Origin: Bryum argenteum
Taxonomy: Eukaryota; Streptophyta; Bryopsida; Bryales; Bryaceae
Assembly: GCA_037043015.1 (NCBI GenBank)
Contig: CM073326.1
Location: forward strand, 7,076,345-7,140,344
Direction: 5' to 3'
DNA: 64,000 bases
Below, one piece after another: positions 1-64,000 of the stretch. The notes beneath the pieces were generated by a model. The model saw only the letters and a list, made by a program, of their open reading frames with translations. It had not been told where the DNA came from and made no database searches. The position numbers and the translations under genes were made by a program. Each line of letters starts with the position of its first letter. Position 1 is the first letter of the stretch.

Positions 1-216
1 CTAGTGATTTTTAACCTATGTTCCAAAAATAATAATACCAACATTTCTTAAACTTTTGTGTATTAAAATTTTGGAACTACACTGGTGCTTGGATTAGATA
101 AACGTTTTCGGACAGACAAAAATGTTGATCTTATCCAAGCGTTGACCATAACAAAACAATGCCTCTTTGCATGATAAAGGGACAGGGACAACATCTTAAC
201 AAGACGTTGATCTTAA

Positions 217-451
217 CCCTTAAACGTCATATGCTTTCCTGATACCACACCCAAAATCTCTTTTAAACTCCATTTTTAGCATTATTCTATATTTAATTTG
301 CTTGAGCTCTATTCTAAGAAAGTATAGGTCTCTTCAAGGTGCTCAGTTTGGAATTCTAAAAACTCCATTTGGTATAATGGAGTGTAAGTTATGAGCAAGA
401 TTCTCTAAAAAAGAAAACCCAACCCCTCGGGCTGGGTCTGACGTTTAAGGG
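217..451. mobile_element. piggyBac-like MITE with TTAA target duplication
   Basis: A 235-bp element lies between two TTAA tetranucleotides (213-216 and 452-455). Its ends are perfect inverted repeats, CCCTTAAACGTCA on the left and the reverse complement on the right. TTAA duplication with ends that begin CCC is the signature of the piggyBac superfamily. It encodes nothing and is non-autonomous. Its ends resemble those of the larger element at 20026-20996, so the two probably used the same transposase. Confidence 0.75.
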
Positions 452-966
452 TTAACAAGGTCGATCTTATCCAGGTACCACTATATTCATTTGAAATGTA
501 TGGCGGACCTGGGGGTTGATAAAACCCAACTTTAACTTTTAAAGAATATTGCAACCGGCCACAAACTCAATGAGATTTTATTTTATTTTATTTTTTAATT
601 TTATTTTATGGTTTTGATTTCTACACCTTTATATATTGCTAAAGGGATAGCATTTGCCAAATCACAAAATACCTATGGAAACCCGGGGTCCATCCATGGG
701 TTTATTTACCAATTGAATTGTATCAAGAAAGTTGGAGCTATTTTCTTCAAAGTCAAATATTGACAAAAAATTACCCAACATTTGGTCCATGTTCACAAAG
801 ATTACAATTTTTGTGTACTCCCTTTGTCTCATTGAATCTGTCTTGTAGGTTCTGAAGGTAGATTTGAGAGAACCTACGTGAAAGATATAATAAGAGAGAG
901 GGATTCCATGTACATATTTAACATTTAAACAAACCATGGCTTTTTGACCTAGAAATATATTTATGT
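452..966. other. intergenic, AT-rich, no gene seen
   Basis: The stretch is AT-rich with poly-T/A tracts. Its open frames lack codon bias and recognisable motifs. I see nothing functional in it. Confidence 0.5.
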
Positions 967-1410
967 TTAACTCCTATATGTCGTAGGGGCAATTTTAGTC
1001 AAAAACCCATTTTCAAAAAAAGTGTCATATATGAAAAGAAATATAAGTTATTCAAATTTCAAGTGTACAAAGTTGTAATTGACTTTTTGTAAATCATGCG
1101 GACCAAAACTTGACTCATGGGACCTTATAGCTTGGCTGCAAAATTGTAACGTTTTAGTGCGCAAACCACAGTACGAAATACCATCATTTTTACTTTGAAG
1201 TAAAAATACTACCAACATAAAATTTACAATCAAAATATTACCAAGGAGAAAGTTGTTTTTCTTCATCTCAAAGACTCTATTGCACCAAAAAAATTCATCA
1301 AAAAAATATCTAGGCTCAAATACTAGCCTTCCAATGCTCAAAACTGCTCCATATTTTACAAAGTAAAAATAGTCCAAAACTACACCCTTTGCACTCAAAT
1401 CCATGCCCTA
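967..1410 (+). mobile_element. truncated copy of the large piggyBac-like element
   Basis: It begins with TTAA followed by CTCCTATATGTCG and then runs parallel to 20022-20456 for about 430 bases with scattered mismatches. Shared landmarks include a stretch ending in a tract of A then AGTGTC, the string ACTTGACTCATGGGACC, and ACTCAAATCCATGCC at the end. The right half and right terminal repeat of the 971-bp element are missing, so this is a 5' fragment. No coding capacity is visible. Confidence 0.65.
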
Positions 1411-2470
1411 TTCTTGTTACATCAAAAGGTCTTTAGAATCACCTCTATTGGCTTAGGTTGTTCATTGCCATCATCCAAATTCATATTTATTTTTAAATCT
1501 AAAATAATTGACATTTGAGATTACTTTACTTTTTTGTAGCAATAGATTGTAACCCTCAAACCCTTATTATGGTTATTACTTAGGTTTTCAATCATGCTTC
1601 ACACTTACGGTATTGCAACTTTGTTAACTTCACACATGATTGGTCAACCAAGCAATCTTGCACATACCGAGGAAATGTTGTTTGTGGTTGTGTCGTGACC
1701 TATGAAGGGACATCAAATTGGAGCACTAAGAACAATATCATTTCCCAAGCCCATTCATTTGCCGACCGTCAAGCGCCAATACAACACCTTTCTTTTCCCG
1801 GACATGCTCAAATCTCCGTAGGAGCCTTGACCATGGCACGCTTACAATGCTCTTATGCAAGACTCCTTGAATACTTTACAAGCAAATCATAAAAATTAGT
1901 CCATAAAATTGAATTGTGTCATCCTAATAGCATTGGAACAAACTCAAGGCTCCTTTCTAGTAAGAAACCCACCTTACCAATCATAAAACCATAGCTACTA
2001 TATTCACAAATCATGTAAGCTCCTCTACCAACTTCCTCTCATCCACCATATTTTTAGCCAAAGTGGATCTTGTACCTCCTCCCCTTTCGTACAAACTCCA
2101 TAAATTTCATATTATCCATCTCCAATGCCACCATAGCAAAAGCCATGAAAATGGAAAGAATAGCAATAAAGAATGTGACAAGAATACACTTTAAGTGGGG
2201 GCATAAACAATCATGGCTGGCACGTTGCCACCGTTACAATATGGAATCAGATGATCAAAATATAGTTAAAAGCACTGTTGCCATTGCCGGGTTGTGTGGA
2301 GGCCACTTGCAAAGTGTCGGCCAGCCCTCTTTCATTGAATTTGTAAATGAAGGGCCTGGTAGGGTCTGGCATAAAATCAACCTTCATTGTTCCTGTGTAC
2401 CATATTTTGATGTACCAGGACACCTCCCTAAAGGGACATGAAAAGTGATGTTTCAATCTCTTTCTCTCCT
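1411..2470. other. intergenic, no gene seen
   Basis: Moderately AT-rich sequence. Short open frames on both strands (around 1695-1892 and 2070-2441) show no recognisable domain and no splice context. I see nothing to annotate. Confidence 0.45.
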
Positions 2471-2608
2471 ATTACAAGGTGATGTGATATGAGAACTAGA
2501 ATCATTTTAGAGTTGAGAAAGTTTGCTCCACTTTCCCTTATTACAAGGTGATGTGATGTGAGAACTAGAACATTTTAGAGTTGAGAAAGTTTGCTCCAGT
2601 TTTCCCTT
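2471..2608. repeat. two-copy tandem duplication, about 70 bp unit
   Basis: Two adjacent units start ATTACAAGGTGATGTGAT and end in TTTCCCTT, at about 2471-2539 and 2541-2608. They differ at a handful of positions. The second unit runs directly into a SINE-like tail. Confidence 0.8.
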
Positions 2609-2695
2609 GTCCTGTGGGCATCGGGATATTAGCACTACCAACAGACACTTCATTCCCGCCGGCCCCTTAGAAAGGGAATGGAGTTTCTATCTAGC
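2591..2695 (+). mobile_element. 3' fragment of a tRNA-derived SINE
   Basis: The sequence matches the 3' half of the full-length SINE at 60764-61106. Shared strings include GGCATCGGGATA, ACACTTCATTC, CCGGCCCCTTAGAAAGGGA and a terminal GAGTTTCTATCTA. The tRNA-related head is absent, so this is a 5'-truncated copy. Confidence 0.65.
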
Positions 2696-2699
2696 TGAG

Positions 2700-3185
2700 A
2701 AAGCTTGTTCTTGAAACCCGTGCATGAATTTTGGACTTTGGGCTTAATTCTGCACTTTGGAACATGGGAGGATTCACCCATTTGTGAATGAAATTTACAC
2801 ATCTGAAGAATGTCTTCACGGAACCTAGATTCGAGAAATCATTTTGCAACTATTGCTATTAATTGTAGATTGTGAACTATTCATATTTAATTAAATATAT
2901 CAAGATTGTATAATTGAATTTCAAACTCGTATTACTCAGTTCTAAAACTTTAAAAGTGATGATGCCTCAAGATCAAAAGACCTCATCAAGTCTACGGGTT
3001 GACATACTTTGAATAAAAAATACATTAGTACATTTAAGATATCATAATTTACAAAACACTTCGTGGACGGATCTTGGAGATCCCAAATTTGAATACCTTG
3101 TATAGTGTAGATTCTCACAAAGCAAGGAAATAATGAAAAGTGGCATATACTCAGAAACTAATTTGACTTGGTAGTCAATCACACA
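2700..3185. other. intergenic, no gene seen
   Basis: AT-rich sequence without credible open frames, terminal repeats or tandem structure. Confidence 0.4.
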
Positions 3186-3224
3186 AGCACAATGTGGTAG
3201 TGATGATTTCAATACCATTTCAAC

Positions 3225-3560
3225 TAGAATCTGGTGCCTGCCCAGGCACGAGTGTTGGTCGAGGTCAACCGAGAAATGGTGCTCACCAAGCAGTCGGCAA
3301 GGAGTCTGTTGGCTCGAATCTCGGTCACCGGCATCCGCTCCGCCAACATTTTCATTCATGAGACTATTCTAGAGTAGAATTCGTCGGCATTCATTGATGC
3401 GCATCTCGGCGGCTCTTTTGGAGTGACGGACCTCCAATTTAAGCTTTTCTAGCTCTGCGATCTCGCTCTCCTGCGCCTTTTCCGGAGCCTGCTTTCATTT
3501 GCTTCACATATTCTAGCTGGCGCTCTCTCGTTTGCCGCAAGCACGCTAGCTACGACAGGT
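3225..3560 (-). pseudogene. GC-rich gene fragment, unrecognised
   Basis: This island is clearly more GC-rich than its surroundings. On the minus strand it keeps coding-like stretches rich in Glu, Lys, Arg and Leu, including AELEKLKLEVRHSKRAAEMR near 3400-3460, which would form a coiled coil. Frames are broken by stops and shifts, and no start or splice context is visible. A retrotransposon gag or coiled-coil gene remnant is possible. I do not recognise the source. Confidence 0.3.
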
Positions 3561-3817
3561 TTGGTCTGAATCGAGCCATGAGCCTGAGCTGAGAAAGATT
3601 TCTCATGGTAGTGAGGTGGGGGTAACTATATCGAGGTCGTGGGAGGGCCAGCATGCACTGAGATACGAGGAATATTCAACGTTTGATGAAGCTCACGTTC
3701 GATGATGTCATCGCGCGCTTTCAGTGTATACGCTAGATTTTTGATGGAGAGAGGTTGTAGCCGCGCGGATGTAGGATGTTGCAGCGCGGGGGTGTAAGAG
3801 GAAAGTGACCGGCTGCG

Positions 3818-6800
3818 ATGGCGAGGAGTAGTCGGCAGCGTTTCAGATTTGCGCTGTTGTGTTTGCTACTTCTGGTGTCGTCTCGGGCGAGTTGTATGAC
3901 GGAGGCGGACTTCGCTGTTAAGGAGAAAACTGTGTTGCGTCTCGCTGATGACGCTCTTCGTTTAGCTTCGGATACGGAAGATTGCGGTAAGGTGCCTCTC
4001 ACCTCGTCGCATGATAGTTTGAATATGAGTTTCAGAGGACTGTCCAGATTTTAAGACTCGAGGCTATATTTGCAATATCTAGCCAATGGATCACGTCGGG
4101 TGAAATCAGGGTCTAGGAAGTCTGAATATTAGCTTGCTTGGAGAAGTCGAGCCGGGGGGAAATAGCCTGGGACAAATCTCACAATCTGCTTTGGAGAAAA
4201 TGAAGATGAAGAGGCAGGAGTCGATGGATCGAGTAGTCTGTTGAGTAGTGCGCCGATTACTGAACGGTTTGGATCGTAGGATTGCTGATAAAAGACGAAG
4301 ATGTTGATTCGGAGTGTTTCTGAATGCATTCAGGGCTTTCGTTGTGTGTGGACAACTGCGCTCGTCATGCCTGCTCGGCGACTCACATTGACAATTTCCT
4401 TTGCGCTAAGACGCTACGCTCTGTCAGCGATTGCGAACAGTTCAACCCTAACTCCACGTGCTCCCAGTTGCTACTCAATTTTGGCAAGAATGGCTTTGTC
4501 AGGTGTGTTGAGCTTATACTCCTGGTTACTGAACCTTTGATTGCAATTTGGTTCAGAAGTGTGTCAAATGACCTCTTGTAACAATGTAGGAGACTTGTTA
4601 CAAGGTTATGAGAAGTATTTGGATTTCGTCTGCAGGATTCCGCCACCTTTCTACAACTACTCGAATTCAAATTTGAGACCGGAAATTAAAAGAGCCATTT
4701 GTTCACAATCGAATCTACAGTTTACCGCGAGCAGCAAAATCAACCTCACTTTCTGGAACTATTATGGCTCCGCCGAAGGTGTATGGCGAAGTTATCCTGG
4801 CCGGGTACACACCTTCTCCACTGTTCTTACAAAGTTTTCAAGAGCTGAACATCCGTCTTAATTCTGAGATGATGCTTAGTCACTTTCATTGCTTTATACT
4901 TTCCTCCGTAACAGTTCAGAGCTCAGGAGCGCCATTGGCAGACTAACATGAACCTGGAGATATCTGATACATATGTATACGTATATGTTTGAATTCATGC
5001 AATCCCTCGAAGGCCACTTTTTTTTTTTTTTTTTTTTTTTTTTCAAAGCTGACGCTAAAACCTGATTTTCAACAGGTAGCGGATCCTGAGAATGGTTGCA
5101 TCACATATGATCCACGCAAACGGCCATGGTATATCTTGGCGACGGCGGTAGCGAAGGACTTAGTGATTCTTCTTGACACAGAGCAGCAGAACAACAAAAC
5201 CTTCAACTTGTCAGTGAACATCGCATCCGAGCTTTTTGATACGCTAAGAATCAACGACACAGTGAATTTTGCCACGTTTAATTCCGCCACTGCAGGTCTA
5301 CAGACCCCGTCCTCGGTACGTAAACTGATAATTGATCCCGGGCGCGTCATGGTTACGACTTGACGTTTCTGAATACGTTTTATTGACCTGATTTTGATGA
5401 TCTGCAGCTCCTTTATGCTCCAAGCCTTGGCGGACTCAACAGCTCAGAGCTGCGACAAGTTTTCCGTTTATCGAACCTGACGAATAGCGCAACAAACAGC
5501 TTCTCTGACCTTGCAAAAGGATTCAACACCGCATTGACGACGCTTAATCCGACAAGCAAATTGAAAGTGCGCTCTTTAACCTTCTACAATTCGCTCTTTT
5601 GAACCTCATTCTTCCAATTCCGGTCAAGTCAGAGTCAGGTTGATAAAATTCTATCTTAGGTTCCAAGAAATATGTGAATTTCACGCATGTAATATGTTGT
5701 TGACGGGGAAAGATAGCAGTTCTGTATGTACTAAATCAGACATCATGTTAGAGCTAAGACTTTCAATATAAGTTCCTGCAGAGAGCTTCAGGTGACTTTA
5801 CATATTCGAGATACTTTCTTTGCTTCAGGAATAATGAATTCACCGTAACTGTGGCTCCTGAGAATAGAATAGCCTTCTACCTATTTTCTTGTGAGCTCAA
5901 TCTCGTTACATTGGTGATATTTCATGTCATTTTGAGACATGGTAATGGAGAGTGAGAAATCTTCAATGGAGGTGTTTCTTGTGCAGTTTTGTTGAATTAT
6001 GCGTTCTAAAAAGCGATTGTCGCGTTTGCAGATAATATTGGTGCTCACAGACGGCCGCTTCTCCAAGAGCACCACGTTCGGCAACGATCTGGAGCTCCAG
6101 AGTGCGGTGGCGGCGTTAAAAAGCGAAAACGTGATCGTCTTCTTCTTCAGCATCGGTCCGGAGGAGTCTGAAAATCCGCAGATTGATCCATTAACAACTC
6201 TTCGAACGCTGTCATGTCAGATGAATAGCACCGTTACATATGTTAGCCAACAGGATGCGTACTGGAATCCGTTATGGTCCATACGGCCATACTTCGATTA
6301 CCAAGCACAAATGCGGTTTGTTAATCAGACTCCCTTCTGGACAGACACGTACGTTGACTTCGATGGCTTAGGCGAGGTCTCCACCGTGACTTATCCAGGT
6401 TTCTTCTTACACTAATTTGTAAAGCTCATTCAATCACTTCAGCATTTCCAAGCCGTCGAGATTATAACTTCATACTTTTGACTTTTCTTGTGCAGTCTTC
6501 AAGAATGGAGTCTTATACGGAGTTGCCGGTATTGATGTTTTTGTCCAGGAGTCCGACAAAGAAATCATTAAAAGGAAAGCTGTCAACCCGGTGGTGCCAG
6601 CAACTCCATTGGCATGCCAAATAACTAATGTAAGTGCCGATGTAATTACTAAGTTCCGGTATTCATGAGTCTTAATCCAGAGAGTCAATTATCAAGCTGT
6701 AAGTACTCATCAGATGATCGTATGACGTTAAAATTGTCAATCATTTCGATGAAAAGAAACGAGGACGAGAGTAATTCAATTTCTCGTAACCTATCTTTGT

Positions 6801-8920
6801 TCTCGCATATCAGTAAAGATGAAAGCAACAGAGTCTGTGCTTTGATGATGCTCGGTTTTGTGCACGAGGTTGACGTTTGATCTGGTGTTTTAAAGGTGAA
6901 CCTGAGCCAATGCACAAAAGCTGTGGATCCAGGGCTACAGCCGTTGTGTCCTCAAGATGTGTACCTAAATGAAGCTCCAAAGAAAGTTTATGAGAAGCTT
7001 CTGTGTTGTGAAAATTGCGCTCCCAAAATCAGCAGGAAACGAAATCTTCTGCTGATCTATTTAGGCGTGTCAGGAACATGTGTTGTGGTCATCATACTCT
7101 TGCTAATCATCCTAGTCCTCGCATCAAAATACAGAACTGCTCGAAAGTACGTTCGAGAAATACAAGAAGGTGACTTCCTCAATGCCGCTGCCAACTTTTT
7201 TGAATCGTTTTAACTTGTCGCTCAATCACTATTTAAATTGGTGGTGCTCCTGTTTCAGATTTTGCGAAGGCGTCTATCTCAACTACCCTGTATACGTACC
7301 GAGAGCTGAAGAAAGCGACTCGGAATTTCCATAAGGACAATAAGCTCGGCGAGGGTGGCTTCGGAGAAGTGTACCTGGTAACATCCTCCGCCATATATGC
7401 AATAATTCACCGGTTTCTAACAAGCATTCGAAGTTTCTTGCATTGGTCGACAAGTATTACTTATTTCTGAGAGGAAGTGCTCATTTATTGTTAATCGGAT
7501 CGAGCAGGGGAAAGTGAAAGATGGAACGCTAGTGGCAGTCAAGAGGCTCTCGGACGACTCTAAGCAGGGGAAGCCTCAGTTTCTGGCGGAGGTGACGATT
7601 ATCAGCAAAGTACAGCATAGAAACCTTGTGAAGTTACGTGGCTGCTGCGTTGAAGGGCAACATAGACTGCTCGTTTACGAGTATTTGCCGAACAAAAGTC
7701 TTCGCGAGACTTTGTTAGGTAAAACCAAACCATTCCGAAGCTTTATATGAAAAGGAAAGAGATTCTGAAGCTAATAGTCTCATTGACATTGCAGGGAAGC
7801 CGGAGCAGTTGATTCCCATGGATTGGCCAACGCGCTTTAATATTGCCGTTGGAACCGCACGAGGTCTGTCGTATTTGCACGACGAGATAACTCCCCGCAT
7901 CATTCACAGGGACATAAAAGCCAGCAACATCCTTCTTGATGCAAACCTAGAAGCCAAGATCTCTGACTTCGGACTTGCAAAGCTCTGCCCAGACGAGCAA
8001 ACGCATCTCACCACTGACATCGCAGGCACATTGTAAGCATCTTGGCCATGTCTCCTTTAAACAGAAGTTGAACTCTTCTACCATGCTTGGGATATTTTAG
8101 ACACCGAAAGCTTTGAAGATCCTAACCTTGTTTTTGGATTGGGATGAAGGGGCTATATGGCACCAGAAATGACGCGCGGCCAATTTTCAGAGAAGGTGGA
8201 TGTGTTCGCTTACGGCGTCCTTCTTTTGGAAATTGTAACCGGTAGACTTACAATGAGCACCACCGACTTTGGAGCTTCATTTTGCCTTGTTGACGAGGTA
8301 AATCATTCATAACCTCATGTTTATCACATTTGAGCTTTTCAGTTTCAGGTGAGCTTGGTGAATGATCAATTCCAGTAGATTCCAAGTCCCTATTTTGATA
8401 TTTTGATAATTGCTTTCTAATCTGACCTTGGTATCCTTCCTTCAAGGTCTTGAAGTACAGAGTAATAGTTTAATTTCTAAATTGTCCTATTTATGTGTAG
8501 ATGCGGGAGCTCTATTGTAGGGCACAAGAAACAGGCAAGGAAGAGTATCTCCTTCGTCTTGTGGATCGAAATCTCCATCAAAATTACTGCAAGGACGAAG
8601 TTGTGCGACTCTTGAAGATCGCTCTTATATGCTCAAATGACAGTGCCAACGCCCGTCCCTCCATCTCCCAAGTGGTTTCAATTATCCTAGGAATGCACGA
8701 CGTTCCGGAGTATTTGCTCAAGTCCCTATGCCAAGGTTTGCGATCATCTCCATCTATTGCTCTTTCCAACAAAGAAATAATGTGGGATGTTGACACATAC
8801 GAGTTTTCCAACATTTTGCCTCTCCATGATGATCGCAACAACTTATCTCATAGTGACACTACAGGTAGAGCAAGTAGATCAGAGCCAGGAACTATTAGCC
8901 CAGATATGGAGGGACGGTAG
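3818..8920 (+). CDS. Receptor-like kinase with alpha2-delta-like dCache/VWA ectodomain
   Basis: Predicted plasma-membrane receptor kinase of 938 residues. Exons: 3818-3986, 4334-4502, 4636-4804, 5076-5315, 5408-5566, 6032-6398, 6496-6629, 6896-7169, 7259-7377, 7508-7718, 7795-8032, 8150-8297 and 8501-8920; every phase matches. Order: signal peptide (1-25); Cys-rich segment; YDPRKRPWY at 180-188; VWA domain from about 196 with TDG at 308-310; Cache half ending GVAGIDV at 433-439; single membrane helix about 520-545; kinase about 577-860. The kinase has GEGGFG (591-596), Lys612, HRD (708-710), DFG (728-730) and GYMAPE, so it is an intact RD kinase resembling the plant LRR-VIII/DLSV type. The ectodomain follows the calcium-channel alpha2-delta plan, a dCache split by a VWA. 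The MIDAS DxSxS motif reads DTEQQ, so metal binding is probably lost. The ligand is unknown; amino-acid sensing is my inference. An apparent frame clash at exon 2/3 disappears if the acceptor is 4635. Confidence 0.88.
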
Positions 8921-10340
8921 TTAGTGTAGGAATTATCCATACATGACACAATAGTACAAGGTAAATTGATAGATGCCACCTTATGTATGGTTTACTCGTT
9001 TATTAGATTGTGCATAAATCACACCTTTTAGTTGAATGTAGGTCACTTCTTGATGAAATTTTTGTGTAGGCGGGTGGTTTGATGGTGGAAATTTGGGCCT
9101 CATGTCTCATGATTGTTTCAACATTCATAATCATGGACGCAAAATGTTTGGGTTTTAGAAAATGCAATCTGAGAGTATGATTGTGTTACCATTTGTGAAT
9201 GCTCGTCCTTATGCAGGAGATCCTGCTGGTCCTTCCCTACCTGCATCCATAGGCACCACTGAACACCAAAGCTTTGTGAAGAATCAGGACTGTTGCCCAT
9301 AACCGTAGCCCATCATGGAAAGCTTCATTTTGATGTGAGCTCCGGGCAACTGTTCGCAGCAGCTACCAAGCGGACGAGTGTAAGAATCGTGCGGATGAAG
9401 ATCATCTCCGAACCTAGGCTCACCATGAAGAAAGGGGTTGTGCATGCATGCCCTGCCTGATTCACTTGCGCAGTAACAATTCAGTCGTTCTACAACTCTC
9501 TCACTGCTCGCACATTAGGCTCCCCCACTCCCTCCATCTCGGAATGTGAATGTATACAAGGTCTGCAGTATCTCTACTGACGACTGCCGTTCAATTATTT
9601 TCAAATTGCACTCGAATAGCGATTGCAGTGCTCCAACCAGGTTAGGATATTGACAACCAGCGCCGTAGTCTGTAGCAAAGCTTAAGGCTTAAGCAGATTA
9701 CATGAAGAAGTTGTGTGTAGGGATAGCCCAACTTGGTGATTGACAGTCATTGGGATCGTTAAGTGTGCAAGTCACAGAGATGGAATGTGTAGCACGCACA
9801 AGCTCGAATGAAGAAACTAGTCCGAACATCAATCTACCTATTTAGTGTATTATGAACTTCTCTTAAACCACTTGTTGATAAAATGAAAAAAACGAAAAGG
9901 GCATCAACGCATACTTCAGAGGGCATCAACGCATACTCTAAAGTCATATCCATGTTCACAATAAATCATTCAATGCCAAAAACATCGAAACACATCAAAA
10001 CATTCTTTAAGTCATCTTCACCTGTCTGACCAACAACACATAGCATAAGAGCGAAACAAAACGAAACACCGTTCATACCATTTCCACCTTTCTGCTCAAG
10101 AACAAATAGCTCAAGACTGGTGCAAATGCAATACAAGTATCGACGAGAGAAGACTGCACGATTGCCACAACGCGATATCAGATACAAAATTCTCTTCTTA
10201 TTTTCACTGTGATATAGGCTCCAGAATTCAAGACATCATAGGAACTACAACGAGATAGACATCATTGGAATTCCCAGTGTTGATGGCATCGTCTCCTTGC
10301 AATTTGCGATGCAATCCAGCTAAGAAACTTGTAGCAGGAG
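8921..10340. other. intergenic between kinase and RAB gene
   Basis: It contains the 3' flank of the kinase gene and mixed-composition sequence. A short direct repeat, GGGCATCAACGCATACT, occurs twice near 9900-9940. No gene, RNA or terminal-repeat element is recognisable. Confidence 0.45.
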
Positions 10341-10680
10341 GTTTCAATGATCTTACTTCACATTCGTGTGCTCATTTTTCCATTGCATTTGCAGAAACCA
10401 GACGAAATCACTGCACAAAGAGTGAAAAGTCGCCACTCTAATTCAGAATCATACTTTCGATTACAATCACGTACTTTAGGATTGTCCATTGGCATCAAGT
10501 CCTGCACTAAAAGTATAGTACATGTGCTGACCTCGTTGCAGTTCTGCGTCTCCAGCGGAATTGTGGATTGCAATAAGAAGGAAGCGTGCTTAGATTCGCC
10601 TCTGTTGACATTGAATAAGCTTGAAGATTTCTAATATCTGTACAATTTTCCATCTACAGTAAGAATTGGAAGACTATCTA
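10341..10680. other. 3' flank of the RABC gene, no gene seen
   Basis: This lies immediately downstream of the minus-strand RAB stop codon and probably includes its 3' untranslated region. Open frames here have no domain features. Confidence 0.4.
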
Positions 10681-11301
10681 TCAGCAGCAGACACTTTGAG
10701 TAGCAAAAGCGTCCGGGGAAGGGTTACGGCGCAAGAGATTCGGCTTCGGTTGCTCAGCAGCTAGACCAGGAGTGTCCATGATTTTCTGCAGAAGCTCATC
10801 GAAACAACGTTGCACATTGATGCTAGTCTTGGCGCTCGCTTCGAGAAACAAGCAGCCATGCTGTCGGGCGAACGCAATCCCTTCTTTCTTCGTCACCACG
10901 CGCGCGCTCTCTTCCAAGTCCACCTTGTTGCCGATCAACATCTTAATACAGTCCTTGTTCGTGGAGAATCGCTCTACTTCTTTCAACCACGCGTCGGATA
11001 AATCTGTAAACGTCGCGCGTCGAGTAACGTCGTAAACTAAGATAATCCCCTGCGCTCCTCGATAATACGTGCTTGTCAATGTCCGAAACCTTTCTTGCCC
11101 CGCCGTGTCCCAGATTGTCAGCTTCACTTGTTTCCCGCGGAAAGTGATTTGCTTCACTTTGAAATCCACTCCGATTGTTGGCGCCAGGTCGTCGAATTTT
11201 CCCGCCGTGAAGCGAAATAGCAAACTGCTTTTTCCGACTCCGGAGTTTCCTATCAAGAGGATCTTGAACAGGTGCTCGAAATCTTCACCACCGGTAGCCA
11301 T
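10681..11301 (-). CDS. RABC: Rab GTPase of the RABC/Rab18 type, intronless
   Basis: A 206-residue small GTPase for membrane traffic, and a single uninterrupted reading frame. All nucleotide-binding motifs are present: GNSGVGKSS (P-loop), switch I with TIGVDFK, WDTAGQERF (switch II), GNKVDLE (guanine specificity) and EASAKT. It ends in SVCC, a double-cysteine site for geranylgeranylation, so it should be membrane-anchored. Switch I and II and the overall sequence fit plant RABC (Rab18), a class linked to ER, lipid-droplet and peroxisome-associated traffic. Length is normal. Plant RAB genes usually carry introns, so the lack of any suggests either an intron-loss lineage or a retrocopy. No adjacent poly(A) is visible to prove the latter. 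Confidence 0.93.
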   Translation of the reverse strand: MATGGEDFEHLFKILLIGNSGVGKSSLLFRFTAGKFDDLAPTIGVDFKVKQITFRGKQVKLTIWDTAGQERFRTLTSTYYRGAQGIILVYDVTRRATFTDLSDAWLKEVERFSTNKDCIKMLIGNKVDLEESARVVTKKEGIAFARQHGCLFLEASAKTSINVQRCFDELLQKIMDTPGLAAEQPKPNLLRRNPSPDAFATQSVCC

Positions 11302-12530
11302 CTACTCTGATCACTACTCTTTTTCCAAAGCAAATTCCCCCACTCTCATTATAAGACCGATTCTCGCACTCTTATACCGAGATGATCTTGCGTTGTATGT
11401 ATCGATATTGATTCTCCTTACTCTCTCGCCATCATCATCTTCTTCTTCTTGCGCATTTCGGAAAAGCTATTGCACATTGACCTAGTGTGAAGCTATTTCT
11501 TGCGCACGTTCTACGTCGCGAAGTGTGCACTCAACCTCTCTAAATGCTTAGAAGCCGGAAGTATCCGTGCAAGTCTGTAACATGGCACCGGTTGGCAAGA
11601 CAATTACGACGGGTTACAGACAATGCTGGGTTTCTGTGGAAGCTTTGACGTGCTGAAGAGAAGGTCTAGAAGTTAGACTGCATAGTGACTAAGGAAATTC
11701 TCCGACTGGTTTATTACTCTGCACTCTCACGTTAGGCAAAGATTCGCTTGAAGCACCGGTAAGCACACGGTTGAGTAAGTTCGAGAGCGTGGAAACTGTG
11801 TCGGCCTGTTGACCAACACAATGCTACAGTGTGTTGTCTTTAGCCTATTTGATAGCTTATTCACGATATTCATGTTTGGGGAAAGGATTCGAGGGATCGT
11901 AGGTCAATTGCCGGTCCCTTTCGGTGCGCATGTGATGTAGTCATCACGTCTCTGGCAATTAATGGTGGTGTAAGAACCACCACCACGAGGCGGAGCACTC
12001 GAAGCTCCCTTTTGCTTTTTCTTACTCCTGTTTGATTGTACTGTCAGCCAGCTAAGCTGTTATCCGGACAAGGAACTTGTGGAATCATTCAACCCTGCAA
12101 TTCGCCGGGCGACTGACCAGCTTCAAATTCGGATCATCTGTCAGAATTTAGCTGTCCTCTGGTTGATGGTTAAACAAATGAGCAAACAATGAACATTTAT
12201 CAATAGTCTGTACGAACTCATGTCTCTCCCAATTGTTCATGGAAGCATCGCTCTTGGATCAAGGTTCAGCTATGGAAACCGCTGTCACAGTAGTGAACAG
12301 CCACCGAGTGTTTTAAGCCACTTATATTGGTAGGACAAGGCTAGATTGAGAATTTACAAAACTCTGTCTACAACGACAGTGCAAGCATCATGCAGATCTA
12401 CAAATTCGAGGATCGTACATGATAAAATATTGTCGTGCTCTACTGTATCAATTGTCAAAATAGGACAATTTCCATGGTGTAAGAGGAGTTCGCTAGGCTA
12501 TGAAAACCTAGTGTTGATCTGGGATGAAAT
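11302..12530. other. RABC upstream region, no gene seen
   Basis: Mixed-composition sequence that should hold the RABC promoter and 5' untranslated region (pyrimidine-rich around 11400-11460). A small imperfect inverted motif around TTGACCAACACAATG is the only structure I noticed. Confidence 0.4.
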
Positions 12531-13125
12531 CTACTGGAACGTGGGATTAGCGACCAGATACTCACTTAACGTAGTCTGCATCAAAGATATCAATTCGGTG
12601 ATCTCGTCGGAGAAGCCCTCCGCCGAAGTGTCGATGTCATATTCCGCCTTGAAAACCGCGGTGGAAGCGGTGCTATCCGAGTTTGGGAGGTAGGTTATGT
12701 TCGCCCTCATACACTTGTACCGAGAGTCGCCTTCTAAGACAGTGTAGCTAATCGAATGTCTTTCCTCGTCGATCTCATCGATGCGCTCTCGAATCTTTAG
12801 GCCTTCCTGAATAGCTGCACGAGAATTGCAAAAAGGCAAACCACCTCAGTGAATGTGTCATAATTTCAATGTACACTAACTCGCGAATCACTATCCTACT
12901 TCTAATCAATAGCTAACGGAATGGATTTAAGATCGGCATACCAGGACCGCAGTGGTAGACGCGGATGGTGCCAGGGCCACCGTCGCCATCCAAATCGCAC
13001 CGGCTGAAGACGTCGGGAAGAGCCAAGGGCATGAGCACATGAATCTGTTTGGCCGCGCTCCAAATCCGATCGACTGGTACACCAAGATTCACCTCCAAAT
13101 TCGCTCTCTCGGTTGACACGGCCAT
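12531..13125 (-). CDS. PR-10 / Bet v 1-like protein
   Basis: A 155-residue protein from two exons, 12942-13125 and 12531-12814, joined by a 127-bp intron with GT/AG ends. The intron splits a codon after residue 61, the position typical of PR-10 genes. The N-terminal part has VNLGVPVDRIWSAAKQ and the segment GDGGPGTIRVYHCGPG, matching the glycine-rich loop and strand of the Bet v 1 fold. Exon 2 has KIRERIDEIDEERHSISYTV and LEGD, a conserved PR-10 stretch, followed by the long C-terminal helix. These START-like proteins have a hydrophobic cavity that binds small ligands such as cytokinins, flavonoids or alkaloid intermediates. Ligand and enzymatic role cannot be read from sequence. Likely cytosolic, since no signal peptide is seen. 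Confidence 0.85.
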
Positions 13126-13502
13126 CGCCCTGCCTGCTCCTGTGCTTTGTCAATTATCGGAGCTCCTATCTGTCTGAACGTCTTGCTTCCGTTCTTAGGG
13201 CAGAACCCCTCGCGATGAGAAATTTCTGCTTCGCTTGATCGTCGGATCCTGAATCTTCGCTGATATCACGTGAGCGTGCTTCCGAATCGGAACTTTTGCG
13301 AAGGACAAAATTACTATTCTTGATTTACCACCTGGATTGCTTGAAAGGTGTTATTGTACGAAATCTCCTAGTTGAGAAATCGCAGCGGTGTCGTTGTGTC
13401 AGGCCCTAATCTTGGCGTTCAGTAGAATATTCCTCACCTTGTCGGCAGCTCTTTTAGGGCAATATCTAACGATCAGAAACAAGCGCCAATCTCTTGTATC
13501 AC

Positions 13503-14041
13503 GACGGCTAGAAGTTTCTTGTGTGCGTTACATTCATCTCATCTGCTCCAAAAGCAAAAAAGAACAATCCAGTGCTTCGTCTTCAACCTTTCGAGCAAGA
13601 TATTATTCTCCCCGTACTCAAGGAGACGTTACGAGCTCCGTCATCAGCGATTGGTTGAAGAGATTTGCGCGAAAGACAATGCAACTCTTACAGAAATCAA
13701 TACATCTTGCATCCTAAATAATATTGCAAGAAAATAACGACCGGAAGCTACCTAGGCGCACCCTGATGAATACGTCTCAGCATTGAACGAGCACAAATTT
13801 CCGATCGAAAACTACATCGGGGGCTCAATGCTAGAAATTCTTGTGTGCAATACATTCATCTCGTTGGCTTCATAAACAAAAAAGGACAATCCAGTGCATT
13901 GTCTCCAGAATACAGCCATAAGGCGACCTTCGATCACTACGCAATGGTCGAAAGATTTATACAACTGAGCCAAAACACGATTGTAGTAGAAATTATTACT
14001 TCTTGCAACCTGAATAATTTTGCAAAAACAGCACGTTACCA
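13503..14041. repeat. diverged direct duplication, about 220-240 bp unit
   Basis: Two copies in the same orientation lie at about 13503-13744 and 13826-14041. They share blocks such as CTTGTGTGCRWTACATTCATCTC, AGRACAATCCAGTGC and a terminal CTTGCA..CTRAATAAT..TTGCAA. They fill the gap between the PR-10 and BRO1 genes. Both contain stops in all frames, so this is non-coding or decayed. Confidence 0.6.
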
Positions 14042-14262
14042 GTAAACCGTCGATCTTAAGATGAATAACTAACCACCTTGACGAGCTCTACATCTCCCTT
14101 TTCTAACCTGTACAGACGAATTTGAACTACGAAATATCCACACCACCTATCTACTGATACATTTTGCACGTAATTAATGTACACCGATCAATCAATTCCT
14201 GTATACCTTGCTCTAATCGAAATTGCTATATAACTCTCCCTAATCAACAAAAAGTAGCAGGC

Positions 14263-17200
14263 TCAAGCTTCGACCACCATCTCCGAAAGTATGTTTGGCG
14301 GTACCAACGGTCCTGCTTTCCGCAAGTCCGACTTCACGGTGCGATTTTGCTCCTTGTTTTTTGCAAGAAACGATGGCATTTCTGGAGTTAGTGACGACGG
14401 CCTAGCTTCGAATCCTTTCTCCTTCTTCCAGGCCGAGTCTACTGGAGGTAAGCGAAATGCGTCCGCTTCCAACGCGATCGCGAACTCCGGCAACTTCGGT
14501 GTCGTCTCTGGAAACCTGAAATGCGAAACCCGAAAACTCTTAGCTTAGCCATGACGACGATAGAGACCACTTTACTAAACCCATGAAGGAAATTGAGTAC
14601 AATGCCACATGGTTTAGAAGTTACTTCTCATTGGAATAATTGTCTCTGAAAATGCGTGCTCTACCCAACGCTTCTCTGGGTATTCTCTCACCCAGGTACT
14701 TCATAGGACCCCACACTGGAGGAATTCTGCATTCAGAACATTGATATCAGCTCTCCATTCAATCAATCTTTCTCTAAGTAAAACACCGATACCATACATA
14801 TCATTCCCTAGAACTATCTTTTGAGATATGAAACTTTAAAACCACTACAGTACAAGCTTTAGTAGTAGTACTAAGAAGCAAACGTTGCTCTGAAAGAAAG
14901 GGTGGAGTATATGAGCATACTTGGTGGAAGGCTCTGTATTGCTGAACTCAGTGCGAGCTTTCTGGCTTTCTCTCAAATGAGCATGCGCAGCTTTGAGGCA
15001 GGACAGTGATTGTGCATGTGAGTTCGCCTCGTACCCCTCGTCTAAAATGAGACCATGAAAATAATATGCTGTGGCCTGTAGGATCATGTCAAATACCCAC
15101 ATTATTCTACATTACAAGCAGACTGAATTGGTACACCTCTTTGCCCTATTTGCAACAACATCATCAATAATAATGAAGTGCAACTGTCTGAAGTTTTTGA
15201 TCCATCTAAATTGTATGTAAAGTTTTGCAGGAGCCCTGGAATATAGTGAATGAGGAAATGGGATAAGAACACATTTGTGAGGCTCATGTTTAGTACCTTG
15301 GCTTCAGCGAGTTTCCATTTCACGAACAAGACATGTTTGTCTCTTAACGTTGCTTCGGAGGACACACTAGTTAGCTTCTCCATTGCCTGTCATGGCAATT
15401 CAAAAGCATTAACAACTCGTAATTTCACGAAACCCTAACAAATCAATACGTAAAAAAAACTCACATGGTCCATGATTGGAGAAGAACTCTCATAGTCAAA
15501 ATCTTAACAAAAGGTAAAGTCTTAATAGGACCCTTAAACTTATCAAAGTGCTCGTTTAACAACCCCATAGAGACAATAAAATCGTCAATTCCGAGTTCTA
15601 GGGTTGACACCTTCGAAGATACTTTTACCAACTATGCAGTAAGCAGTACAATAATAGATACTACAGTTTGTTGAGGATTTCATGTTGAATTTTTAATCAC
15701 ATACCTGTTCCCATAGTTGTTTTTGCTCACAAGCTAATCTTCGCTTCACAGCCAGTGAAGCCTTGACATTGTCAATCGCAAATCCTAGTTGCAATTCCAC
15801 AGCCTGCAAAACAGCAATATTACTTCAAAAATTGCCGAAAAAACACCATAAATTTCAAGGTAAATCAACTTGATCAATTGCTAAGAAATGTCCTGATCGT
15901 TATGATATATGATACCTGGCCTAAAGCTTGCTGCTCCATTGACCTCAACATATTCTCTGATAAATCAGCTGGTAGCTTCACTCTGCACAAAAACCTGCTT
16001 TTTCAGAAACCTCGAAACAAGCACGAACGCTAAATTCATACTGGAAAGAGACAATTCCATACTTACTTGATTTCATCCGGGGTATTGGGCAAGACGGAGT
16101 TGATAGCACATTCAAAATATGAAGCAGCCTTCAAAAGAATTTCAATAGCAGCTCTCTTCTTTTCTGCAAAAAAGAAAGAAAAACAGAAGACGTTAGAAAC
16201 AGGTACTGACTTTAGTAACGTTTCGTTAGGAGGAGAAAGGGAGTAGTGGCTAGTGGTTGAAGGTTACCATCAGATAATCTGTACCAAGCAAGACTTGCAG
16301 ATAGGTAGCGCCCAAAAGTAAAAATGGGGTGCAAGGCAAAGCACATGCCTTCCTCGGCAGCTTTGCGATTGTACCCATCCTCGGATGCTGGTCGCGGTGT
16401 TAAGCACACATTCGCCTCTTGGAGTGCCATCATTCCTAATAGCTGGAGTACTGACAGTAGCTCGTAGTACCCACTTGCCAACGCCGCATCCTGCATACCA
16501 AGTTTGAACAGAGATTCAATATTTTATCTTATTTACAATGGCACTATTCTGCAAAAACAATGGCATTTTCAGGGAGGTTAGAAACCCAATAAAAACACAT
16601 GTCATACATGTGAATTTGGATTTGAGCCAAAAGTGGGTGTGGCTATGATGTTTCAAGACTGCAATCCTAAAATATTGGTGATATTAGAGAGGTGGTAGTG
16701 ACCAAGTGATACAATTTTTGGTATGGTAGAATGGCACTTGGTTGCTTTTTTTCTTTGTTTGGAAGAAACAAGTATGGGAAGTTGGAATGCACATTCTTTT
16801 GCTATGAATGCATCACAAAAGGAGATCCCCATTGACATAGAGTGCATCAAAAGGCATTTGAGGTTGTTGAAACCCACATATGAGCTTCAAAGATAGATTT
16901 TACTGTGAGTATGAAAAAGTCAAATGCTGACCTTTTTCTCGTCTTCAACATTCGTCCATGGATACTCAATAGCTGAAGTTAACTTCTCACCTGTTGAACA
17001 AACAAACCTGTCTTGTAAGCATCAAGCACCAAACACCTCAATATTGGCAAATTGGTGGTTTTCTGAAGAGAATTGCCCACTAAAAAAAAAATTAGCTTAT
17101 GCCAAGAGTGAATGGTTAAGATTTGGTACAGAAACGTACAACCAAATTCACAAGTAGCATCGCCTATTGAGGTTCAGAAGAGTTGTAACTAATGACGAAG

Positions 17201-17640
17201 TAAGTGAAGGAGCAAGCTTGTACCACCATTCACGAGGCCCAGAAGAAGAGGTAGGTAGTCTTTTAAAGCCTTCTCCAAGTCCAATCTGCTATGATCACCT
17301 ACAGGGTAGCAAATCAAAAAGAAAGGATTAATCTCCTCCTTCATACGAATCTGTTACCATTGAAGAGGTCGAGTGTTGATTAATTGTTGATTGTACCATC
17401 TTGGATTTTTTTGATGCGTCGTGATTCGATGATCGACACACTGGCAGCGATGATGTGCGACCGAAGCGACTGCAGCTTGGCAGCTAGTCCGGGCGACACC
17501 GATCCTTTCAGAAGCTCCGTGAAGTCGATCGGGTGCGGTACCCTGAAGCCTGGCACGAACACGTACACCTCCCCGGATGGTACTAGCGCTTCGTAGATCC
17601 CGCCGTCGTCTACCGCCTCTGTGGAAAATATGCACCCCAT
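14263..17640 (-). CDS. BRO1-domain protein with N-myristoylation start
   Basis: A plant BRO1-like protein of 487 residues. Exons, in transcript order: 17397-17640, 17224-17298, 16932-16990, 16268-16490, 16067-16163, 15916-15982, 15705-15803, 15297-15386, 14921-15075, 14625-14726 and 14263-14515; all phases agree. The start chosen is MGCIFST. Gly2 and Cys3 give a myristoylation/palmitoylation site, as in other plant members beginning MGC. The open frame continues 59 codons upstream to 17817, but I regard that as leader. Helical segments typical of BRO1 follow, with KRAAIEILLKAASYFECAI, KYLGERIPREALGRARIFRD, and the C-terminal LPEFAIALEADAF..LPPVDSAW. BRO1 domains bind ESCRT-III, so a membrane-associated endosomal role is likely. 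The plant subgroup's own role is less clear to me. Confidence 0.87.
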
Positions 17641-17859
17641 GGTCCTGCAGCAGCCACTAATTCCGTCAGCGATCACATGAGCAATCTGTTGAAAAGGACC
17701 TCCGGACGAGTAAGAATCCATCGCCGTCTTGGCAACATCCAAGGAGAGAGAGGGCACGCCTCGCATTCCTCCGGGAAGCTCAGGAGTCACCACCCCTCGG
17801 AAACGAAGCATCAGCAATGCATGAGTCTCCTAGTTATCTCTAGACTAAAATGCAAGCTC

Positions 17860-18400
17860 AAGCATTGCGAAAGTTGAAAATCCATGGGATGAAGAATCCA
17901 TGGTAGTCGCCTAATTATGGTCAAATTCGTACTGTATCCGCAACCGGTATACTTTAGATGTTAAAGGGGTGAAAAATCTGTGGTACTTAAGAATCCATGG
18001 CACATAGATATCCGTAGCCCTTGCAAATTCATGGACCGAGGGTCTGCTAGTACTGCAAGCCTCTGAAATAACTAGCATGCTCAAGCATTGTAGATGTAGG
18101 AGAAAATCCATGGTACTTCAGAATCCAACGCACTTAAGTGATTGCGAAACTCTCTAAACTGAAGATCCAGTAAAGAAAACCATGGTACTTAAAAACTCAT
18201 CGCAGTTAAAGAATCCATCGCACATCTCCTGATCGAACGAGTCTCTAAACTGAAACGCATACTCAGAATCCATGGCACTCAAGTCTCTAGACTAGAAAGC
18301 TTACTCAAGCACTGCAGAAGTTGGAAAATCCATGGCACTTAGATACCCATAGAATTATGGAACTCTCTCGACTAAAAAACATACAGAAGTCGGAAAAGCC
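17860..18400. repeat. degenerate AATCCATGGYACT repeat cluster
   Basis: At least eight copies of a motif close to AATCCATGGCACTTA occur at irregular spacing of about 20-80 bp, interspersed with CTCTAGACTAGAAAGC and CACTGCAGAAGTTGG blocks. This looks like an old, scrambled minisatellite immediately upstream of the BRO1 gene. It may belong to that gene's promoter. Confidence 0.6.
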
Positions 18401-19140
18401 AAGGCACTACAGGAAGCAATTGCAATAATTACACGTTCGATGCAAATCAAGTCAAGTCAAGAGCGGGGTACCTCTCTAAAAATGAATGGAAGAAGTCGAA
18501 GAAGAGCCAGAGCAGGAGTGGAGCTGAAGATCGAAGGAAGGAAGAGGACTGATTAAGCGTACAGAAGCATACACAACATCGCTGGCGGTGGCCGAGAGAA
18601 CTCAGATAGATAGAGTATCGTACACTAGAACTCGCCCTTTTTCAAGCCAAGCCAAGCCAAGCCAAATCAAGCTAAAGAAAGGAATGAGGAATCCCGGTCC
18701 GCAATATAAAAATAAGCGTAGGAAGGGGATTGATGCTTTTCACGGGAAGCGGATGCGTGCAAGAGCTCCAAGGAGAGGGAGGGAGGGGCTATGGAAGAGC
18801 CAAGTGAGAGAGAGAAGGGAAGGGGGGCAAGGGGGGTGGTGGGGAGGAGCTCTGCCCATGTGGCACCAGGCCAGGGGTCTGCTTTTGGCCAGCTCACTAG
18901 CGGGCCCTATGGCCGTGAGTCTTTGAGGGGACGCCACGTTGGAAGGCTCCGCTGGACAGGTCCTGGTGCCCTGTCATCACCAGCGTTGGATAATTTGAAG
19001 ATGCTTTGGTGGGTCTTGGCGGGTTGGTTTAAGTGCCTTCGACCCATTCGTAGCCAAATGTCCCACCGCCATAAGAAAAGTTTGGCTTTTGTTGAAATTG
19101 ATGTGCCATTATTGTAGGCTTTAATACTATTGTTTAGAAC
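18401..19140. other. GA-rich then GC-rich upstream region, no gene seen
   Basis: It contains a CCAAG/CCAAA pentamer run near 18645-18670, a purine-rich stretch 18760-18840 (GGAGAGGGAGGGAGGGG) and a GC-rich patch to 18990. Open frames on both strands lack domains. A promoter or 5' untranslated region is possible. Confidence 0.35.
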
Positions 19141-19271
19141 CTCTTGTGATTCGGTTCTTCATGTTGATATTTTTTTTAACACTTTATGTCGTGAGTGTAA
19201 ATGTGTTTAGATTGAGGATAATATGTTGGTTTTTTTAGGAACTAAGACAGAGTGCACCTTAAGAGAGGTTA

Positions 19272-19664
19272 GGCCCGGTTCAGACTGGGACGTCCACTGG
19301 AGGCGGACGAAATTCTCCGGCCTTCCATTGGGCAATGTGGAGGTTTCGTCCGGTGGGGCTTTCACACTCGAAGGACGTCCGGTTTAGGGTTTCGCCACAT
19401 AGGCACCTTTCCCGCCAAAAATCCAATGTATCCTTTTGTCCACCGGACAAGATTTGGGGTCACCTTGGGAGGTGACCCCAAATCTTGTACAGTATACAAA
19501 CCAATGTCTTCTTGCCTCCTCCTCCCCTCCTTGCATGCACCACCTTTGCGTCATCATCATAGGGTTTTGCCACGTAGGCGCTTTTCCCTCCACAATGTAG
19601 TGGACAAAATGGTGGACATCCGGTTTTGTCCGCCTCCACCAGACATCCCAATCTGAATCGGGTC
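19272..19664. mobile_element. PIF/Harbinger (Tourist-like) MITE
   Basis: A 393-bp element flanked by TTA on both sides (19269-19271, 19665-19667). The terminal inverted repeats begin GGCCCGGTTCAG and GACCCGATTCAG and continue to about 40 bp (GTGGAGGCGGAC region). The TTA duplication with G/C-rich GGCCC-type ends marks PIF/Harbinger. At the centre is a perfect inverted repeat, ACAAGATTTGGGGTCACCT, paired around 19447-19489. It has no coding capacity. Insertion into a tandem unit is confirmed by the intact neighbouring copies. Confidence 0.8.
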
Positions 19665-20025
19665 TTAGTATTCCAACCGTTGGCGTCATGACCTCATGCA
19701 CCCTAAGAGTGATTCTTCATGTTGATATTTTTAAAACTTTATGTCATGTATTATGAGTATTATGTTTTCATGAGTATAAATGTGTTTGGATTAAAGTTAT
19801 TGGGGATAATATGTTGGTTATTTTTTAGGCATTAGTGGCTAGGGTAGGAACTAAGATAGAGTGCACCCTAAGAGAGGGTAGTATTCCAACCATTGGTGTG
19901 ATGACCCCATGCACTCTAAGAGTGGTTCTTCATGATGATATTTTTATTACTTTATGTTATGAGTATAAATGTGTTTAGGTTGAAGTTATTGGGGATAATA
20001 TGTTCGGTTATTTTTTAGGCATTAA

Positions 20026-20996
20026 CCCCTAAACGTCCTTGGGGTATTTTTAGCCAAAAACTCATTTTCAAAAAAAGTGATATAGATGACAATAAAGATA
20101 AGCTATTCAGATCTCAACCATAAAAACTTGTAATAGACTTGTAGTAAATCATGTGGACCAAAACTTGACTCATGGGACCTCATAGATTGCGAGATCATAA
20201 CATATTAGTGCGCAAAACAAGCTACAAAATACCATCATTTCCACTTTGAAGTGAAAATACTACCAACATGAAATTTGCAATCAAAAAATCAGCAACTAGA
20301 AAGTTGTTCATTTTCATCTCAAAGACACTCTTGTACCAAAAAAATTCATCAAAAAAAAATCTTGGCTCAAATAGTAGCCTTATAGTCGTGAAAACTGCCA
20401 AAATTTTACAAAGGAAAAATAGTCCAAAACTAGACCCCTCGCACTCAAATCCATGCCTTTTCTTCAATATATTCTCGATTGGGTCAAGGTTTCTACCACT
20501 AAAAATAGACTATAATTGGAATCCATCCCAAAAAATAAAGTCAAAATCTAACGGTGGATGAAGGAGATCTAGCTCTTCAAAAATCATCCATTCACTTTTT
20601 TCGTAGTAGAAACATCATTGCAAAGCCAATACCAAAGTTATCTAGATCAAAAAACTTCCAACTACAAAGTTGTTGGGATGCATCTAAATATCAAACCTAT
20701 GAAAAAAAAATTCATGAAAAACTATTTTAGATTTCACATAATTGGCTTGCAATGGTAAAACATGCCAAATGTTTGAAAACCCAAAAACAAAAGCTGCCTT
20801 CACTAAAATCCATGCCATTTATTCATACTTTATTTTTTGAGTCTGAATTTTTTTTTTATCACATAAACTAGACTTGATTTGTAACCTAACCCAAGTGATT
20901 TCGTCAAAAACAGAGTTTGGATGAAGAAGTTATGGCTCTTCAAAGTTTCTGCCCTTCATCCAAAATGTCGTTTTTCGACACTAGGGACGTTAGGGG
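20026..20996 (+). mobile_element. piggyBac-like non-autonomous element, 971 bp
   Basis: Flanked by TTAA on both sides (20022-20025 and 20997-21000). The terminal repeats are CCCCTAAACGTCC and, reversed, CCCCTAACGTCC. The interior has no open frame of useful length and is AT-rich with simple homopolymers. It sits inside the third copy of a tandem repeat, which gives an independent view of the empty site. Related fragments lie at 967-1410, 25575-25760, 42005-42290 and 50750-50960, so this is a multi-copy family. TTAA targeting assigns it to piggyBac, a superfamily regarded as rare in plants. Confidence 0.78.
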
Positions 20997-21066
20997 TTAA
21001 GGAACTAAGATAGAGTGCACCCTAAGAGAGGTTAGTATAATTCCAATTGTCGGTATCATGACCTCA

Positions 21067-22200
21067 AGGTGGAAATAAGTTGAGTGCAATTGGATTTCAA
21101 AGTATACATGCTCTTATGAAATCTTGACCTTGCAAAATTGGACATGATTTCATATGAGAGATAGAAATTCAAACAACTCGATCTGAAAAGATAAAAGAGA
21201 TGGACAACACCATAATTCATAAGATTTGACAAAATTTTAGAAAATTGCAAAAGGGTTGGATATCTTTAGCTAAAAAGATAAAGAAATTAGACAACTTCAA
21301 AGTAGATAAAAAGAAGTCAGAGTTAAACAACTTCATATTGCTCTCTCTCACTTTAGAAATACCACCATGATTTGCTAAAAATGGTTGATTTTTTGTTAAC
21401 GGTTTAGATTTTTCATTGATATAGTTGAATATGGTTTGGATGTCTGATTGACTCATTAATATAAAATCTTGGTATTATCATGAGACTGATTTTGAACCAA
21501 ATCATGAGATGGAGGGAGTACATATTCAAAAACTTACTAATCTTGTAGATCCACTTTTGATATAGAAGTATACATAAGAGATGGATAGGAACACAAATAC
21601 AAGAACAGGCACGCAAACATGGATGAGCAGAAGAACTTACAGGGACTAGTATAGAAACGAAAAAAAAAGACTGCGAAGATGTGAAACATACTCAATTTTG
21701 CTTTAAAATTCAACAACACAATCTTTTTGTAAAGCATTCAAAGTACTACTTCTATTACCAAAACTATATGAATGAAAGATTTATAACCCTCAGAAACTTA
21801 CTAGTAGTGACTTCAAACTCTTCATGTGTAAAAATCTTATACCCTAAATTTGGAGGTCTCCATCAATTCTTCCAAACTCACACGCTTCAAGTGAAGAGAC
21901 TAGTTGAGAATTTTACATGATTGCAGGTACAATCCACTTTTAGCCAATGAAGGGGTGTTTTATGGGGAGAGTACAAAATGCAAGGAACATGGCCCCATTA
22001 TAAAGACCCTTCAACCACATTGTCAAATCACAGAGCATGAAGTGCATGAACAAGCAGGTGACTTCACATGCAATCATCAAAACATCAAACCCTCAAAACC
22101 AAATTGACTAGGAATTCATGTATCATATCTCCCAATAAGATTTACTTATTTGGTAAGGAGGTTATTTTCGGTTATTAGTAGAATGTAGTCTTTATACTTG
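21067..22200. other. intergenic, no gene seen
   Basis: AT-rich sequence with short open frames and no motif, terminal repeat or splice context that I can support. Confidence 0.4.
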
Positions 22201-22208
22201 ATTGAGTA

Positions 22209-22425
22209 CACTAAATTTGATAATTAGTGTTAGATTATTATAAGATTTGAAAATGCTATAAGTTTTTACTTTTGTTTAAAAAAATTTACCAAGAGCATTG
22301 ATTCTGATACTATGTAAGGACCCCCATCTTGGTCAATATAGTGGGTAAAATTATTGAACAACAGTAAAAACTTATAACATGTTTATGTAAATTAGTGTAT
22401 CTAACACTAATTATCAAATTTAGTG
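22209..22425. mobile_element. TA-target MITE, perfect terminal repeats
   Basis: A 217-bp element flanked by TA (22207-22208, 22426-22427). The inverted repeats starting CACTAAATTTGATAATTAGT pair perfectly over about 26 bases. TA duplication points to the Tc1/mariner group. The interior shares GCTATAAGTTTTT and ATTTACCAAGARCATTGATTC with 63000-63180, so the family has further copies in this window. Confidence 0.75.
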
Positions 22426-22427
22426 TA

Positions 22428-23185
22428 GTGGTATGTTCTTTGAAATCGTAGAATTGAGGGGAGTTTTTGTAGAATGAAGCACTTTCGTTAAATATTTTCA
22501 GATGCCTATTCCCGACCGCCTGCCGATTCGTGGGACCTAGGATCCAGCTTAAAACCATGACTATACAGTGAAAAACTGTAACTCTAGAGTACAAAACCGT
22601 GACTGATTAGAAATGGCCGGTGATAGGGGGAAAGTAGCGCGGATGAATGAAGAGAGCCGGAGGGTATTAGATGAAAAACACGACCGCCATTCGATTGTGC
22701 AATTTTGCTTTGCCATGCTACAGTTTTGCTACTTTACAGCTCGGTTACTATGACATGTCCAGGCTGGTTTTAGGCTTGATTTTGTCTATTTGTAACTTTG
22801 ATCCTTTCGGTACTATGTTAGGAAGCCTGTCAAATATAGCTTGACACTTTCACGTTTCTAGGGCAAGTTATGTCCACTTATAGGCATCTACTAATCCATA
22901 CTTCAAAATTTCATTGTAAATTGAGTTTTTTATCGAAAATAACTTTTTTGAGTTGCATTATCTTCCTCTTCTATTTGCTAAGTTGAGGGAAAAATTTCAC
23001 AATTTGATTCAGTGTGTAAGTGGGCGACTTGCTTAAAGGGACGGAAATAGGCCGGTTGACCTTAGGGAAATATTTGTAAAATATCTGTAGAGAGAGGAAC
23101 AATGAAGAGGAGAATCTTTAACTTATTTAGAGGCCGACGTGAATAGAGTGTTTGTTTGACCTATCCTTGGACGTCAGCACACCAA
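22428..23185. other. intergenic, no gene seen
   Basis: Mixed sequence with no credible open frame or repeat ends. GC content rises slightly near 22500-22680 without coding features. Confidence 0.4.
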
Positions 23186-23189
23186 TGGC

Positions 23190-23436
23190 GGTACTACTAA
23201 CCTCTCTCGGGGTGAACATCGTGCTAGTTCCTAACTAGTCGTTAGTGCCTTAGAGATGGCCGGCATGGTATCTCTCCAAAGGGTTTTTGAGGTACCCATA
23301 CAACGAGGTTGAAAAACCACCCACCAAAGTTGGGTGGACTGTAGTGGTGAGCACCATGCCGGCATGGAGAATAGAACCTAGGATCTTCTCGTTGGGGGCC
23401 ATGAGCTTTAACCACCAAGCTAAGGCTTATGGTGTC
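23190..23436 (-). mobile_element. tRNA-derived SINE copy, 3'-truncated
   Basis: Read on the minus strand it begins with a tRNA-like head. An A-box-like TTAGCTTGGTGG is followed about 35 bases later by a B-box-like AGGTTCTATTCTC, then GCCGGCATGGTGCTCACCAC. This is the same order as the full SINE at 60764-61106. The body diverges after about 150 bases and the CTAT tail is absent. Confidence 0.68.
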
Positions 23437-24850
23437 TTTCGTTTGGTGTTAACTATAGGTCAAATGGATAAACGTACTAGTGTTGCTTCAAAAGCAGGAA
23501 GAAGAAGCTACATGTTAGTTTTGATATGCTAAGATGCCAATCTTGTTCATACCATCTTCAATATATCTACCAGTGGTGGGAAAATCAATCAAAAAATCAA
23601 ATTCGATTCCCCTCTTCGCAAATAATTTGCAATTGTTCCCTTATTTGAAAATATTTTACAGAAGAATTCCCCTTAAAATTAAACAATTGTCATTGATGAG
23701 TTTTGGAACTTGGTACGGAGTGTTGAAGGATATAACTTTAATTGAGTATATGGTAAGAATGTTACATATGTATTTCTTAAGTCAAAATCCACTAGAATAT
23801 GAAACATTTGGGGGTCATAGGAATAATAAACAACAAGAGACTTTGAATCAAATATCCGGAGTAAAAGAATCTCTTGTAAAATTACTTCAAACGATGAGAT
23901 TTTATTGTAATTTTAATTATCTAATGCATAGTAATAAAAATGTCAAAAGTATATATTTACAGTCTTTTAGAGGTTGAGTAGTTGTAGATTTATAGGTCAT
24001 ATGCTCATATCTACATGTTCTTAACATTTTGGGTTCCCAAGCAAAAAAGTGACTCCAATTTATATCTATTCCACATATTTGTAGAGACTTTACAGTTGTC
24101 AAGTAGTATGGAGTTACTATTTGTGGCTTGGAATTGTCATGGCATTTATGTATTGCATAGGAACTACCTATAGAAGAAAGAAAGAAATATAAAACAAAAT
24201 AAGAAAAAAACTCTAATACCAAGGAATGATTGAGTTTGACTCCACATAGTTTGGAATTTCAAACATTTTTTTTGCAGAATTTCTTGTTAAAAGTGATATC
24301 CTCCCGACAACTTATAAACTCCTTCAAAAGTAAAAACACTACTCCCATGTCACATTGAACCACATTAGTTGCATGTAGTGAGAAATATAAAAGTCCACAT
24401 CAAAGTGAAGGAAATTTACAAATGTATTTCTCATGCATAATTCTCGAATGAACAATCAATAAGTGAATTAACACTTTCTCATATTGGCAACCGCACAAGT
24501 CGTTGACCGTCCATCAAACTGCGTTGGTGATATGAACAATACATTTATATCAATATACATTTGGTATTACTCATATTGAAATATACAAGTAAACTCTTTG
24601 AAAACTTGGCAAGGTAGTTTTTTACATCACACTAATGTAAAACCCTTCACTTACAAATATTTGCTTTTACTACTTTGATTAACTACTCATGGTCTTAAGT
24701 TAAAGAATCATATATTGCAAGTATTTATCTCCAAACTCAAGCATGTTACAACATTTGGATACCATATGTATATATTTATGAACTCCAAAAAATTCGTAAT
24801 TGATCATATAGAGATCTTCAAACATAGTTTTACTAGAATTTGAGGGATTC
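23437..24850. other. intergenic, AT-rich, no gene seen
   Basis: It includes a 147-codon open frame (23534-23977) with biased AT-rich composition and no recognisable domain. I do not regard it as a gene. No terminal repeats were found. Confidence 0.4.
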
Positions 24851-24853
24851 CTA

Positions 24854-25227
24854 CGGTAACACCATAGCAGGTTTGTTCATAAATAATTCTCAAAAAAGAA
24901 AACGTAAAAAAACAAAAATTACAAGGAGAAAGAAAAGAATAACATTAAAATTGTACCAAAATAAAAACGAAAGTACAGGAAATCAGGGCCACACTAAATT
25001 AGGGTATGTACCGTAGTTAGGTTAACTAAGTATGGCCGCCAAAAATTGATGAAGAATGAAATTAAGATGAAAATTTAAGTACATTTATCTCTTGCACACG
25101 AATAAATTTTTATCAAATAATTAAGAAAACGAATCTCAAAAAAATCATTTTTTGGGATGCGAACCTTATTTTCTCAAAAAAATTAAATATTTGTGCGGCA
25201 GGTGGCGAACCTGCTATGGTGTTACGG
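24854..25227. mobile_element. TA-target MITE downstream of the ERD2-like gene
   Basis: A 374-bp element with TA on each side (24852-24853, 25228-25229). The terminal repeats CGGTAACACCATAGCAGGTT and the reverse complement of AACCTGCTATGGTGTTACGG pair over 20 bases with one mismatch. The interior is AT-rich and non-coding. It ends about 145 bases beyond the ERD2-like stop codon and may lie in or near the 3' untranslated region. TA target suggests a mariner-like origin. Confidence 0.75.
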
Positions 25228-25371
25228 TAATGTTATCACCTATATGAATACGTGTACAAAATGCTTACTAATATAATTTGGATGGTATATGTGATGTTTA
25301 CTTTGCAAGATTCCTAAGTGCATGATTAGAGTTGAGATTTATTCTTTAATATCATAGTTTATTAGAACTAA

Positions 25372-27584
25372 TTACCTCTTGATATAATAGAAGCTGAAAT
25401 CACCCATCATGAAAGTAGAAACAATTTGGCAAACTAGTACCATTCCTGCCCACCATCCTGGCCCAACTATCTTGAGCATACGTTTGTTGCCCTCCACTAT
25501 CTGCTATTCACATAATTTCAAAGCTATTTAAACGGGCCGAATGTTGAAAAACAAGATTTTTGATTACAAGCAATAACTTTGACGAGTTATAATTTCTTCA
25601 TGTAGGGTCTGGTTTGGATGAAATCACTTGGATTGGGTCTAGTTTGTGTGGTGAAAATTTCAGACCCATACAATGAAGAATGAATTCATGGCATGCAATC
25701 TTTAGATTTGACCCACGTGATGTACAGTATGCCTACTATGTACGGTTGAGATCTACTTCTCTTTCCATTTATGACATTCTTTTTGAAAATGTGTTTTTCT
25801 TCTGCTAAAAATGAGTCAAATTGTTCAGGGTTCATAAACTCATTTAAATTTGTTGATTTCTGTGTAAGAGTATGGACTTCATCTGAAAAGAGCTGGACTA
25901 CGATTGTTTTGACTCAAAACAAGAATGTTGTTACCCATAATGAAACCTTTGACTGGATAAATTTCAAGATACATACGTGAAATGCAATAAAGCTTGTTAG
26001 CTAGAGTAATTTGAAAGCTTGGAATCCTATGGTTGAAACTCTTAGACTTCAAAATTAAACAAATCACGTCTTAGAACGGACCGTATGGAGGTTGTTCTAG
26101 GCCACTTGACTATTGGGGTTTTAGAAGTAGATAAGTAGTTAAGGGTGAGGATATCAACCCGAACGGTGTAATAAGCGCAATTCAAGAGCCTTGATACTCC
26201 AAGTGCAAACATGTAATGAGCAATATGAGGCTCAATCACCTGCTCGCAGAATGCAATTGCTCAATACTCCGAGAAATCTGTTTGAATTTGATTTGGATCA
26301 AACAATGCAAGGTATATATAGTGCCAAGCAAAGTCCCGAGGCGGATATGCAAAACATTATGGAAGGTTCTCATAATGCGCTCGAGTAAGAAAGACATAGT
26401 TCCATGGATACTACTTTATCATAAACATTAGTGTTTCTATCACATGCAAATTAACATTGCATTTCAGTATGGCACATATCCCCTCGCAAACTTCGAACGT
26501 GACGAGAGAAGCAAACATGGCCGGATACCAAAGAGATAAGCAAACGTACCCGGATGGATTGCATGAGATTTAGTTGCGGAAGAGCTTGAATGGTCTCCAA
26601 GTAAATACTAAACGCCCACAATGAACGATAGAAAAACGGATACAAAGTACTTGGGTGTAAAACAACCGACATTATTGCACATGGACCCAACTGCATTGAA
26701 CAAAATAATATAATCATTTTTACAAAATGCATCAAAAACAAGTTCTTTATACTTTACCAAGTAACTCATCTTGAGGTTAAAATTTCAAAATTCTAACCTA
26801 ATTTTAGAAATGCCTACTTCAATGAGCTCACTATGTTGAATTACCACGTATTTTGATGAGCTTAAAACATCAAAATGTTAACCTAATTTAGAAAGTCCTA
26901 CTTCAATGAGCTCACTATGTTGAATTACCAAGTATTTTAATGGGAAATGGTCGAGCTCATTAGAGTATGTCGACCTTAATTTGAATTGCATTTTACAAAG
27001 CACCCACAACGTCACAATGAGCGTAAGAAAATCCATCAACACATGAACGTCTTGTTGCATCGCGGAGCTGCAATAAAGACGCGCGAAAAGCAACATCGCG
27101 GTGATCATCTGCGATTTCAACGATAGACCTGTGAACAATAAAAACATCATGAGCCAAATTGAAACTCCATTACATCATCAAAGGTAGGTCAAACAGACAT
27201 TTTATTCATGCCAACCTCAATAGGGTTTTGTTGTATTGTATATATATGTGGAAAACTCTTGACTTTTGTCTGAATGTTTGCAAAAACATGTGTGTTATTA
27301 TGAAGTTTTGCAATCAACTTGATATTTAGTGATGTTTTAGGATGACATTTACCAGAACAAGTCTCTTCGTGACCAATTTTTAGAACGAGGCAACAAAGGC
27401 CCAAGAGACGAACAAGCTCGGCAGCCGCGGTAAGCCAGCGTACGTCAGTGAATACTAGTTTCGTGTAAAAAAGGAATGCGGTTATGATTATGAGCGTCTT
27501 CCATCGTGGTGTTTTTGATGATGATGATGTCTTCTTTTCAGCCGCATTTGGATGTGGCTTCTTTCGCGTATTTGTTGACGCCAT
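25372..27584 (-). CDS. ERD2-like (K/HDEL receptor family) membrane protein
   Basis: A 260-residue multi-spanning protein of the ER-lumen-protein-retaining-receptor family, plant ERD2-like branch. Exons in transcript order: 27353-27584, 26929-27128, 26550-26690, 26159-26239 and 25372-25500; phases agree and the frame is open to TAA. An N-terminal basic/serine-rich extension (about 30 residues) precedes the first helix, as in the ERD2-like rather than the canonical ERD2 branch. Recognisable family stretches are GLSLKSQMITAMLLFARLYC, FKLRSTY..ELDHFPLKY, the Leu-rich segment with YLETIQALPQLNLMQ, HYMFALGVSRLLNC and the C-terminal MMGDFSFYYIKR. Canonical receptors retrieve HDEL-tailed proteins from Golgi to ER. 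Whether this divergent branch binds HDEL is unclear to me. Exon 2 ends inside a segment that is duplicated in the following intron. Confidence 0.83.
26808..26945. repeat. 52-bp direct repeat spanning an exon/intron border
   Basis: The block CCTACTTCAATGAGCTCACT... through to GAATTACCANGTATTTTRATG occurs at about 26813-26862 and 26896-26943. The second occurrence holds the 3' end of ERD2-like exon 2 and its donor site. The first lies inside the following intron and carries a second GTAATTCAAC donor-like sequence. Confidence 0.8.
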
Positions 27585-29105
27585 ATTTTCTATGCATCAA
27601 TCAAACCTAATTTGCTACTGCAAATGTAGTTGTGGTACTTTTTTGCACATGTGATCATTGAACACATTCATTCTTTTGTATGCAAGCTTCACATTTCCAT
27701 GACAAAAGAGCTAGTTGTGGTTGTGTAACACAAGTGATTGAGAGCAAAACATGGTTGAGCTCCTCATGTAATGCCTAGAGATCATGATTTAACGCATGGA
27801 TATTTCTCTAGAATTTATGGTAAATATGAAAATTTAAGGTTCAATGAAATTTCTATTCTATATTAAATTTTCCTCTTTATTAATAGGGTAATTTCACTCC
27901 CAAAGTGTGAAAGTGGCCACCCAAAATTTGCCCAAGATTGTAGTATATTCTCATACCTTGGCAAATTTGTTCAAAACCATTTAATTTATTTCAATTTTAA
28001 AGACACATTTTGGAAAAAAAGTGTCATAAATGGAAATGAATGTAATTTATTTATATTTTATAGTAGGTGAGGAAAATTTAGTCTAGAATTTGGTACTCAT
28101 CCTATGGTTACAATCCTCAAAATACTTCTCAAAACGAAAATTTTCATCTTTGCTTAAGAAAAAAAAGAAAAAAAAGAAAAAAGAAAAGAATAAGAAAAAG
28201 GCAGTTTTGAGGGTAAAGCATAGAAATAAGACCTTAGGGCAATTGGCACCTACCCGGGACCAGGCGGATCCGCGGCTCCTCCAACAGCGGATATCAACCT
28301 CTCAGTAGGGTGCCGTTCACACGGGCGCCCAAGACCTTCAGCCGCTTGCAAACTCCAGTTTTCTCCCACTCCGATCATCTCCTCAATCGTCTCTTCCTGA
28401 TTGTTTCTATGTTTATGGATCCCGGTGTGTCTTACAACGATCATTGGATTGCAGCCGCAATAAGCACGGGTCATCATGGACTCGGAGACCGAGGTAAACA
28501 CAGTCCGGGGGTTTAGATATAGATGGGGAGAATTTTGGGTCCGATCTTTAGTCTTTGAGTTTTCGTAGACGCAACGAACCCACTTTACAAAATACATTTT
28601 GGACTCGGACTTTATCATTTGTGATTAAAACCCTAATTGACAACCTCCTCGGTAACAGTGAGAATTTGACCTTTACCATATTGAGCTCCAAAATGTAATG
28701 CTGCTCTGATTGCAATCATCACTTCGAAATTTTTAAGCTTGTAGTAGAAGTTTCACTGAGAACGGTTCTATTCCGAGGTATACGTAGGTCGGAGGTTGAG
28801 ATACAAACATGGAGAATTTTGGGATCAATCTTTAGTTTTTGGGTTTCGTGGAACTTTAGTTTTGGTTTTTGTTTCTATGGTTGCCTTGGACACGTGAGCT
28901 TTTTCGAAATTCCGAGCTGTTGTTGAAGCTTGTAGTAGAAGTTTCATAGGAAAGAATGATTCTATCAGCCCTAAAGTATTCGTGAACCCTAATGTGCAGT
29001 AGCAAATGTGGTCATTTCTGGTGCGCCAATGGAGTAGGAATCTCTGCGGCATTTTGAAGTGGGTGCTGTAAAGAGACGGTGAATTCCATTGGTGATTTGA
29101 GAGCA
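27585..29105. other. intergenic between divergent ERD2-like and RFC1 genes
   Basis: This gap separates two divergently transcribed genes and should contain both promoters. It has an A-rich AAAAAAGAAAAAAAAG tract (28153-28200) and a GC-rich patch at 28240-28500. In that patch a plus-strand frame ends at a donor-like GAGGTAAAC. I could not link this frame to a neighbour. Confidence 0.4.
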
Positions 29106-32100
29106 ATGGCATCAGGCGATATCCGAAAATGGTTCATGAAGCAGCCTGCTAAAAGCACCCCAGCTGCAACAAGTGTGAGTTTTTTCTCGTCAAGTATTGC
29201 TATCTTCTTCCTTCGTGCTTAGAACTAAAACTGTTGTTGAAACCCCAAGGACCGGATTGTCCTTCCGACATTCGATCTCCCGTGTGTCGTAAGAGAAAGT
29301 GGTTCTACTCTGTTTTCAGGACACGAAGAAAGATGAGGAGAAGAATGGCACAGATGGGAAGTACAAAACTACCAGCAAGTACTTCTCAGAAGGAAGCCAA
29401 TCTAAAGCTCCAGTGGAGGACAGCAAAGCACCAGCGAAGAGGACCAAGGACGCAGACGACGAATTTGCAAAGCCGGTTACCAAAAAAGCTCGGAACGATG
29501 AGACGGAAGAGAAAACGCCGAAGGGGAGAGGGAAGGGGAGAGGTGAGGCTTCAAGTGCCAAGGCAACAGAGGACATGGACATCGATGCGCCACCTGCTGC
29601 AACTGGAACTGGTCGAGGAAGAGGCCGAGGCAGAGGCAGAGGTGGCGACTCTCCGAAGGAGATGGACGTCGATGCTAAACCAGCGACAGGAGGACGAGGC
29701 AGGGGTAGAGGAAGGGGCAAGAGTGATGCATCTTCTGCTGCTGCTGCTGCTGCTGCTGATGATGAGCCTTCTGAGCCTTCTCCGAAGAAACCAGCTCCAG
29801 CAGGACGAGGAGGCCGTGGCGGTGGTGGAGGTAGAGGTGGTGGTGGTGGCGGCTTCAATTTTGGTGCAAGGGAAGCTCCTCCTCACAAGGGCGAGAAGGT
29901 ATGATGCCAAATTTTCTTTACTTGTTTGAGTTTCTTGCATTTCGGTTAATGAGTATACCGACACCTCGATTCCAACTTTTCTTTACTTGTTTGAGTTTCA
30001 TGCATTTCGGTTCATGAGTAAGGTCGTATACCTTAGTATGATGATAGTGCTACGCACAGGTTTTCTAGTAGGTTCATAACCTACTTCTGTGCTTACGGTA
30101 TATCTTGTGATGTGGCGAGCAGGAGGTTCCTCAAGGTGCAGAGGATGCATGCGCAGGATTGACATTCGTTATCAGTGGGACATTGGATAGGTATGTGCTA
30201 CCTCACTTTCTCAGATGAAAAAAGCTCAAACTCTAATCATAGGTAACTCACTATTCACGGATCAGCTTCTGAAGAGGATTGATGCTTGTTAATTGGATAT
30301 TAAAAAATCGAAGTACTGAAGTGACAATATCTTACCTTGTAGAGCTTTACATATGATATGAGTATTTGATCTTTACCAGTTTGGAGAGAGAAGAAGCGGA
30401 GCACCTGATAAAAACGCATGGTGGACGCATCACGGGCTCTGTCAGCAAGAAAACGGTACGAATGTGAGCAATAAAGATTCTGAGTTTCACCAAAAATAGT
30501 GTTTTTGTTTATTAAATTAGTACTGTTGTGTTTACAGGACTATTTGCTAGCTGATGAAGACATTGGAGGTCGCAAGTCACAGAAGGCAAAAGAGCTTGGG
30601 TTCGTACTTATTCACTTCCTTGCTCACTTTCATTCTTTTGGGCAACCGACTCTTATCGTTTGTTTTTCTTCTCCAGAGTGAAGTTCTTGACCGAAGATGG
30701 CTTATTTGACATGATTCGAAAAAGTAAGCCGAAGGAATCTGCAACCCCGTCTCAGCCACCACCACCACCGACGGTACCTGTAAAAGGTTTGTACTTCTCG
30801 AAAGCAACAGTGGTACTTCTTTGGAAGCTTTTTGATCTTAAGTCTTGGTAATTGCTTGTCACAGCTGTGGAAGTGGCGAAATCACCAGTGAAGCCAAAGA
30901 GTGATACTGTTGCGAAAGGAAAAAACAAGATTGAAAACGTGACCTCTTCATCTGTGGTCAATGGGAAGTCGCATGCAGTGGACTCAGAGTCCTGGCCTCA
31001 GAAACATCGACCACAATCTCTTAATGACATCATTGGCAACCAATCTATCGTAAACCATCTCTTCACGCCTTGATATCACTTTCGAGTATTATTATATCTC
31101 GGTAGTATTGCATATGGTTGTTATTTTCTGGGCATCATAGTTTGATTCCTTGCACAGGTCAATCAAGTCAAGGATTGGCTTCTGCAATGGGAGAAGCATC
31201 ATGGAAATCCAGTGAAAGGGAAAAAGGGAAGCAGTAACAGTAACCAAAAGAAGGCTGTGCTTCTGAGTGGGCAGCCGGGTATTGGAAAGACAACTACTGC
31301 TCGCCTTGTCTGTCAGCTCTTGGGTTTTGAGGCTCTCGAGGTAAGTGTATTTTTGCTCTTGTTATCTTGATGCCCCTGTATGCTTATTTTCTATCTATGT
31401 AAAATGCCGTAAGCTCGAGGCAAATAGATCGGAGAATTTCGCTTTCTTTCAGATGCGGCTCTTTTGTAGGGAAGAATTTGAGTTGTTTGTGGCTTTAATA
31501 GGTGAATGCCAGTGACACTCGTGGAAAGTCGGATTCTAACGTGAAGGCTGGTATGGGAGGTAAAACCTCTAATACTATCAAGGAGATGATAAGTAACAAG
31601 TCATTAGACTTCGGCAATAACAGTAGTGACAGGTACATCTTTTTCTTATTCTCCTTTCTAACTTCTGCATGATGGTTGTTTTCAAGATTGTTCTTAAAGT
31701 GGGGTTAAGAAAAACTTCAATGATGACAGGTGGTGATGTTTTGGTTGCTGCTTGCAGAAAGAGTGTGTTGATTATGGACGAAGTGGATGGAATGTCGGGT
31801 GGTGATCGAGGTGGAGTAGCAGATCTCATTTTAAGCATAAAGTCTAGTCATATCCCTATAATCTGCATCTGCAATGACAAATACAGCCAGAAGCTAAAAA
31901 GCCTCATAAATTACTGCCTCCCGTTGGCTTACAGAAAGCCCACAAAACAACAGGTACAGACCAGGCTTCACATATCCTTTTCACTCTTTCCTGAGCTATG
32001 AAATTGCTGATCCAATGAGTATCATCGCAGATGGCCAAGAGGTTAAAAGACATTGCGACAAAAGAAGGACTTCAAGTGGAGGACGTGAGTTTCAAACCTA

Positions 32101-34588
32101 TCAACGTTACTAGTTGTCACCTTTTGCTCGTGCTCTTGCGTAGACCTCTATCATGGCATCACATTTGAAATGATTTTTTGGTTAAAAAGGTGATAGTATC
32201 CAGGTGCTGATTTTGGATGTGTCGTGGAGACTCTTTTATCTCATAGCAGTGAAGATAAAGTGGAAGAAGTGACCAAGATTGATGGAACTAGGTGTTGTGT
32301 GAGTGCAGTTGGCCTTGGAAGAGCTTTCAGAAAGGGTGAACGGCGACATGCGAATGGCCTTGAATCAGTTGCAATACATGAGTTTGAGGTCACAGACTCT
32401 CAAGTATACGGATGTACGCACAAGGCTCATGGCGAGTGCGAAGGACGAGGATGTCTCTCCCTTTTCAGCTGTTGATAAGTCAGTTCCTGCTGTTAAGTTC
32501 ATATCATTATCGTTGCATTTACCAGATTGTGTAGAAGGTATCTGGTTTGTATACCAAGTATTGGTAGCTTCGATACAGAAGGTGCTATATTCGTTATAAA
32601 CATTTCATCGTGAAATTAATTTCTCGCTGTAGGTTACTGGGATTCGAAGGAGGGCGGCTGCGAATGGATCAGCGCTTGGATGCTGCAATGTCAGATATGG
32701 ACCTTGTGCCACTCCTCATTCAGGAAAATTACTTGAATTTCTGCCCAAGTGCAGCTGGTCGAGATGAGAACGGGACTGCTCGAATGGACGCCATAGCTCG
32801 GACTGCCATGAGTATAGCAGAAGGTGACATTGTGAACGTCCAGATTCGAAGATATCGGCAATGGCAACATGCTCAGATGGGTGCCTTTATGTCCTCCATA
32901 ATACCGTACGTCCATCATATCCCTTCATAGAACCATTATGGCTTGTGTTTTGTCATGTGGACACGATCAAGGAGTTATTCTGGTTCCAGTATTCTGGAAA
33001 TAAAGCCCTAAATTCGTGAGCGTGTGGAGTTGTCAGGGCTGCTTATGTACATGGCCGACGAGAAGTGCTAGTCCAGGTATTGTGAAAACCATCTTTCCTT
33101 TCTTTGAGAATTTCCGGCTTTAGAAGCAAGAGTGATTTCGCGTTAAACTTTATTAGTGTAACTGAACTGGAAATACATGCAGGGTGAACGAAACTTCAAC
33201 AGATTTGGGGGATGGCTTGGAAAGAACTCAACGTTCGGGAAGAAAACTCGCCTTTTGGAAGATGTTCATGTCCACCTCCTGGCTTCCCGAATCTGTGAAC
33301 CAACCAGGTAAAAGAGACTATATTTTAGCATATTGCTACCGTCTACACTGACTGGCCTCCAATATTCAATACTCATGTAGACGCAAGCAAATGTTTAATG
33401 GTCTGTAGAGACAATGATTGGAATGGTACTGATGGCTCAGTCGGATCCTGTCTCATGCAGGGAGGCTGTTCGGCTTGACTACTTGCCTCTTCTTTCAATG
33501 CACCTGACGCAACCGTTACACAACTTGCCGAAGGTACATCCATGTGAACAGCATTATTCTTTGTAAGCCAAGCAGGAAGAATACTTGCTGATCAAGATAT
33601 GGCAATGGGTCGTGTTGGATGTTTGTGACAGGACGAGGCAGTGCAACAAGTGGTTGACGTTCTAGAAGAATACTCATTAGATCAAGACGATATGGAAACC
33701 ATCGTTGGCATGGCAACCTTAAAGGTACGATAATTTCTGTAGACTGCTTCAACAGCAGCCAAGATTCTATCTATATGAAATTAACCTTTCATGGTGTGGA
33801 GGTGCAGGGTAGAGAAGGACTCCTCGACGGTGTTCCAGCTGCGACCAAAACCGCTCTTACAAAAACGTACAAACAACGACTAGGCGATCGTCGTGTTCGA
33901 TCTGCTGACTTACTACCAGTGATGTCTCTACCCGGAGCGAAGAAGGTCACGAAGAAGCCAGCTCGAATGAATTTCATGGCGGCCGAAGACGAAGGAGCTG
34001 AAGGGAATCTGGACGATTCCCTAGAAGCTGGTAACTACGATTGTGCACCAAACCTCTTCCTATGTCTCATCAAACTTTGCATCTATGCAGTTTCATCTCA
34101 CGCATGTATTTTGACCTTTTTCTTTAACAGAGGATGAAGATGAAGGCAACGGCGAGGAAGACGACGAGGATTCGCAGCAGAAAGCTTTGGGTTCGTAACC
34201 ATTAAAAATCATTTCTTTCATTTCCAAGTTAAATAGTTGTAACTGAGCTTCTCTAGCACGATCATCAAGATAAATGCCAGCCTGACATTGTTGAGTGATG
34301 CTCTGAACTCGCAGCCTTGTTGTCCGAGTCAAGACCAGGACTGACTTTGAATTTAGATCCTGCCAAAACAAAAGGAGCAGGTACTTATGCGTCGACTTAT
34401 TTTGAGATGGGCTTCTTCTTTTCTTCTTTCAGTTGTTGTGGTCATCCTCATATGAAGCACAAGATGGTGTTATGCTTACAGGAGGCGGTGCAGGAAGAGG
34501 TGGTGGGCGAGGTAGAGGCCGCGGCGGAGGATCGAGTCAACCGAAGACTCCGAAAGCCGCCTCAGCGTCCAAGTCTCGTAAGAAATAA
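29106..34588 (+). CDS. RFC1: Replication factor C large subunit (RFC1), complete
   Basis: The large subunit of the clamp loader that places PCNA on DNA, acting in the nucleus. I assembled 21 exons, the first at 29106-29174 and the last at 34482-34588, encoding 980 residues with all phases matching. Order: MASGDIRKWFMK start; lysine-rich then RGG-rich region (about 100-212); BRCT domain (about 217-300) containing GLTFVISGTLDS and GGRITGSVSKKT; AAA+ module with Walker A GQPGIGKT (421-428) and Walker B IMDEVDG (about 493-499); ERVNGDMRMALNQLQ sensor region; RFC1 C-terminal domain; acidic run; and a final GRGRGRG..SRKK tail. Length matches plant RFC1. RGG tracts at both ends are notable but an N-terminal one is known in plant RFC1. 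Intron 2 holds a short duplication. Confidence 0.95.
29909..30023. repeat. two-copy direct repeat in RFC1 intron
   Basis: TTTTCTTTACTTGTTTGAGT followed by TTC.TGCATTTCGGTT.ATGAGTA occurs at about 29909-29952 and 29977-30020 in the intron after the RGG exon. Confidence 0.75.
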
Positions 34589-35340
34589 TGAATAGGGAGC
34601 ATGAGCTGTGTCTCTTTCGCTCAATTATCATGCAGTTCATTCACTAGATCACCTTTCACTCCCTTAAATGACTTGCGGAATATGTAACTGTTCACCATTT
34701 TCTTTTGTAGTTACGATTTTGACTGCCCTGGCCGAGCGAATGAAGCATATTTCTGTACACCATCATAGGTACACCTGGTATGACATCGAAGAAAAATGGA
34801 ACTTTTTTTATGTTGGTGTTTTCGAAACTCCAGCATTAAACTTCATGGGAAAATCTTTTCAAAAGTGATGGTTGGGGAGATTTACAGTAAGGTCGACGAA
34901 CCTATAACCGACCGGGTACTTGAAAGCAGCCTTTAGATTACCCCTAATTCCGATCATAGAGATGAACAGATTACCCCCAATTCCGATCATAGAGATGAAC
35001 AGTGGCTGCAACTTCGGAGCCTTGACTACTGCCTTGCCGAAATTAGAGGTCACCTTAATTTGAAATTAGTGATCAGGTGGTTTGGTTATGGGGCTAATTG
35101 ACCGCTGTGCATGGATATGTGGAATGTCAAAGAATGGTAATTGCAAATCAGGTGCCATGAATCATAACTCATATTGAATTTGGTGGCTTCTTTAGATTTC
35201 TTGATCGCATTGAGATTTGAGTCGTTACGCTTATGCAATTTTCATTTAAACATACATGAGGCTGCATTGCAACCATTATCAATCACTCATTTTCATTTCT
35301 ATAAGTTCAGGCACTCAAGTTAACATTCGGCTCATTTAGG
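34589..35340. other. RFC1 3' flank with a 34-bp tandem duplication
   Basis: ATTACCCCTAATTCCGATCA and the following GAGATGAACAG are repeated in tandem at about 34936-35002. Otherwise nothing is recognisable. Confidence 0.5.
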
Positions 35341-35342
35341 AC

Positions 35343-35539
35343 AGGGGCTCCTGGAGAGCGTCGCACGCAGAGAGGGTGGCCGGAGGCATGCCTTGGAGTA
35401 TCACAGCTTTTCACTGCATGACGATGATGCAGAATTTCCCGATACTAATGATACAATTCCTCACAATCCGAGAGTGAATGTAGTGAAGCATCGGAGTCCC
35501 CGATTGGCACACAAGCGCATGTCGATTATAGAGGACTAG
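35343..35539 (+). other. possible orphan terminal exon
   Basis: A GC-richer open stretch follows an acceptor-like GGACAG and runs 65 codons to TAG. The predicted peptide contains LLESVARREGGRRHALEY and ends HRSPRLAHKRMSIIED. It has no start codon of its own, and no upstream exon could be found before the RFC1 stop. It could be a last exon of an unrecognised gene, a gene fragment, or chance. Confidence 0.25.
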
Positions 35540-36450
35540 AGCTTCTGCATCAGCATCGCTGTGGATACGACAGAGGAGGTTGTTCGGTGCAGAGACGTGG
35601 TGGCTCTTTCAACTTGCAGCAGCTAACTTCCGCTCAACTAACATCTTCATAGCTTAAATTCAAGCTTCAACTCGCAGCCGAGAATTGGAATTTGGACAAG
35701 TGGTTTGATGATTTGGTGATTTCTCGCTTCATGGTGATTTCTGGCCTTAGCACCCGTAGGAGTGACGACCGGTCAAGACCGGTAGTGACATTGCGGGTCG
35801 TGCAATTATCATAACGTAACATAATGATTAGGCAACAATATTTATAACTTATACAAGATAAATGTTTATCAATTTGCTACATGTGGAGGATATACAAAAC
35901 TTGCTTTACAAAAGTTCATGAAACTGTCCCAATAAGTTATAGAGGGTAGAAGCACTGATTGAATAGCCTTCTCACCTTCGATGCGGAAGTTGGAAGGTCC
36001 CAAAAACCACATAAGATCATTCACATTAGTAAGGGAGATAAGCAAGGAATGAAGTTATGGATGTCGTAGCTTCTTCATGCGAGCAACTTTACGAAAACAA
36101 CTTGTAAACTACGTGCTAGAGTAAAACATAAGCTAATGAAGTTAGTGATATAAAGCGGTAATAAAGTCACATGTGTGCGCACTAAAGATTGATAGAGACA
36201 CTCAAAGTTTGCAGTTCAGCATCCTTGTTGAAGTGTCGCACTTCCAACCACTTTATACCATGTAGTTGTCGCTAGAATGGTAGGTGATGTCTAGAGCTTG
36301 ATGTGTTCTGCTTTTTGTGCCTCATCAAAATCTTGTCAAAGCTTGCCTATGTGGAATTTTTCATCTTCTAAAACGTACGTTTAGCCATCAAATTCTTTGA
36401 AGTTGAAGTGGACGTGCAATTGAGAGTGGAAGTCAGAGCTCCCGACAAAG
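35540..36450. other. intergenic, no gene seen
   Basis: Mixed sequence without open frames of note or repeat ends. Confidence 0.4.
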
Positions 36451-36499
36451 GCATGTGCGACTCTACACCAATCCCAACAATGCAGGGGTAAGGAGGAGC

Positions 36500-37580
36500 C
36501 AACGTCTTCAATGGCGTCAAGAGTTTCTCTTGCTACAGATCTTGGTACAGACCTTGATTCTAATCATGCTCTTTGTCACGGATGACAACAAACACGGAGG
36601 AGAACGGGGTTGTGGACAAATCAACAATTGCGAGAGGCTTTAGCAGCAATTTATGGGGGAATGTCCATGAGGCAATCAACAACCACCTACAACATTCCAT
36701 ACTCAACATTCAGGGAATAGTGCTACGGAATTCGCACATCAAGAAAGAGACGACCCTTACAATTTTGAAACCGGTTTACGAGGAGGAGCTCGCCAATTAT
36801 CGCATTCAAATGTCTGATAGAGGCAACGGTTTGAGTCCAACTGTGTTGCGCATGAAGCTGTACGAGATCACACAATCGAAGTGGATACCATTTTGAAATG
36901 GTATGAGTAGAGATGGTTGGATGCGTTCATGGAAGGGACAACATCCAAACCTTACAGTGCGAGTATCGAGTATCACAAGCGATGGGGTTAGCACGCGCAT
37001 CAAGACTATGTGAAGAAAATGTTCGCAATTTTTACGAGAACTTACAGCATTTATATTCTTTGCACTAGTACTCACTCGACAAGATTTGGAGTTGCGGCGA
37101 ATGGGGAGCACAAGCGGACAAGAATGGCGGCGCTATAGTCATTGCGGGACGGGGGGCACATCGTGTTTACAATATTGTGCCAAATCAACGAGAATGGTTG
37201 TCATTTCTAGTTTGCATCAATACATCAGGGTCATCTATATCTTCCTTTTACATTTTTCGAGGGAGGCGTTTTCGTCAAAACTACACAAAGGGGTGTGAGG
37301 CTGGAGCAACAATGGCTATACAGCACCGAGCATGGATGCCATCTTACCTCTTCTCTACTTAGATTTTACACTTCATCACTAGTGTGAGGAGAACATGTGA
37401 TATCTCCCCTCGAAAGCGACACTTGTTGATTCTGGATGGGCACAATAGTCACGTAATGTTGGATGTGGTACGTGAAGCAAGTGCTGCAAGCTCAGACTTG
37501 TTGACACCTTCCTGCGCACACATCACACGCACTCCAGCCATTAGATAAGTCAGTGTTTAAGCTTTTAAAGCAATATTTTA
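36500..37580 (+). pseudogene. decayed pogo/Tigger-like DDE_1 transposase
   Basis: Fragments in several frames follow the order of a CENP-B/pogo-type transposase. A segment near 36573-36895 (VVDKSTIARGFSSNLWGNVH, a helix-turn-helix-like start) is followed by IVPNQREWLSFLVCINTSG and FYIFRGRRFRQNYTKGCEAG (37160-37310) and then the catalytic LLILDGHNSHV (about 37420-37460). Stops and frame changes separate them (for example after WIPF at 36894), so it cannot make a protein. Terminal repeats were not found. Confidence 0.68.
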
Positions 37581-38550
37581 GAGGATAGTGTGGCTTCTAG
37601 AGTAGTAGAAATCTAGATAAATCAACCACCAAGGATGTCTTGGCTCAGTGAGTGTCGTCGGCGATGTGAAAAGGATTGTTTGCAAGCAACATAAAAAACA
37701 GATTGAGCGCCATCGGCATTTTTCCACTCAAATTTCATGCAGTGGATTTGCAATTAGTCCCATCAGTAGTTTATACTGCACCATTTGGAGAGGCAGAGCC
37801 CCATGCGCATGGAGGAGACAACACAAGAGCAATGTAGTATATTGTACATGGCAGCAAAGAAACATCAACAAAGCAGAGCAGGAGCTTCCCGGCAACATCG
37901 GAGCCTCGCAGCAATTACACAAGGGAGCATCTAAGCAACAACATATTATAACATTGGAGCTTGACGGCAACTACAAGACTTCCGGATGATGGAGTTGCAG
38001 CTGATGTGCTTTAACGGGAGGAAAGACATCGCAATCCCGATGAAGATGAAGAGATAGAAGTTTGCGTACCTCAAGTGATTGCCGCTAACCTTGAAGCTGA
38101 CTTTGTCATTTTTATTATGTTTGTTCATGTTCTTAATCTTGTTGAAGTTTTTTTCATTAGTTTTTGTGTTATTCATGTTATTCACCATGTTCTTGGTATT
38201 AATTTATTCTTTTTCATGTATTATTTATTGATCTTGATCTCATCCATGTTCATATTTTTATGTTGGTATGAGTTTTTAATCTTGTTTTTGTTCTAAATTT
38301 GCATTTTGTTTGTTACTGTGACAGATTTTTGCAAAGTTTCAAGGTTTGGCGCTTCACCAAACATTGCTGCAACATTGTTTGGATTGTAATAAATCCACTT
38401 TCCTTGTTATTTTTATGTATGAACTTTTATATTGAGTGGATCTGGTCTTCTTCGGTGCTTTGCATTCTTTGTGTACATTGATTTGCTTATGTGTTGTTGA
38501 TTTTCTTTTGTAAATGAGTAAGTGTGTGTTTTAGTTTTTTCTGAGATTTT
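37581..38550. other. intergenic between two decayed transposases
   Basis: The left part has mixed composition; the right part (38090-38550) is very T-rich. A weak frame (37648-37989) has no domain. I see no gene. Confidence 0.4.
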
Positions 38551-38573
38551 GGTTGTTTTTGTTGTTGTGTACA

Positions 38574-40690
38574 ATGGCAAAGAAACAAAGAACTTTGCAA
38601 GCCATATTGTTTAGAGCTGGAAGAGAGGGAGATGACAATGATGAGTTATTTTCTCTTCAAAGTTTTGACTCCAAAAGTTGTAACTCAAAAAATGAGAAAA
38701 GTAAGTTGGAAATTGCAAGAGAAAATTGGAGGGATAGTTGGTATACAATGTTTGATTGTATAGATTTTGGCTATGAAGAAGGAAAGGTCTTTTGCAAAAT
38801 CTGTAAGAAGCATGGAGAAAGGAATGTTTTTGCTGAAGCTGACTTCACCAAAATAAAAATTTCTGCATTTTAAGAGCATGGGAAATCAGAAAAACATAAA
38901 ATTTATGTGTGGGTTGACCAAAAAGTGAAAAAACTATGAAAAAAATGGTGGCAGCAAGCAATAAAGCTTGTGATGAAAGTGTTTGGTTCCTATTCAAGGC
39001 ATCATACTTTTTGGGTAAGGAAACAATTAGTTATTGTAAGTTTCCATCTTTATGTGATATGCTTGTTTCGGTGAATTCAAACATAATCACTAAGCTGTAG
39101 CATGGTGAAAAGGCATGTGCAGGAATGCTTTTTTGTATATCTAAGGATTTGCAAAAAAATATCCTAGATAGAGTTCGGAATTCAAACTTTTTTGGAATTA
39201 TGGTTGATGAATTTACAGATGTGAGTGTTACTGGTCACATTGTAGTGTTTGCATGTTTTGTTGACGATGGTTTACATGTGTTTGTTTTTTTGGGATTAAT
39301 TCACATAGAAGACGGGTAAAACGAGATATTCAATGCTTTGTTTAATGCTTTAAAACAATGGAATTTGAATTTAGACAACTTGGTAGCTTTTAGAAGCGAC
39401 GGTGCATCTATTATGGTAGAAAAAACATCGGAGTTGTTTTTAGGTTAAAAAAAGAGGTGAATCCCTTTGCTACTGCTGTACATTCTGTAGCATATGGAAC
39501 TAATTTGACAGCTCTGTAAGCTGCCAACATTAAACCTTCTCACATAATCTTCTTAAAAGTTGATGACTTAAAAAACTCATTCGCTGCTCACTTAAAAAAG
39601 TCCAGTAAAAGAAAGGTTTGTTTATGGAAATTGCAAGAGGACTTGTTTGATTCAAAGAAAGTTTTGAAAAGGTTTATCAAAATTACATGGTTGTCTGAAT
39701 AGCAAGCTGTAACGAGCTTCTGTGATAGTTTAGAAAGTCTGTTAACCTATTTGAGAGATACCCTTAGGAAAAGAAAGAATGAGGAGGAATTTTCCGACTT
39801 GTATGAGAAGTTGAGGGACTAAATGTTGTATTGCCTTCATTTCCTTGCTGATATTTTACATTGTCTTGTCAGGTTTTCAAAACTCTTTCAAGCTAAGTTT
39901 GTAGATGTATTTAGTGTAGACTCCATAATTAAGACTGAAATTACCCAAATTCAAATGTTGTTTCTTGTTGAATCTACTGATTTGAATGCTGTAACCTTGA
40001 ATAAGGAGACTAACTCCCATGTTTTGTTAGAATTTAGACTATTTGGTAGATATATGAGGCGTTTTGCAACTCAGATTGGAGAGAATAGATTTCATAGTAT
40101 AGACATGATTGGAGATGCACATGGTAGAGATTTAGAAGATGCTTTGTTGCTTCAAAAACAATTTAGTGAGACTGTAATTGATGTTTTGGAGTCTAGGTTT
40201 AAAGACAATGACATTGTGAGTTCTTTCAAAGTTTAAATCCTACAAACATGCCTTCAAAGCAAGTTGGGTTGGCTAATGCGGTTGTGCAAAAAATTGAAGC
40301 TTTCATTGGATGATATGGTATAACAAGGAATGTGAAGGGACAATTTTTGCCCCCTCTTATGAAACCTCAAAAGGTAAGAGAGGAATTCTTTGTCTTTAAG
40401 ATTCAATCCACAACCAAATGGTGTGATAAAACATTCAAGATTTGTGGGAAATCATTATTTGGAATACCACTTTGCAATTGAAAAATGAGAATTTGTTGGT
40501 GTTGGTTGAAATTGCTAGAGTTCAATGTATTAGCACCGTCACGTGTGAAAGGTCCTTTTCCATTCAAAACATAATTAAATTGAGGCAGTGGCTTTGTGGA
40601 AAAATTTCACAAAATTTAGGTATTTTTTTTCTATCCGGAGTTGTATTTGAGTGATCAAAATGTCAGTGAGGAGTTGCAATATTTTTATGA
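38574..40690 (+). pseudogene. decayed hAT-superfamily transposase
   Basis: The reading frame starts MAKKQRTLQAILFRAGREGD (38574) and contains a BED/TTF-like Cys pair (FCKICKKHGERN). After a stop it continues in other frames: FFGIMVDEFTDVSVTGHIVVF (about 39185-39250), VAFRSDGASIM (about 39385-39420), a long alpha-helical region (39823-40236) and the C-terminal hAT dimerisation motif with VQCISTVTCERSFS (about 40520-40570). At least four stops or frame shifts break it. The architecture resembles the ZNF862/KIAA1586-like hAT proteins. Target duplication and terminal repeats were not identified. Confidence 0.8.
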
Positions 40691-42000
40691 AGCTTGACTT
40701 ACTTTTTGTTTCACTTGTTTTATTTCATTTATTTATTTTTCTATTTTTATTGTGGCATGTTTATTTTTCATTTTGTAGATAGGTAGCCTCTTTAAAATAT
40801 GAAGCTCATAACTTTAAATAAAGTTTCGTTCTTGTATTTTGGAAGGGCTCAACCTTGGGCCTTCAAATGGTGAAGGGCAGTGCGAGGTTCAAATTCTGTC
40901 AAAGATAATTCATATATTTCTTGTTGATGTTCAATTGAGGTTTTGCATTGTGATTTAAAACAGCCGATGACCAGAAATACACCGAAATAAGTGGAAAATG
41001 TTAAGATTTCAACCGCTTGAAAAAATTAAATCTAGGAAAAAAAAATCCTACCTTACGAAAGAGCTAGAAAAGTGGCCGATTAAAAAATCGAGAAAGACAC
41101 TGCATCCGATTGAGTTTAAAGTCTAACCGGTTAATCAAGCCAAAAGCATGTGGAAGCGTCCAAGTCGTGGATATTGAGAAGATTTGGTTTATACGGAATA
41201 AGGAACAATGTTTTCCAGCAGGCAAATGAAGCTGAAAAGTTATCCATTTTGCGGTTTTAGGGTTTAGGTTGCAGAAGGTTGAAGCGTGCGCCGAACGATT
41301 AGATGCGTAGAAGACGAACTTAGCTTTGAGCACTAATCACTTGATTTAATTCATTGGTTTTTACATTGTTTTTCGGGGTGTACTTCTCACTGCTTTGGAT
41401 ATCGTTGCCGCCTGCTTGACTTGTAAAAGTTACACGTTTCCTCTTATTTTGAATATCATTGCCACTCTGTGTGTTGTATTAAATGTTGCGTTCAAGTTCA
41501 AAGAGATCGTGATTTTAAAAAGTTAAAGTTTGATTTCAACCAGGAACACAAAGTAATATTTGATGCTTATACAAGAAATGCAACAAGTAAGCAATCAATA
41601 ATATTATGAATATCATGAATCCTGGATGAAATTCATGTATGGAAATTCATACAAGCTTCGAATCCATTTTTAAATTATGTTCGTTTTCTCGTGTTGCTCA
41701 TATTTGTAAAGTAAAGCTTCACCTATGCATGAATTTTGTACATTTTATGATTACAGATAGTAATCCAATTTTGTACTTCAAATTGAAACGTAATGCAAGT
41801 CTGAAAATTGCCACAATCTGTACATGGTAATGTATAACTCCTAACAAAAAATTTAATGAGCAATCAATAGTATCATGAATCCCCGTTGACTTTAGAGGAG
41901 GTTTTCGGAGTGTGTCTTATCTCCATTAAAAATTATACGATCGCACCTCCATTAATTCATAATTAACAATCCTACACCAGAGAATTTTCACTATTACCTT
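40691..42000. other. intergenic, no gene seen
   Basis: AT-rich sequence. A B-box-like GAGGTTCAAATTC near 40888 lacks a convincing A-box or cloverleaf. No gene is supported. Confidence 0.4.
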
Positions 42001-42004
42001 TATA

Positions 42005-42290
42005 TTAAAAGAATCCATTTAAAAAAACACCTTGGCTCAAAAAATAACCTTACAATGGTGAAAACTGCTCAAAAAAAATTTCTAAGGGAAAATAGTCCAA
42101 AACTAGACCTTTTACACTCAAATCTACGCCTTTTCAACATAACATTTATAATTTGGTCAAGATTTTTAGTACTAAGACTAGGCTCCAATCAGAATCCATC
42201 TCAAAATTTAAAGTTGATATCTTACAGCAGATGAAGCAGATTTAGCTCTTTAAACACCATCCATTGTTTCAGTTTTTTCATAGTGAAATT
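42005..42290 (+). mobile_element. internal fragment of the piggyBac-like family
   Basis: The segment parallels 20330-20615 of the 971-bp element: CTTGGCTCAAA, AATAGTCCAAAACTAGACC, CACTCAAATC, and GATGAAG.AGATYTAGCTCTT. Both ends are missing, so it is a relic. Confidence 0.55.
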
Positions 42291-43370
42291 ATATTGCAAA
42301 ACTACTACCATAATTATTTAGAACAAAAATCTTCCAATTAGAAAGTTGTTGAATTTCATCTTAAGAAGGTTTAAAATCATGTAAAAAAAAATATCAAAAA
42401 CAAAGAACATGAAGTTATTTAACCAATCTAATATGAAGTTATTAATTTATAATTTACAGAAACGATACTATTTTTTTATTTTTTTTATTTTTTTTCCTTC
42501 TCTATTTCCTTTGTATAGTAATTATATGCTCTATGTGTATGTATAAGTATGATAATTTCTTAAATGTTTCAAACTAGGCGTATTCACCTTATTATCCCCT
42601 CAATCAGCTCTACATTAAATCATTTAAATGCTTTGAGAAAGAGCAAAAAATAAATCATAAATAAATTTAAAAATAAAGTAAGCTATTACACTAATTTTAT
42701 TTTATTTTATTTTAAAATCAGAGTAAAATGGTCTGCTTCGGTACATCCCTTTTTTTGCGGCGGATTAGTGACGTATAACTTACCAATCATGACTTAAGCA
42801 AAAGAGAATTCTGCCGCAATTAACGTAAGTTACTCCTACAGCTGTTCAATAAGAGGGAGAGCTGTAAAATTGATGGCTTCACTCCTAAAGTTAAATTAAT
42901 TGCATGTTTTACCCTAATAATTGCCCTTTTTGAATGCAAGGTGAAATTTCTCAATTCATGACAAATTTTGAAGTACATAATCGTATGATCTATTACTTAG
43001 CTTGTTTAAGATTGTGTATACCTAGTCTTCAACTTAAAAAATCCGCACCATTTGTGAGAGCATAACGTTTAGAGTTGAGAAAATAATATTTTTTCGCTTG
43101 TAGCGGCTTAGGGTTTACATTATTTTGACGGCAAAAATAACCATTTAAGAATTTGAATTTGAATTGAGGCTCTTCATATTCCTGATCTAAGGTGAGTTAG
43201 TAATATGTCTACACAATTTTTACCCCCACAAGATCTATGAAACATGTTTGATAGTTAGTTTTCTCACATGAGGTATATTGAAATCCAAACACAAAAGGTC
43301 CTTTTTTGAATACAAAATAAAAAAAACTTCGATCTACAAAGTTAAACTTTGATCATACCCTCATGGATCA
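42291..43370. other. intergenic, very AT-rich, no gene seen
   Basis: It contains poly-T/poly-A tracts (42470-42500) and no open frame or repeat ends I can support. Confidence 0.4.
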
Positions 43371-43373
43371 TAA

Positions 43374-44011
43374 AGAGGACTTGGCTAAGTTTTTTTCCTT
43401 TCCTTCTTCAGTTGAACTGGAGTTATCTTGATCTCAAGTAAACACTCTCTATTTTTACACCAAAGTAAACACTCTCTACTTTGAAATTGAATGGTATGTA
43501 AGGGTTTACGGACAAATCTATAGGTCATTGTAACATTTCAAATGTTCAGGGTTAGGAATAGTTGTTATGTTGTTATGATATGTTTTGACAACCTCTTCCG
43601 TTGTGATCTATTGTTTAATTTTGATATTGTTTTATTTTCTTTTTATTTTTTTTAGGTTTTTCTTTTGTATAATTTGTCTTGTTATTTGTATTTTGTTATG
43701 TTTTGTTTTGTGTCCAGATTTATTTTGTTTTAGAGTTTAGATTATTTCTGTTTGTTTGTATTATGTTATGTTATGTTTATGTTTATGTTTATATTTTGTT
43801 TGTTTTAATTTATTTTTGTTTTATTTTGGTTTTAGGGTTCATATCTTTTGTTTGTTTAAGAATTGTTTGTTTGGAGTTTTAGGGTTTTAAGGATCCTACA
43901 GAGGGCTTGGCTTAAACTTTTTCTTTTCCTCTTTAGTTGAACCGAAGTTATCTTGATCTCAAGTAAACACTCTCTATTTTGAAACTAAAGTAAAAACTCT
44001 CTACTTTGAAA
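43374..44011. repeat. 113-bp direct repeat pair, about 520 bp apart
   Basis: The blocks at about 43374-43487 and 43899-44011 share GRGGRCTTGGCT, CAGTTGAAC, TTATCTTGATCTCAAGTAAA, CACTCTCTA and ACTCTCTACTTTGAAAT in the same order. The sequence between is T/G-rich low complexity. This could be a tiny LTR-like pair or a segmental duplication. Confidence 0.6.
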
Positions 44012-44484
44012 TCAGTTTTGTATCCCATAGTTCATAGGAGGATTGTGAACCGAACACATGAGATCATCGAAATAAAGGTTTTTAGTGCTGAGGTGTGCCT
44101 CAACTCTTGTACAAGGTTCAAACACCCATCTCACAAAAAGCTCACTAGTGAAGAGAAGTTCAATGTGATAATGATGGATTATCTAGTACTCTCTCCGTCT
44201 TCAAGATTCACCAAATATTGAGATTTTATCTTTTTTCGAGTTTTGTTTTTATACTTGGAAATAAAGTTTTATAGCATGATCTCACCGTTTACATTTTTCA
44301 TCCAATTATACTCACTTAAGAAACAAGAATTTGAAGAGCTACAGTTTAAATTTATTTTTAAAATAGTGGTTCTCTCTTTGAGAAGAGATTATTCATTCTC
44401 AATAAGGCACAGACAAGAAGATAAAACCTCTAATTTTGTATAGCGAGTTCTAATTTGATTTCAACGGTTTGCCACTACCCTTGA

Positions 44485-44580
44485 AATCTTATGGTTCTAT
44501 AAAACTAATTCCTGATTGGGTTGCATCGAAAAAATCTTATGGTTCCATAAAACTAATTCCTGATTGGGTTGCATGGAAAT
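44485..44580. repeat. tandem duplication, 48-bp unit
   Basis: Two units of ATCTTATGGTTCYATAAAAC followed by TAATTCCTGATTGGGTTGCAT lie side by side. The unit length is a multiple of three, so the plus-strand frame repeats KSYGSIKLIPDWVA twice, but no gene context is visible. Confidence 0.8.
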
Positions 44581-44657
44581 GGCATGTTTTTTGGAGAGCC
44601 TCTCAATTATACGGGGACGGGTCTCACATAGGAATGGGCATTATAAAGACCCGGGCA

Positions 44658-45089
44658 CACTACTAGAAAATCCAACGTCCAAATCAACATAAAAACGTTG
44701 ATATTTTCAGTTGATTCGGACGCGTTCATCTAGACATTGATCAACACAAAAGTGTTGATATTATCTGTTGATTCGGTCAATGGTATATATATAAAAATAA
44801 AAATTAAAACTGCTGCTCCAAGAATCCGGGAAGCAAATTTTGCCATTCTTCAACATGAAAAGGAAAATTACAATTTCTACGGCACCAATGGGGGCCCACC
44901 TCATACAGAATCCCTACTCCAGTAAAACCAATTGCGAGTTCCTAACGCCAACAGCCACGTTCGAGCTCGAAACCTCCTAACTCCCACCCCGTGTCTTTAG
45001 CCATCACCACTTATATCCGTCCATGCACATGTGCGTTTTATTTCTATACTTATAAGAAAACTTAACCATTGGCTATTAATTTGCCGTGT

Positions 45090-45135
<46 letters not shown>

Positions 45136-45296
45136 ACTATTTCATGTAGGTATTTTTCTACATGTAGAAAAAATTTCGAAATTTTTTGATTTTTTGATTT
45201 TTGATTTTTTTTTTTTTTTTTTTTTTCAAATTTTTTTTTTGCACTATTTCATGTAGGTATTTTTCTACATGTAGAAAAAATTTCGAAATTTTTTGA

Positions 45297-45327
<31 letters not shown>

Positions 45328-46128
45328 TTTTTTTTTTTTTTTTGTTTTTTGAGGCTGGGGCATCTTCTTACTACCCAGCAGACTTTAAATATTTTTCACG
45401 ATGTAATTTTTTTTTACAAAATTGTTTTTTCACTATTCCATGCAGGTTTTTTTCTTCATGTAGGAAGAATATCAAAAAAATTTGATTTTGATTTTTTTTC
45501 TTTCTTTTTTTGAGGTTGGGGCGTCTTTTTACTGCCCAACAGACTTTGAATATTTTTCACGATGTAAAAAGTTTATTTTTTCAAAAATTCTTTTTGCACT
45601 ATTTCATGCAGGTATTTTTCTACATGTAGGAAAAATACCAAGAATTTTTTTTTTTTTTTTTTTTTCTTTGAGGTTGGGGCGTCTTTTTACTGCTCAACAG
45701 ACTTTGAATATTTTTCACCATGTAATTTTATTTTTTTTTAAAATTTTATTTTGCACTATTTTATGCAGGTGTTTTTCTATATGTTGAAAAAATTTCAAAA
45801 TTTTTTGAATTTTTTCTTTTGAAGAAGTGATGATACCCCAAATCATCTTCGTTTTTCAATTTGCATTTTATTTAATGTCAGAAAAAAAATTCAAATGATT
45901 CTTAAAGATTCGTTAGACTCTAAAATATTCCAAAATTATTCTTTTAGATTCTATATTTGATGAAATTTTGTTGATTTGGTCATTACACTATTCAAATCAA
46001 CAAAATATATTTAGCAAACTGTTGATTTTTATAAAAAGCTCAGAAATCAGTTAATAGAGTCAATGCAGTGCCCCAAACAAAAAAATCAGTTGATTTTATA
46101 TTGATTTGGTCACAGTTTTCTAGTAGTG
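44658..46128. mobile_element. non-autonomous CACTA (En/Spm) element, 1471 bp
   Basis: The ends are CACTACTAGAAAA and, inverted, TTTTCTAGTAGTG, the classic CACTA terminus. A 3-bp duplication GCA flanks both sides (44655-44657 and 46129-46131). Subterminal GTTGATTYGG motifs occur near both ends in opposite orientation, as expected for transposase binding. The interior is non-coding and is filled by a tandem array and long poly-T runs. No transposase is encoded, so it depends on a partner elsewhere. Confidence 0.88.
45134..45800. repeat. tandem repeats inside the CACTA element
   Basis: Units carry GCACTATTTCATGYAGGT and then a short palindrome TTTTTCTACATGTAGAAAAA; three later units also carry GAGGYTGGGGCRTCTT...CAGACTTTGAATATTTTTCA at about 45351, 45512 and 45670 (period about 160). 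Poly-T runs separate the units. Confidence 0.75.
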
Positions 46129-46131
46129 GCA

Positions 46132-47110
46132 GGACACTACACCTAGTCAAGAGGGTATTGTATGAGGAAAAAATTCAACATTAGGTAGCTCACCTCTGGG
46201 AGCCTCCGACACCGGAAAGTTCAAGCGTCCGACCTCGACATTCTCAAGCCTCTGAGAATCAAGCATCGGAGAATTCTACTTCGGAAGCTGTTTGTTTTCT
46301 TGAAATAAAATAACTAATAGTTCTATTCGTAAAGTAATGGACTAGGTAATGGTCGTGCATGATTGTACATGCTATGGTTATTTCCTAGAGAGCCAAAATG
46401 GGTTTTTGGGATTTCAGGCATCCCATTTGGAGAGGTTACATTTTACCCCTAGAGTTGAAAGCCCCTTAAATTGCCAACACTTCTCAAAACCACAAAATGA
46501 CACAATGTAAGATAAAAAATTTCAACTTTTGAAATAATTTCAAGAATGTAACCGTAAGATCTTATACCTAATTTTTTGATGTATGTGTGTGCCGAATCTT
46601 AGTTTCAAATTTCTTACTGATTGTGAGATCATAACAGTCAAATTGAAAAAGAATCTTCTTTCCCTGTTGCAAAATGGTTTTAAAGTTTTTTGTGTGCCCA
46701 AAAAACCAATTTCATTTATGGCTCTTCAAATTCTGGCTCTTCAAATTATGGCTCTTCAAATTCTTGTTTTAATGTGAGTTATGAACATGTCTATGCAATT
46801 TTTACCCTTATGCGACTTATGAAACCTAAAGAAATACTTGAATTTTCACATGGAGGTAAAATTTCAACTTCAAAGGCCTCTCATTGATAATAAAAATGGC
46901 ATGTGAAGAATAATTGGATGAAAGTTCCAAATGGGGAGATCATGCCTTAAGACCTTATTTTCAAGTACAGAAAACAAATCTTGAAAAAAGTAAGATCTCA
47001 ATATATGGTGAATTTTTGAAGTTCTAGCTATCTTATTTTTGAGAATACACGAGCATATACGACATTGTTGGCAGATTTCAAATAGTGTACATTCAAACTT
47101 TCACCATGAA
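46132..47110. other. intergenic with an 18-bp triple repeat
   Basis: An 18-bp unit TATGGCTCTTCAAATTCT is repeated about three times near 46718-46765. Otherwise AT-rich, with no gene seen. Confidence 0.5.
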
Positions 47111-47112
47111 TA

Positions 47113-47489
47113 GAGAAATCTGCTAAGTACGACGGACTAGGGACCAAAACACCTAGTTTTGGTCAGACTAGGGACCAAACGTCGAATTGGACACTAAATT
47201 TTTACTCTAAGATTGAACTAGGGACTAAACTCAAAAATGCATCATTTTGATAATTTCTGAGCTTGGTCCCGAGTTCAACTTGGTGTCCAGTCGGCAACGT
47301 GATGCGCGGGTGCGCGGCTGACCGAAAGAGCACAATTGTTATTCATCTATGTGTAGGTCCCTAGTTTACACCCGGTTCCTAGTTTGGTGCATTTGGTCCC
47401 TAGTCCGTTCCACTTAGCGGATAACTGAAAACAAGGCACGGACTGGGAACTAGCTAGGGTCCAACTGGGGACTACTTCGCGGATTTCTC
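47113..47489. mobile_element. TA-target MITE with GGGACC-rich interior
   Basis: A 377-bp element bounded by TA (47111-47112, 47490-47491). The ends GAGAAATCTGCTAAGTA and, reversed, GAGAAATCCGCGAAGTA pair over 17 bases with two mismatches. The interior repeats ACTAGGGACCAAA in both orientations (about six times), giving long subterminal inverted repeats. Non-coding. Confidence 0.7.
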
Positions 47490-47519
47490 TAAGCTTTAAA
47501 GGTTTAATGAAAATTAATG

Positions 47520-47612
47520 TTTTCTCTAATAAAAATTAGTTTTTTTCTCTAATGAAAATTAACTGTTTTCTCTAATGAAAATTAAATGTTATTTTCTCTA
47601 ATCGAAATTAAT
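47520..47612. repeat. tandem TTTTCTCTAATGAAAATTAA repeat
   Basis: About four units of 20-30 bp close to TTTTCTCTAATGAAAATTAA follow directly after the TA-target MITE. Confidence 0.75.
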
Positions 47613-48365
47613 TGAATCTTGGTGAGAATGCTCAGCCCGGATGGTCATGAAAATCAGAAAACTCGGTGAGAATTAATCGCCCGGATGTAGACACGATTGC
47701 ATCGGTCATTACAACTTCCCTGTCCTAATCTACATTGTTTTACATTAATTTCACGAAGTGTTATATACAATCATGAAGATTTAAACGATCGATCTTTCGA
47801 ATCGATTCACCCGAAGTGGTTGTGTGGATGGATCGATTGAGGATGTTGTGTGTCTGCTCGATCAGTCTATCGCCTAGCAGCAATCGGTACTGCCGCAACC
47901 CAGTACCGTCCCAATACCATCGGCAGGTGCAACCCCGGTTCAGCAGGTACTCAACATCTCAAACCTGTGCACCGTGATTATCGACTGCGAAAGCGTGGTC
48001 AGTCATAACCTCAAAGGAGGGTCTGGTTATGGGAATTAACCAGCTTCCACATGAGCAATGGGAGTCCGCCATCTATGCAATATTCTCCTGGACTGCTGTT
48101 ATGGTTGAGTCCTCAATGCATTTACTCATAGATGTATTTACTCACAGGTATCATAATCTAGAGGCATTAAATTCCAACGTTAAGCACTGCTCTGAATTTG
48201 ATTCCTTGAAAGTGTCGATAACACTCGTTACGTTACTCACCAGAGGCATGTAACTGGGCAACCACGTATGATTACATTTGCTTGCATAGTCACATGATCC
48301 GAAGGGCTCGGACAGAACGAGGGGAGCATGAGTTTTTCAAAGATCACGAATGGAGCAGTGCCTTA
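47613..48365. other. intergenic, no gene seen
   Basis: GC content is higher than the surroundings (47800-48060), but open frames lack recognisable features. Confidence 0.4.
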
Positions 48366-48368
48366 ATC

Positions 48369-48498
48369 GAAGGATTTCGCAGAATTTCGGGTGTAATTAA
48401 ATATTACGGTCTCGGACGTTGGGCTCCGCCCTCGGTCCTCCGCCTTCCGCCTCAACCGTAATATTTTATTATACCCTCAAGTCACTGCGAAATTCTTC
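48369..48498. repeat. 130-bp fold-back sequence
   Basis: The outer arms GAAGGATTTCGCAG and CTGCGAAATTCTTC, and the inner arms around AAATATTACGGT and ACCGTAATATTTTA, pair in order around a GC-rich CTCCGCC-type loop. It could be a solo fold-back element or a structured RNA. No target duplication is clear. Confidence 0.6.
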
Positions 48499-50740
48499 AT
48501 ATAACACATCCTCGCTTAGTCTCGTGGCAAGTCATCAATTTGTAGTGAGTATAATTTGAGATGGTAGAGTACTGCTAGCAAGAATAACAACTGCATCGGC
48601 ATAATCTCAACATGATCATTGCCCTCGCCGGCGAGCAAGTGTGTACCAGCTTAGCAAGTGTACAGGCGGGTATAAATACGGTGGGTAACCTCTCTCCAGG
48701 TGCCGGACGGGCCAGTTGCGTCGGGTCCATGTTTCCCCGCCCAACTACTCGGTTTCTGCAAACTCTCAGTGCGAGGTCTACTTCAGCTACAGATTCCTCC
48801 GATCATTCTCCGATCATCCTCCAATGATTCTCGGATTCTTCTCCAATCGTTCTTAGGGTTGCCCCTCTCGAAATTCTTGCCATTCTTTAATAGTCAACCT
48901 TACAGTCATCGTACGATCTACAATAACTATGACATTGTGAGCCACTTGTGCTACTGTTTCTATTCTCCGAAACTGAAGCGTTGCAGACTTCTTGAATCTT
49001 GACATATATAATAATGATCAAGATGTGTGTAGGCTGTAGAGTCGGTTTCAATCAATTAATACATTCATTGGTTAAAAATGAACAATTGTAAAGTCCTGGA
49101 ATATGGTATCCAGGAAACATCTTTCTGGGTCATGAAATATGGTAACCGTGATTGCAGGAATTTTATTTCATATTTTAGGGTTAAGCTCCTTTGGCAACAA
49201 TGCATTTTTGGGTCCACCCTTTCCAAAAGAGTTAGGAATGCTAAGACTCTTTGGGCTACCCCGAGAGGCTCGATTTTGTGAATTGTTTGAATTGTGAGGA
49301 ATGCCCTTTACTTTTCCAGTGAAACTTTGGTTGAAAAAATTGATCTTGAGGTGATTTGGAGAGGGAAGAGACCCTCCTTAGGTTAATTTTTGAAGGAATG
49401 GGTGTAGGGATCACTGGAATAGAGAAGCAGCGCTTAGGCGCATAAAAAGTGCGAATCGGCTGGATAGTTCCGTAGTCATGGAGCCACCAGGTCGCTAGTG
49501 CATGGAGGAAGGTGGCCGAGAGCCGGATAGGCGGAGGAGCGCACGACATCGGCATAAATTGGAGAAGATCGGGGGCATAGGAGCATCGGTAGCAGCGACA
49601 GTGAGTTTTCGGCTTTGCTCGGATGTAGCGGTAGCGCTGAGGCTTGACCTGACTAAGCTGATGCCTATGACCGCCCTCCAAGAGTCAGCATGGAGATACA
49701 GCAGTGGGACTGCCACTTTGCAAAAAGTAGTGAAGCTTAAAAGTATAACTACAAAAAAATTCGCTACTTTCGTTCAATTGAGAGAAATTATATTCCTCAT
49801 TTTCATGATCGATAGATTAAAGACATGAATGGCAGCCGATCAAACTCAGTGAATATATAAAACAAGCTCAGTGATGGATGTAAATCAGCGTGGATTGGGT
49901 GAGCAATCGGAACTTGTCTGTATCGAGGCTGTGGGAATTCTCATTACGATTCTAGTTCGCAAGGAAGGAACCTCGCGCACAAGCAATCTGAAACTCAAAT
50001 CAAATATTTAAATTAGGCAATAGTAAACTCTCATCACATGAAATAGCTTGCTGAAATTTGTACTCGGCTTAAAGGTTGAATACCGATGATTGATTGATGA
50101 AGATTGGATCCCGATTATCTTGATCAATTCGATCATTGATTAATTGGCCTGCGGTTATGTCCAGCAATGGTCATGCAGGCAGCGTGGATTGTAGAGTCCT
50201 GGAGCTTCCCGGAGTGCCAGGAAAGTTTTCAAATTCACAAAGGACTTTGGATCATGATCTACTGAAGATCATTTCAGGATTGTTTCATTTTTGAAACGGC
50301 TCAGTCTTTGAAACCAGAAGCATGTCGAAAATGAGGAAGCCATTCGGAAAGAGAAATCTTGCTAAAGCTTGACTTGGGCGAGAGAAACTTTCTGAAACGT
50401 CTGCGAAGTTCTCGGCAAGAGATTACAGAGAGTGTGTTTTCCTTGCACCGACTATTTAGCTTCTCTATCTACATGTGAGCTGTACAATTAAGAGTAGTTC
50501 ATTTTCCTTATTCACTTCATACTCTAGAATCTAGCATCTTTCCTTCTTTTCAAAGTGCAATGTTGTATTCCCAACTGTACAAATTTGTGCGTAAATGCCA
50601 CTTTGACGGATTTGGAATTGGAGTAAGGGTCGCTCATGACCTCGACAATGTGCAATGGGTGTCAACTACGTCTAGCCAAGAGTAACAAACTCGATTGTAT
50701 GTTAACTCTATACGATCGTGCCTCTTCATAGTTTCAAAAC
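48499..50740. other. intergenic, no gene seen
   Basis: It includes a 141-codon minus-strand frame (49256-49681) with no domain or splice context; I do not call it. No terminal-repeat elements were found. Confidence 0.4.
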
Positions 50741-50749
50741 AACATTTTG

Positions 50750-50960
50750 AATGAAGAGATGAAACTTCGAATCTTGAGCCATAATTACTTCTTTGTCCAT
50801 TTTCAACAAAATTGCTTTAGTTGGATTATAGGTCATGTATAATTTGTGTGATAAAAATTGCAAACCCATACAAGGTATAATTTCGAAGTTATGGCATGCA
50901 TTTTAGTGAAGGCAACTATTGATTTAGGGATTTCATACATGGTGCATGTTATACATTTGC
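50750..50960 (-). mobile_element. reverse-oriented fragment of the piggyBac-like family
   Basis: On the minus strand it parallels 20755-20960 of the 971-bp element, with shared ATGGCATG, TTTTAGTGAAGGCA and a TTATGTGATAAAAA-like block. The same portion recurs at about 25575-25760. Ends are missing. Confidence 0.5.
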
Positions 50961-51318
50961 ATGCCAGCCATGTAACTTCTTTTGCACATGTATCATCTTA
51001 ACTTAACTACAATCAAGGAGACCATGAGGCTCAAAATTCATTGATTGGTTAGTGTTCAATTATGTAAACAGAAAGGAGGAAAAAAGAGAGGGTGAGAGAG
51101 AGAATAATGAGAATGTATATTAGAAATTGAGGTTAAACTTCTCCCGGTCCAAATCCACTTTACACTACAAGGAAGACCAAGCCACTCAGAAATCTACTTT
51201 TGATTTATCATGGTCACGGCTCTTGGCCCGAAGAGCCATGACCATGAAAAAGATTTAAATTTTCTTGGTCAAAGGTCTTGGTTCATAGTGCAAAGGGACC
51301 CTAAGGCGTCTAGCATTC
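50961..51318. other. intergenic with a short hairpin
   Basis: TGGTCACGGCTCTTGG and CCGAAGAGCCATGACCA at about 51210-51243 form a short, nearly loop-free hairpin. No gene is seen. Confidence 0.45.
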
Positions 51319-51321
51319 CTA

Positions 51322-51871
51322 GGGGCACTTCACACTATGGCCGAATGTCGAGAGGCCGTCGATTTTAGCCAATGAAATTGCAGGATACCCTAGTTACGGC
51401 CTCTCGAGCCTTCACACTAGAAGCCAAAGTCCACCGGCCATCACTCTCCAAATGGCCTACGTGGCAGCACTTTTTGACCAAGGCGACGGCCTCTCGATGT
51501 TTGTTTGGGTCGTGCATTTTGCAAGACCCAAACTATGGTCGAGAGGCCGTCACATTTTTTTCATAAAAAATTCAAAAAATGACAAGATCCTGGCTGTGAG
51601 ATAAAAATGATGCCTTGGACAAGGAATAAAGTGATATGGGTTTGGACTTTGGGCTTGGCCTTTGGAGGCTTCATATAACGGCCGTTCAAGTTGAGAGGCC
51701 ATGGGAGTTCATGGCCAAAGCTTTGGACTTTGGGCTTGGCCTTTGGAGGCTTCACACTATGCCCAGCCAAAGGCTCCAATTACAATATTTTATTGGTTAT
51801 TTTCAGTAAATTCCTTTGGACTCTCAATTCCACGGCCTCTCGACTTGGACGGCCATAGTGTGAAGCGCCCC
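51322..51871. mobile_element. Harbinger-type MITE A, 550 bp
   Basis: The terminal repeats GGGGCACTTCACACTATGG and, reversed, GGGGCGCTTCACACTATGG pair with one mismatch. The right side is followed by TTA and the left is preceded by CTA, an imperfect TTA duplication. The interior has ACGGCCTCTCGA-type blocks in both orientations and a direct repeat TTTGGGCTTGGCCTTTGGAG at about 51651 and 51731. Non-coding. Confidence 0.7.
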
Positions 51872-51874
51872 TTA

Positions 51875-52376
51875 GGGCCGATTTACACCTAGGAGACGGG
51901 CCAATTCAGCCCGTTTGAGGGCTGAAATCCTCACTCGTGATTGGCCGAAAAACAAAAATTAGGCCCAACCCCCTTACACCTAAAGGCCGGGCCAATTTGG
52001 TGGCAGAATTTTTAATCAAGAAATGCAAGTTCTGACATGGCCCGAGCTCGGTGAATTGGGTGCACCGAGAATGGAAGGCCAATTCTTGGCCTCCGGGCCA
52101 ATGTCAGATTTGTCTAAAAAAACCTATTTTTCAAAAAAACAATTTTTTTCACCAAATCAAATCCGTCCGTCTTTTGAGAAGTGCTGAATTTTTTTGGACT
52201 TTATTGAATTGGCCCGGCTTCTTGGCCCGAAGGCCATTTACATATGGGAAAATCGGCCCCCATTCTAATCATATTATAATGAGGACTTGAGGCCGGCCCC
52301 AACCCAAAAACGGGCTGAAATTTCAAGCAATTGGCCCCAAGAAAACTTGGCCCGGCCCCTAGGTGTAAATCGGCCC
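51875..52376. mobile_element. PIF/Harbinger MITE B, perfect ends
   Basis: A 502-bp element with perfect 19-bp terminal repeats (GGGCCGATTTACACCTAGG). TTA flanks both sides (51872-51874, 52377-52379). It abuts MITE A, and the TTA between them serves as the right target of one and the left target of the other. Interior blocks of GGCCCG and GGCCAATT repeat in both orientations. No coding capacity. Confidence 0.85.
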
Positions 52377-52379
52377 TTA

Positions 52380-52783
52380 TATCACCACAATAAAAGATGC
52401 CCACCCTAACCCTATTTTGGATTATACCCAAAATATGCAATGGGACATGAAAGATCCAGCATTCTATCGGGGTGATATTAGAGAGGTCAAGGTAGAATGT
52501 AAGAAATCGCCGTGAATCGATCGACCCACTCGGATCAGCATCACTCACCTCCCTTGCACATCGTTGACTTTGAGCAATCCTCAGATAAAATCGTTGATAT
52601 GCTCTTGAAGGCAAAGAATGAGTCTTCACCTCCTCTATCAACGTTGCCACAATTGGGTCGAAAACCACAACAGGGTCTGGCTGTAATGGGATCGAACAAT
52701 CGCAAGTAATGGTGCCAACAGCATGAGGAGGAAAGCACCAGCTCTTGCAAAAACAGAAGTCCCCGGCACCTCTTGACACCAAA
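52380..52783. other. probable promoter/5' leader of the transporter gene
   Basis: This lies between MITE B and the first likely coding exon of the transporter. No domain-bearing frame is visible. The MITE therefore ends about 400 bases upstream of the start. Confidence 0.4.
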
Positions 52784-55700
52784 ATGATGGGTACCCACGC
52801 ATACTCAATTTCATATTTTTCGAAACCATTTTTTCAGAGTTTCGATAATCGCAATTGACTCTTGTATTGCAATCCGTGTTCCAGATTTTAGGGTTTTGAG
52901 CCTCGTTTTAACCCTTGCATGGAATTTGTATTTCAAGTTTGAGAATCTGTCGTTTTCAAGAATTTTAGGCCATTAGTGCTGGTTTAAGTAGAGTGCTTTC
53001 GTGCTTGTTACTTTTAATGAGCTGAAACATTCGACTTCGGGCGCATGAAAACATGGTGTAACATTGAATGAAGAGGCATGGTCGGTGGTTGCATATGTAA
53101 AAACTCTAGTTTAGATGATTAGGTTGTGGAGTTCATGTTTGAGTGGAGTGTGCAATTTTGTTGTTTTGTGATGCAGAGGAACCGGCTCTGTTGAAGGCTC
53201 AAGACCCGGAAGTGTCGGAGGAAGTGGGGTTATTGGAGGGAACGCGGACTGTACCGCAGTTTGTGCGAGAAGGGAGTGATGAAAGAAAGCAGTCAGGATC
53301 AGGATGGCGCTTGTTCGGAGTGGAGATGTCGCCAGACACCATCGCCATTGCCATGGTGTATTTCGTGCAGGGTATTCTGGGCTTGGCTCGTCTTGCTGTC
53401 AGCTATTTCCTCAAAGATGACCTCCATCTCGACCCCGCCGAGGTAAAGAGCCTGCTGCTCTTTACATTATCCCGTTGACCGATTCATGTCCCTGCTCAGT
53501 CGATGGAAGATAATAACGGCACAATTGTTACTATCGAAAATCAATCCTGTTCTGGCATTTTCTCTCCTGAATCTTAAGCTAACGGTGAATGCACATACAA
53601 GGAAACGTATTCAAATTTGTTACAGGAGAACGACTAGAGCTGTGATCACAGTCTGATTTGCTTGCCATCTACGAAATGGAGCTCAATGCCCTCTCATGAG
53701 GACTCTGAAAGTAATGCCTATCGGTGATATTTTGCTTCGATTTGTATGTTCTCATTTTGAGGTTTGATATGTTGGGGTGCAGGCAGCGCTGTTGGCAGGG
53801 TTATCCGCGCTTCCCTGGCTCATCAAGCCACTCTATGGATTCATCAGGTAACAGTTTCAGAACTTTGATTTACTGAAACTTGTGTAAGTTAAAGCAGCCA
53901 TTGAAGGATCCCTCAAGTGGTGAACTGCTGCATATATTGTTTATTTACAGAAGGAAGGACAGAGTTTAGTAAGTAAATAAGTGATCAGGAATCTACAACG
54001 ACAAGCAATTTGTGGCTCAGCAAGTACTTTGTAGGGACATCGGTGAATTAAGCTCATAAGTGCTGTCAAGAACATGTATTGCATTCCCTAGCTGCTTTTC
54101 TAAGGTATATATAGGTGCTGTCGAGCACAGCATGCATCGTACTCCGTAACCAAGACTTTCTTTTCCACTGAATATTGCTTCCTAGAACCAATTCATTATT
54201 TCTGTAAAGAGTACATAGGGGATGTCAACAACAATCTGCATTGTACTCTGAAACCAAGACCTCCGTAGTGCAATGACACATGAAACATTGAGCTGTTCCA
54301 CGTTTAATCGGTAGGTCGGAGAAGGGATGCTTGTTTCTTCGTATTTGCTGAAGTGAGGAGTTGGATGCAGCGATGGAGTGCCTCTGTTCGGGTACCGAAG
54401 ACGGTCGTATTTGGTGCTCTGTGGCATGCTGGGGGCAGCGGCGTGGTTCGCATTGGCCACGATTGTGAACAACAAGTATGCTGCTGTCTCTGCAATTCTT
54501 CTCAGCTCTCTATCAGTTGCCTTCTCTGATGTTGTAAGTATTCATGAGCTGCACACCACCGTCCATGGCTGACCACCAGCCCTCGTTGGTTCCTCCGCTT
54601 GATACTACTCCCCTCATCACATCGTTCTTTCTTTAGCTGAACTTCTCTACTTGCGAGAGCCTGTGGAGGATCATTTTATAGTTAAGAGTGTTTTTTGTTT
54701 CAGGTGGTGGACTCGATGGTAGTAGAAAGAGCTCGAGGCGAGTCTCAAGCAACATCTGGCTCCCTTCAATCACTTTGCTGGGGCTCCGCTTCAACTGGAG
54801 CCATTGTTAGTGCTTACTTCAGTGGCTACTTTGTTGCGAATTATGGTGTCAGGTACTTGTTCTTCATCATATTCCGTGGTTACTTGATCTGAAATCTAGA
54901 AATGAGTTGGGAGTTCATTGAATCACTTTACAGCAACCCGACTTATTATTCGAGAGGTTCCAAATCCTCAAACTCGAAAGAGTAAATCTGTTGGCTTACT
55001 ATAGTTCCTATCACAATTGGAAAGTACTATTCTTCACTGACGCTTTCGCATTGACTCATTTGAATCCTATAGATAGGAAAGTAAGTTCAAGATACATATT
55101 GACGTCAGTGCAGACCAGTTCGCATTGAAAGTCTTGTAGCAGCAGGAAAGTGGATCGGTTTCTAGAAGCTACTAGGTTTTTCTATATTGGATATCATATG
55201 GTTGTAAAGTTTGAAGCTTAGTATGCAAGGGGTTACCTGATAGAATCATTTTTTTTTTGCAGGTTTGTGTTTGCCTTGACAGCAATATTACCATTGATAA
55301 CATCACTAGTAGCAGGACTTGTGAAAGAAGAACGCCGGGGTGCTGCTACTGCTGCACCAACTGGACTAGTACCACGAGATCCCGAAGCAGCAGCAGTTGA
55401 TTCGCCTCAAGAGCAACGACATGGTTTCTTCGAAATCTCCAAGTCTCAATTGAGCTGTCTGTGGGCCACTGTTCGCGAACCCAACATCTTCATGCCCACA
55501 CTCTTCATCTTCCTTTGGCAGGCTACTCCAACTTCTGATACAGCAATGTTCTTTTTCACGTACAGCACTCATACCCTTGCAAAGCTTATAATCAATTAGT
55601 TGGTATCGAAGCTGTCATTGTGTAATATAGAATGGAGTTGTTATTATGTGATGCAGGACCAACCATCTTGGATTTGGAGCCGAGTTTATGGGCCGAGTGA

Positions 55701-57228
55701 GGCTTGTGACAGCAATTGCGTCGCTGGCCGGTGTGGGTGTTTATAACGCATACTTAAAGCATGTGTCACTGAAGAAGATTTTTTTCTGGAGTACCATAAT
55801 CGGTGTAGTCTTAGGCTTGACTCAGGTCCGACTCTAAACTCTCTCTCTCTCTCTCTTTTGCGAGTTAGTTGATACCAGTGTACTTACTTTGATTAGCTTC
55901 TTCTTCTTTATTATGCAGCTGCTCCTCGTCACTGGGTTGAACAGGAAAATGGGAATCGGCGACCAATGGTTCACACTTGGCGACACCCTCGTGTTGACAG
56001 TATTGGGACAGGTATGTTCCCATTAGAGCTTTCAAAACTTTCAAAACCCTAACCACTGAAGGTATAGTGCTCTCAAATGAAGCACTCTAGGTTTTCAAAG
56101 TAGGGCACCATTTTAGAAACACCTACCAATTGAGCTTCAAGAATAGCAAATTGTAGAAGAGTCCAAAACTGATGATTCCACTTGCCTTCCATTTACTTTC
56201 CTTATGCACAATATTTCATCATTTGCGCTACTCAAGGTAAAATGCTCTAAAATAGAGCAGTGTAGAGAGCAGTGTAGGCTTCTTCACCCATAGGAACATA
56301 AGTAGAAGCCCTAAACCTTAAACTCTAAATCCTCAAATTCTAAACCCTAAACCCATTTTAGAATCACCCACAAGTGGAGCTTCAGTAATTCATAGGAAAT
56401 TGTGAAAGAGTGCAAAATTGATGATTCCATTTGCTCTATCCTTCCGCTTACCTTCCCCATGCACGAAGATTACTTATATTGTTGGATTCACTGCAGATTC
56501 CCCATTATTGAGCATTTTACTTTACTGTATTATCAACGATTGATTGCAGGTATCATTCATGCCGATTCTGGTGCTAGCAGCAAGGCTATGTCCACCAGGA
56601 GTGGAAGCTACGCTGTTCGCAACGTTGATGTCGATATCAAACGGGGCGAACGTGACCGGAGGCTTTTTAGGAGCAGGATTGACGAAGCTGTTGGGAGTGA
56701 CGAGCCAGAACTTCGAGCATTTGGCGTTACTGCTGGTGATCTGCAACTTATCCTCGCTCCTGCCGTTGCCGTTCTTAGGCCTTCTGCCGTCCGAAAGTGA
56801 CATGGATGCGGCCGTGGAGAAGGCAGAAAAAGCTCTTTTAGGTACTCAACTTGAATCAAAGCGAGAATGATGATTGCACTGCACTGACTGTTTTGATTAC
56901 TTACTTACAATCCACCTTCCTCTTGAATAATTGATAAACCCTAAGTTTCAATTTGTGTTTTGGGGAGAGAGGAGAGTATTCTATCTTTTGTTGTTGGATC
57001 ATTTTAAGCTTTTGGATTGGGAGTTTAGTGGTGTTTTTATATTTTGGGTTTTGGTATGATTGTGTTTTGGGATGGTTTTTGTTGTTGTTTCTTTGTGTGT
57101 TTTCAGATCAGAGGGAACCTAGCTCTCCAATTGCTTTACAGGAATTTCCTGCTTCGTCGTCTACCTCGGAGGCCCTCGTTTCATTAGGAGAGAATTTCAG
57201 AGTTAAAAGGAAAGCAAAGTCCTTTTGA
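52784..57228 (+). CDS. Folate/biopterin transporter (BT1/FBT family)
   Basis: A multi-spanning membrane transporter of the FBT family, plant branch, many members of which are plastid or endomembrane folate/pterin carriers. Exons: 53177-53442, 53783-53847, 54371-54533, 54704-54852, 55263-55559, 55657-55825, 55919-56011, 56550-56841 and 57107-57228, all phase-matched. A tiny first exon, 52784-52790, joined at a phase-1 site is my best guess; the in-frame ATG at 53143 is the alternative. Family features: [61 protein letters not shown] and [14 protein letters not shown]. About 540 residues in 12 or so helices. If the last intron is kept, translation ends at 56870 instead, changing the cytosolic tail. 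No clear transit peptide is seen. Confidence 0.85.
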
Positions 57229-57790
57229 TAGATCGATCTTCGGTTCAGGCCATTTTTTGTGGTTCATAATAAAAGTAGAATCTTCCTCGTGGTTTTTTTT
57301 TTTGTGTTTTTATTGAATTATGGCCTGCTTGATACTTTTTTGGGCTGGTTTTTATGTGCGTGCTTTTATTTCTAGGCTCAGCTCTGAAGAGTTTTGGAGG
57401 CTTAAAACCATCTCTTGTGATCCTTTTTGGAAATTAGTGTGTAAAGTATTTTTGAGCATTGATTTGAGAAGTTTAATTGCAGGCTTGGGTTTGAACTATC
57501 AGACTAGCCTAGATACCCTTTTTCAAAGAGTTGGACCACAACGTCTAACCCTTTGCCCACTTAAAAGGTCTATACTCTTCGTTAAGCTCTGAGGTTGCGT
57601 ATTCCGCTCATTTCGAGCTTGATTGTTTTCCAGAATTGGCTCGCTTTGCCGATTATTTTTACTGCTGATAGTTGCAGGGTATTCACGGATCCAGAAGTTC
57701 AACAGTCGTTTATAATCATCGTTCATTCCATCATTTAATTGTATACTGTATATTAGACCGTATATTTTCGGAATACTTAGCCTCAAAGCT
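57229..57790. other. 3' flank of transporter gene, no gene seen
   Basis: T-rich sequence without a supported gene. Confidence 0.4.
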
Positions 57791-57797
57791 TAACACG

Positions 57798-57887
57798 AGA
57801 GAGCGGTCAGGGTCTGCTGATTCTGTAGACCAGCTCGCCCTATGGGCTCGCTAGTCTGCAGAATCAGCAGATCCCTGACCGCTCTCT
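57798..57887. other. near-perfect 43-bp-arm hairpin
   Basis: The arm from 57798 (AGAGAGCGGTCAGGG) pairs with the arm ending at 57887 (CCCTGACCGCTCTCT), with one bulged base and about five mismatches or wobbles over 43 bases and a loop of three to four bases. It stands alone in unstructured AT-rich DNA. Options are a small-RNA precursor or a short palindromic element. The short loop is unusual for a plant miRNA. Confidence 0.6.
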
Positions 57888-59095
57888 AGTACGAAGCAAC
57901 CAACCCCACCCTATGGCCATTTGCATCAAGTATCACTAGTGCAAAAGATGGTTTAGTATACTGAATGGGTACATGTGATCTTGAGGGTGGTGTATCCACT
58001 CCTATAGTAACCGCATGAGTGTAGTGGCCCTTGCATGAGTATACCAGCCCCCTTGTCTCCCTTTATTAGGTGTTTTATACTCACTACCTTTACGTCTCTT
58101 GTGGAAATTGTAGTGTGTGTGTTTGACTTAGAAAATTCACGAGAGTTGGTTCTTTTGTCCGAATGAGGGAATTTACACATATTCCTAGCAACACCAAGAA
58201 ACCTTGCAGCAGGCTAATCTTTCCAATATCTTGTTTAATATTCATTTGATTTTTTGAGTGCAAGGTCATTTGTTTAGTTTCACGAAGTCTTCACATAGTC
58301 AATAGTATTGGAGAAGGAAACAACCAATAAATAGAGGGTAGTATTGGATTAGGAAAAACCAATAGACAGAGGGTATATGACTATATTGCCCTCAATCATC
58401 ATGCATGAGGTGTGAATCTTATGAGCATTTGGGAAAATGATAAGACAAAATAAAACCTTATACAAAGAGCTCAACAAGGCCCTCCAAGTAAAATGTGGTG
58501 AGCTCCTTGGATATTATGCAAGAAGCTCATGCTGATTTGACAACTTTCATTTCTAAAACAATAGTGCTCAAACCAAAAAAATTCTTGATCACACAAAAAT
58601 ATACTGATACAAAACTTATGTAAATGATGCCTTGCATTCATTGTGTCACCAATTTGGTGAACGAGATATTCACCAATTAGGTGAACAAGATATTTTCCAC
58701 ACAGCCACGGCAACAACCTCGTGACTTCCGCCGCAACAACCATCTTGGTTGCCTCGATAATGACGACGAGCGCGGCCATTTCCGCACAATCGCGACCGCG
58801 CGGTCCCAACTACGTGAATAATCGTATTTGCCAATTCAATTATCTACACAATCTATCTACTACTACAGGACTACTCCAATTTCAGAGGCTGAATCACCAA
58901 ACAAATTCAACCTCCCTAATTCAAATTCGAATACTCGGAGGCACCAGCCAGTTTCGGCGGAGTTTCCAAGAAATCCTGCATCGAACCACCATCGACTCTC
59001 CGAATCCGCATAGGAAACTGCATACTCACGATTTCGGGGGAGATTCCAAAAATGAGAGAATTTTCAAAAAAAGACCTGGTGATCCTGGTTCGGAG
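57888..59095. other. intergenic; GC-rich patch 58690-59095
   Basis: The left part is AT-rich with a direct repeat (AATAGACAGAGGGTA-type at 58330 and 58365). The right part is GC-richer with a 136-codon plus-strand frame (58721-59131) that overlaps the 3' end of the kinase gene and has no domain. It may be 3' untranslated or decayed sequence. Confidence 0.4.
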
Positions 59096-59099
59096 CCTG

Positions 59100-59741
59100 T
59101 TAGCTGGATGGAGGAGGGCAATTGGAGATGAGCCCGTGCTCCAGCAAGTAATTGATTATGGTTTCCGCCATGCGCTCCGGCGTGACGCTCTCGCCATCGC
59201 CGTCGGTAGCCTCCAGGGTGACCTCGGGATGCTCACTAGCTTCATAGGGGTCATCGATCCCGGTGAATCCCTTGATAACTCCGGCTCTAGCGAGCTTGTA
59301 CAGGCCCTTGCAATCGCGAGCCTCGCAGACCGAGAGGGGCACTTTCATGTAGACTTCGACGAATTCGCCGGCGCGCACGAGGGAGCGCGCGAACGCCCGG
59401 TCGCGAAGGTAGGGCGAGATGCAGCTGACGATGCTGACGAGCCCCGCGTCCGCGAACAGCTTGGCCACTTCCCCGACGCGGCGGATATTCTCCGTCCGGT
59501 CCTGGAGCGCGAACCCCAGGTCGCTGCACAGGCCGTGACGCACATTGTCGCCGTCCAGGATGTAAGAGAGTTTGCCCATGCGCGAAAGCGCGTGGTCAAG
59601 CGCGCACGCTACTGTTGATTTGCCGCTCCCGCTCAACCCTGTCAGCCACACCACGCATCCCTGCTGGTTCAGGAGACGCTGCCGCGACGCCCGCGTCACG
59701 CACCCTTGCTGCCACACTATGTTGCTGCACGCGGGAGCCAT
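59100..59741 (-). CDS. APK: Adenylyl-sulfate (APS) kinase, intronless
   Basis: Phosphorylates APS to PAPS, the sulfate donor for sulfotransferases. The 213-residue single-exon frame starts at MAPACSNIVWQQG; NIVWQQ is typical of plant APS kinases just before the domain. Motifs: GLSGSGKST (P-loop), DGDNVRHGLCSDLGF (APS-binding), ENIRRVGEVAKLFADAGLV, ISPYLRDR and the lid segment DCKGLYKLARAGVIKGFTGI. The domain looks complete. The frame stays open 13 codons upstream into a minisatellite; I prefer the internal ATG. There is no transit peptide, so the product should be cytosolic. Plant relatives usually have introns. The lack of introns and strong GC bias against AT-rich neighbours suggest a retrocopy or intron-poor lineage. 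Confidence 0.9.
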   Translation of the reverse strand: MAPACSNIVWQQGCVTRASRQRLLNQQGCVVWLTGLSGSGKSTVACALDHALSRMGKLSYILDGDNVRHGLCSDLGFALQDRTENIRRVGEVAKLFADAGLVSIVSCISPYLRDRAFARSLVRAGEFVEVYMKVPLSVCEARDCKGLYKLARAGVIKGFTGIDDPYEASEHPEVTLEATDGDGESVTPERMAETIINYLLEHGLISNCPPPSS

Positions 59742-59747
59742 GGCTCT

Positions 59748-59945
59748 CAACCCACGCCAAGGACCCTTCCGAACCCGCACTCCCTACCACGACCCTCCAA
59801 TCCCTGCGTCAAAGACCCTTCCGAACCCGCACTCCCTACCAGGACCCTTCAATCCCTGCGCCAAGGACCTTTCCGAACCCGCACTCCCTACCAGAACCCT
59901 TCAATCCCTGCGCCAAGGACCCTTCAGAACCCGCAATCCCTACTA
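59748..59945. repeat. 52-bp minisatellite, about 3.5 units
   Basis: Units of 52 bp start CGCACTCCCTACCA and end CTTCCGAACC. Each differs at a few bases. The array begins seven bases upstream of the chosen APS kinase ATG, so it occupies that gene's leader or promoter. The unit length is not a multiple of three. Confidence 0.88.
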
Positions 59946-60760
59946 GGAGCCTGTTAGGATGTTTCGGACTCGCAATTCCTGCTAGAGCGCTTCCGAGGCC
60001 GCGATCCTTGGCCTGATCGATCCTTGGCCTTGGTCGATTCCTGGCGAGGGTCAAGAGGGTGTGTGCATAGCTGTGTGGGAAAAGTGGGGGCGGGAGTTTC
60101 TAGGGTAGTGTAGGCGGAGGTGGAGAGTGACGAGGAATGGCGGAAAAGCGCGAGTGACTGGCGTCACCGACTTGGGTTGGGTTGGGGGTTGTTGGGTGTT
60201 GGTAGTGCAGATAAGGAACATTCTTGTGCAAGCGATTCCTTCTTTCACCTTTTGCGATTGATTCCGTGCCTGCTGTTCGTGTGCCATGCTCACGCGTCTA
60301 TTGCAGACATAGACCGTGCTTTCTGGAAGGTTGAATATGCTTGAGAATTGCATTCCTAGTATTCTGAAAACGTGTTTCTAACCCCTAGGAGCATGGCCAC
60401 ACATACAGTATAACCACTTCAGGGCATCACCACCCATCCTAGAAAAGGGAGGGTGGATCATCCTCACAATAAGTTGAGTTGGTTTGCAAGCCGGGTGTCC
60501 CACTCATGACTTGTATACATGGTGATAAAACAAGGAAAAAACAAAAGCAAGATGAATCTCATTGGCACCTCGGAAATCGGAGACGAATATGGAGTTTGTC
60601 CTTTGTTTGTCCTTTGTCCTTTAGTGGGCTCCTTTTTTGTTTTGGGGTTGGAGCTCCGCCCCTCAAAATGACCCCAATTTTGCAGGCCAACCTCAACTTC
60701 TAACCCCAAAACAAGTTGAGTTCATCCGTTTTTCAGGATGGGTGGGAATGCTCTTAGGCA
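59946..60760. other. upstream of APS kinase, no gene seen
   Basis: GC-rich to about 60200, then mixed. CCTTTGTCCTTT-type short repeats occur near 60600-60625. Open frames have no domain. Confidence 0.4.
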
Positions 60761-60763
60761 TCA

Positions 60764-61106
60764 CAAGCCTTGGCTTGGTGGTTGGAGCTCATGGCTCCCA
60801 ATGGGGAGGTCGTGGGTTCTATTCCCATGCCGGCGTGGTGCTCACCACTACAGTCCACCCAACTATTGTCGAGGTCCTTGGACCTTGTTGTATGGGGATA
60901 CTATGTCAAGTATCCTAAAGGTACTAGTAACCAGGCTAAAAACTAGCGTAGTTATAGTGTCCACCCTCGAAAGGAGGAAGTAGTTTTGTTCCAATTTCCC
61001 CTTGTCCGGTGGCCATCGGGATAGCATTACGAACGGACACTTCATTCACGCCAGCCCCTTAGAAAGGGACCAGAGTTTCTATCTATCTATCTATCTATCT
61101 ATCTAT
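60764..61106 (+). mobile_element. full-length tRNA-derived SINE
   Basis: An RNA polymerase III-type head has an A-box-like TTGGCTTGGTGG and a B-box GGGTTCTATTCCC about 35 bases later. A family body follows (GCGTGGTGCTCACCAC..., then GGCATCGGGATA and CCCCTTAGAAAGGGA), ending in a (CTAT)n tail of about seven units. This structure is diagnostic of a tRNA-derived SINE. A related head lies at 23190-23436 (minus) and a related tail at 2591-2695. Confidence 0.82.
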
Positions 61107-62990
61107 AACCAATTCTATGCACTTTTTGAGGTATAGAGCCCCGTGCAGAATCATAGCCCCACCCATTTTGTAATACACATGTTCCCAAAAACATTCTCCA
61201 TTGCTCCACACATGTTCCCTGTATAGGTGCCATAGCTTCCTCTGCGAAGCTGTATTGTTACAACTTCTTTCTTTGTTACGCACAGCTTCTTTTTGCCGTT
61301 TTCAGGAGCTTCATGGTGACGTTGTGGAATGCTAGATTAGACGCTAGCCGAGAGGCCTTCTCTGTATGCTAAGGGAACGAGCCACATGATGATTTTGACT
61401 GGGCAAGGAAGCAATATTGCGCAACGGTGGCCCTCCTTCCTAGAAGACAAACCTTGAATAGTTCTGTTCCGTGTTGTTTTGAGAGCCAACTAGTGGTTGT
61501 GCTCTTAAGTTGTATGTTTGAGGGCTCTTTATAGTTGGTGTTAAGAACTTTTGCATCTAAGGGCCTTAAACTTTTGTGTTTGGAGGGTACTTTGTAGAGA
61601 GCCCAATTCTAGGGCCCAATTCTGGCATCAATCAGTGCAAATGCTTAGATTATCCGCTTAGGCCTGCAAATGCTTAGATTATCCGCTTAGGCCCAAATAT
61701 GCGCCCAACAACTTCATAATAACCCCTAAAGATCCAAGTAATTTTCGGACCTTCAAAACCAAAAATTGCGATTTTCTATCACCTTGTTGGAATTGAGGTA
61801 TGGTCAAATTTTGAACTACTTTCCTGTATTTTCGGTTTTCACAAACCTTCCTATAATTATTACTACTTCGTAAATTCTTAATTGTTATATCTTCACCATC
61901 TTAGATCATAAGGTCTAAAGTTGATGCAATTTTCTTTTCACCAATCTTTGACCACCATAGTCATTGTGCAAAGGGGGATTTGATGATTTTTACCCCATTT
62001 TGCTTATATTTTTCCATGTAGACAACTAAGTTGGGCACGCCAATGAAAAAATTGAGAAACTCGATTGACTTTCTGAACCTTCATGCAATTTGTTTTCCAG
62101 AAAAGGTATAAAAACAACAATTTGGTAGGGCATGCAATATGCTATTTGTGTTTGGTTTCAGAACAAAATGATTGGTGAGTAGGTAACTTTATAAGTTTTT
62201 GATTTTTAGGCTCAATAATCCATAAGAATTTTGACAAATTTCAAAAGAAAAAATAAAAATTTCAAAAAATATTGGAGCTTGCAATTGTAACTTTTGAAGG
62301 CTACCATTGTAAAATTCAATTACATTGACAAAGTTTTCAAGTTAAGTCACTCAGTTTTCAAGTTAAGTCACTCAAATATTTGAGTAGTGATTTGGTTATG
62401 AAAATATTCCACCAAGAGAAAATCTTAAAAATCTGCTATTTCTCAACTGCACATTTTTTTGGACTTGAAAACAAAAAATTCCACAATTAGACTTATGAAT
62501 TTTTACCACATATACCTTGTAGTATAGAGAACACCTAGTAAAAATCTTAGGCAAGATCATGATTCTCAACCTTAGTGGGACCTCAAGCATCACTCGTTGG
62601 ATTTGGGTGAGAGAGGTGTTATTGGGAGCCGGTATTTTTGCCGGTGTAGGGGCAACGATCTGACTTGCGGATGGCAAGTTTTTGGTAGAAAGTATTTATA
62701 GTTCCAGAAATCACCTAATTTTAGAGGAAGAAAAAACACAAGAGGAACCCAATTGCACAAAAATTACATTGTTTGTAGCGTTAGAAAAATCATTAAAAAA
62801 AGAAACATGGATCTACAAGCCTGGAAACCTTTTACTCAAAATGATGATAGGGATTGTGATATTAGCGAGGACGAGAATGGAAACAAGCATGGCAATACCA
62901 CTCGCCATACTAGTCACTTCTTCAACTATACTTATTTTGATACGTGTTCAAAAGAACTACCCTAGATGGATAAATTAGTGCTACATTTTT
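61107..62990. other. intergenic with two small tandem duplications
   Basis: A 31-bp unit containing GCAAATGCTTAGATTATCCG is duplicated at about 61638-61692, and TTTTCAAGTTAAGTCACTCA is duplicated at 62334-62373. At 61724 AACCCCTAAAGATC resembles a piggyBac-like end but lacks a partner. No gene is seen. Confidence 0.45.
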
Positions 62991-62999
62991 TTGGAGATT

Positions 63000-63176
63000 C
63001 GAAAATGCTATAAGTTTTTCACTTTTAGCAAATAAATTTACCAAGAACATTGATTCCAATACTAGTGAAGGATTCTTATCTTAACCAATGTAGAGAATAA
63101 AAATTGATGTCAACAATAAATGATATATTTATGTAAATTAGTGTATTAAACACTAATCAAACTATTTAGTGTACAA
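63000..63176. mobile_element. diverged relative of the 22209 TA-target MITE
   Basis: It shares GAAAATGCTATAAGTTTTT, TTTACCAAGARCATTGATTC and the right end AACACTAAT...ATTTAGTGTA with 22245-22427. The left terminal repeat is damaged. Confidence 0.6.
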
Positions 63177-64000
63177 AAAGTACATCATTGCACCTTCTCA
63201 CCTACACTTGGAAATATCAAACTCAACAACTCCTTGTTTCCAATTTTAATGCATGCCTTGATTTATTTATTGTTTTATGTTTTTTTCTTTTTAAATTTTG
63301 AATTCTGAATTTTTTATTTTGTTAACCCCTAAAGATCTTTAATACTACACATAGTTTATGTCGTAATTTTTCTTTCTCAGATTATTTGGAGTTTTTTTTA
63401 ACCTCAATGTTACTGGACCATACCTTGTAGTTCAAAAAATGAACCAATCATGTTGAAAGAATTTCTGCTTTCCATCGGCTCCATGTATAGCTTGACTCCC
63501 CATGTAAAACGTTCCTTAGACCCCATCCCCAACTTGATGTAAAAAAATACCTACCTTTTCGGTTAATAGACTCACCTTATAAGTCATCCTCCTAATATTA
63601 TTATGTTATGAGCACCCCTACCAGGAGCTCTCTATCATGGTCTACCCATTGCAAAATAATAGGGTTTTAGCATTTCTAACACTAATCTACCTATTTAGTG
63701 TACTGTCCTCATTTTCCAAGCATATTTACATGAATTTTCTTCTAAAATTCGTCATTTTATTTTTTTTATTTTTTTATTTTTTTATTTTTTATTTTTTTAT
63801 TTTTTTTAAAAAAATTTCACTAATACTTGAATTCATGTTTCCATTGTTCATTTTTTGTTGGATGTAAATATTATTTGAGTTATTAGCCATTCTCATAATT
63901 TTTCCATCAATGCATGTTTCCAACCCTTGTACATCAAATAATTTTGATGAAGGTCCTACAACTAAAATCCATTTGTCGATTTTGGTGTGGGGTTGCACAA
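63177..64000. other. intergenic, low-complexity T-rich
   Basis: It contains a TTAACCCCTAAAGATC piggyBac-like left end at 63323 without a visible partner, a further ATTTAGTGTA MITE end near 63702, and a (TTTTTTA)n stretch at 63750-63810. No gene is seen. Confidence 0.45.

Follow-up and report, generated by a model that had tools for sequence, protein, structure and literature searches.

The 64,000-nt stretch of Bryum argenteum DNA analysed here (the window; GCA_037043015.1, CM073326.1:7,076,345-7,140,344, forward strand) carries a gene that, on sequence comparison, we are inclined to read as encoding a single-pass receptor kinase whose ectodomain, a Cache module with an inserted VWA domain, shares common descent with animal alpha2delta and CACHD1 proteins and makes the protein a candidate amino-acid sensor. 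The gene occupies positions 3818-8920 of the plus strand. Its 13 exons join into a single 938-aa open frame and all 12 introns are of the GT-AG type (Table 1). Exons 3 to 7 make up the span 4636-6629, from the start of exon 3 to the end of exon 7, to which the original prediction had been assigned; both this interval and the residue numbers that went with it (R185, W187, Y188, D438) are correct in the splice model matching the relatives. Joining exon 2 to position 4560 instead, which places 26 more residues before exon 3, was ruled out, the added stretch being absent in 10 of 10 aligned relatives. Bacterial contamination was also rejected; against it stand the 13 spliced exons, the plant kinase, the 20-Mb contig and the presence of paralogues on other contigs. 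Two other unbroken frames on the minus strand of the window were identified by eye: one of 206 aa (10681-11301) encodes a Rab GTPase (Rab18/RabC-like) and the other (59100-59783) resembles adenylylsulfate (APS) kinase.

Table 1. Exons and predicted functional elements of the receptor-kinase gene (window positions)
Feature	Position	Strand	Basis
Exon 1, aa 1-56: hydrophobic N-terminus (likely signal peptide, by eye), ectodomain start	3818..3986	+	Alignment with moss relatives
Exon 2, aa 57-112: N-terminal Cys-rich segment	4334..4502	+	Alignment with moss relatives
Exon 3, aa 113-169: Cache module, first part	4636..4804	+	Aligned to moss relatives and alpha2delta-1
Exon 4, aa 170-249: YDPRKRPWY and VWA start	5076..5315	+	Alignment with moss relatives
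Motif Y180-x4-R185-x-W187-Y188, first half of predicted amino-acid pocket	5106..5132	+	Alignments
VWA domain inside Cache module, within exons 4-6 (boundaries approximate), metal site DTEQQ	5154..6310	+	PF00092
Exon 5, aa 250-302	5408..5566	+	
Exon 6, aa 303-424: VWA end, Cache resumes	6032..6398	+	
Y409-x-D411, second half of predicted pocket	6350..6358	+	Alignments
Exon 7, aa 425-469: last Cache strand and beginning of stalk	6496..6629	+	
D438, equivalent to alpha2delta-1 D491 and PctA D173	6534..6536	+	Alignments; residue names from the available parts of PMC9901441 and PMC10104139
Exon 8, aa 470-560: Cys stalk (CCENC, aa 506-510), membrane helix (~aa 520-547, by eye)	6896..7169	+	
Exon 9: kinase domain start	7259..7377	+	
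Exon 10: kinase, VAVK lysine	7508..7718	+	
Exon 11: kinase	7795..8032	+	
Exon 12: kinase, YMAPE	8150..8297	+	
Exon 13: kinase end, C-terminal tail, stop	8501..8920	+	

The layout initially described, in which YDPRKRPWY is followed by a VWA domain, GVAGIDV, a membrane helix and an intact kinase, is present in the protein in every part. In Pfam searches, only the VWA domain (PF00092, 30.3 bits for a cut-off of 23.8) and the kinase (PF00069, E 8.6e-48) score above cut-off. The kinase has the catalytic motifs VAVK, HRD and DFG, and BAK1 is the solved-structure sequence that it matches best (E 6e-80); from its LRR-VIII/CRK-like look, we presume that it belongs to the DLSV subfamily. With an ectodomain, one membrane helix (by eye) and an RD Ser/Thr kinase, the protein follows the receptor-like kinase plan. 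A GPI anchor is improbable since the hydrophobic helix is followed by the kinase. No Cache family reaches the Pfam cut-off in the window protein or in its Ceratodon relative P0002, which may be why database names miss the ectodomain type. For the window protein, the nine families listed at E values up to 10 do not include dCache_1. PF08473 (VGCC_alpha2) is not among the Pfam families listed for this protein either, and the ectodomain is too short for that region plus a second dCache; neither PF08473 nor PF08763 (Ca_chan_IQ) had a match in the genome of origin, or in the controls.

A dCache signature had been claimed for the ectodomain. The pocket motif that forms part of it is indeed there; a double Cache is not seen, a single Cache module being found by sequence. 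The match to PctA spans chain residues 88-170 of 270, which we take to be the first Cache module, and no second module was found by sequence. The interval of about 80 residues separating D438 from the membrane helix is a Cys-containing segment with the CCENC motif. Furthermore, the metal site of the VWA domain is degenerate, reading DTEQQ instead of DxSxS (MIDAS), and DxSxS is missing from all 14 moss-type rows (window and P0001-P0013). Because no second Cache was found and the metal site is degenerate, we class the protein neither as an alpha2delta subunit nor as a canonical dCache. The ectodomain appears to have one Cache module, whose pocket is of the dCache_1AA type and which might function as dCache_1AA does.

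Homology to the animal proteins is evident from searches of PDB sequences. A phmmer search with the ectodomain (a query containing the 26 extra residues) retrieved alpha2delta-1 at E 2e-13; with a six-row moss-type profile carrying the correct exon junction, the values were 1.3e-21 for alpha2delta-1, over 281 profile positions, and 9.3e-11 for CACHD1. The two alpha2delta-1 values rule out a chance motif and bear out the alpha2delta-type split Cache/VWA layout that had been proposed: as in alpha2delta and CACHD1, the VWA domain separates the first half of the pocket from the second. The predicted likeness to bacterial amino-acid Cache receptors emerged once the VWA domain was cut out in silico. 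A VWA-less profile of five rows (window, P0005, P0007, P0009 and P0014) aligned with PctA (8.1e-10), PctB (7.5e-9), PctC (1.9e-4), three more chemoreceptors (1.2e-7 to 1.3e-5) and a diguanylate cyclase sensor (5e-10), with PctA, PctB and this sensor each matched in one stretch. In Pfam, MCP-like_PDC_1 matched five of five VWA-less members (best E 6.9e-8) and dCache_1 three of five (best E 7.7e-4). Judged by these alignments, the ectodomain and those of animal alpha2delta and CACHD1 go back to a common ancestor.

The amino-acid motif, which reportedly originates with Gumerov et al. 2022, is complete in the window protein, with seven of seven positions present (Y180, R185, W187 and Y188 in the first half; Y409, D411 and D438 in the second). 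Arg185, Trp187, Tyr188 and Asp438 had been assigned to motif positions from the start, and they align there with alpha2delta-1 and PctB; Y409 and D411, which also match, were missing from that assignment. The alpha2delta-1 equivalents are Y236, R241, W243, Y244, Y450, D452 and D491. In the PctB alignment, made with a four-row VWA-less profile without P0014, PctB shares Y, R, W, Y, Y and the final D and has Glu at the place of D411. We take D146 of PctA to be the counterpart of D411. The other PctA motif residues are given as Y121, R126, W128, Y129, Y144 and D173 in the available part of PMC10104139; on this numbering, the spacing within each motif half is the same in the two proteins, Y144-D173 and Y409-D438 both measuring 29. 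The motif itself was used as published in the accessible section of PMC9901441.

The window protein, alpha2delta-1 and P0014 (a metagenomic relative described below) agree at all seven motif positions, against a background of 47 invariant columns among the 264 that they share (hypergeometric, 4e-6). When only the Cache part is considered, the same three proteins have 25 invariant columns among 96 (P 4e-5), and 37 of 96 are identical between the window protein and alpha2delta-1 (P 8.6e-4). These three-row and pairwise tests were used instead of a ten-row invariance test, which was discarded as circular, its rows having been chosen for an intact motif. At the position of alpha2delta-1 Ala215 (A217 in PMC9901441), the window protein has a tryptophan, W163. 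On the strength of docking, PMC9901441 (in the part consulted) explains by a Phe at this position why alpha2delta-3 and -4 do not bind bulky ligands and gabapentinoids. A gabapentin-like ligand is thus unlikely for the window ectodomain, by analogy, with W163 standing where alpha2delta-1 has a pocket Ala. Since PctB has a Tyr at the place of W163, this residue counts chiefly against gabapentin and less against large amino acids generally.

The window gene is not a lone oddity and belongs to a moss gene family. Database searches, whose sensitivity is bounded by shared five-residue words, returned 14 clusters of relatives in total (11 matches among 7995 scored candidates, 13 among 7996 and 8 among 115). 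Seven clusters are named Ceratodon or Physcomitrium, six are unnamed and closely similar, and one, P0014, is metagenomic; we infer from sequence likeness that the six are also moss. The databases searched gave only moss-type rows and one metagenomic protein. A prokaryote genome scan with two ectodomain peptide patterns, beyond whose reach distant relatives may lie, matched 21 stretches and no relative. One Physcomitrium member, P0003, is named L-type lectin receptor kinase IX.1-like, a likely misnaming: no legume-lectin family occurs among the 25 families listed for 13 members, and a hepatic-lectin N-terminal family matched weakly (E 0.024) in 2 of the 13.

P0014 is a 626-aa protein with the same ectodomain: it shares the N-terminal Cys segment, the split Cache/VWA arrangement, the full motif, a CCxxC stalk and one hydrophobic helix with the window protein, but it has no kinase and its VWA metal site, DTSGS, is intact. 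It matches alpha2delta-1 at E 4.7e-28, is probably eukaryotic, and links the moss and animal forms.

A tree built without the 324-aa fragment P0013, and in which the placement of P0014 (end branch 5) is unsure, resolves the moss proteins into group I (window and P0001-P0005; support 95/100), group II (P0007, P0009 and P0011; 96/96) and a clade with Gln at position 185 (P0006, P0008, P0010 and P0012; 100/100). Residues were counted over 14 rows (window and P0001-P0013), truncated rows included, with one row missing at each position. Position 185 is Arg in nine and Gln in four; position 187, Trp in 11 and Gly in two; position 180, Tyr in 10 and Phe in three; position 409, Tyr in 12 and His in one; position 411, Asp in 12 and Ser in one; and position 438, Asp in 13. 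All seven motif positions are kept in the window protein and in the seven covering relatives of groups I and II (P0001-P0005, P0007 and P0009), at 51-75% identity. The Gln clade has also altered W153 (4/4), Y180 (3/4) and W187 (2/4); as read from the alignment, the pocket changes as a unit in this clade. The same four sequences have HGD for HRD in the kinase (P0009 and P0013 lack the loop). A Bryum copy at C9:11.45 Mb combines HGD with Arg, so HGD is not generally tied to Gln. By analogy, the Gln clade recalls amine-type Cache receptors such as PacA, which binds betaine and in which Q165 is the closest equivalent of the motif Arg (PMC10104139, available part), a likeness to be taken only as a lead.

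Further copies of the ectodomain were sought in the B. argenteum genome (258.8 Mb, 25 contigs). Besides the window, single loci lie at C4:1.37, C7:11.12, C9:11.45, C6:10.13, C11:3.80 and C2:33.05 Mb. Clusters occur at C9:6.69-6.70 Mb (three copies), C10:12.99-13.00 Mb (three) and C5:14.97 Mb (at least three), and partial matches at C5:17.46 Mb (truncated), C4:15.48 and C5:14.74 Mb (fragments). The C4:1.37 and C7:11.12 Mb copies have RD kinases of the window's type. The copy at C9:11446774-11448089, which has Phe at position 180, is followed after a hydrophobic helix by a different kinase, with the loop HGDVKPANILL and one long kinase exon reaching to about 11449990. Given this different kinase, the sequences point to two or more joinings of the ectodomain to a kinase, or else to a replacement of the kinase. 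No kinase was found near the other copies in the flanks fetched, using a moss kinase profile and a loop pattern; an unrelated kinase lies on the opposite strand near C5:17.47 Mb. In five of the kinase-less copies, the protein closes with a Cys stalk, then a helix, then a short tail. One genomic match to dCache_1 was listed (C4:5917609-5917824; 25.8 bits, below cut-off); it adjoins a histidine kinase core (HELRTP) and fits the published view of plant Cache domains.

For these copies, motif residues come from exon-by-exon inspection of the open frames and not from gene models. The pocket core, defined as R185, W187, an aromatic at 409, an acidic residue at 411 and D438, is kept in four of four kinase-bearing copies, representing two kinase types, versus 1 of the 11 readable copies in which no kinase was detected (one-sided Fisher p 0.0037), a comparison that ignores relatedness, tandem copies not being independent and p being uncorrected for tandem duplication. 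The count excludes both fragments, the truncated copy at C5:17.46 Mb and a C5:14.966 Mb copy whose end is unread. Thus, at least one core residue is lost in 10 of the 11 copies; the kinase-less C2 copy and P0014 keep the full motif. In the C6:10.13 Mb copy the motif DNA reads LDHVRSRIWF, position 180, outside the counted core, being unread. The array at C9:6692391-6702422 encodes three tandem VWA-Cache membrane proteins with no kinase detected, DxSxS kept and Ser in place of D411.

Among known systems, the first Cache domain of alpha2delta (CACNA2D1), split by an inserted VWA, shares with the window protein the order Cache-VWA-Cache and all seven motif positions; the membrane-proximal Cys segment of alpha2delta-1 aligns weakly with the moss profile (4.9 bits, i-Evalue 65). 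Unlike alpha2delta, the window protein has no detected second dCache, a degenerate metal site, Trp for Ala215, and a transmembrane kinase where alpha2delta has a GPI anchor; an intact DxSxS, missing here, is a feature of alpha2delta-1 and -2. CACHD1, which is not known to carry a kinase, also has its VWA inserted in Cache but shows a further Cache match (CACHD1 chain residues 734-829). PctA and PctB (dCache_1AA) share the pocket motif and its spacing; they have a double Cache, no known VWA and a chemotaxis output. Plant glutamate receptor-like channels are ion channels with an unrelated ligand fold. Like the window protein, they are hypothesised amino-acid sensors (PMC3483616, available part). 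Receptor kinases with a VWA ectodomain have been counted before, as the V in DLSV (PMC13317940, in the portion available); in the literature searched, neither a Cache module nor an amino-acid pocket is named in them. The accessible parts of two papers confine plant Cache domains to histidine kinases (PMC4822843) and animal dCache to alpha2delta and Cachd1 (PMC9901441). No description of this ectodomain type in plants was found in the literature searched, a scope outside which Gumerov et al. 2022 and Lehti-Shiu et al. lie.

We envisage that a free alpha-amino acid in the apoplast would bind the Cache module, with R185 holding the carboxylate and D438, together with D411, the amino group, in a pocket lined by W153, Y180, W187 and Y409 and narrowed by W163. 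Binding would alter the arrangement of VWA and stalk, or receptor association, and the Cys stalk would relay this change so as to switch the kinase. Kinase-less relatives with a lost ligand residue would be non-sensing partners. A wider proposal, that the moss receptor-kinase family senses amino acids through a pocket of the gabapentin/attractant type coupled to two kinase types, with the kinase-less, mostly broken-pocket copies as possible decoys or co-receptors, is put forward more tentatively.

Alternatively, the pocket could be a structural site, where a permanently bound amino acid (or none) stabilises folding and export, the real ligand being a protein or cell-wall partner at the VWA face. 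This explanation, which we consider rather unlikely, can be entertained because Trp or Phe alone in the alpha2delta-1 site had no detected effect on surface expression, and it accords with the description of the alpha2delta VWA as a protein-interaction domain (both from the available part of PMC9901441). However, none of the 14 moss-type rows has DxSxS, whereas most retain the pocket. In the C9 array, three copies keep DxSxS and all of them lost D411; they also speak against a structural site, an argument weakened since P0014 keeps both.

It is improbable that the pocket serves a non-proteinogenic amino-acid-like compound such as GABA, beta-alanine, ACC or betaine: the window gene has Arg and the full amino-acid motif, against which can be set the resemblance of the Gln clade to amine-type receptors (compare PacA Q165 and betaine; PMC10104139, in part) and the mention of GABA among natural ligands of Cache domains in bacteria (PMC10468136, available part). 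Least credible of all, and to our mind very improbable, is that the signature is a relic of an ectodomain recruited from an alpha2delta-like gene, unused and conserved by inertia. Core losses in 10 of the 11 readable copies without a detected kinase would suit such a history, but retention of the seven positions in the window protein and seven group I/II relatives at 51-75% identity goes against it, as does the confinement of Arg loss to one clade.

To return to the amino-acid sensor reading, an alpha2delta-type Cache on plant receptor kinases is a concrete candidate for perceiving an extracellular amino acid in a land plant, by a route that differs from that of glutamate-receptor-like channels. 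The natural paralogues with an altered pocket provide ready-made controls. The alpha2delta-type ectodomain is now placed outside animals, which suggests that it is older than its calcium-channel role. As judged from the conserved motif, mosses may perceive a free amino acid through a receptor of this kind; if so, it would be, to our knowledge, the first amino-acid-sensing receptor kinase in plants.
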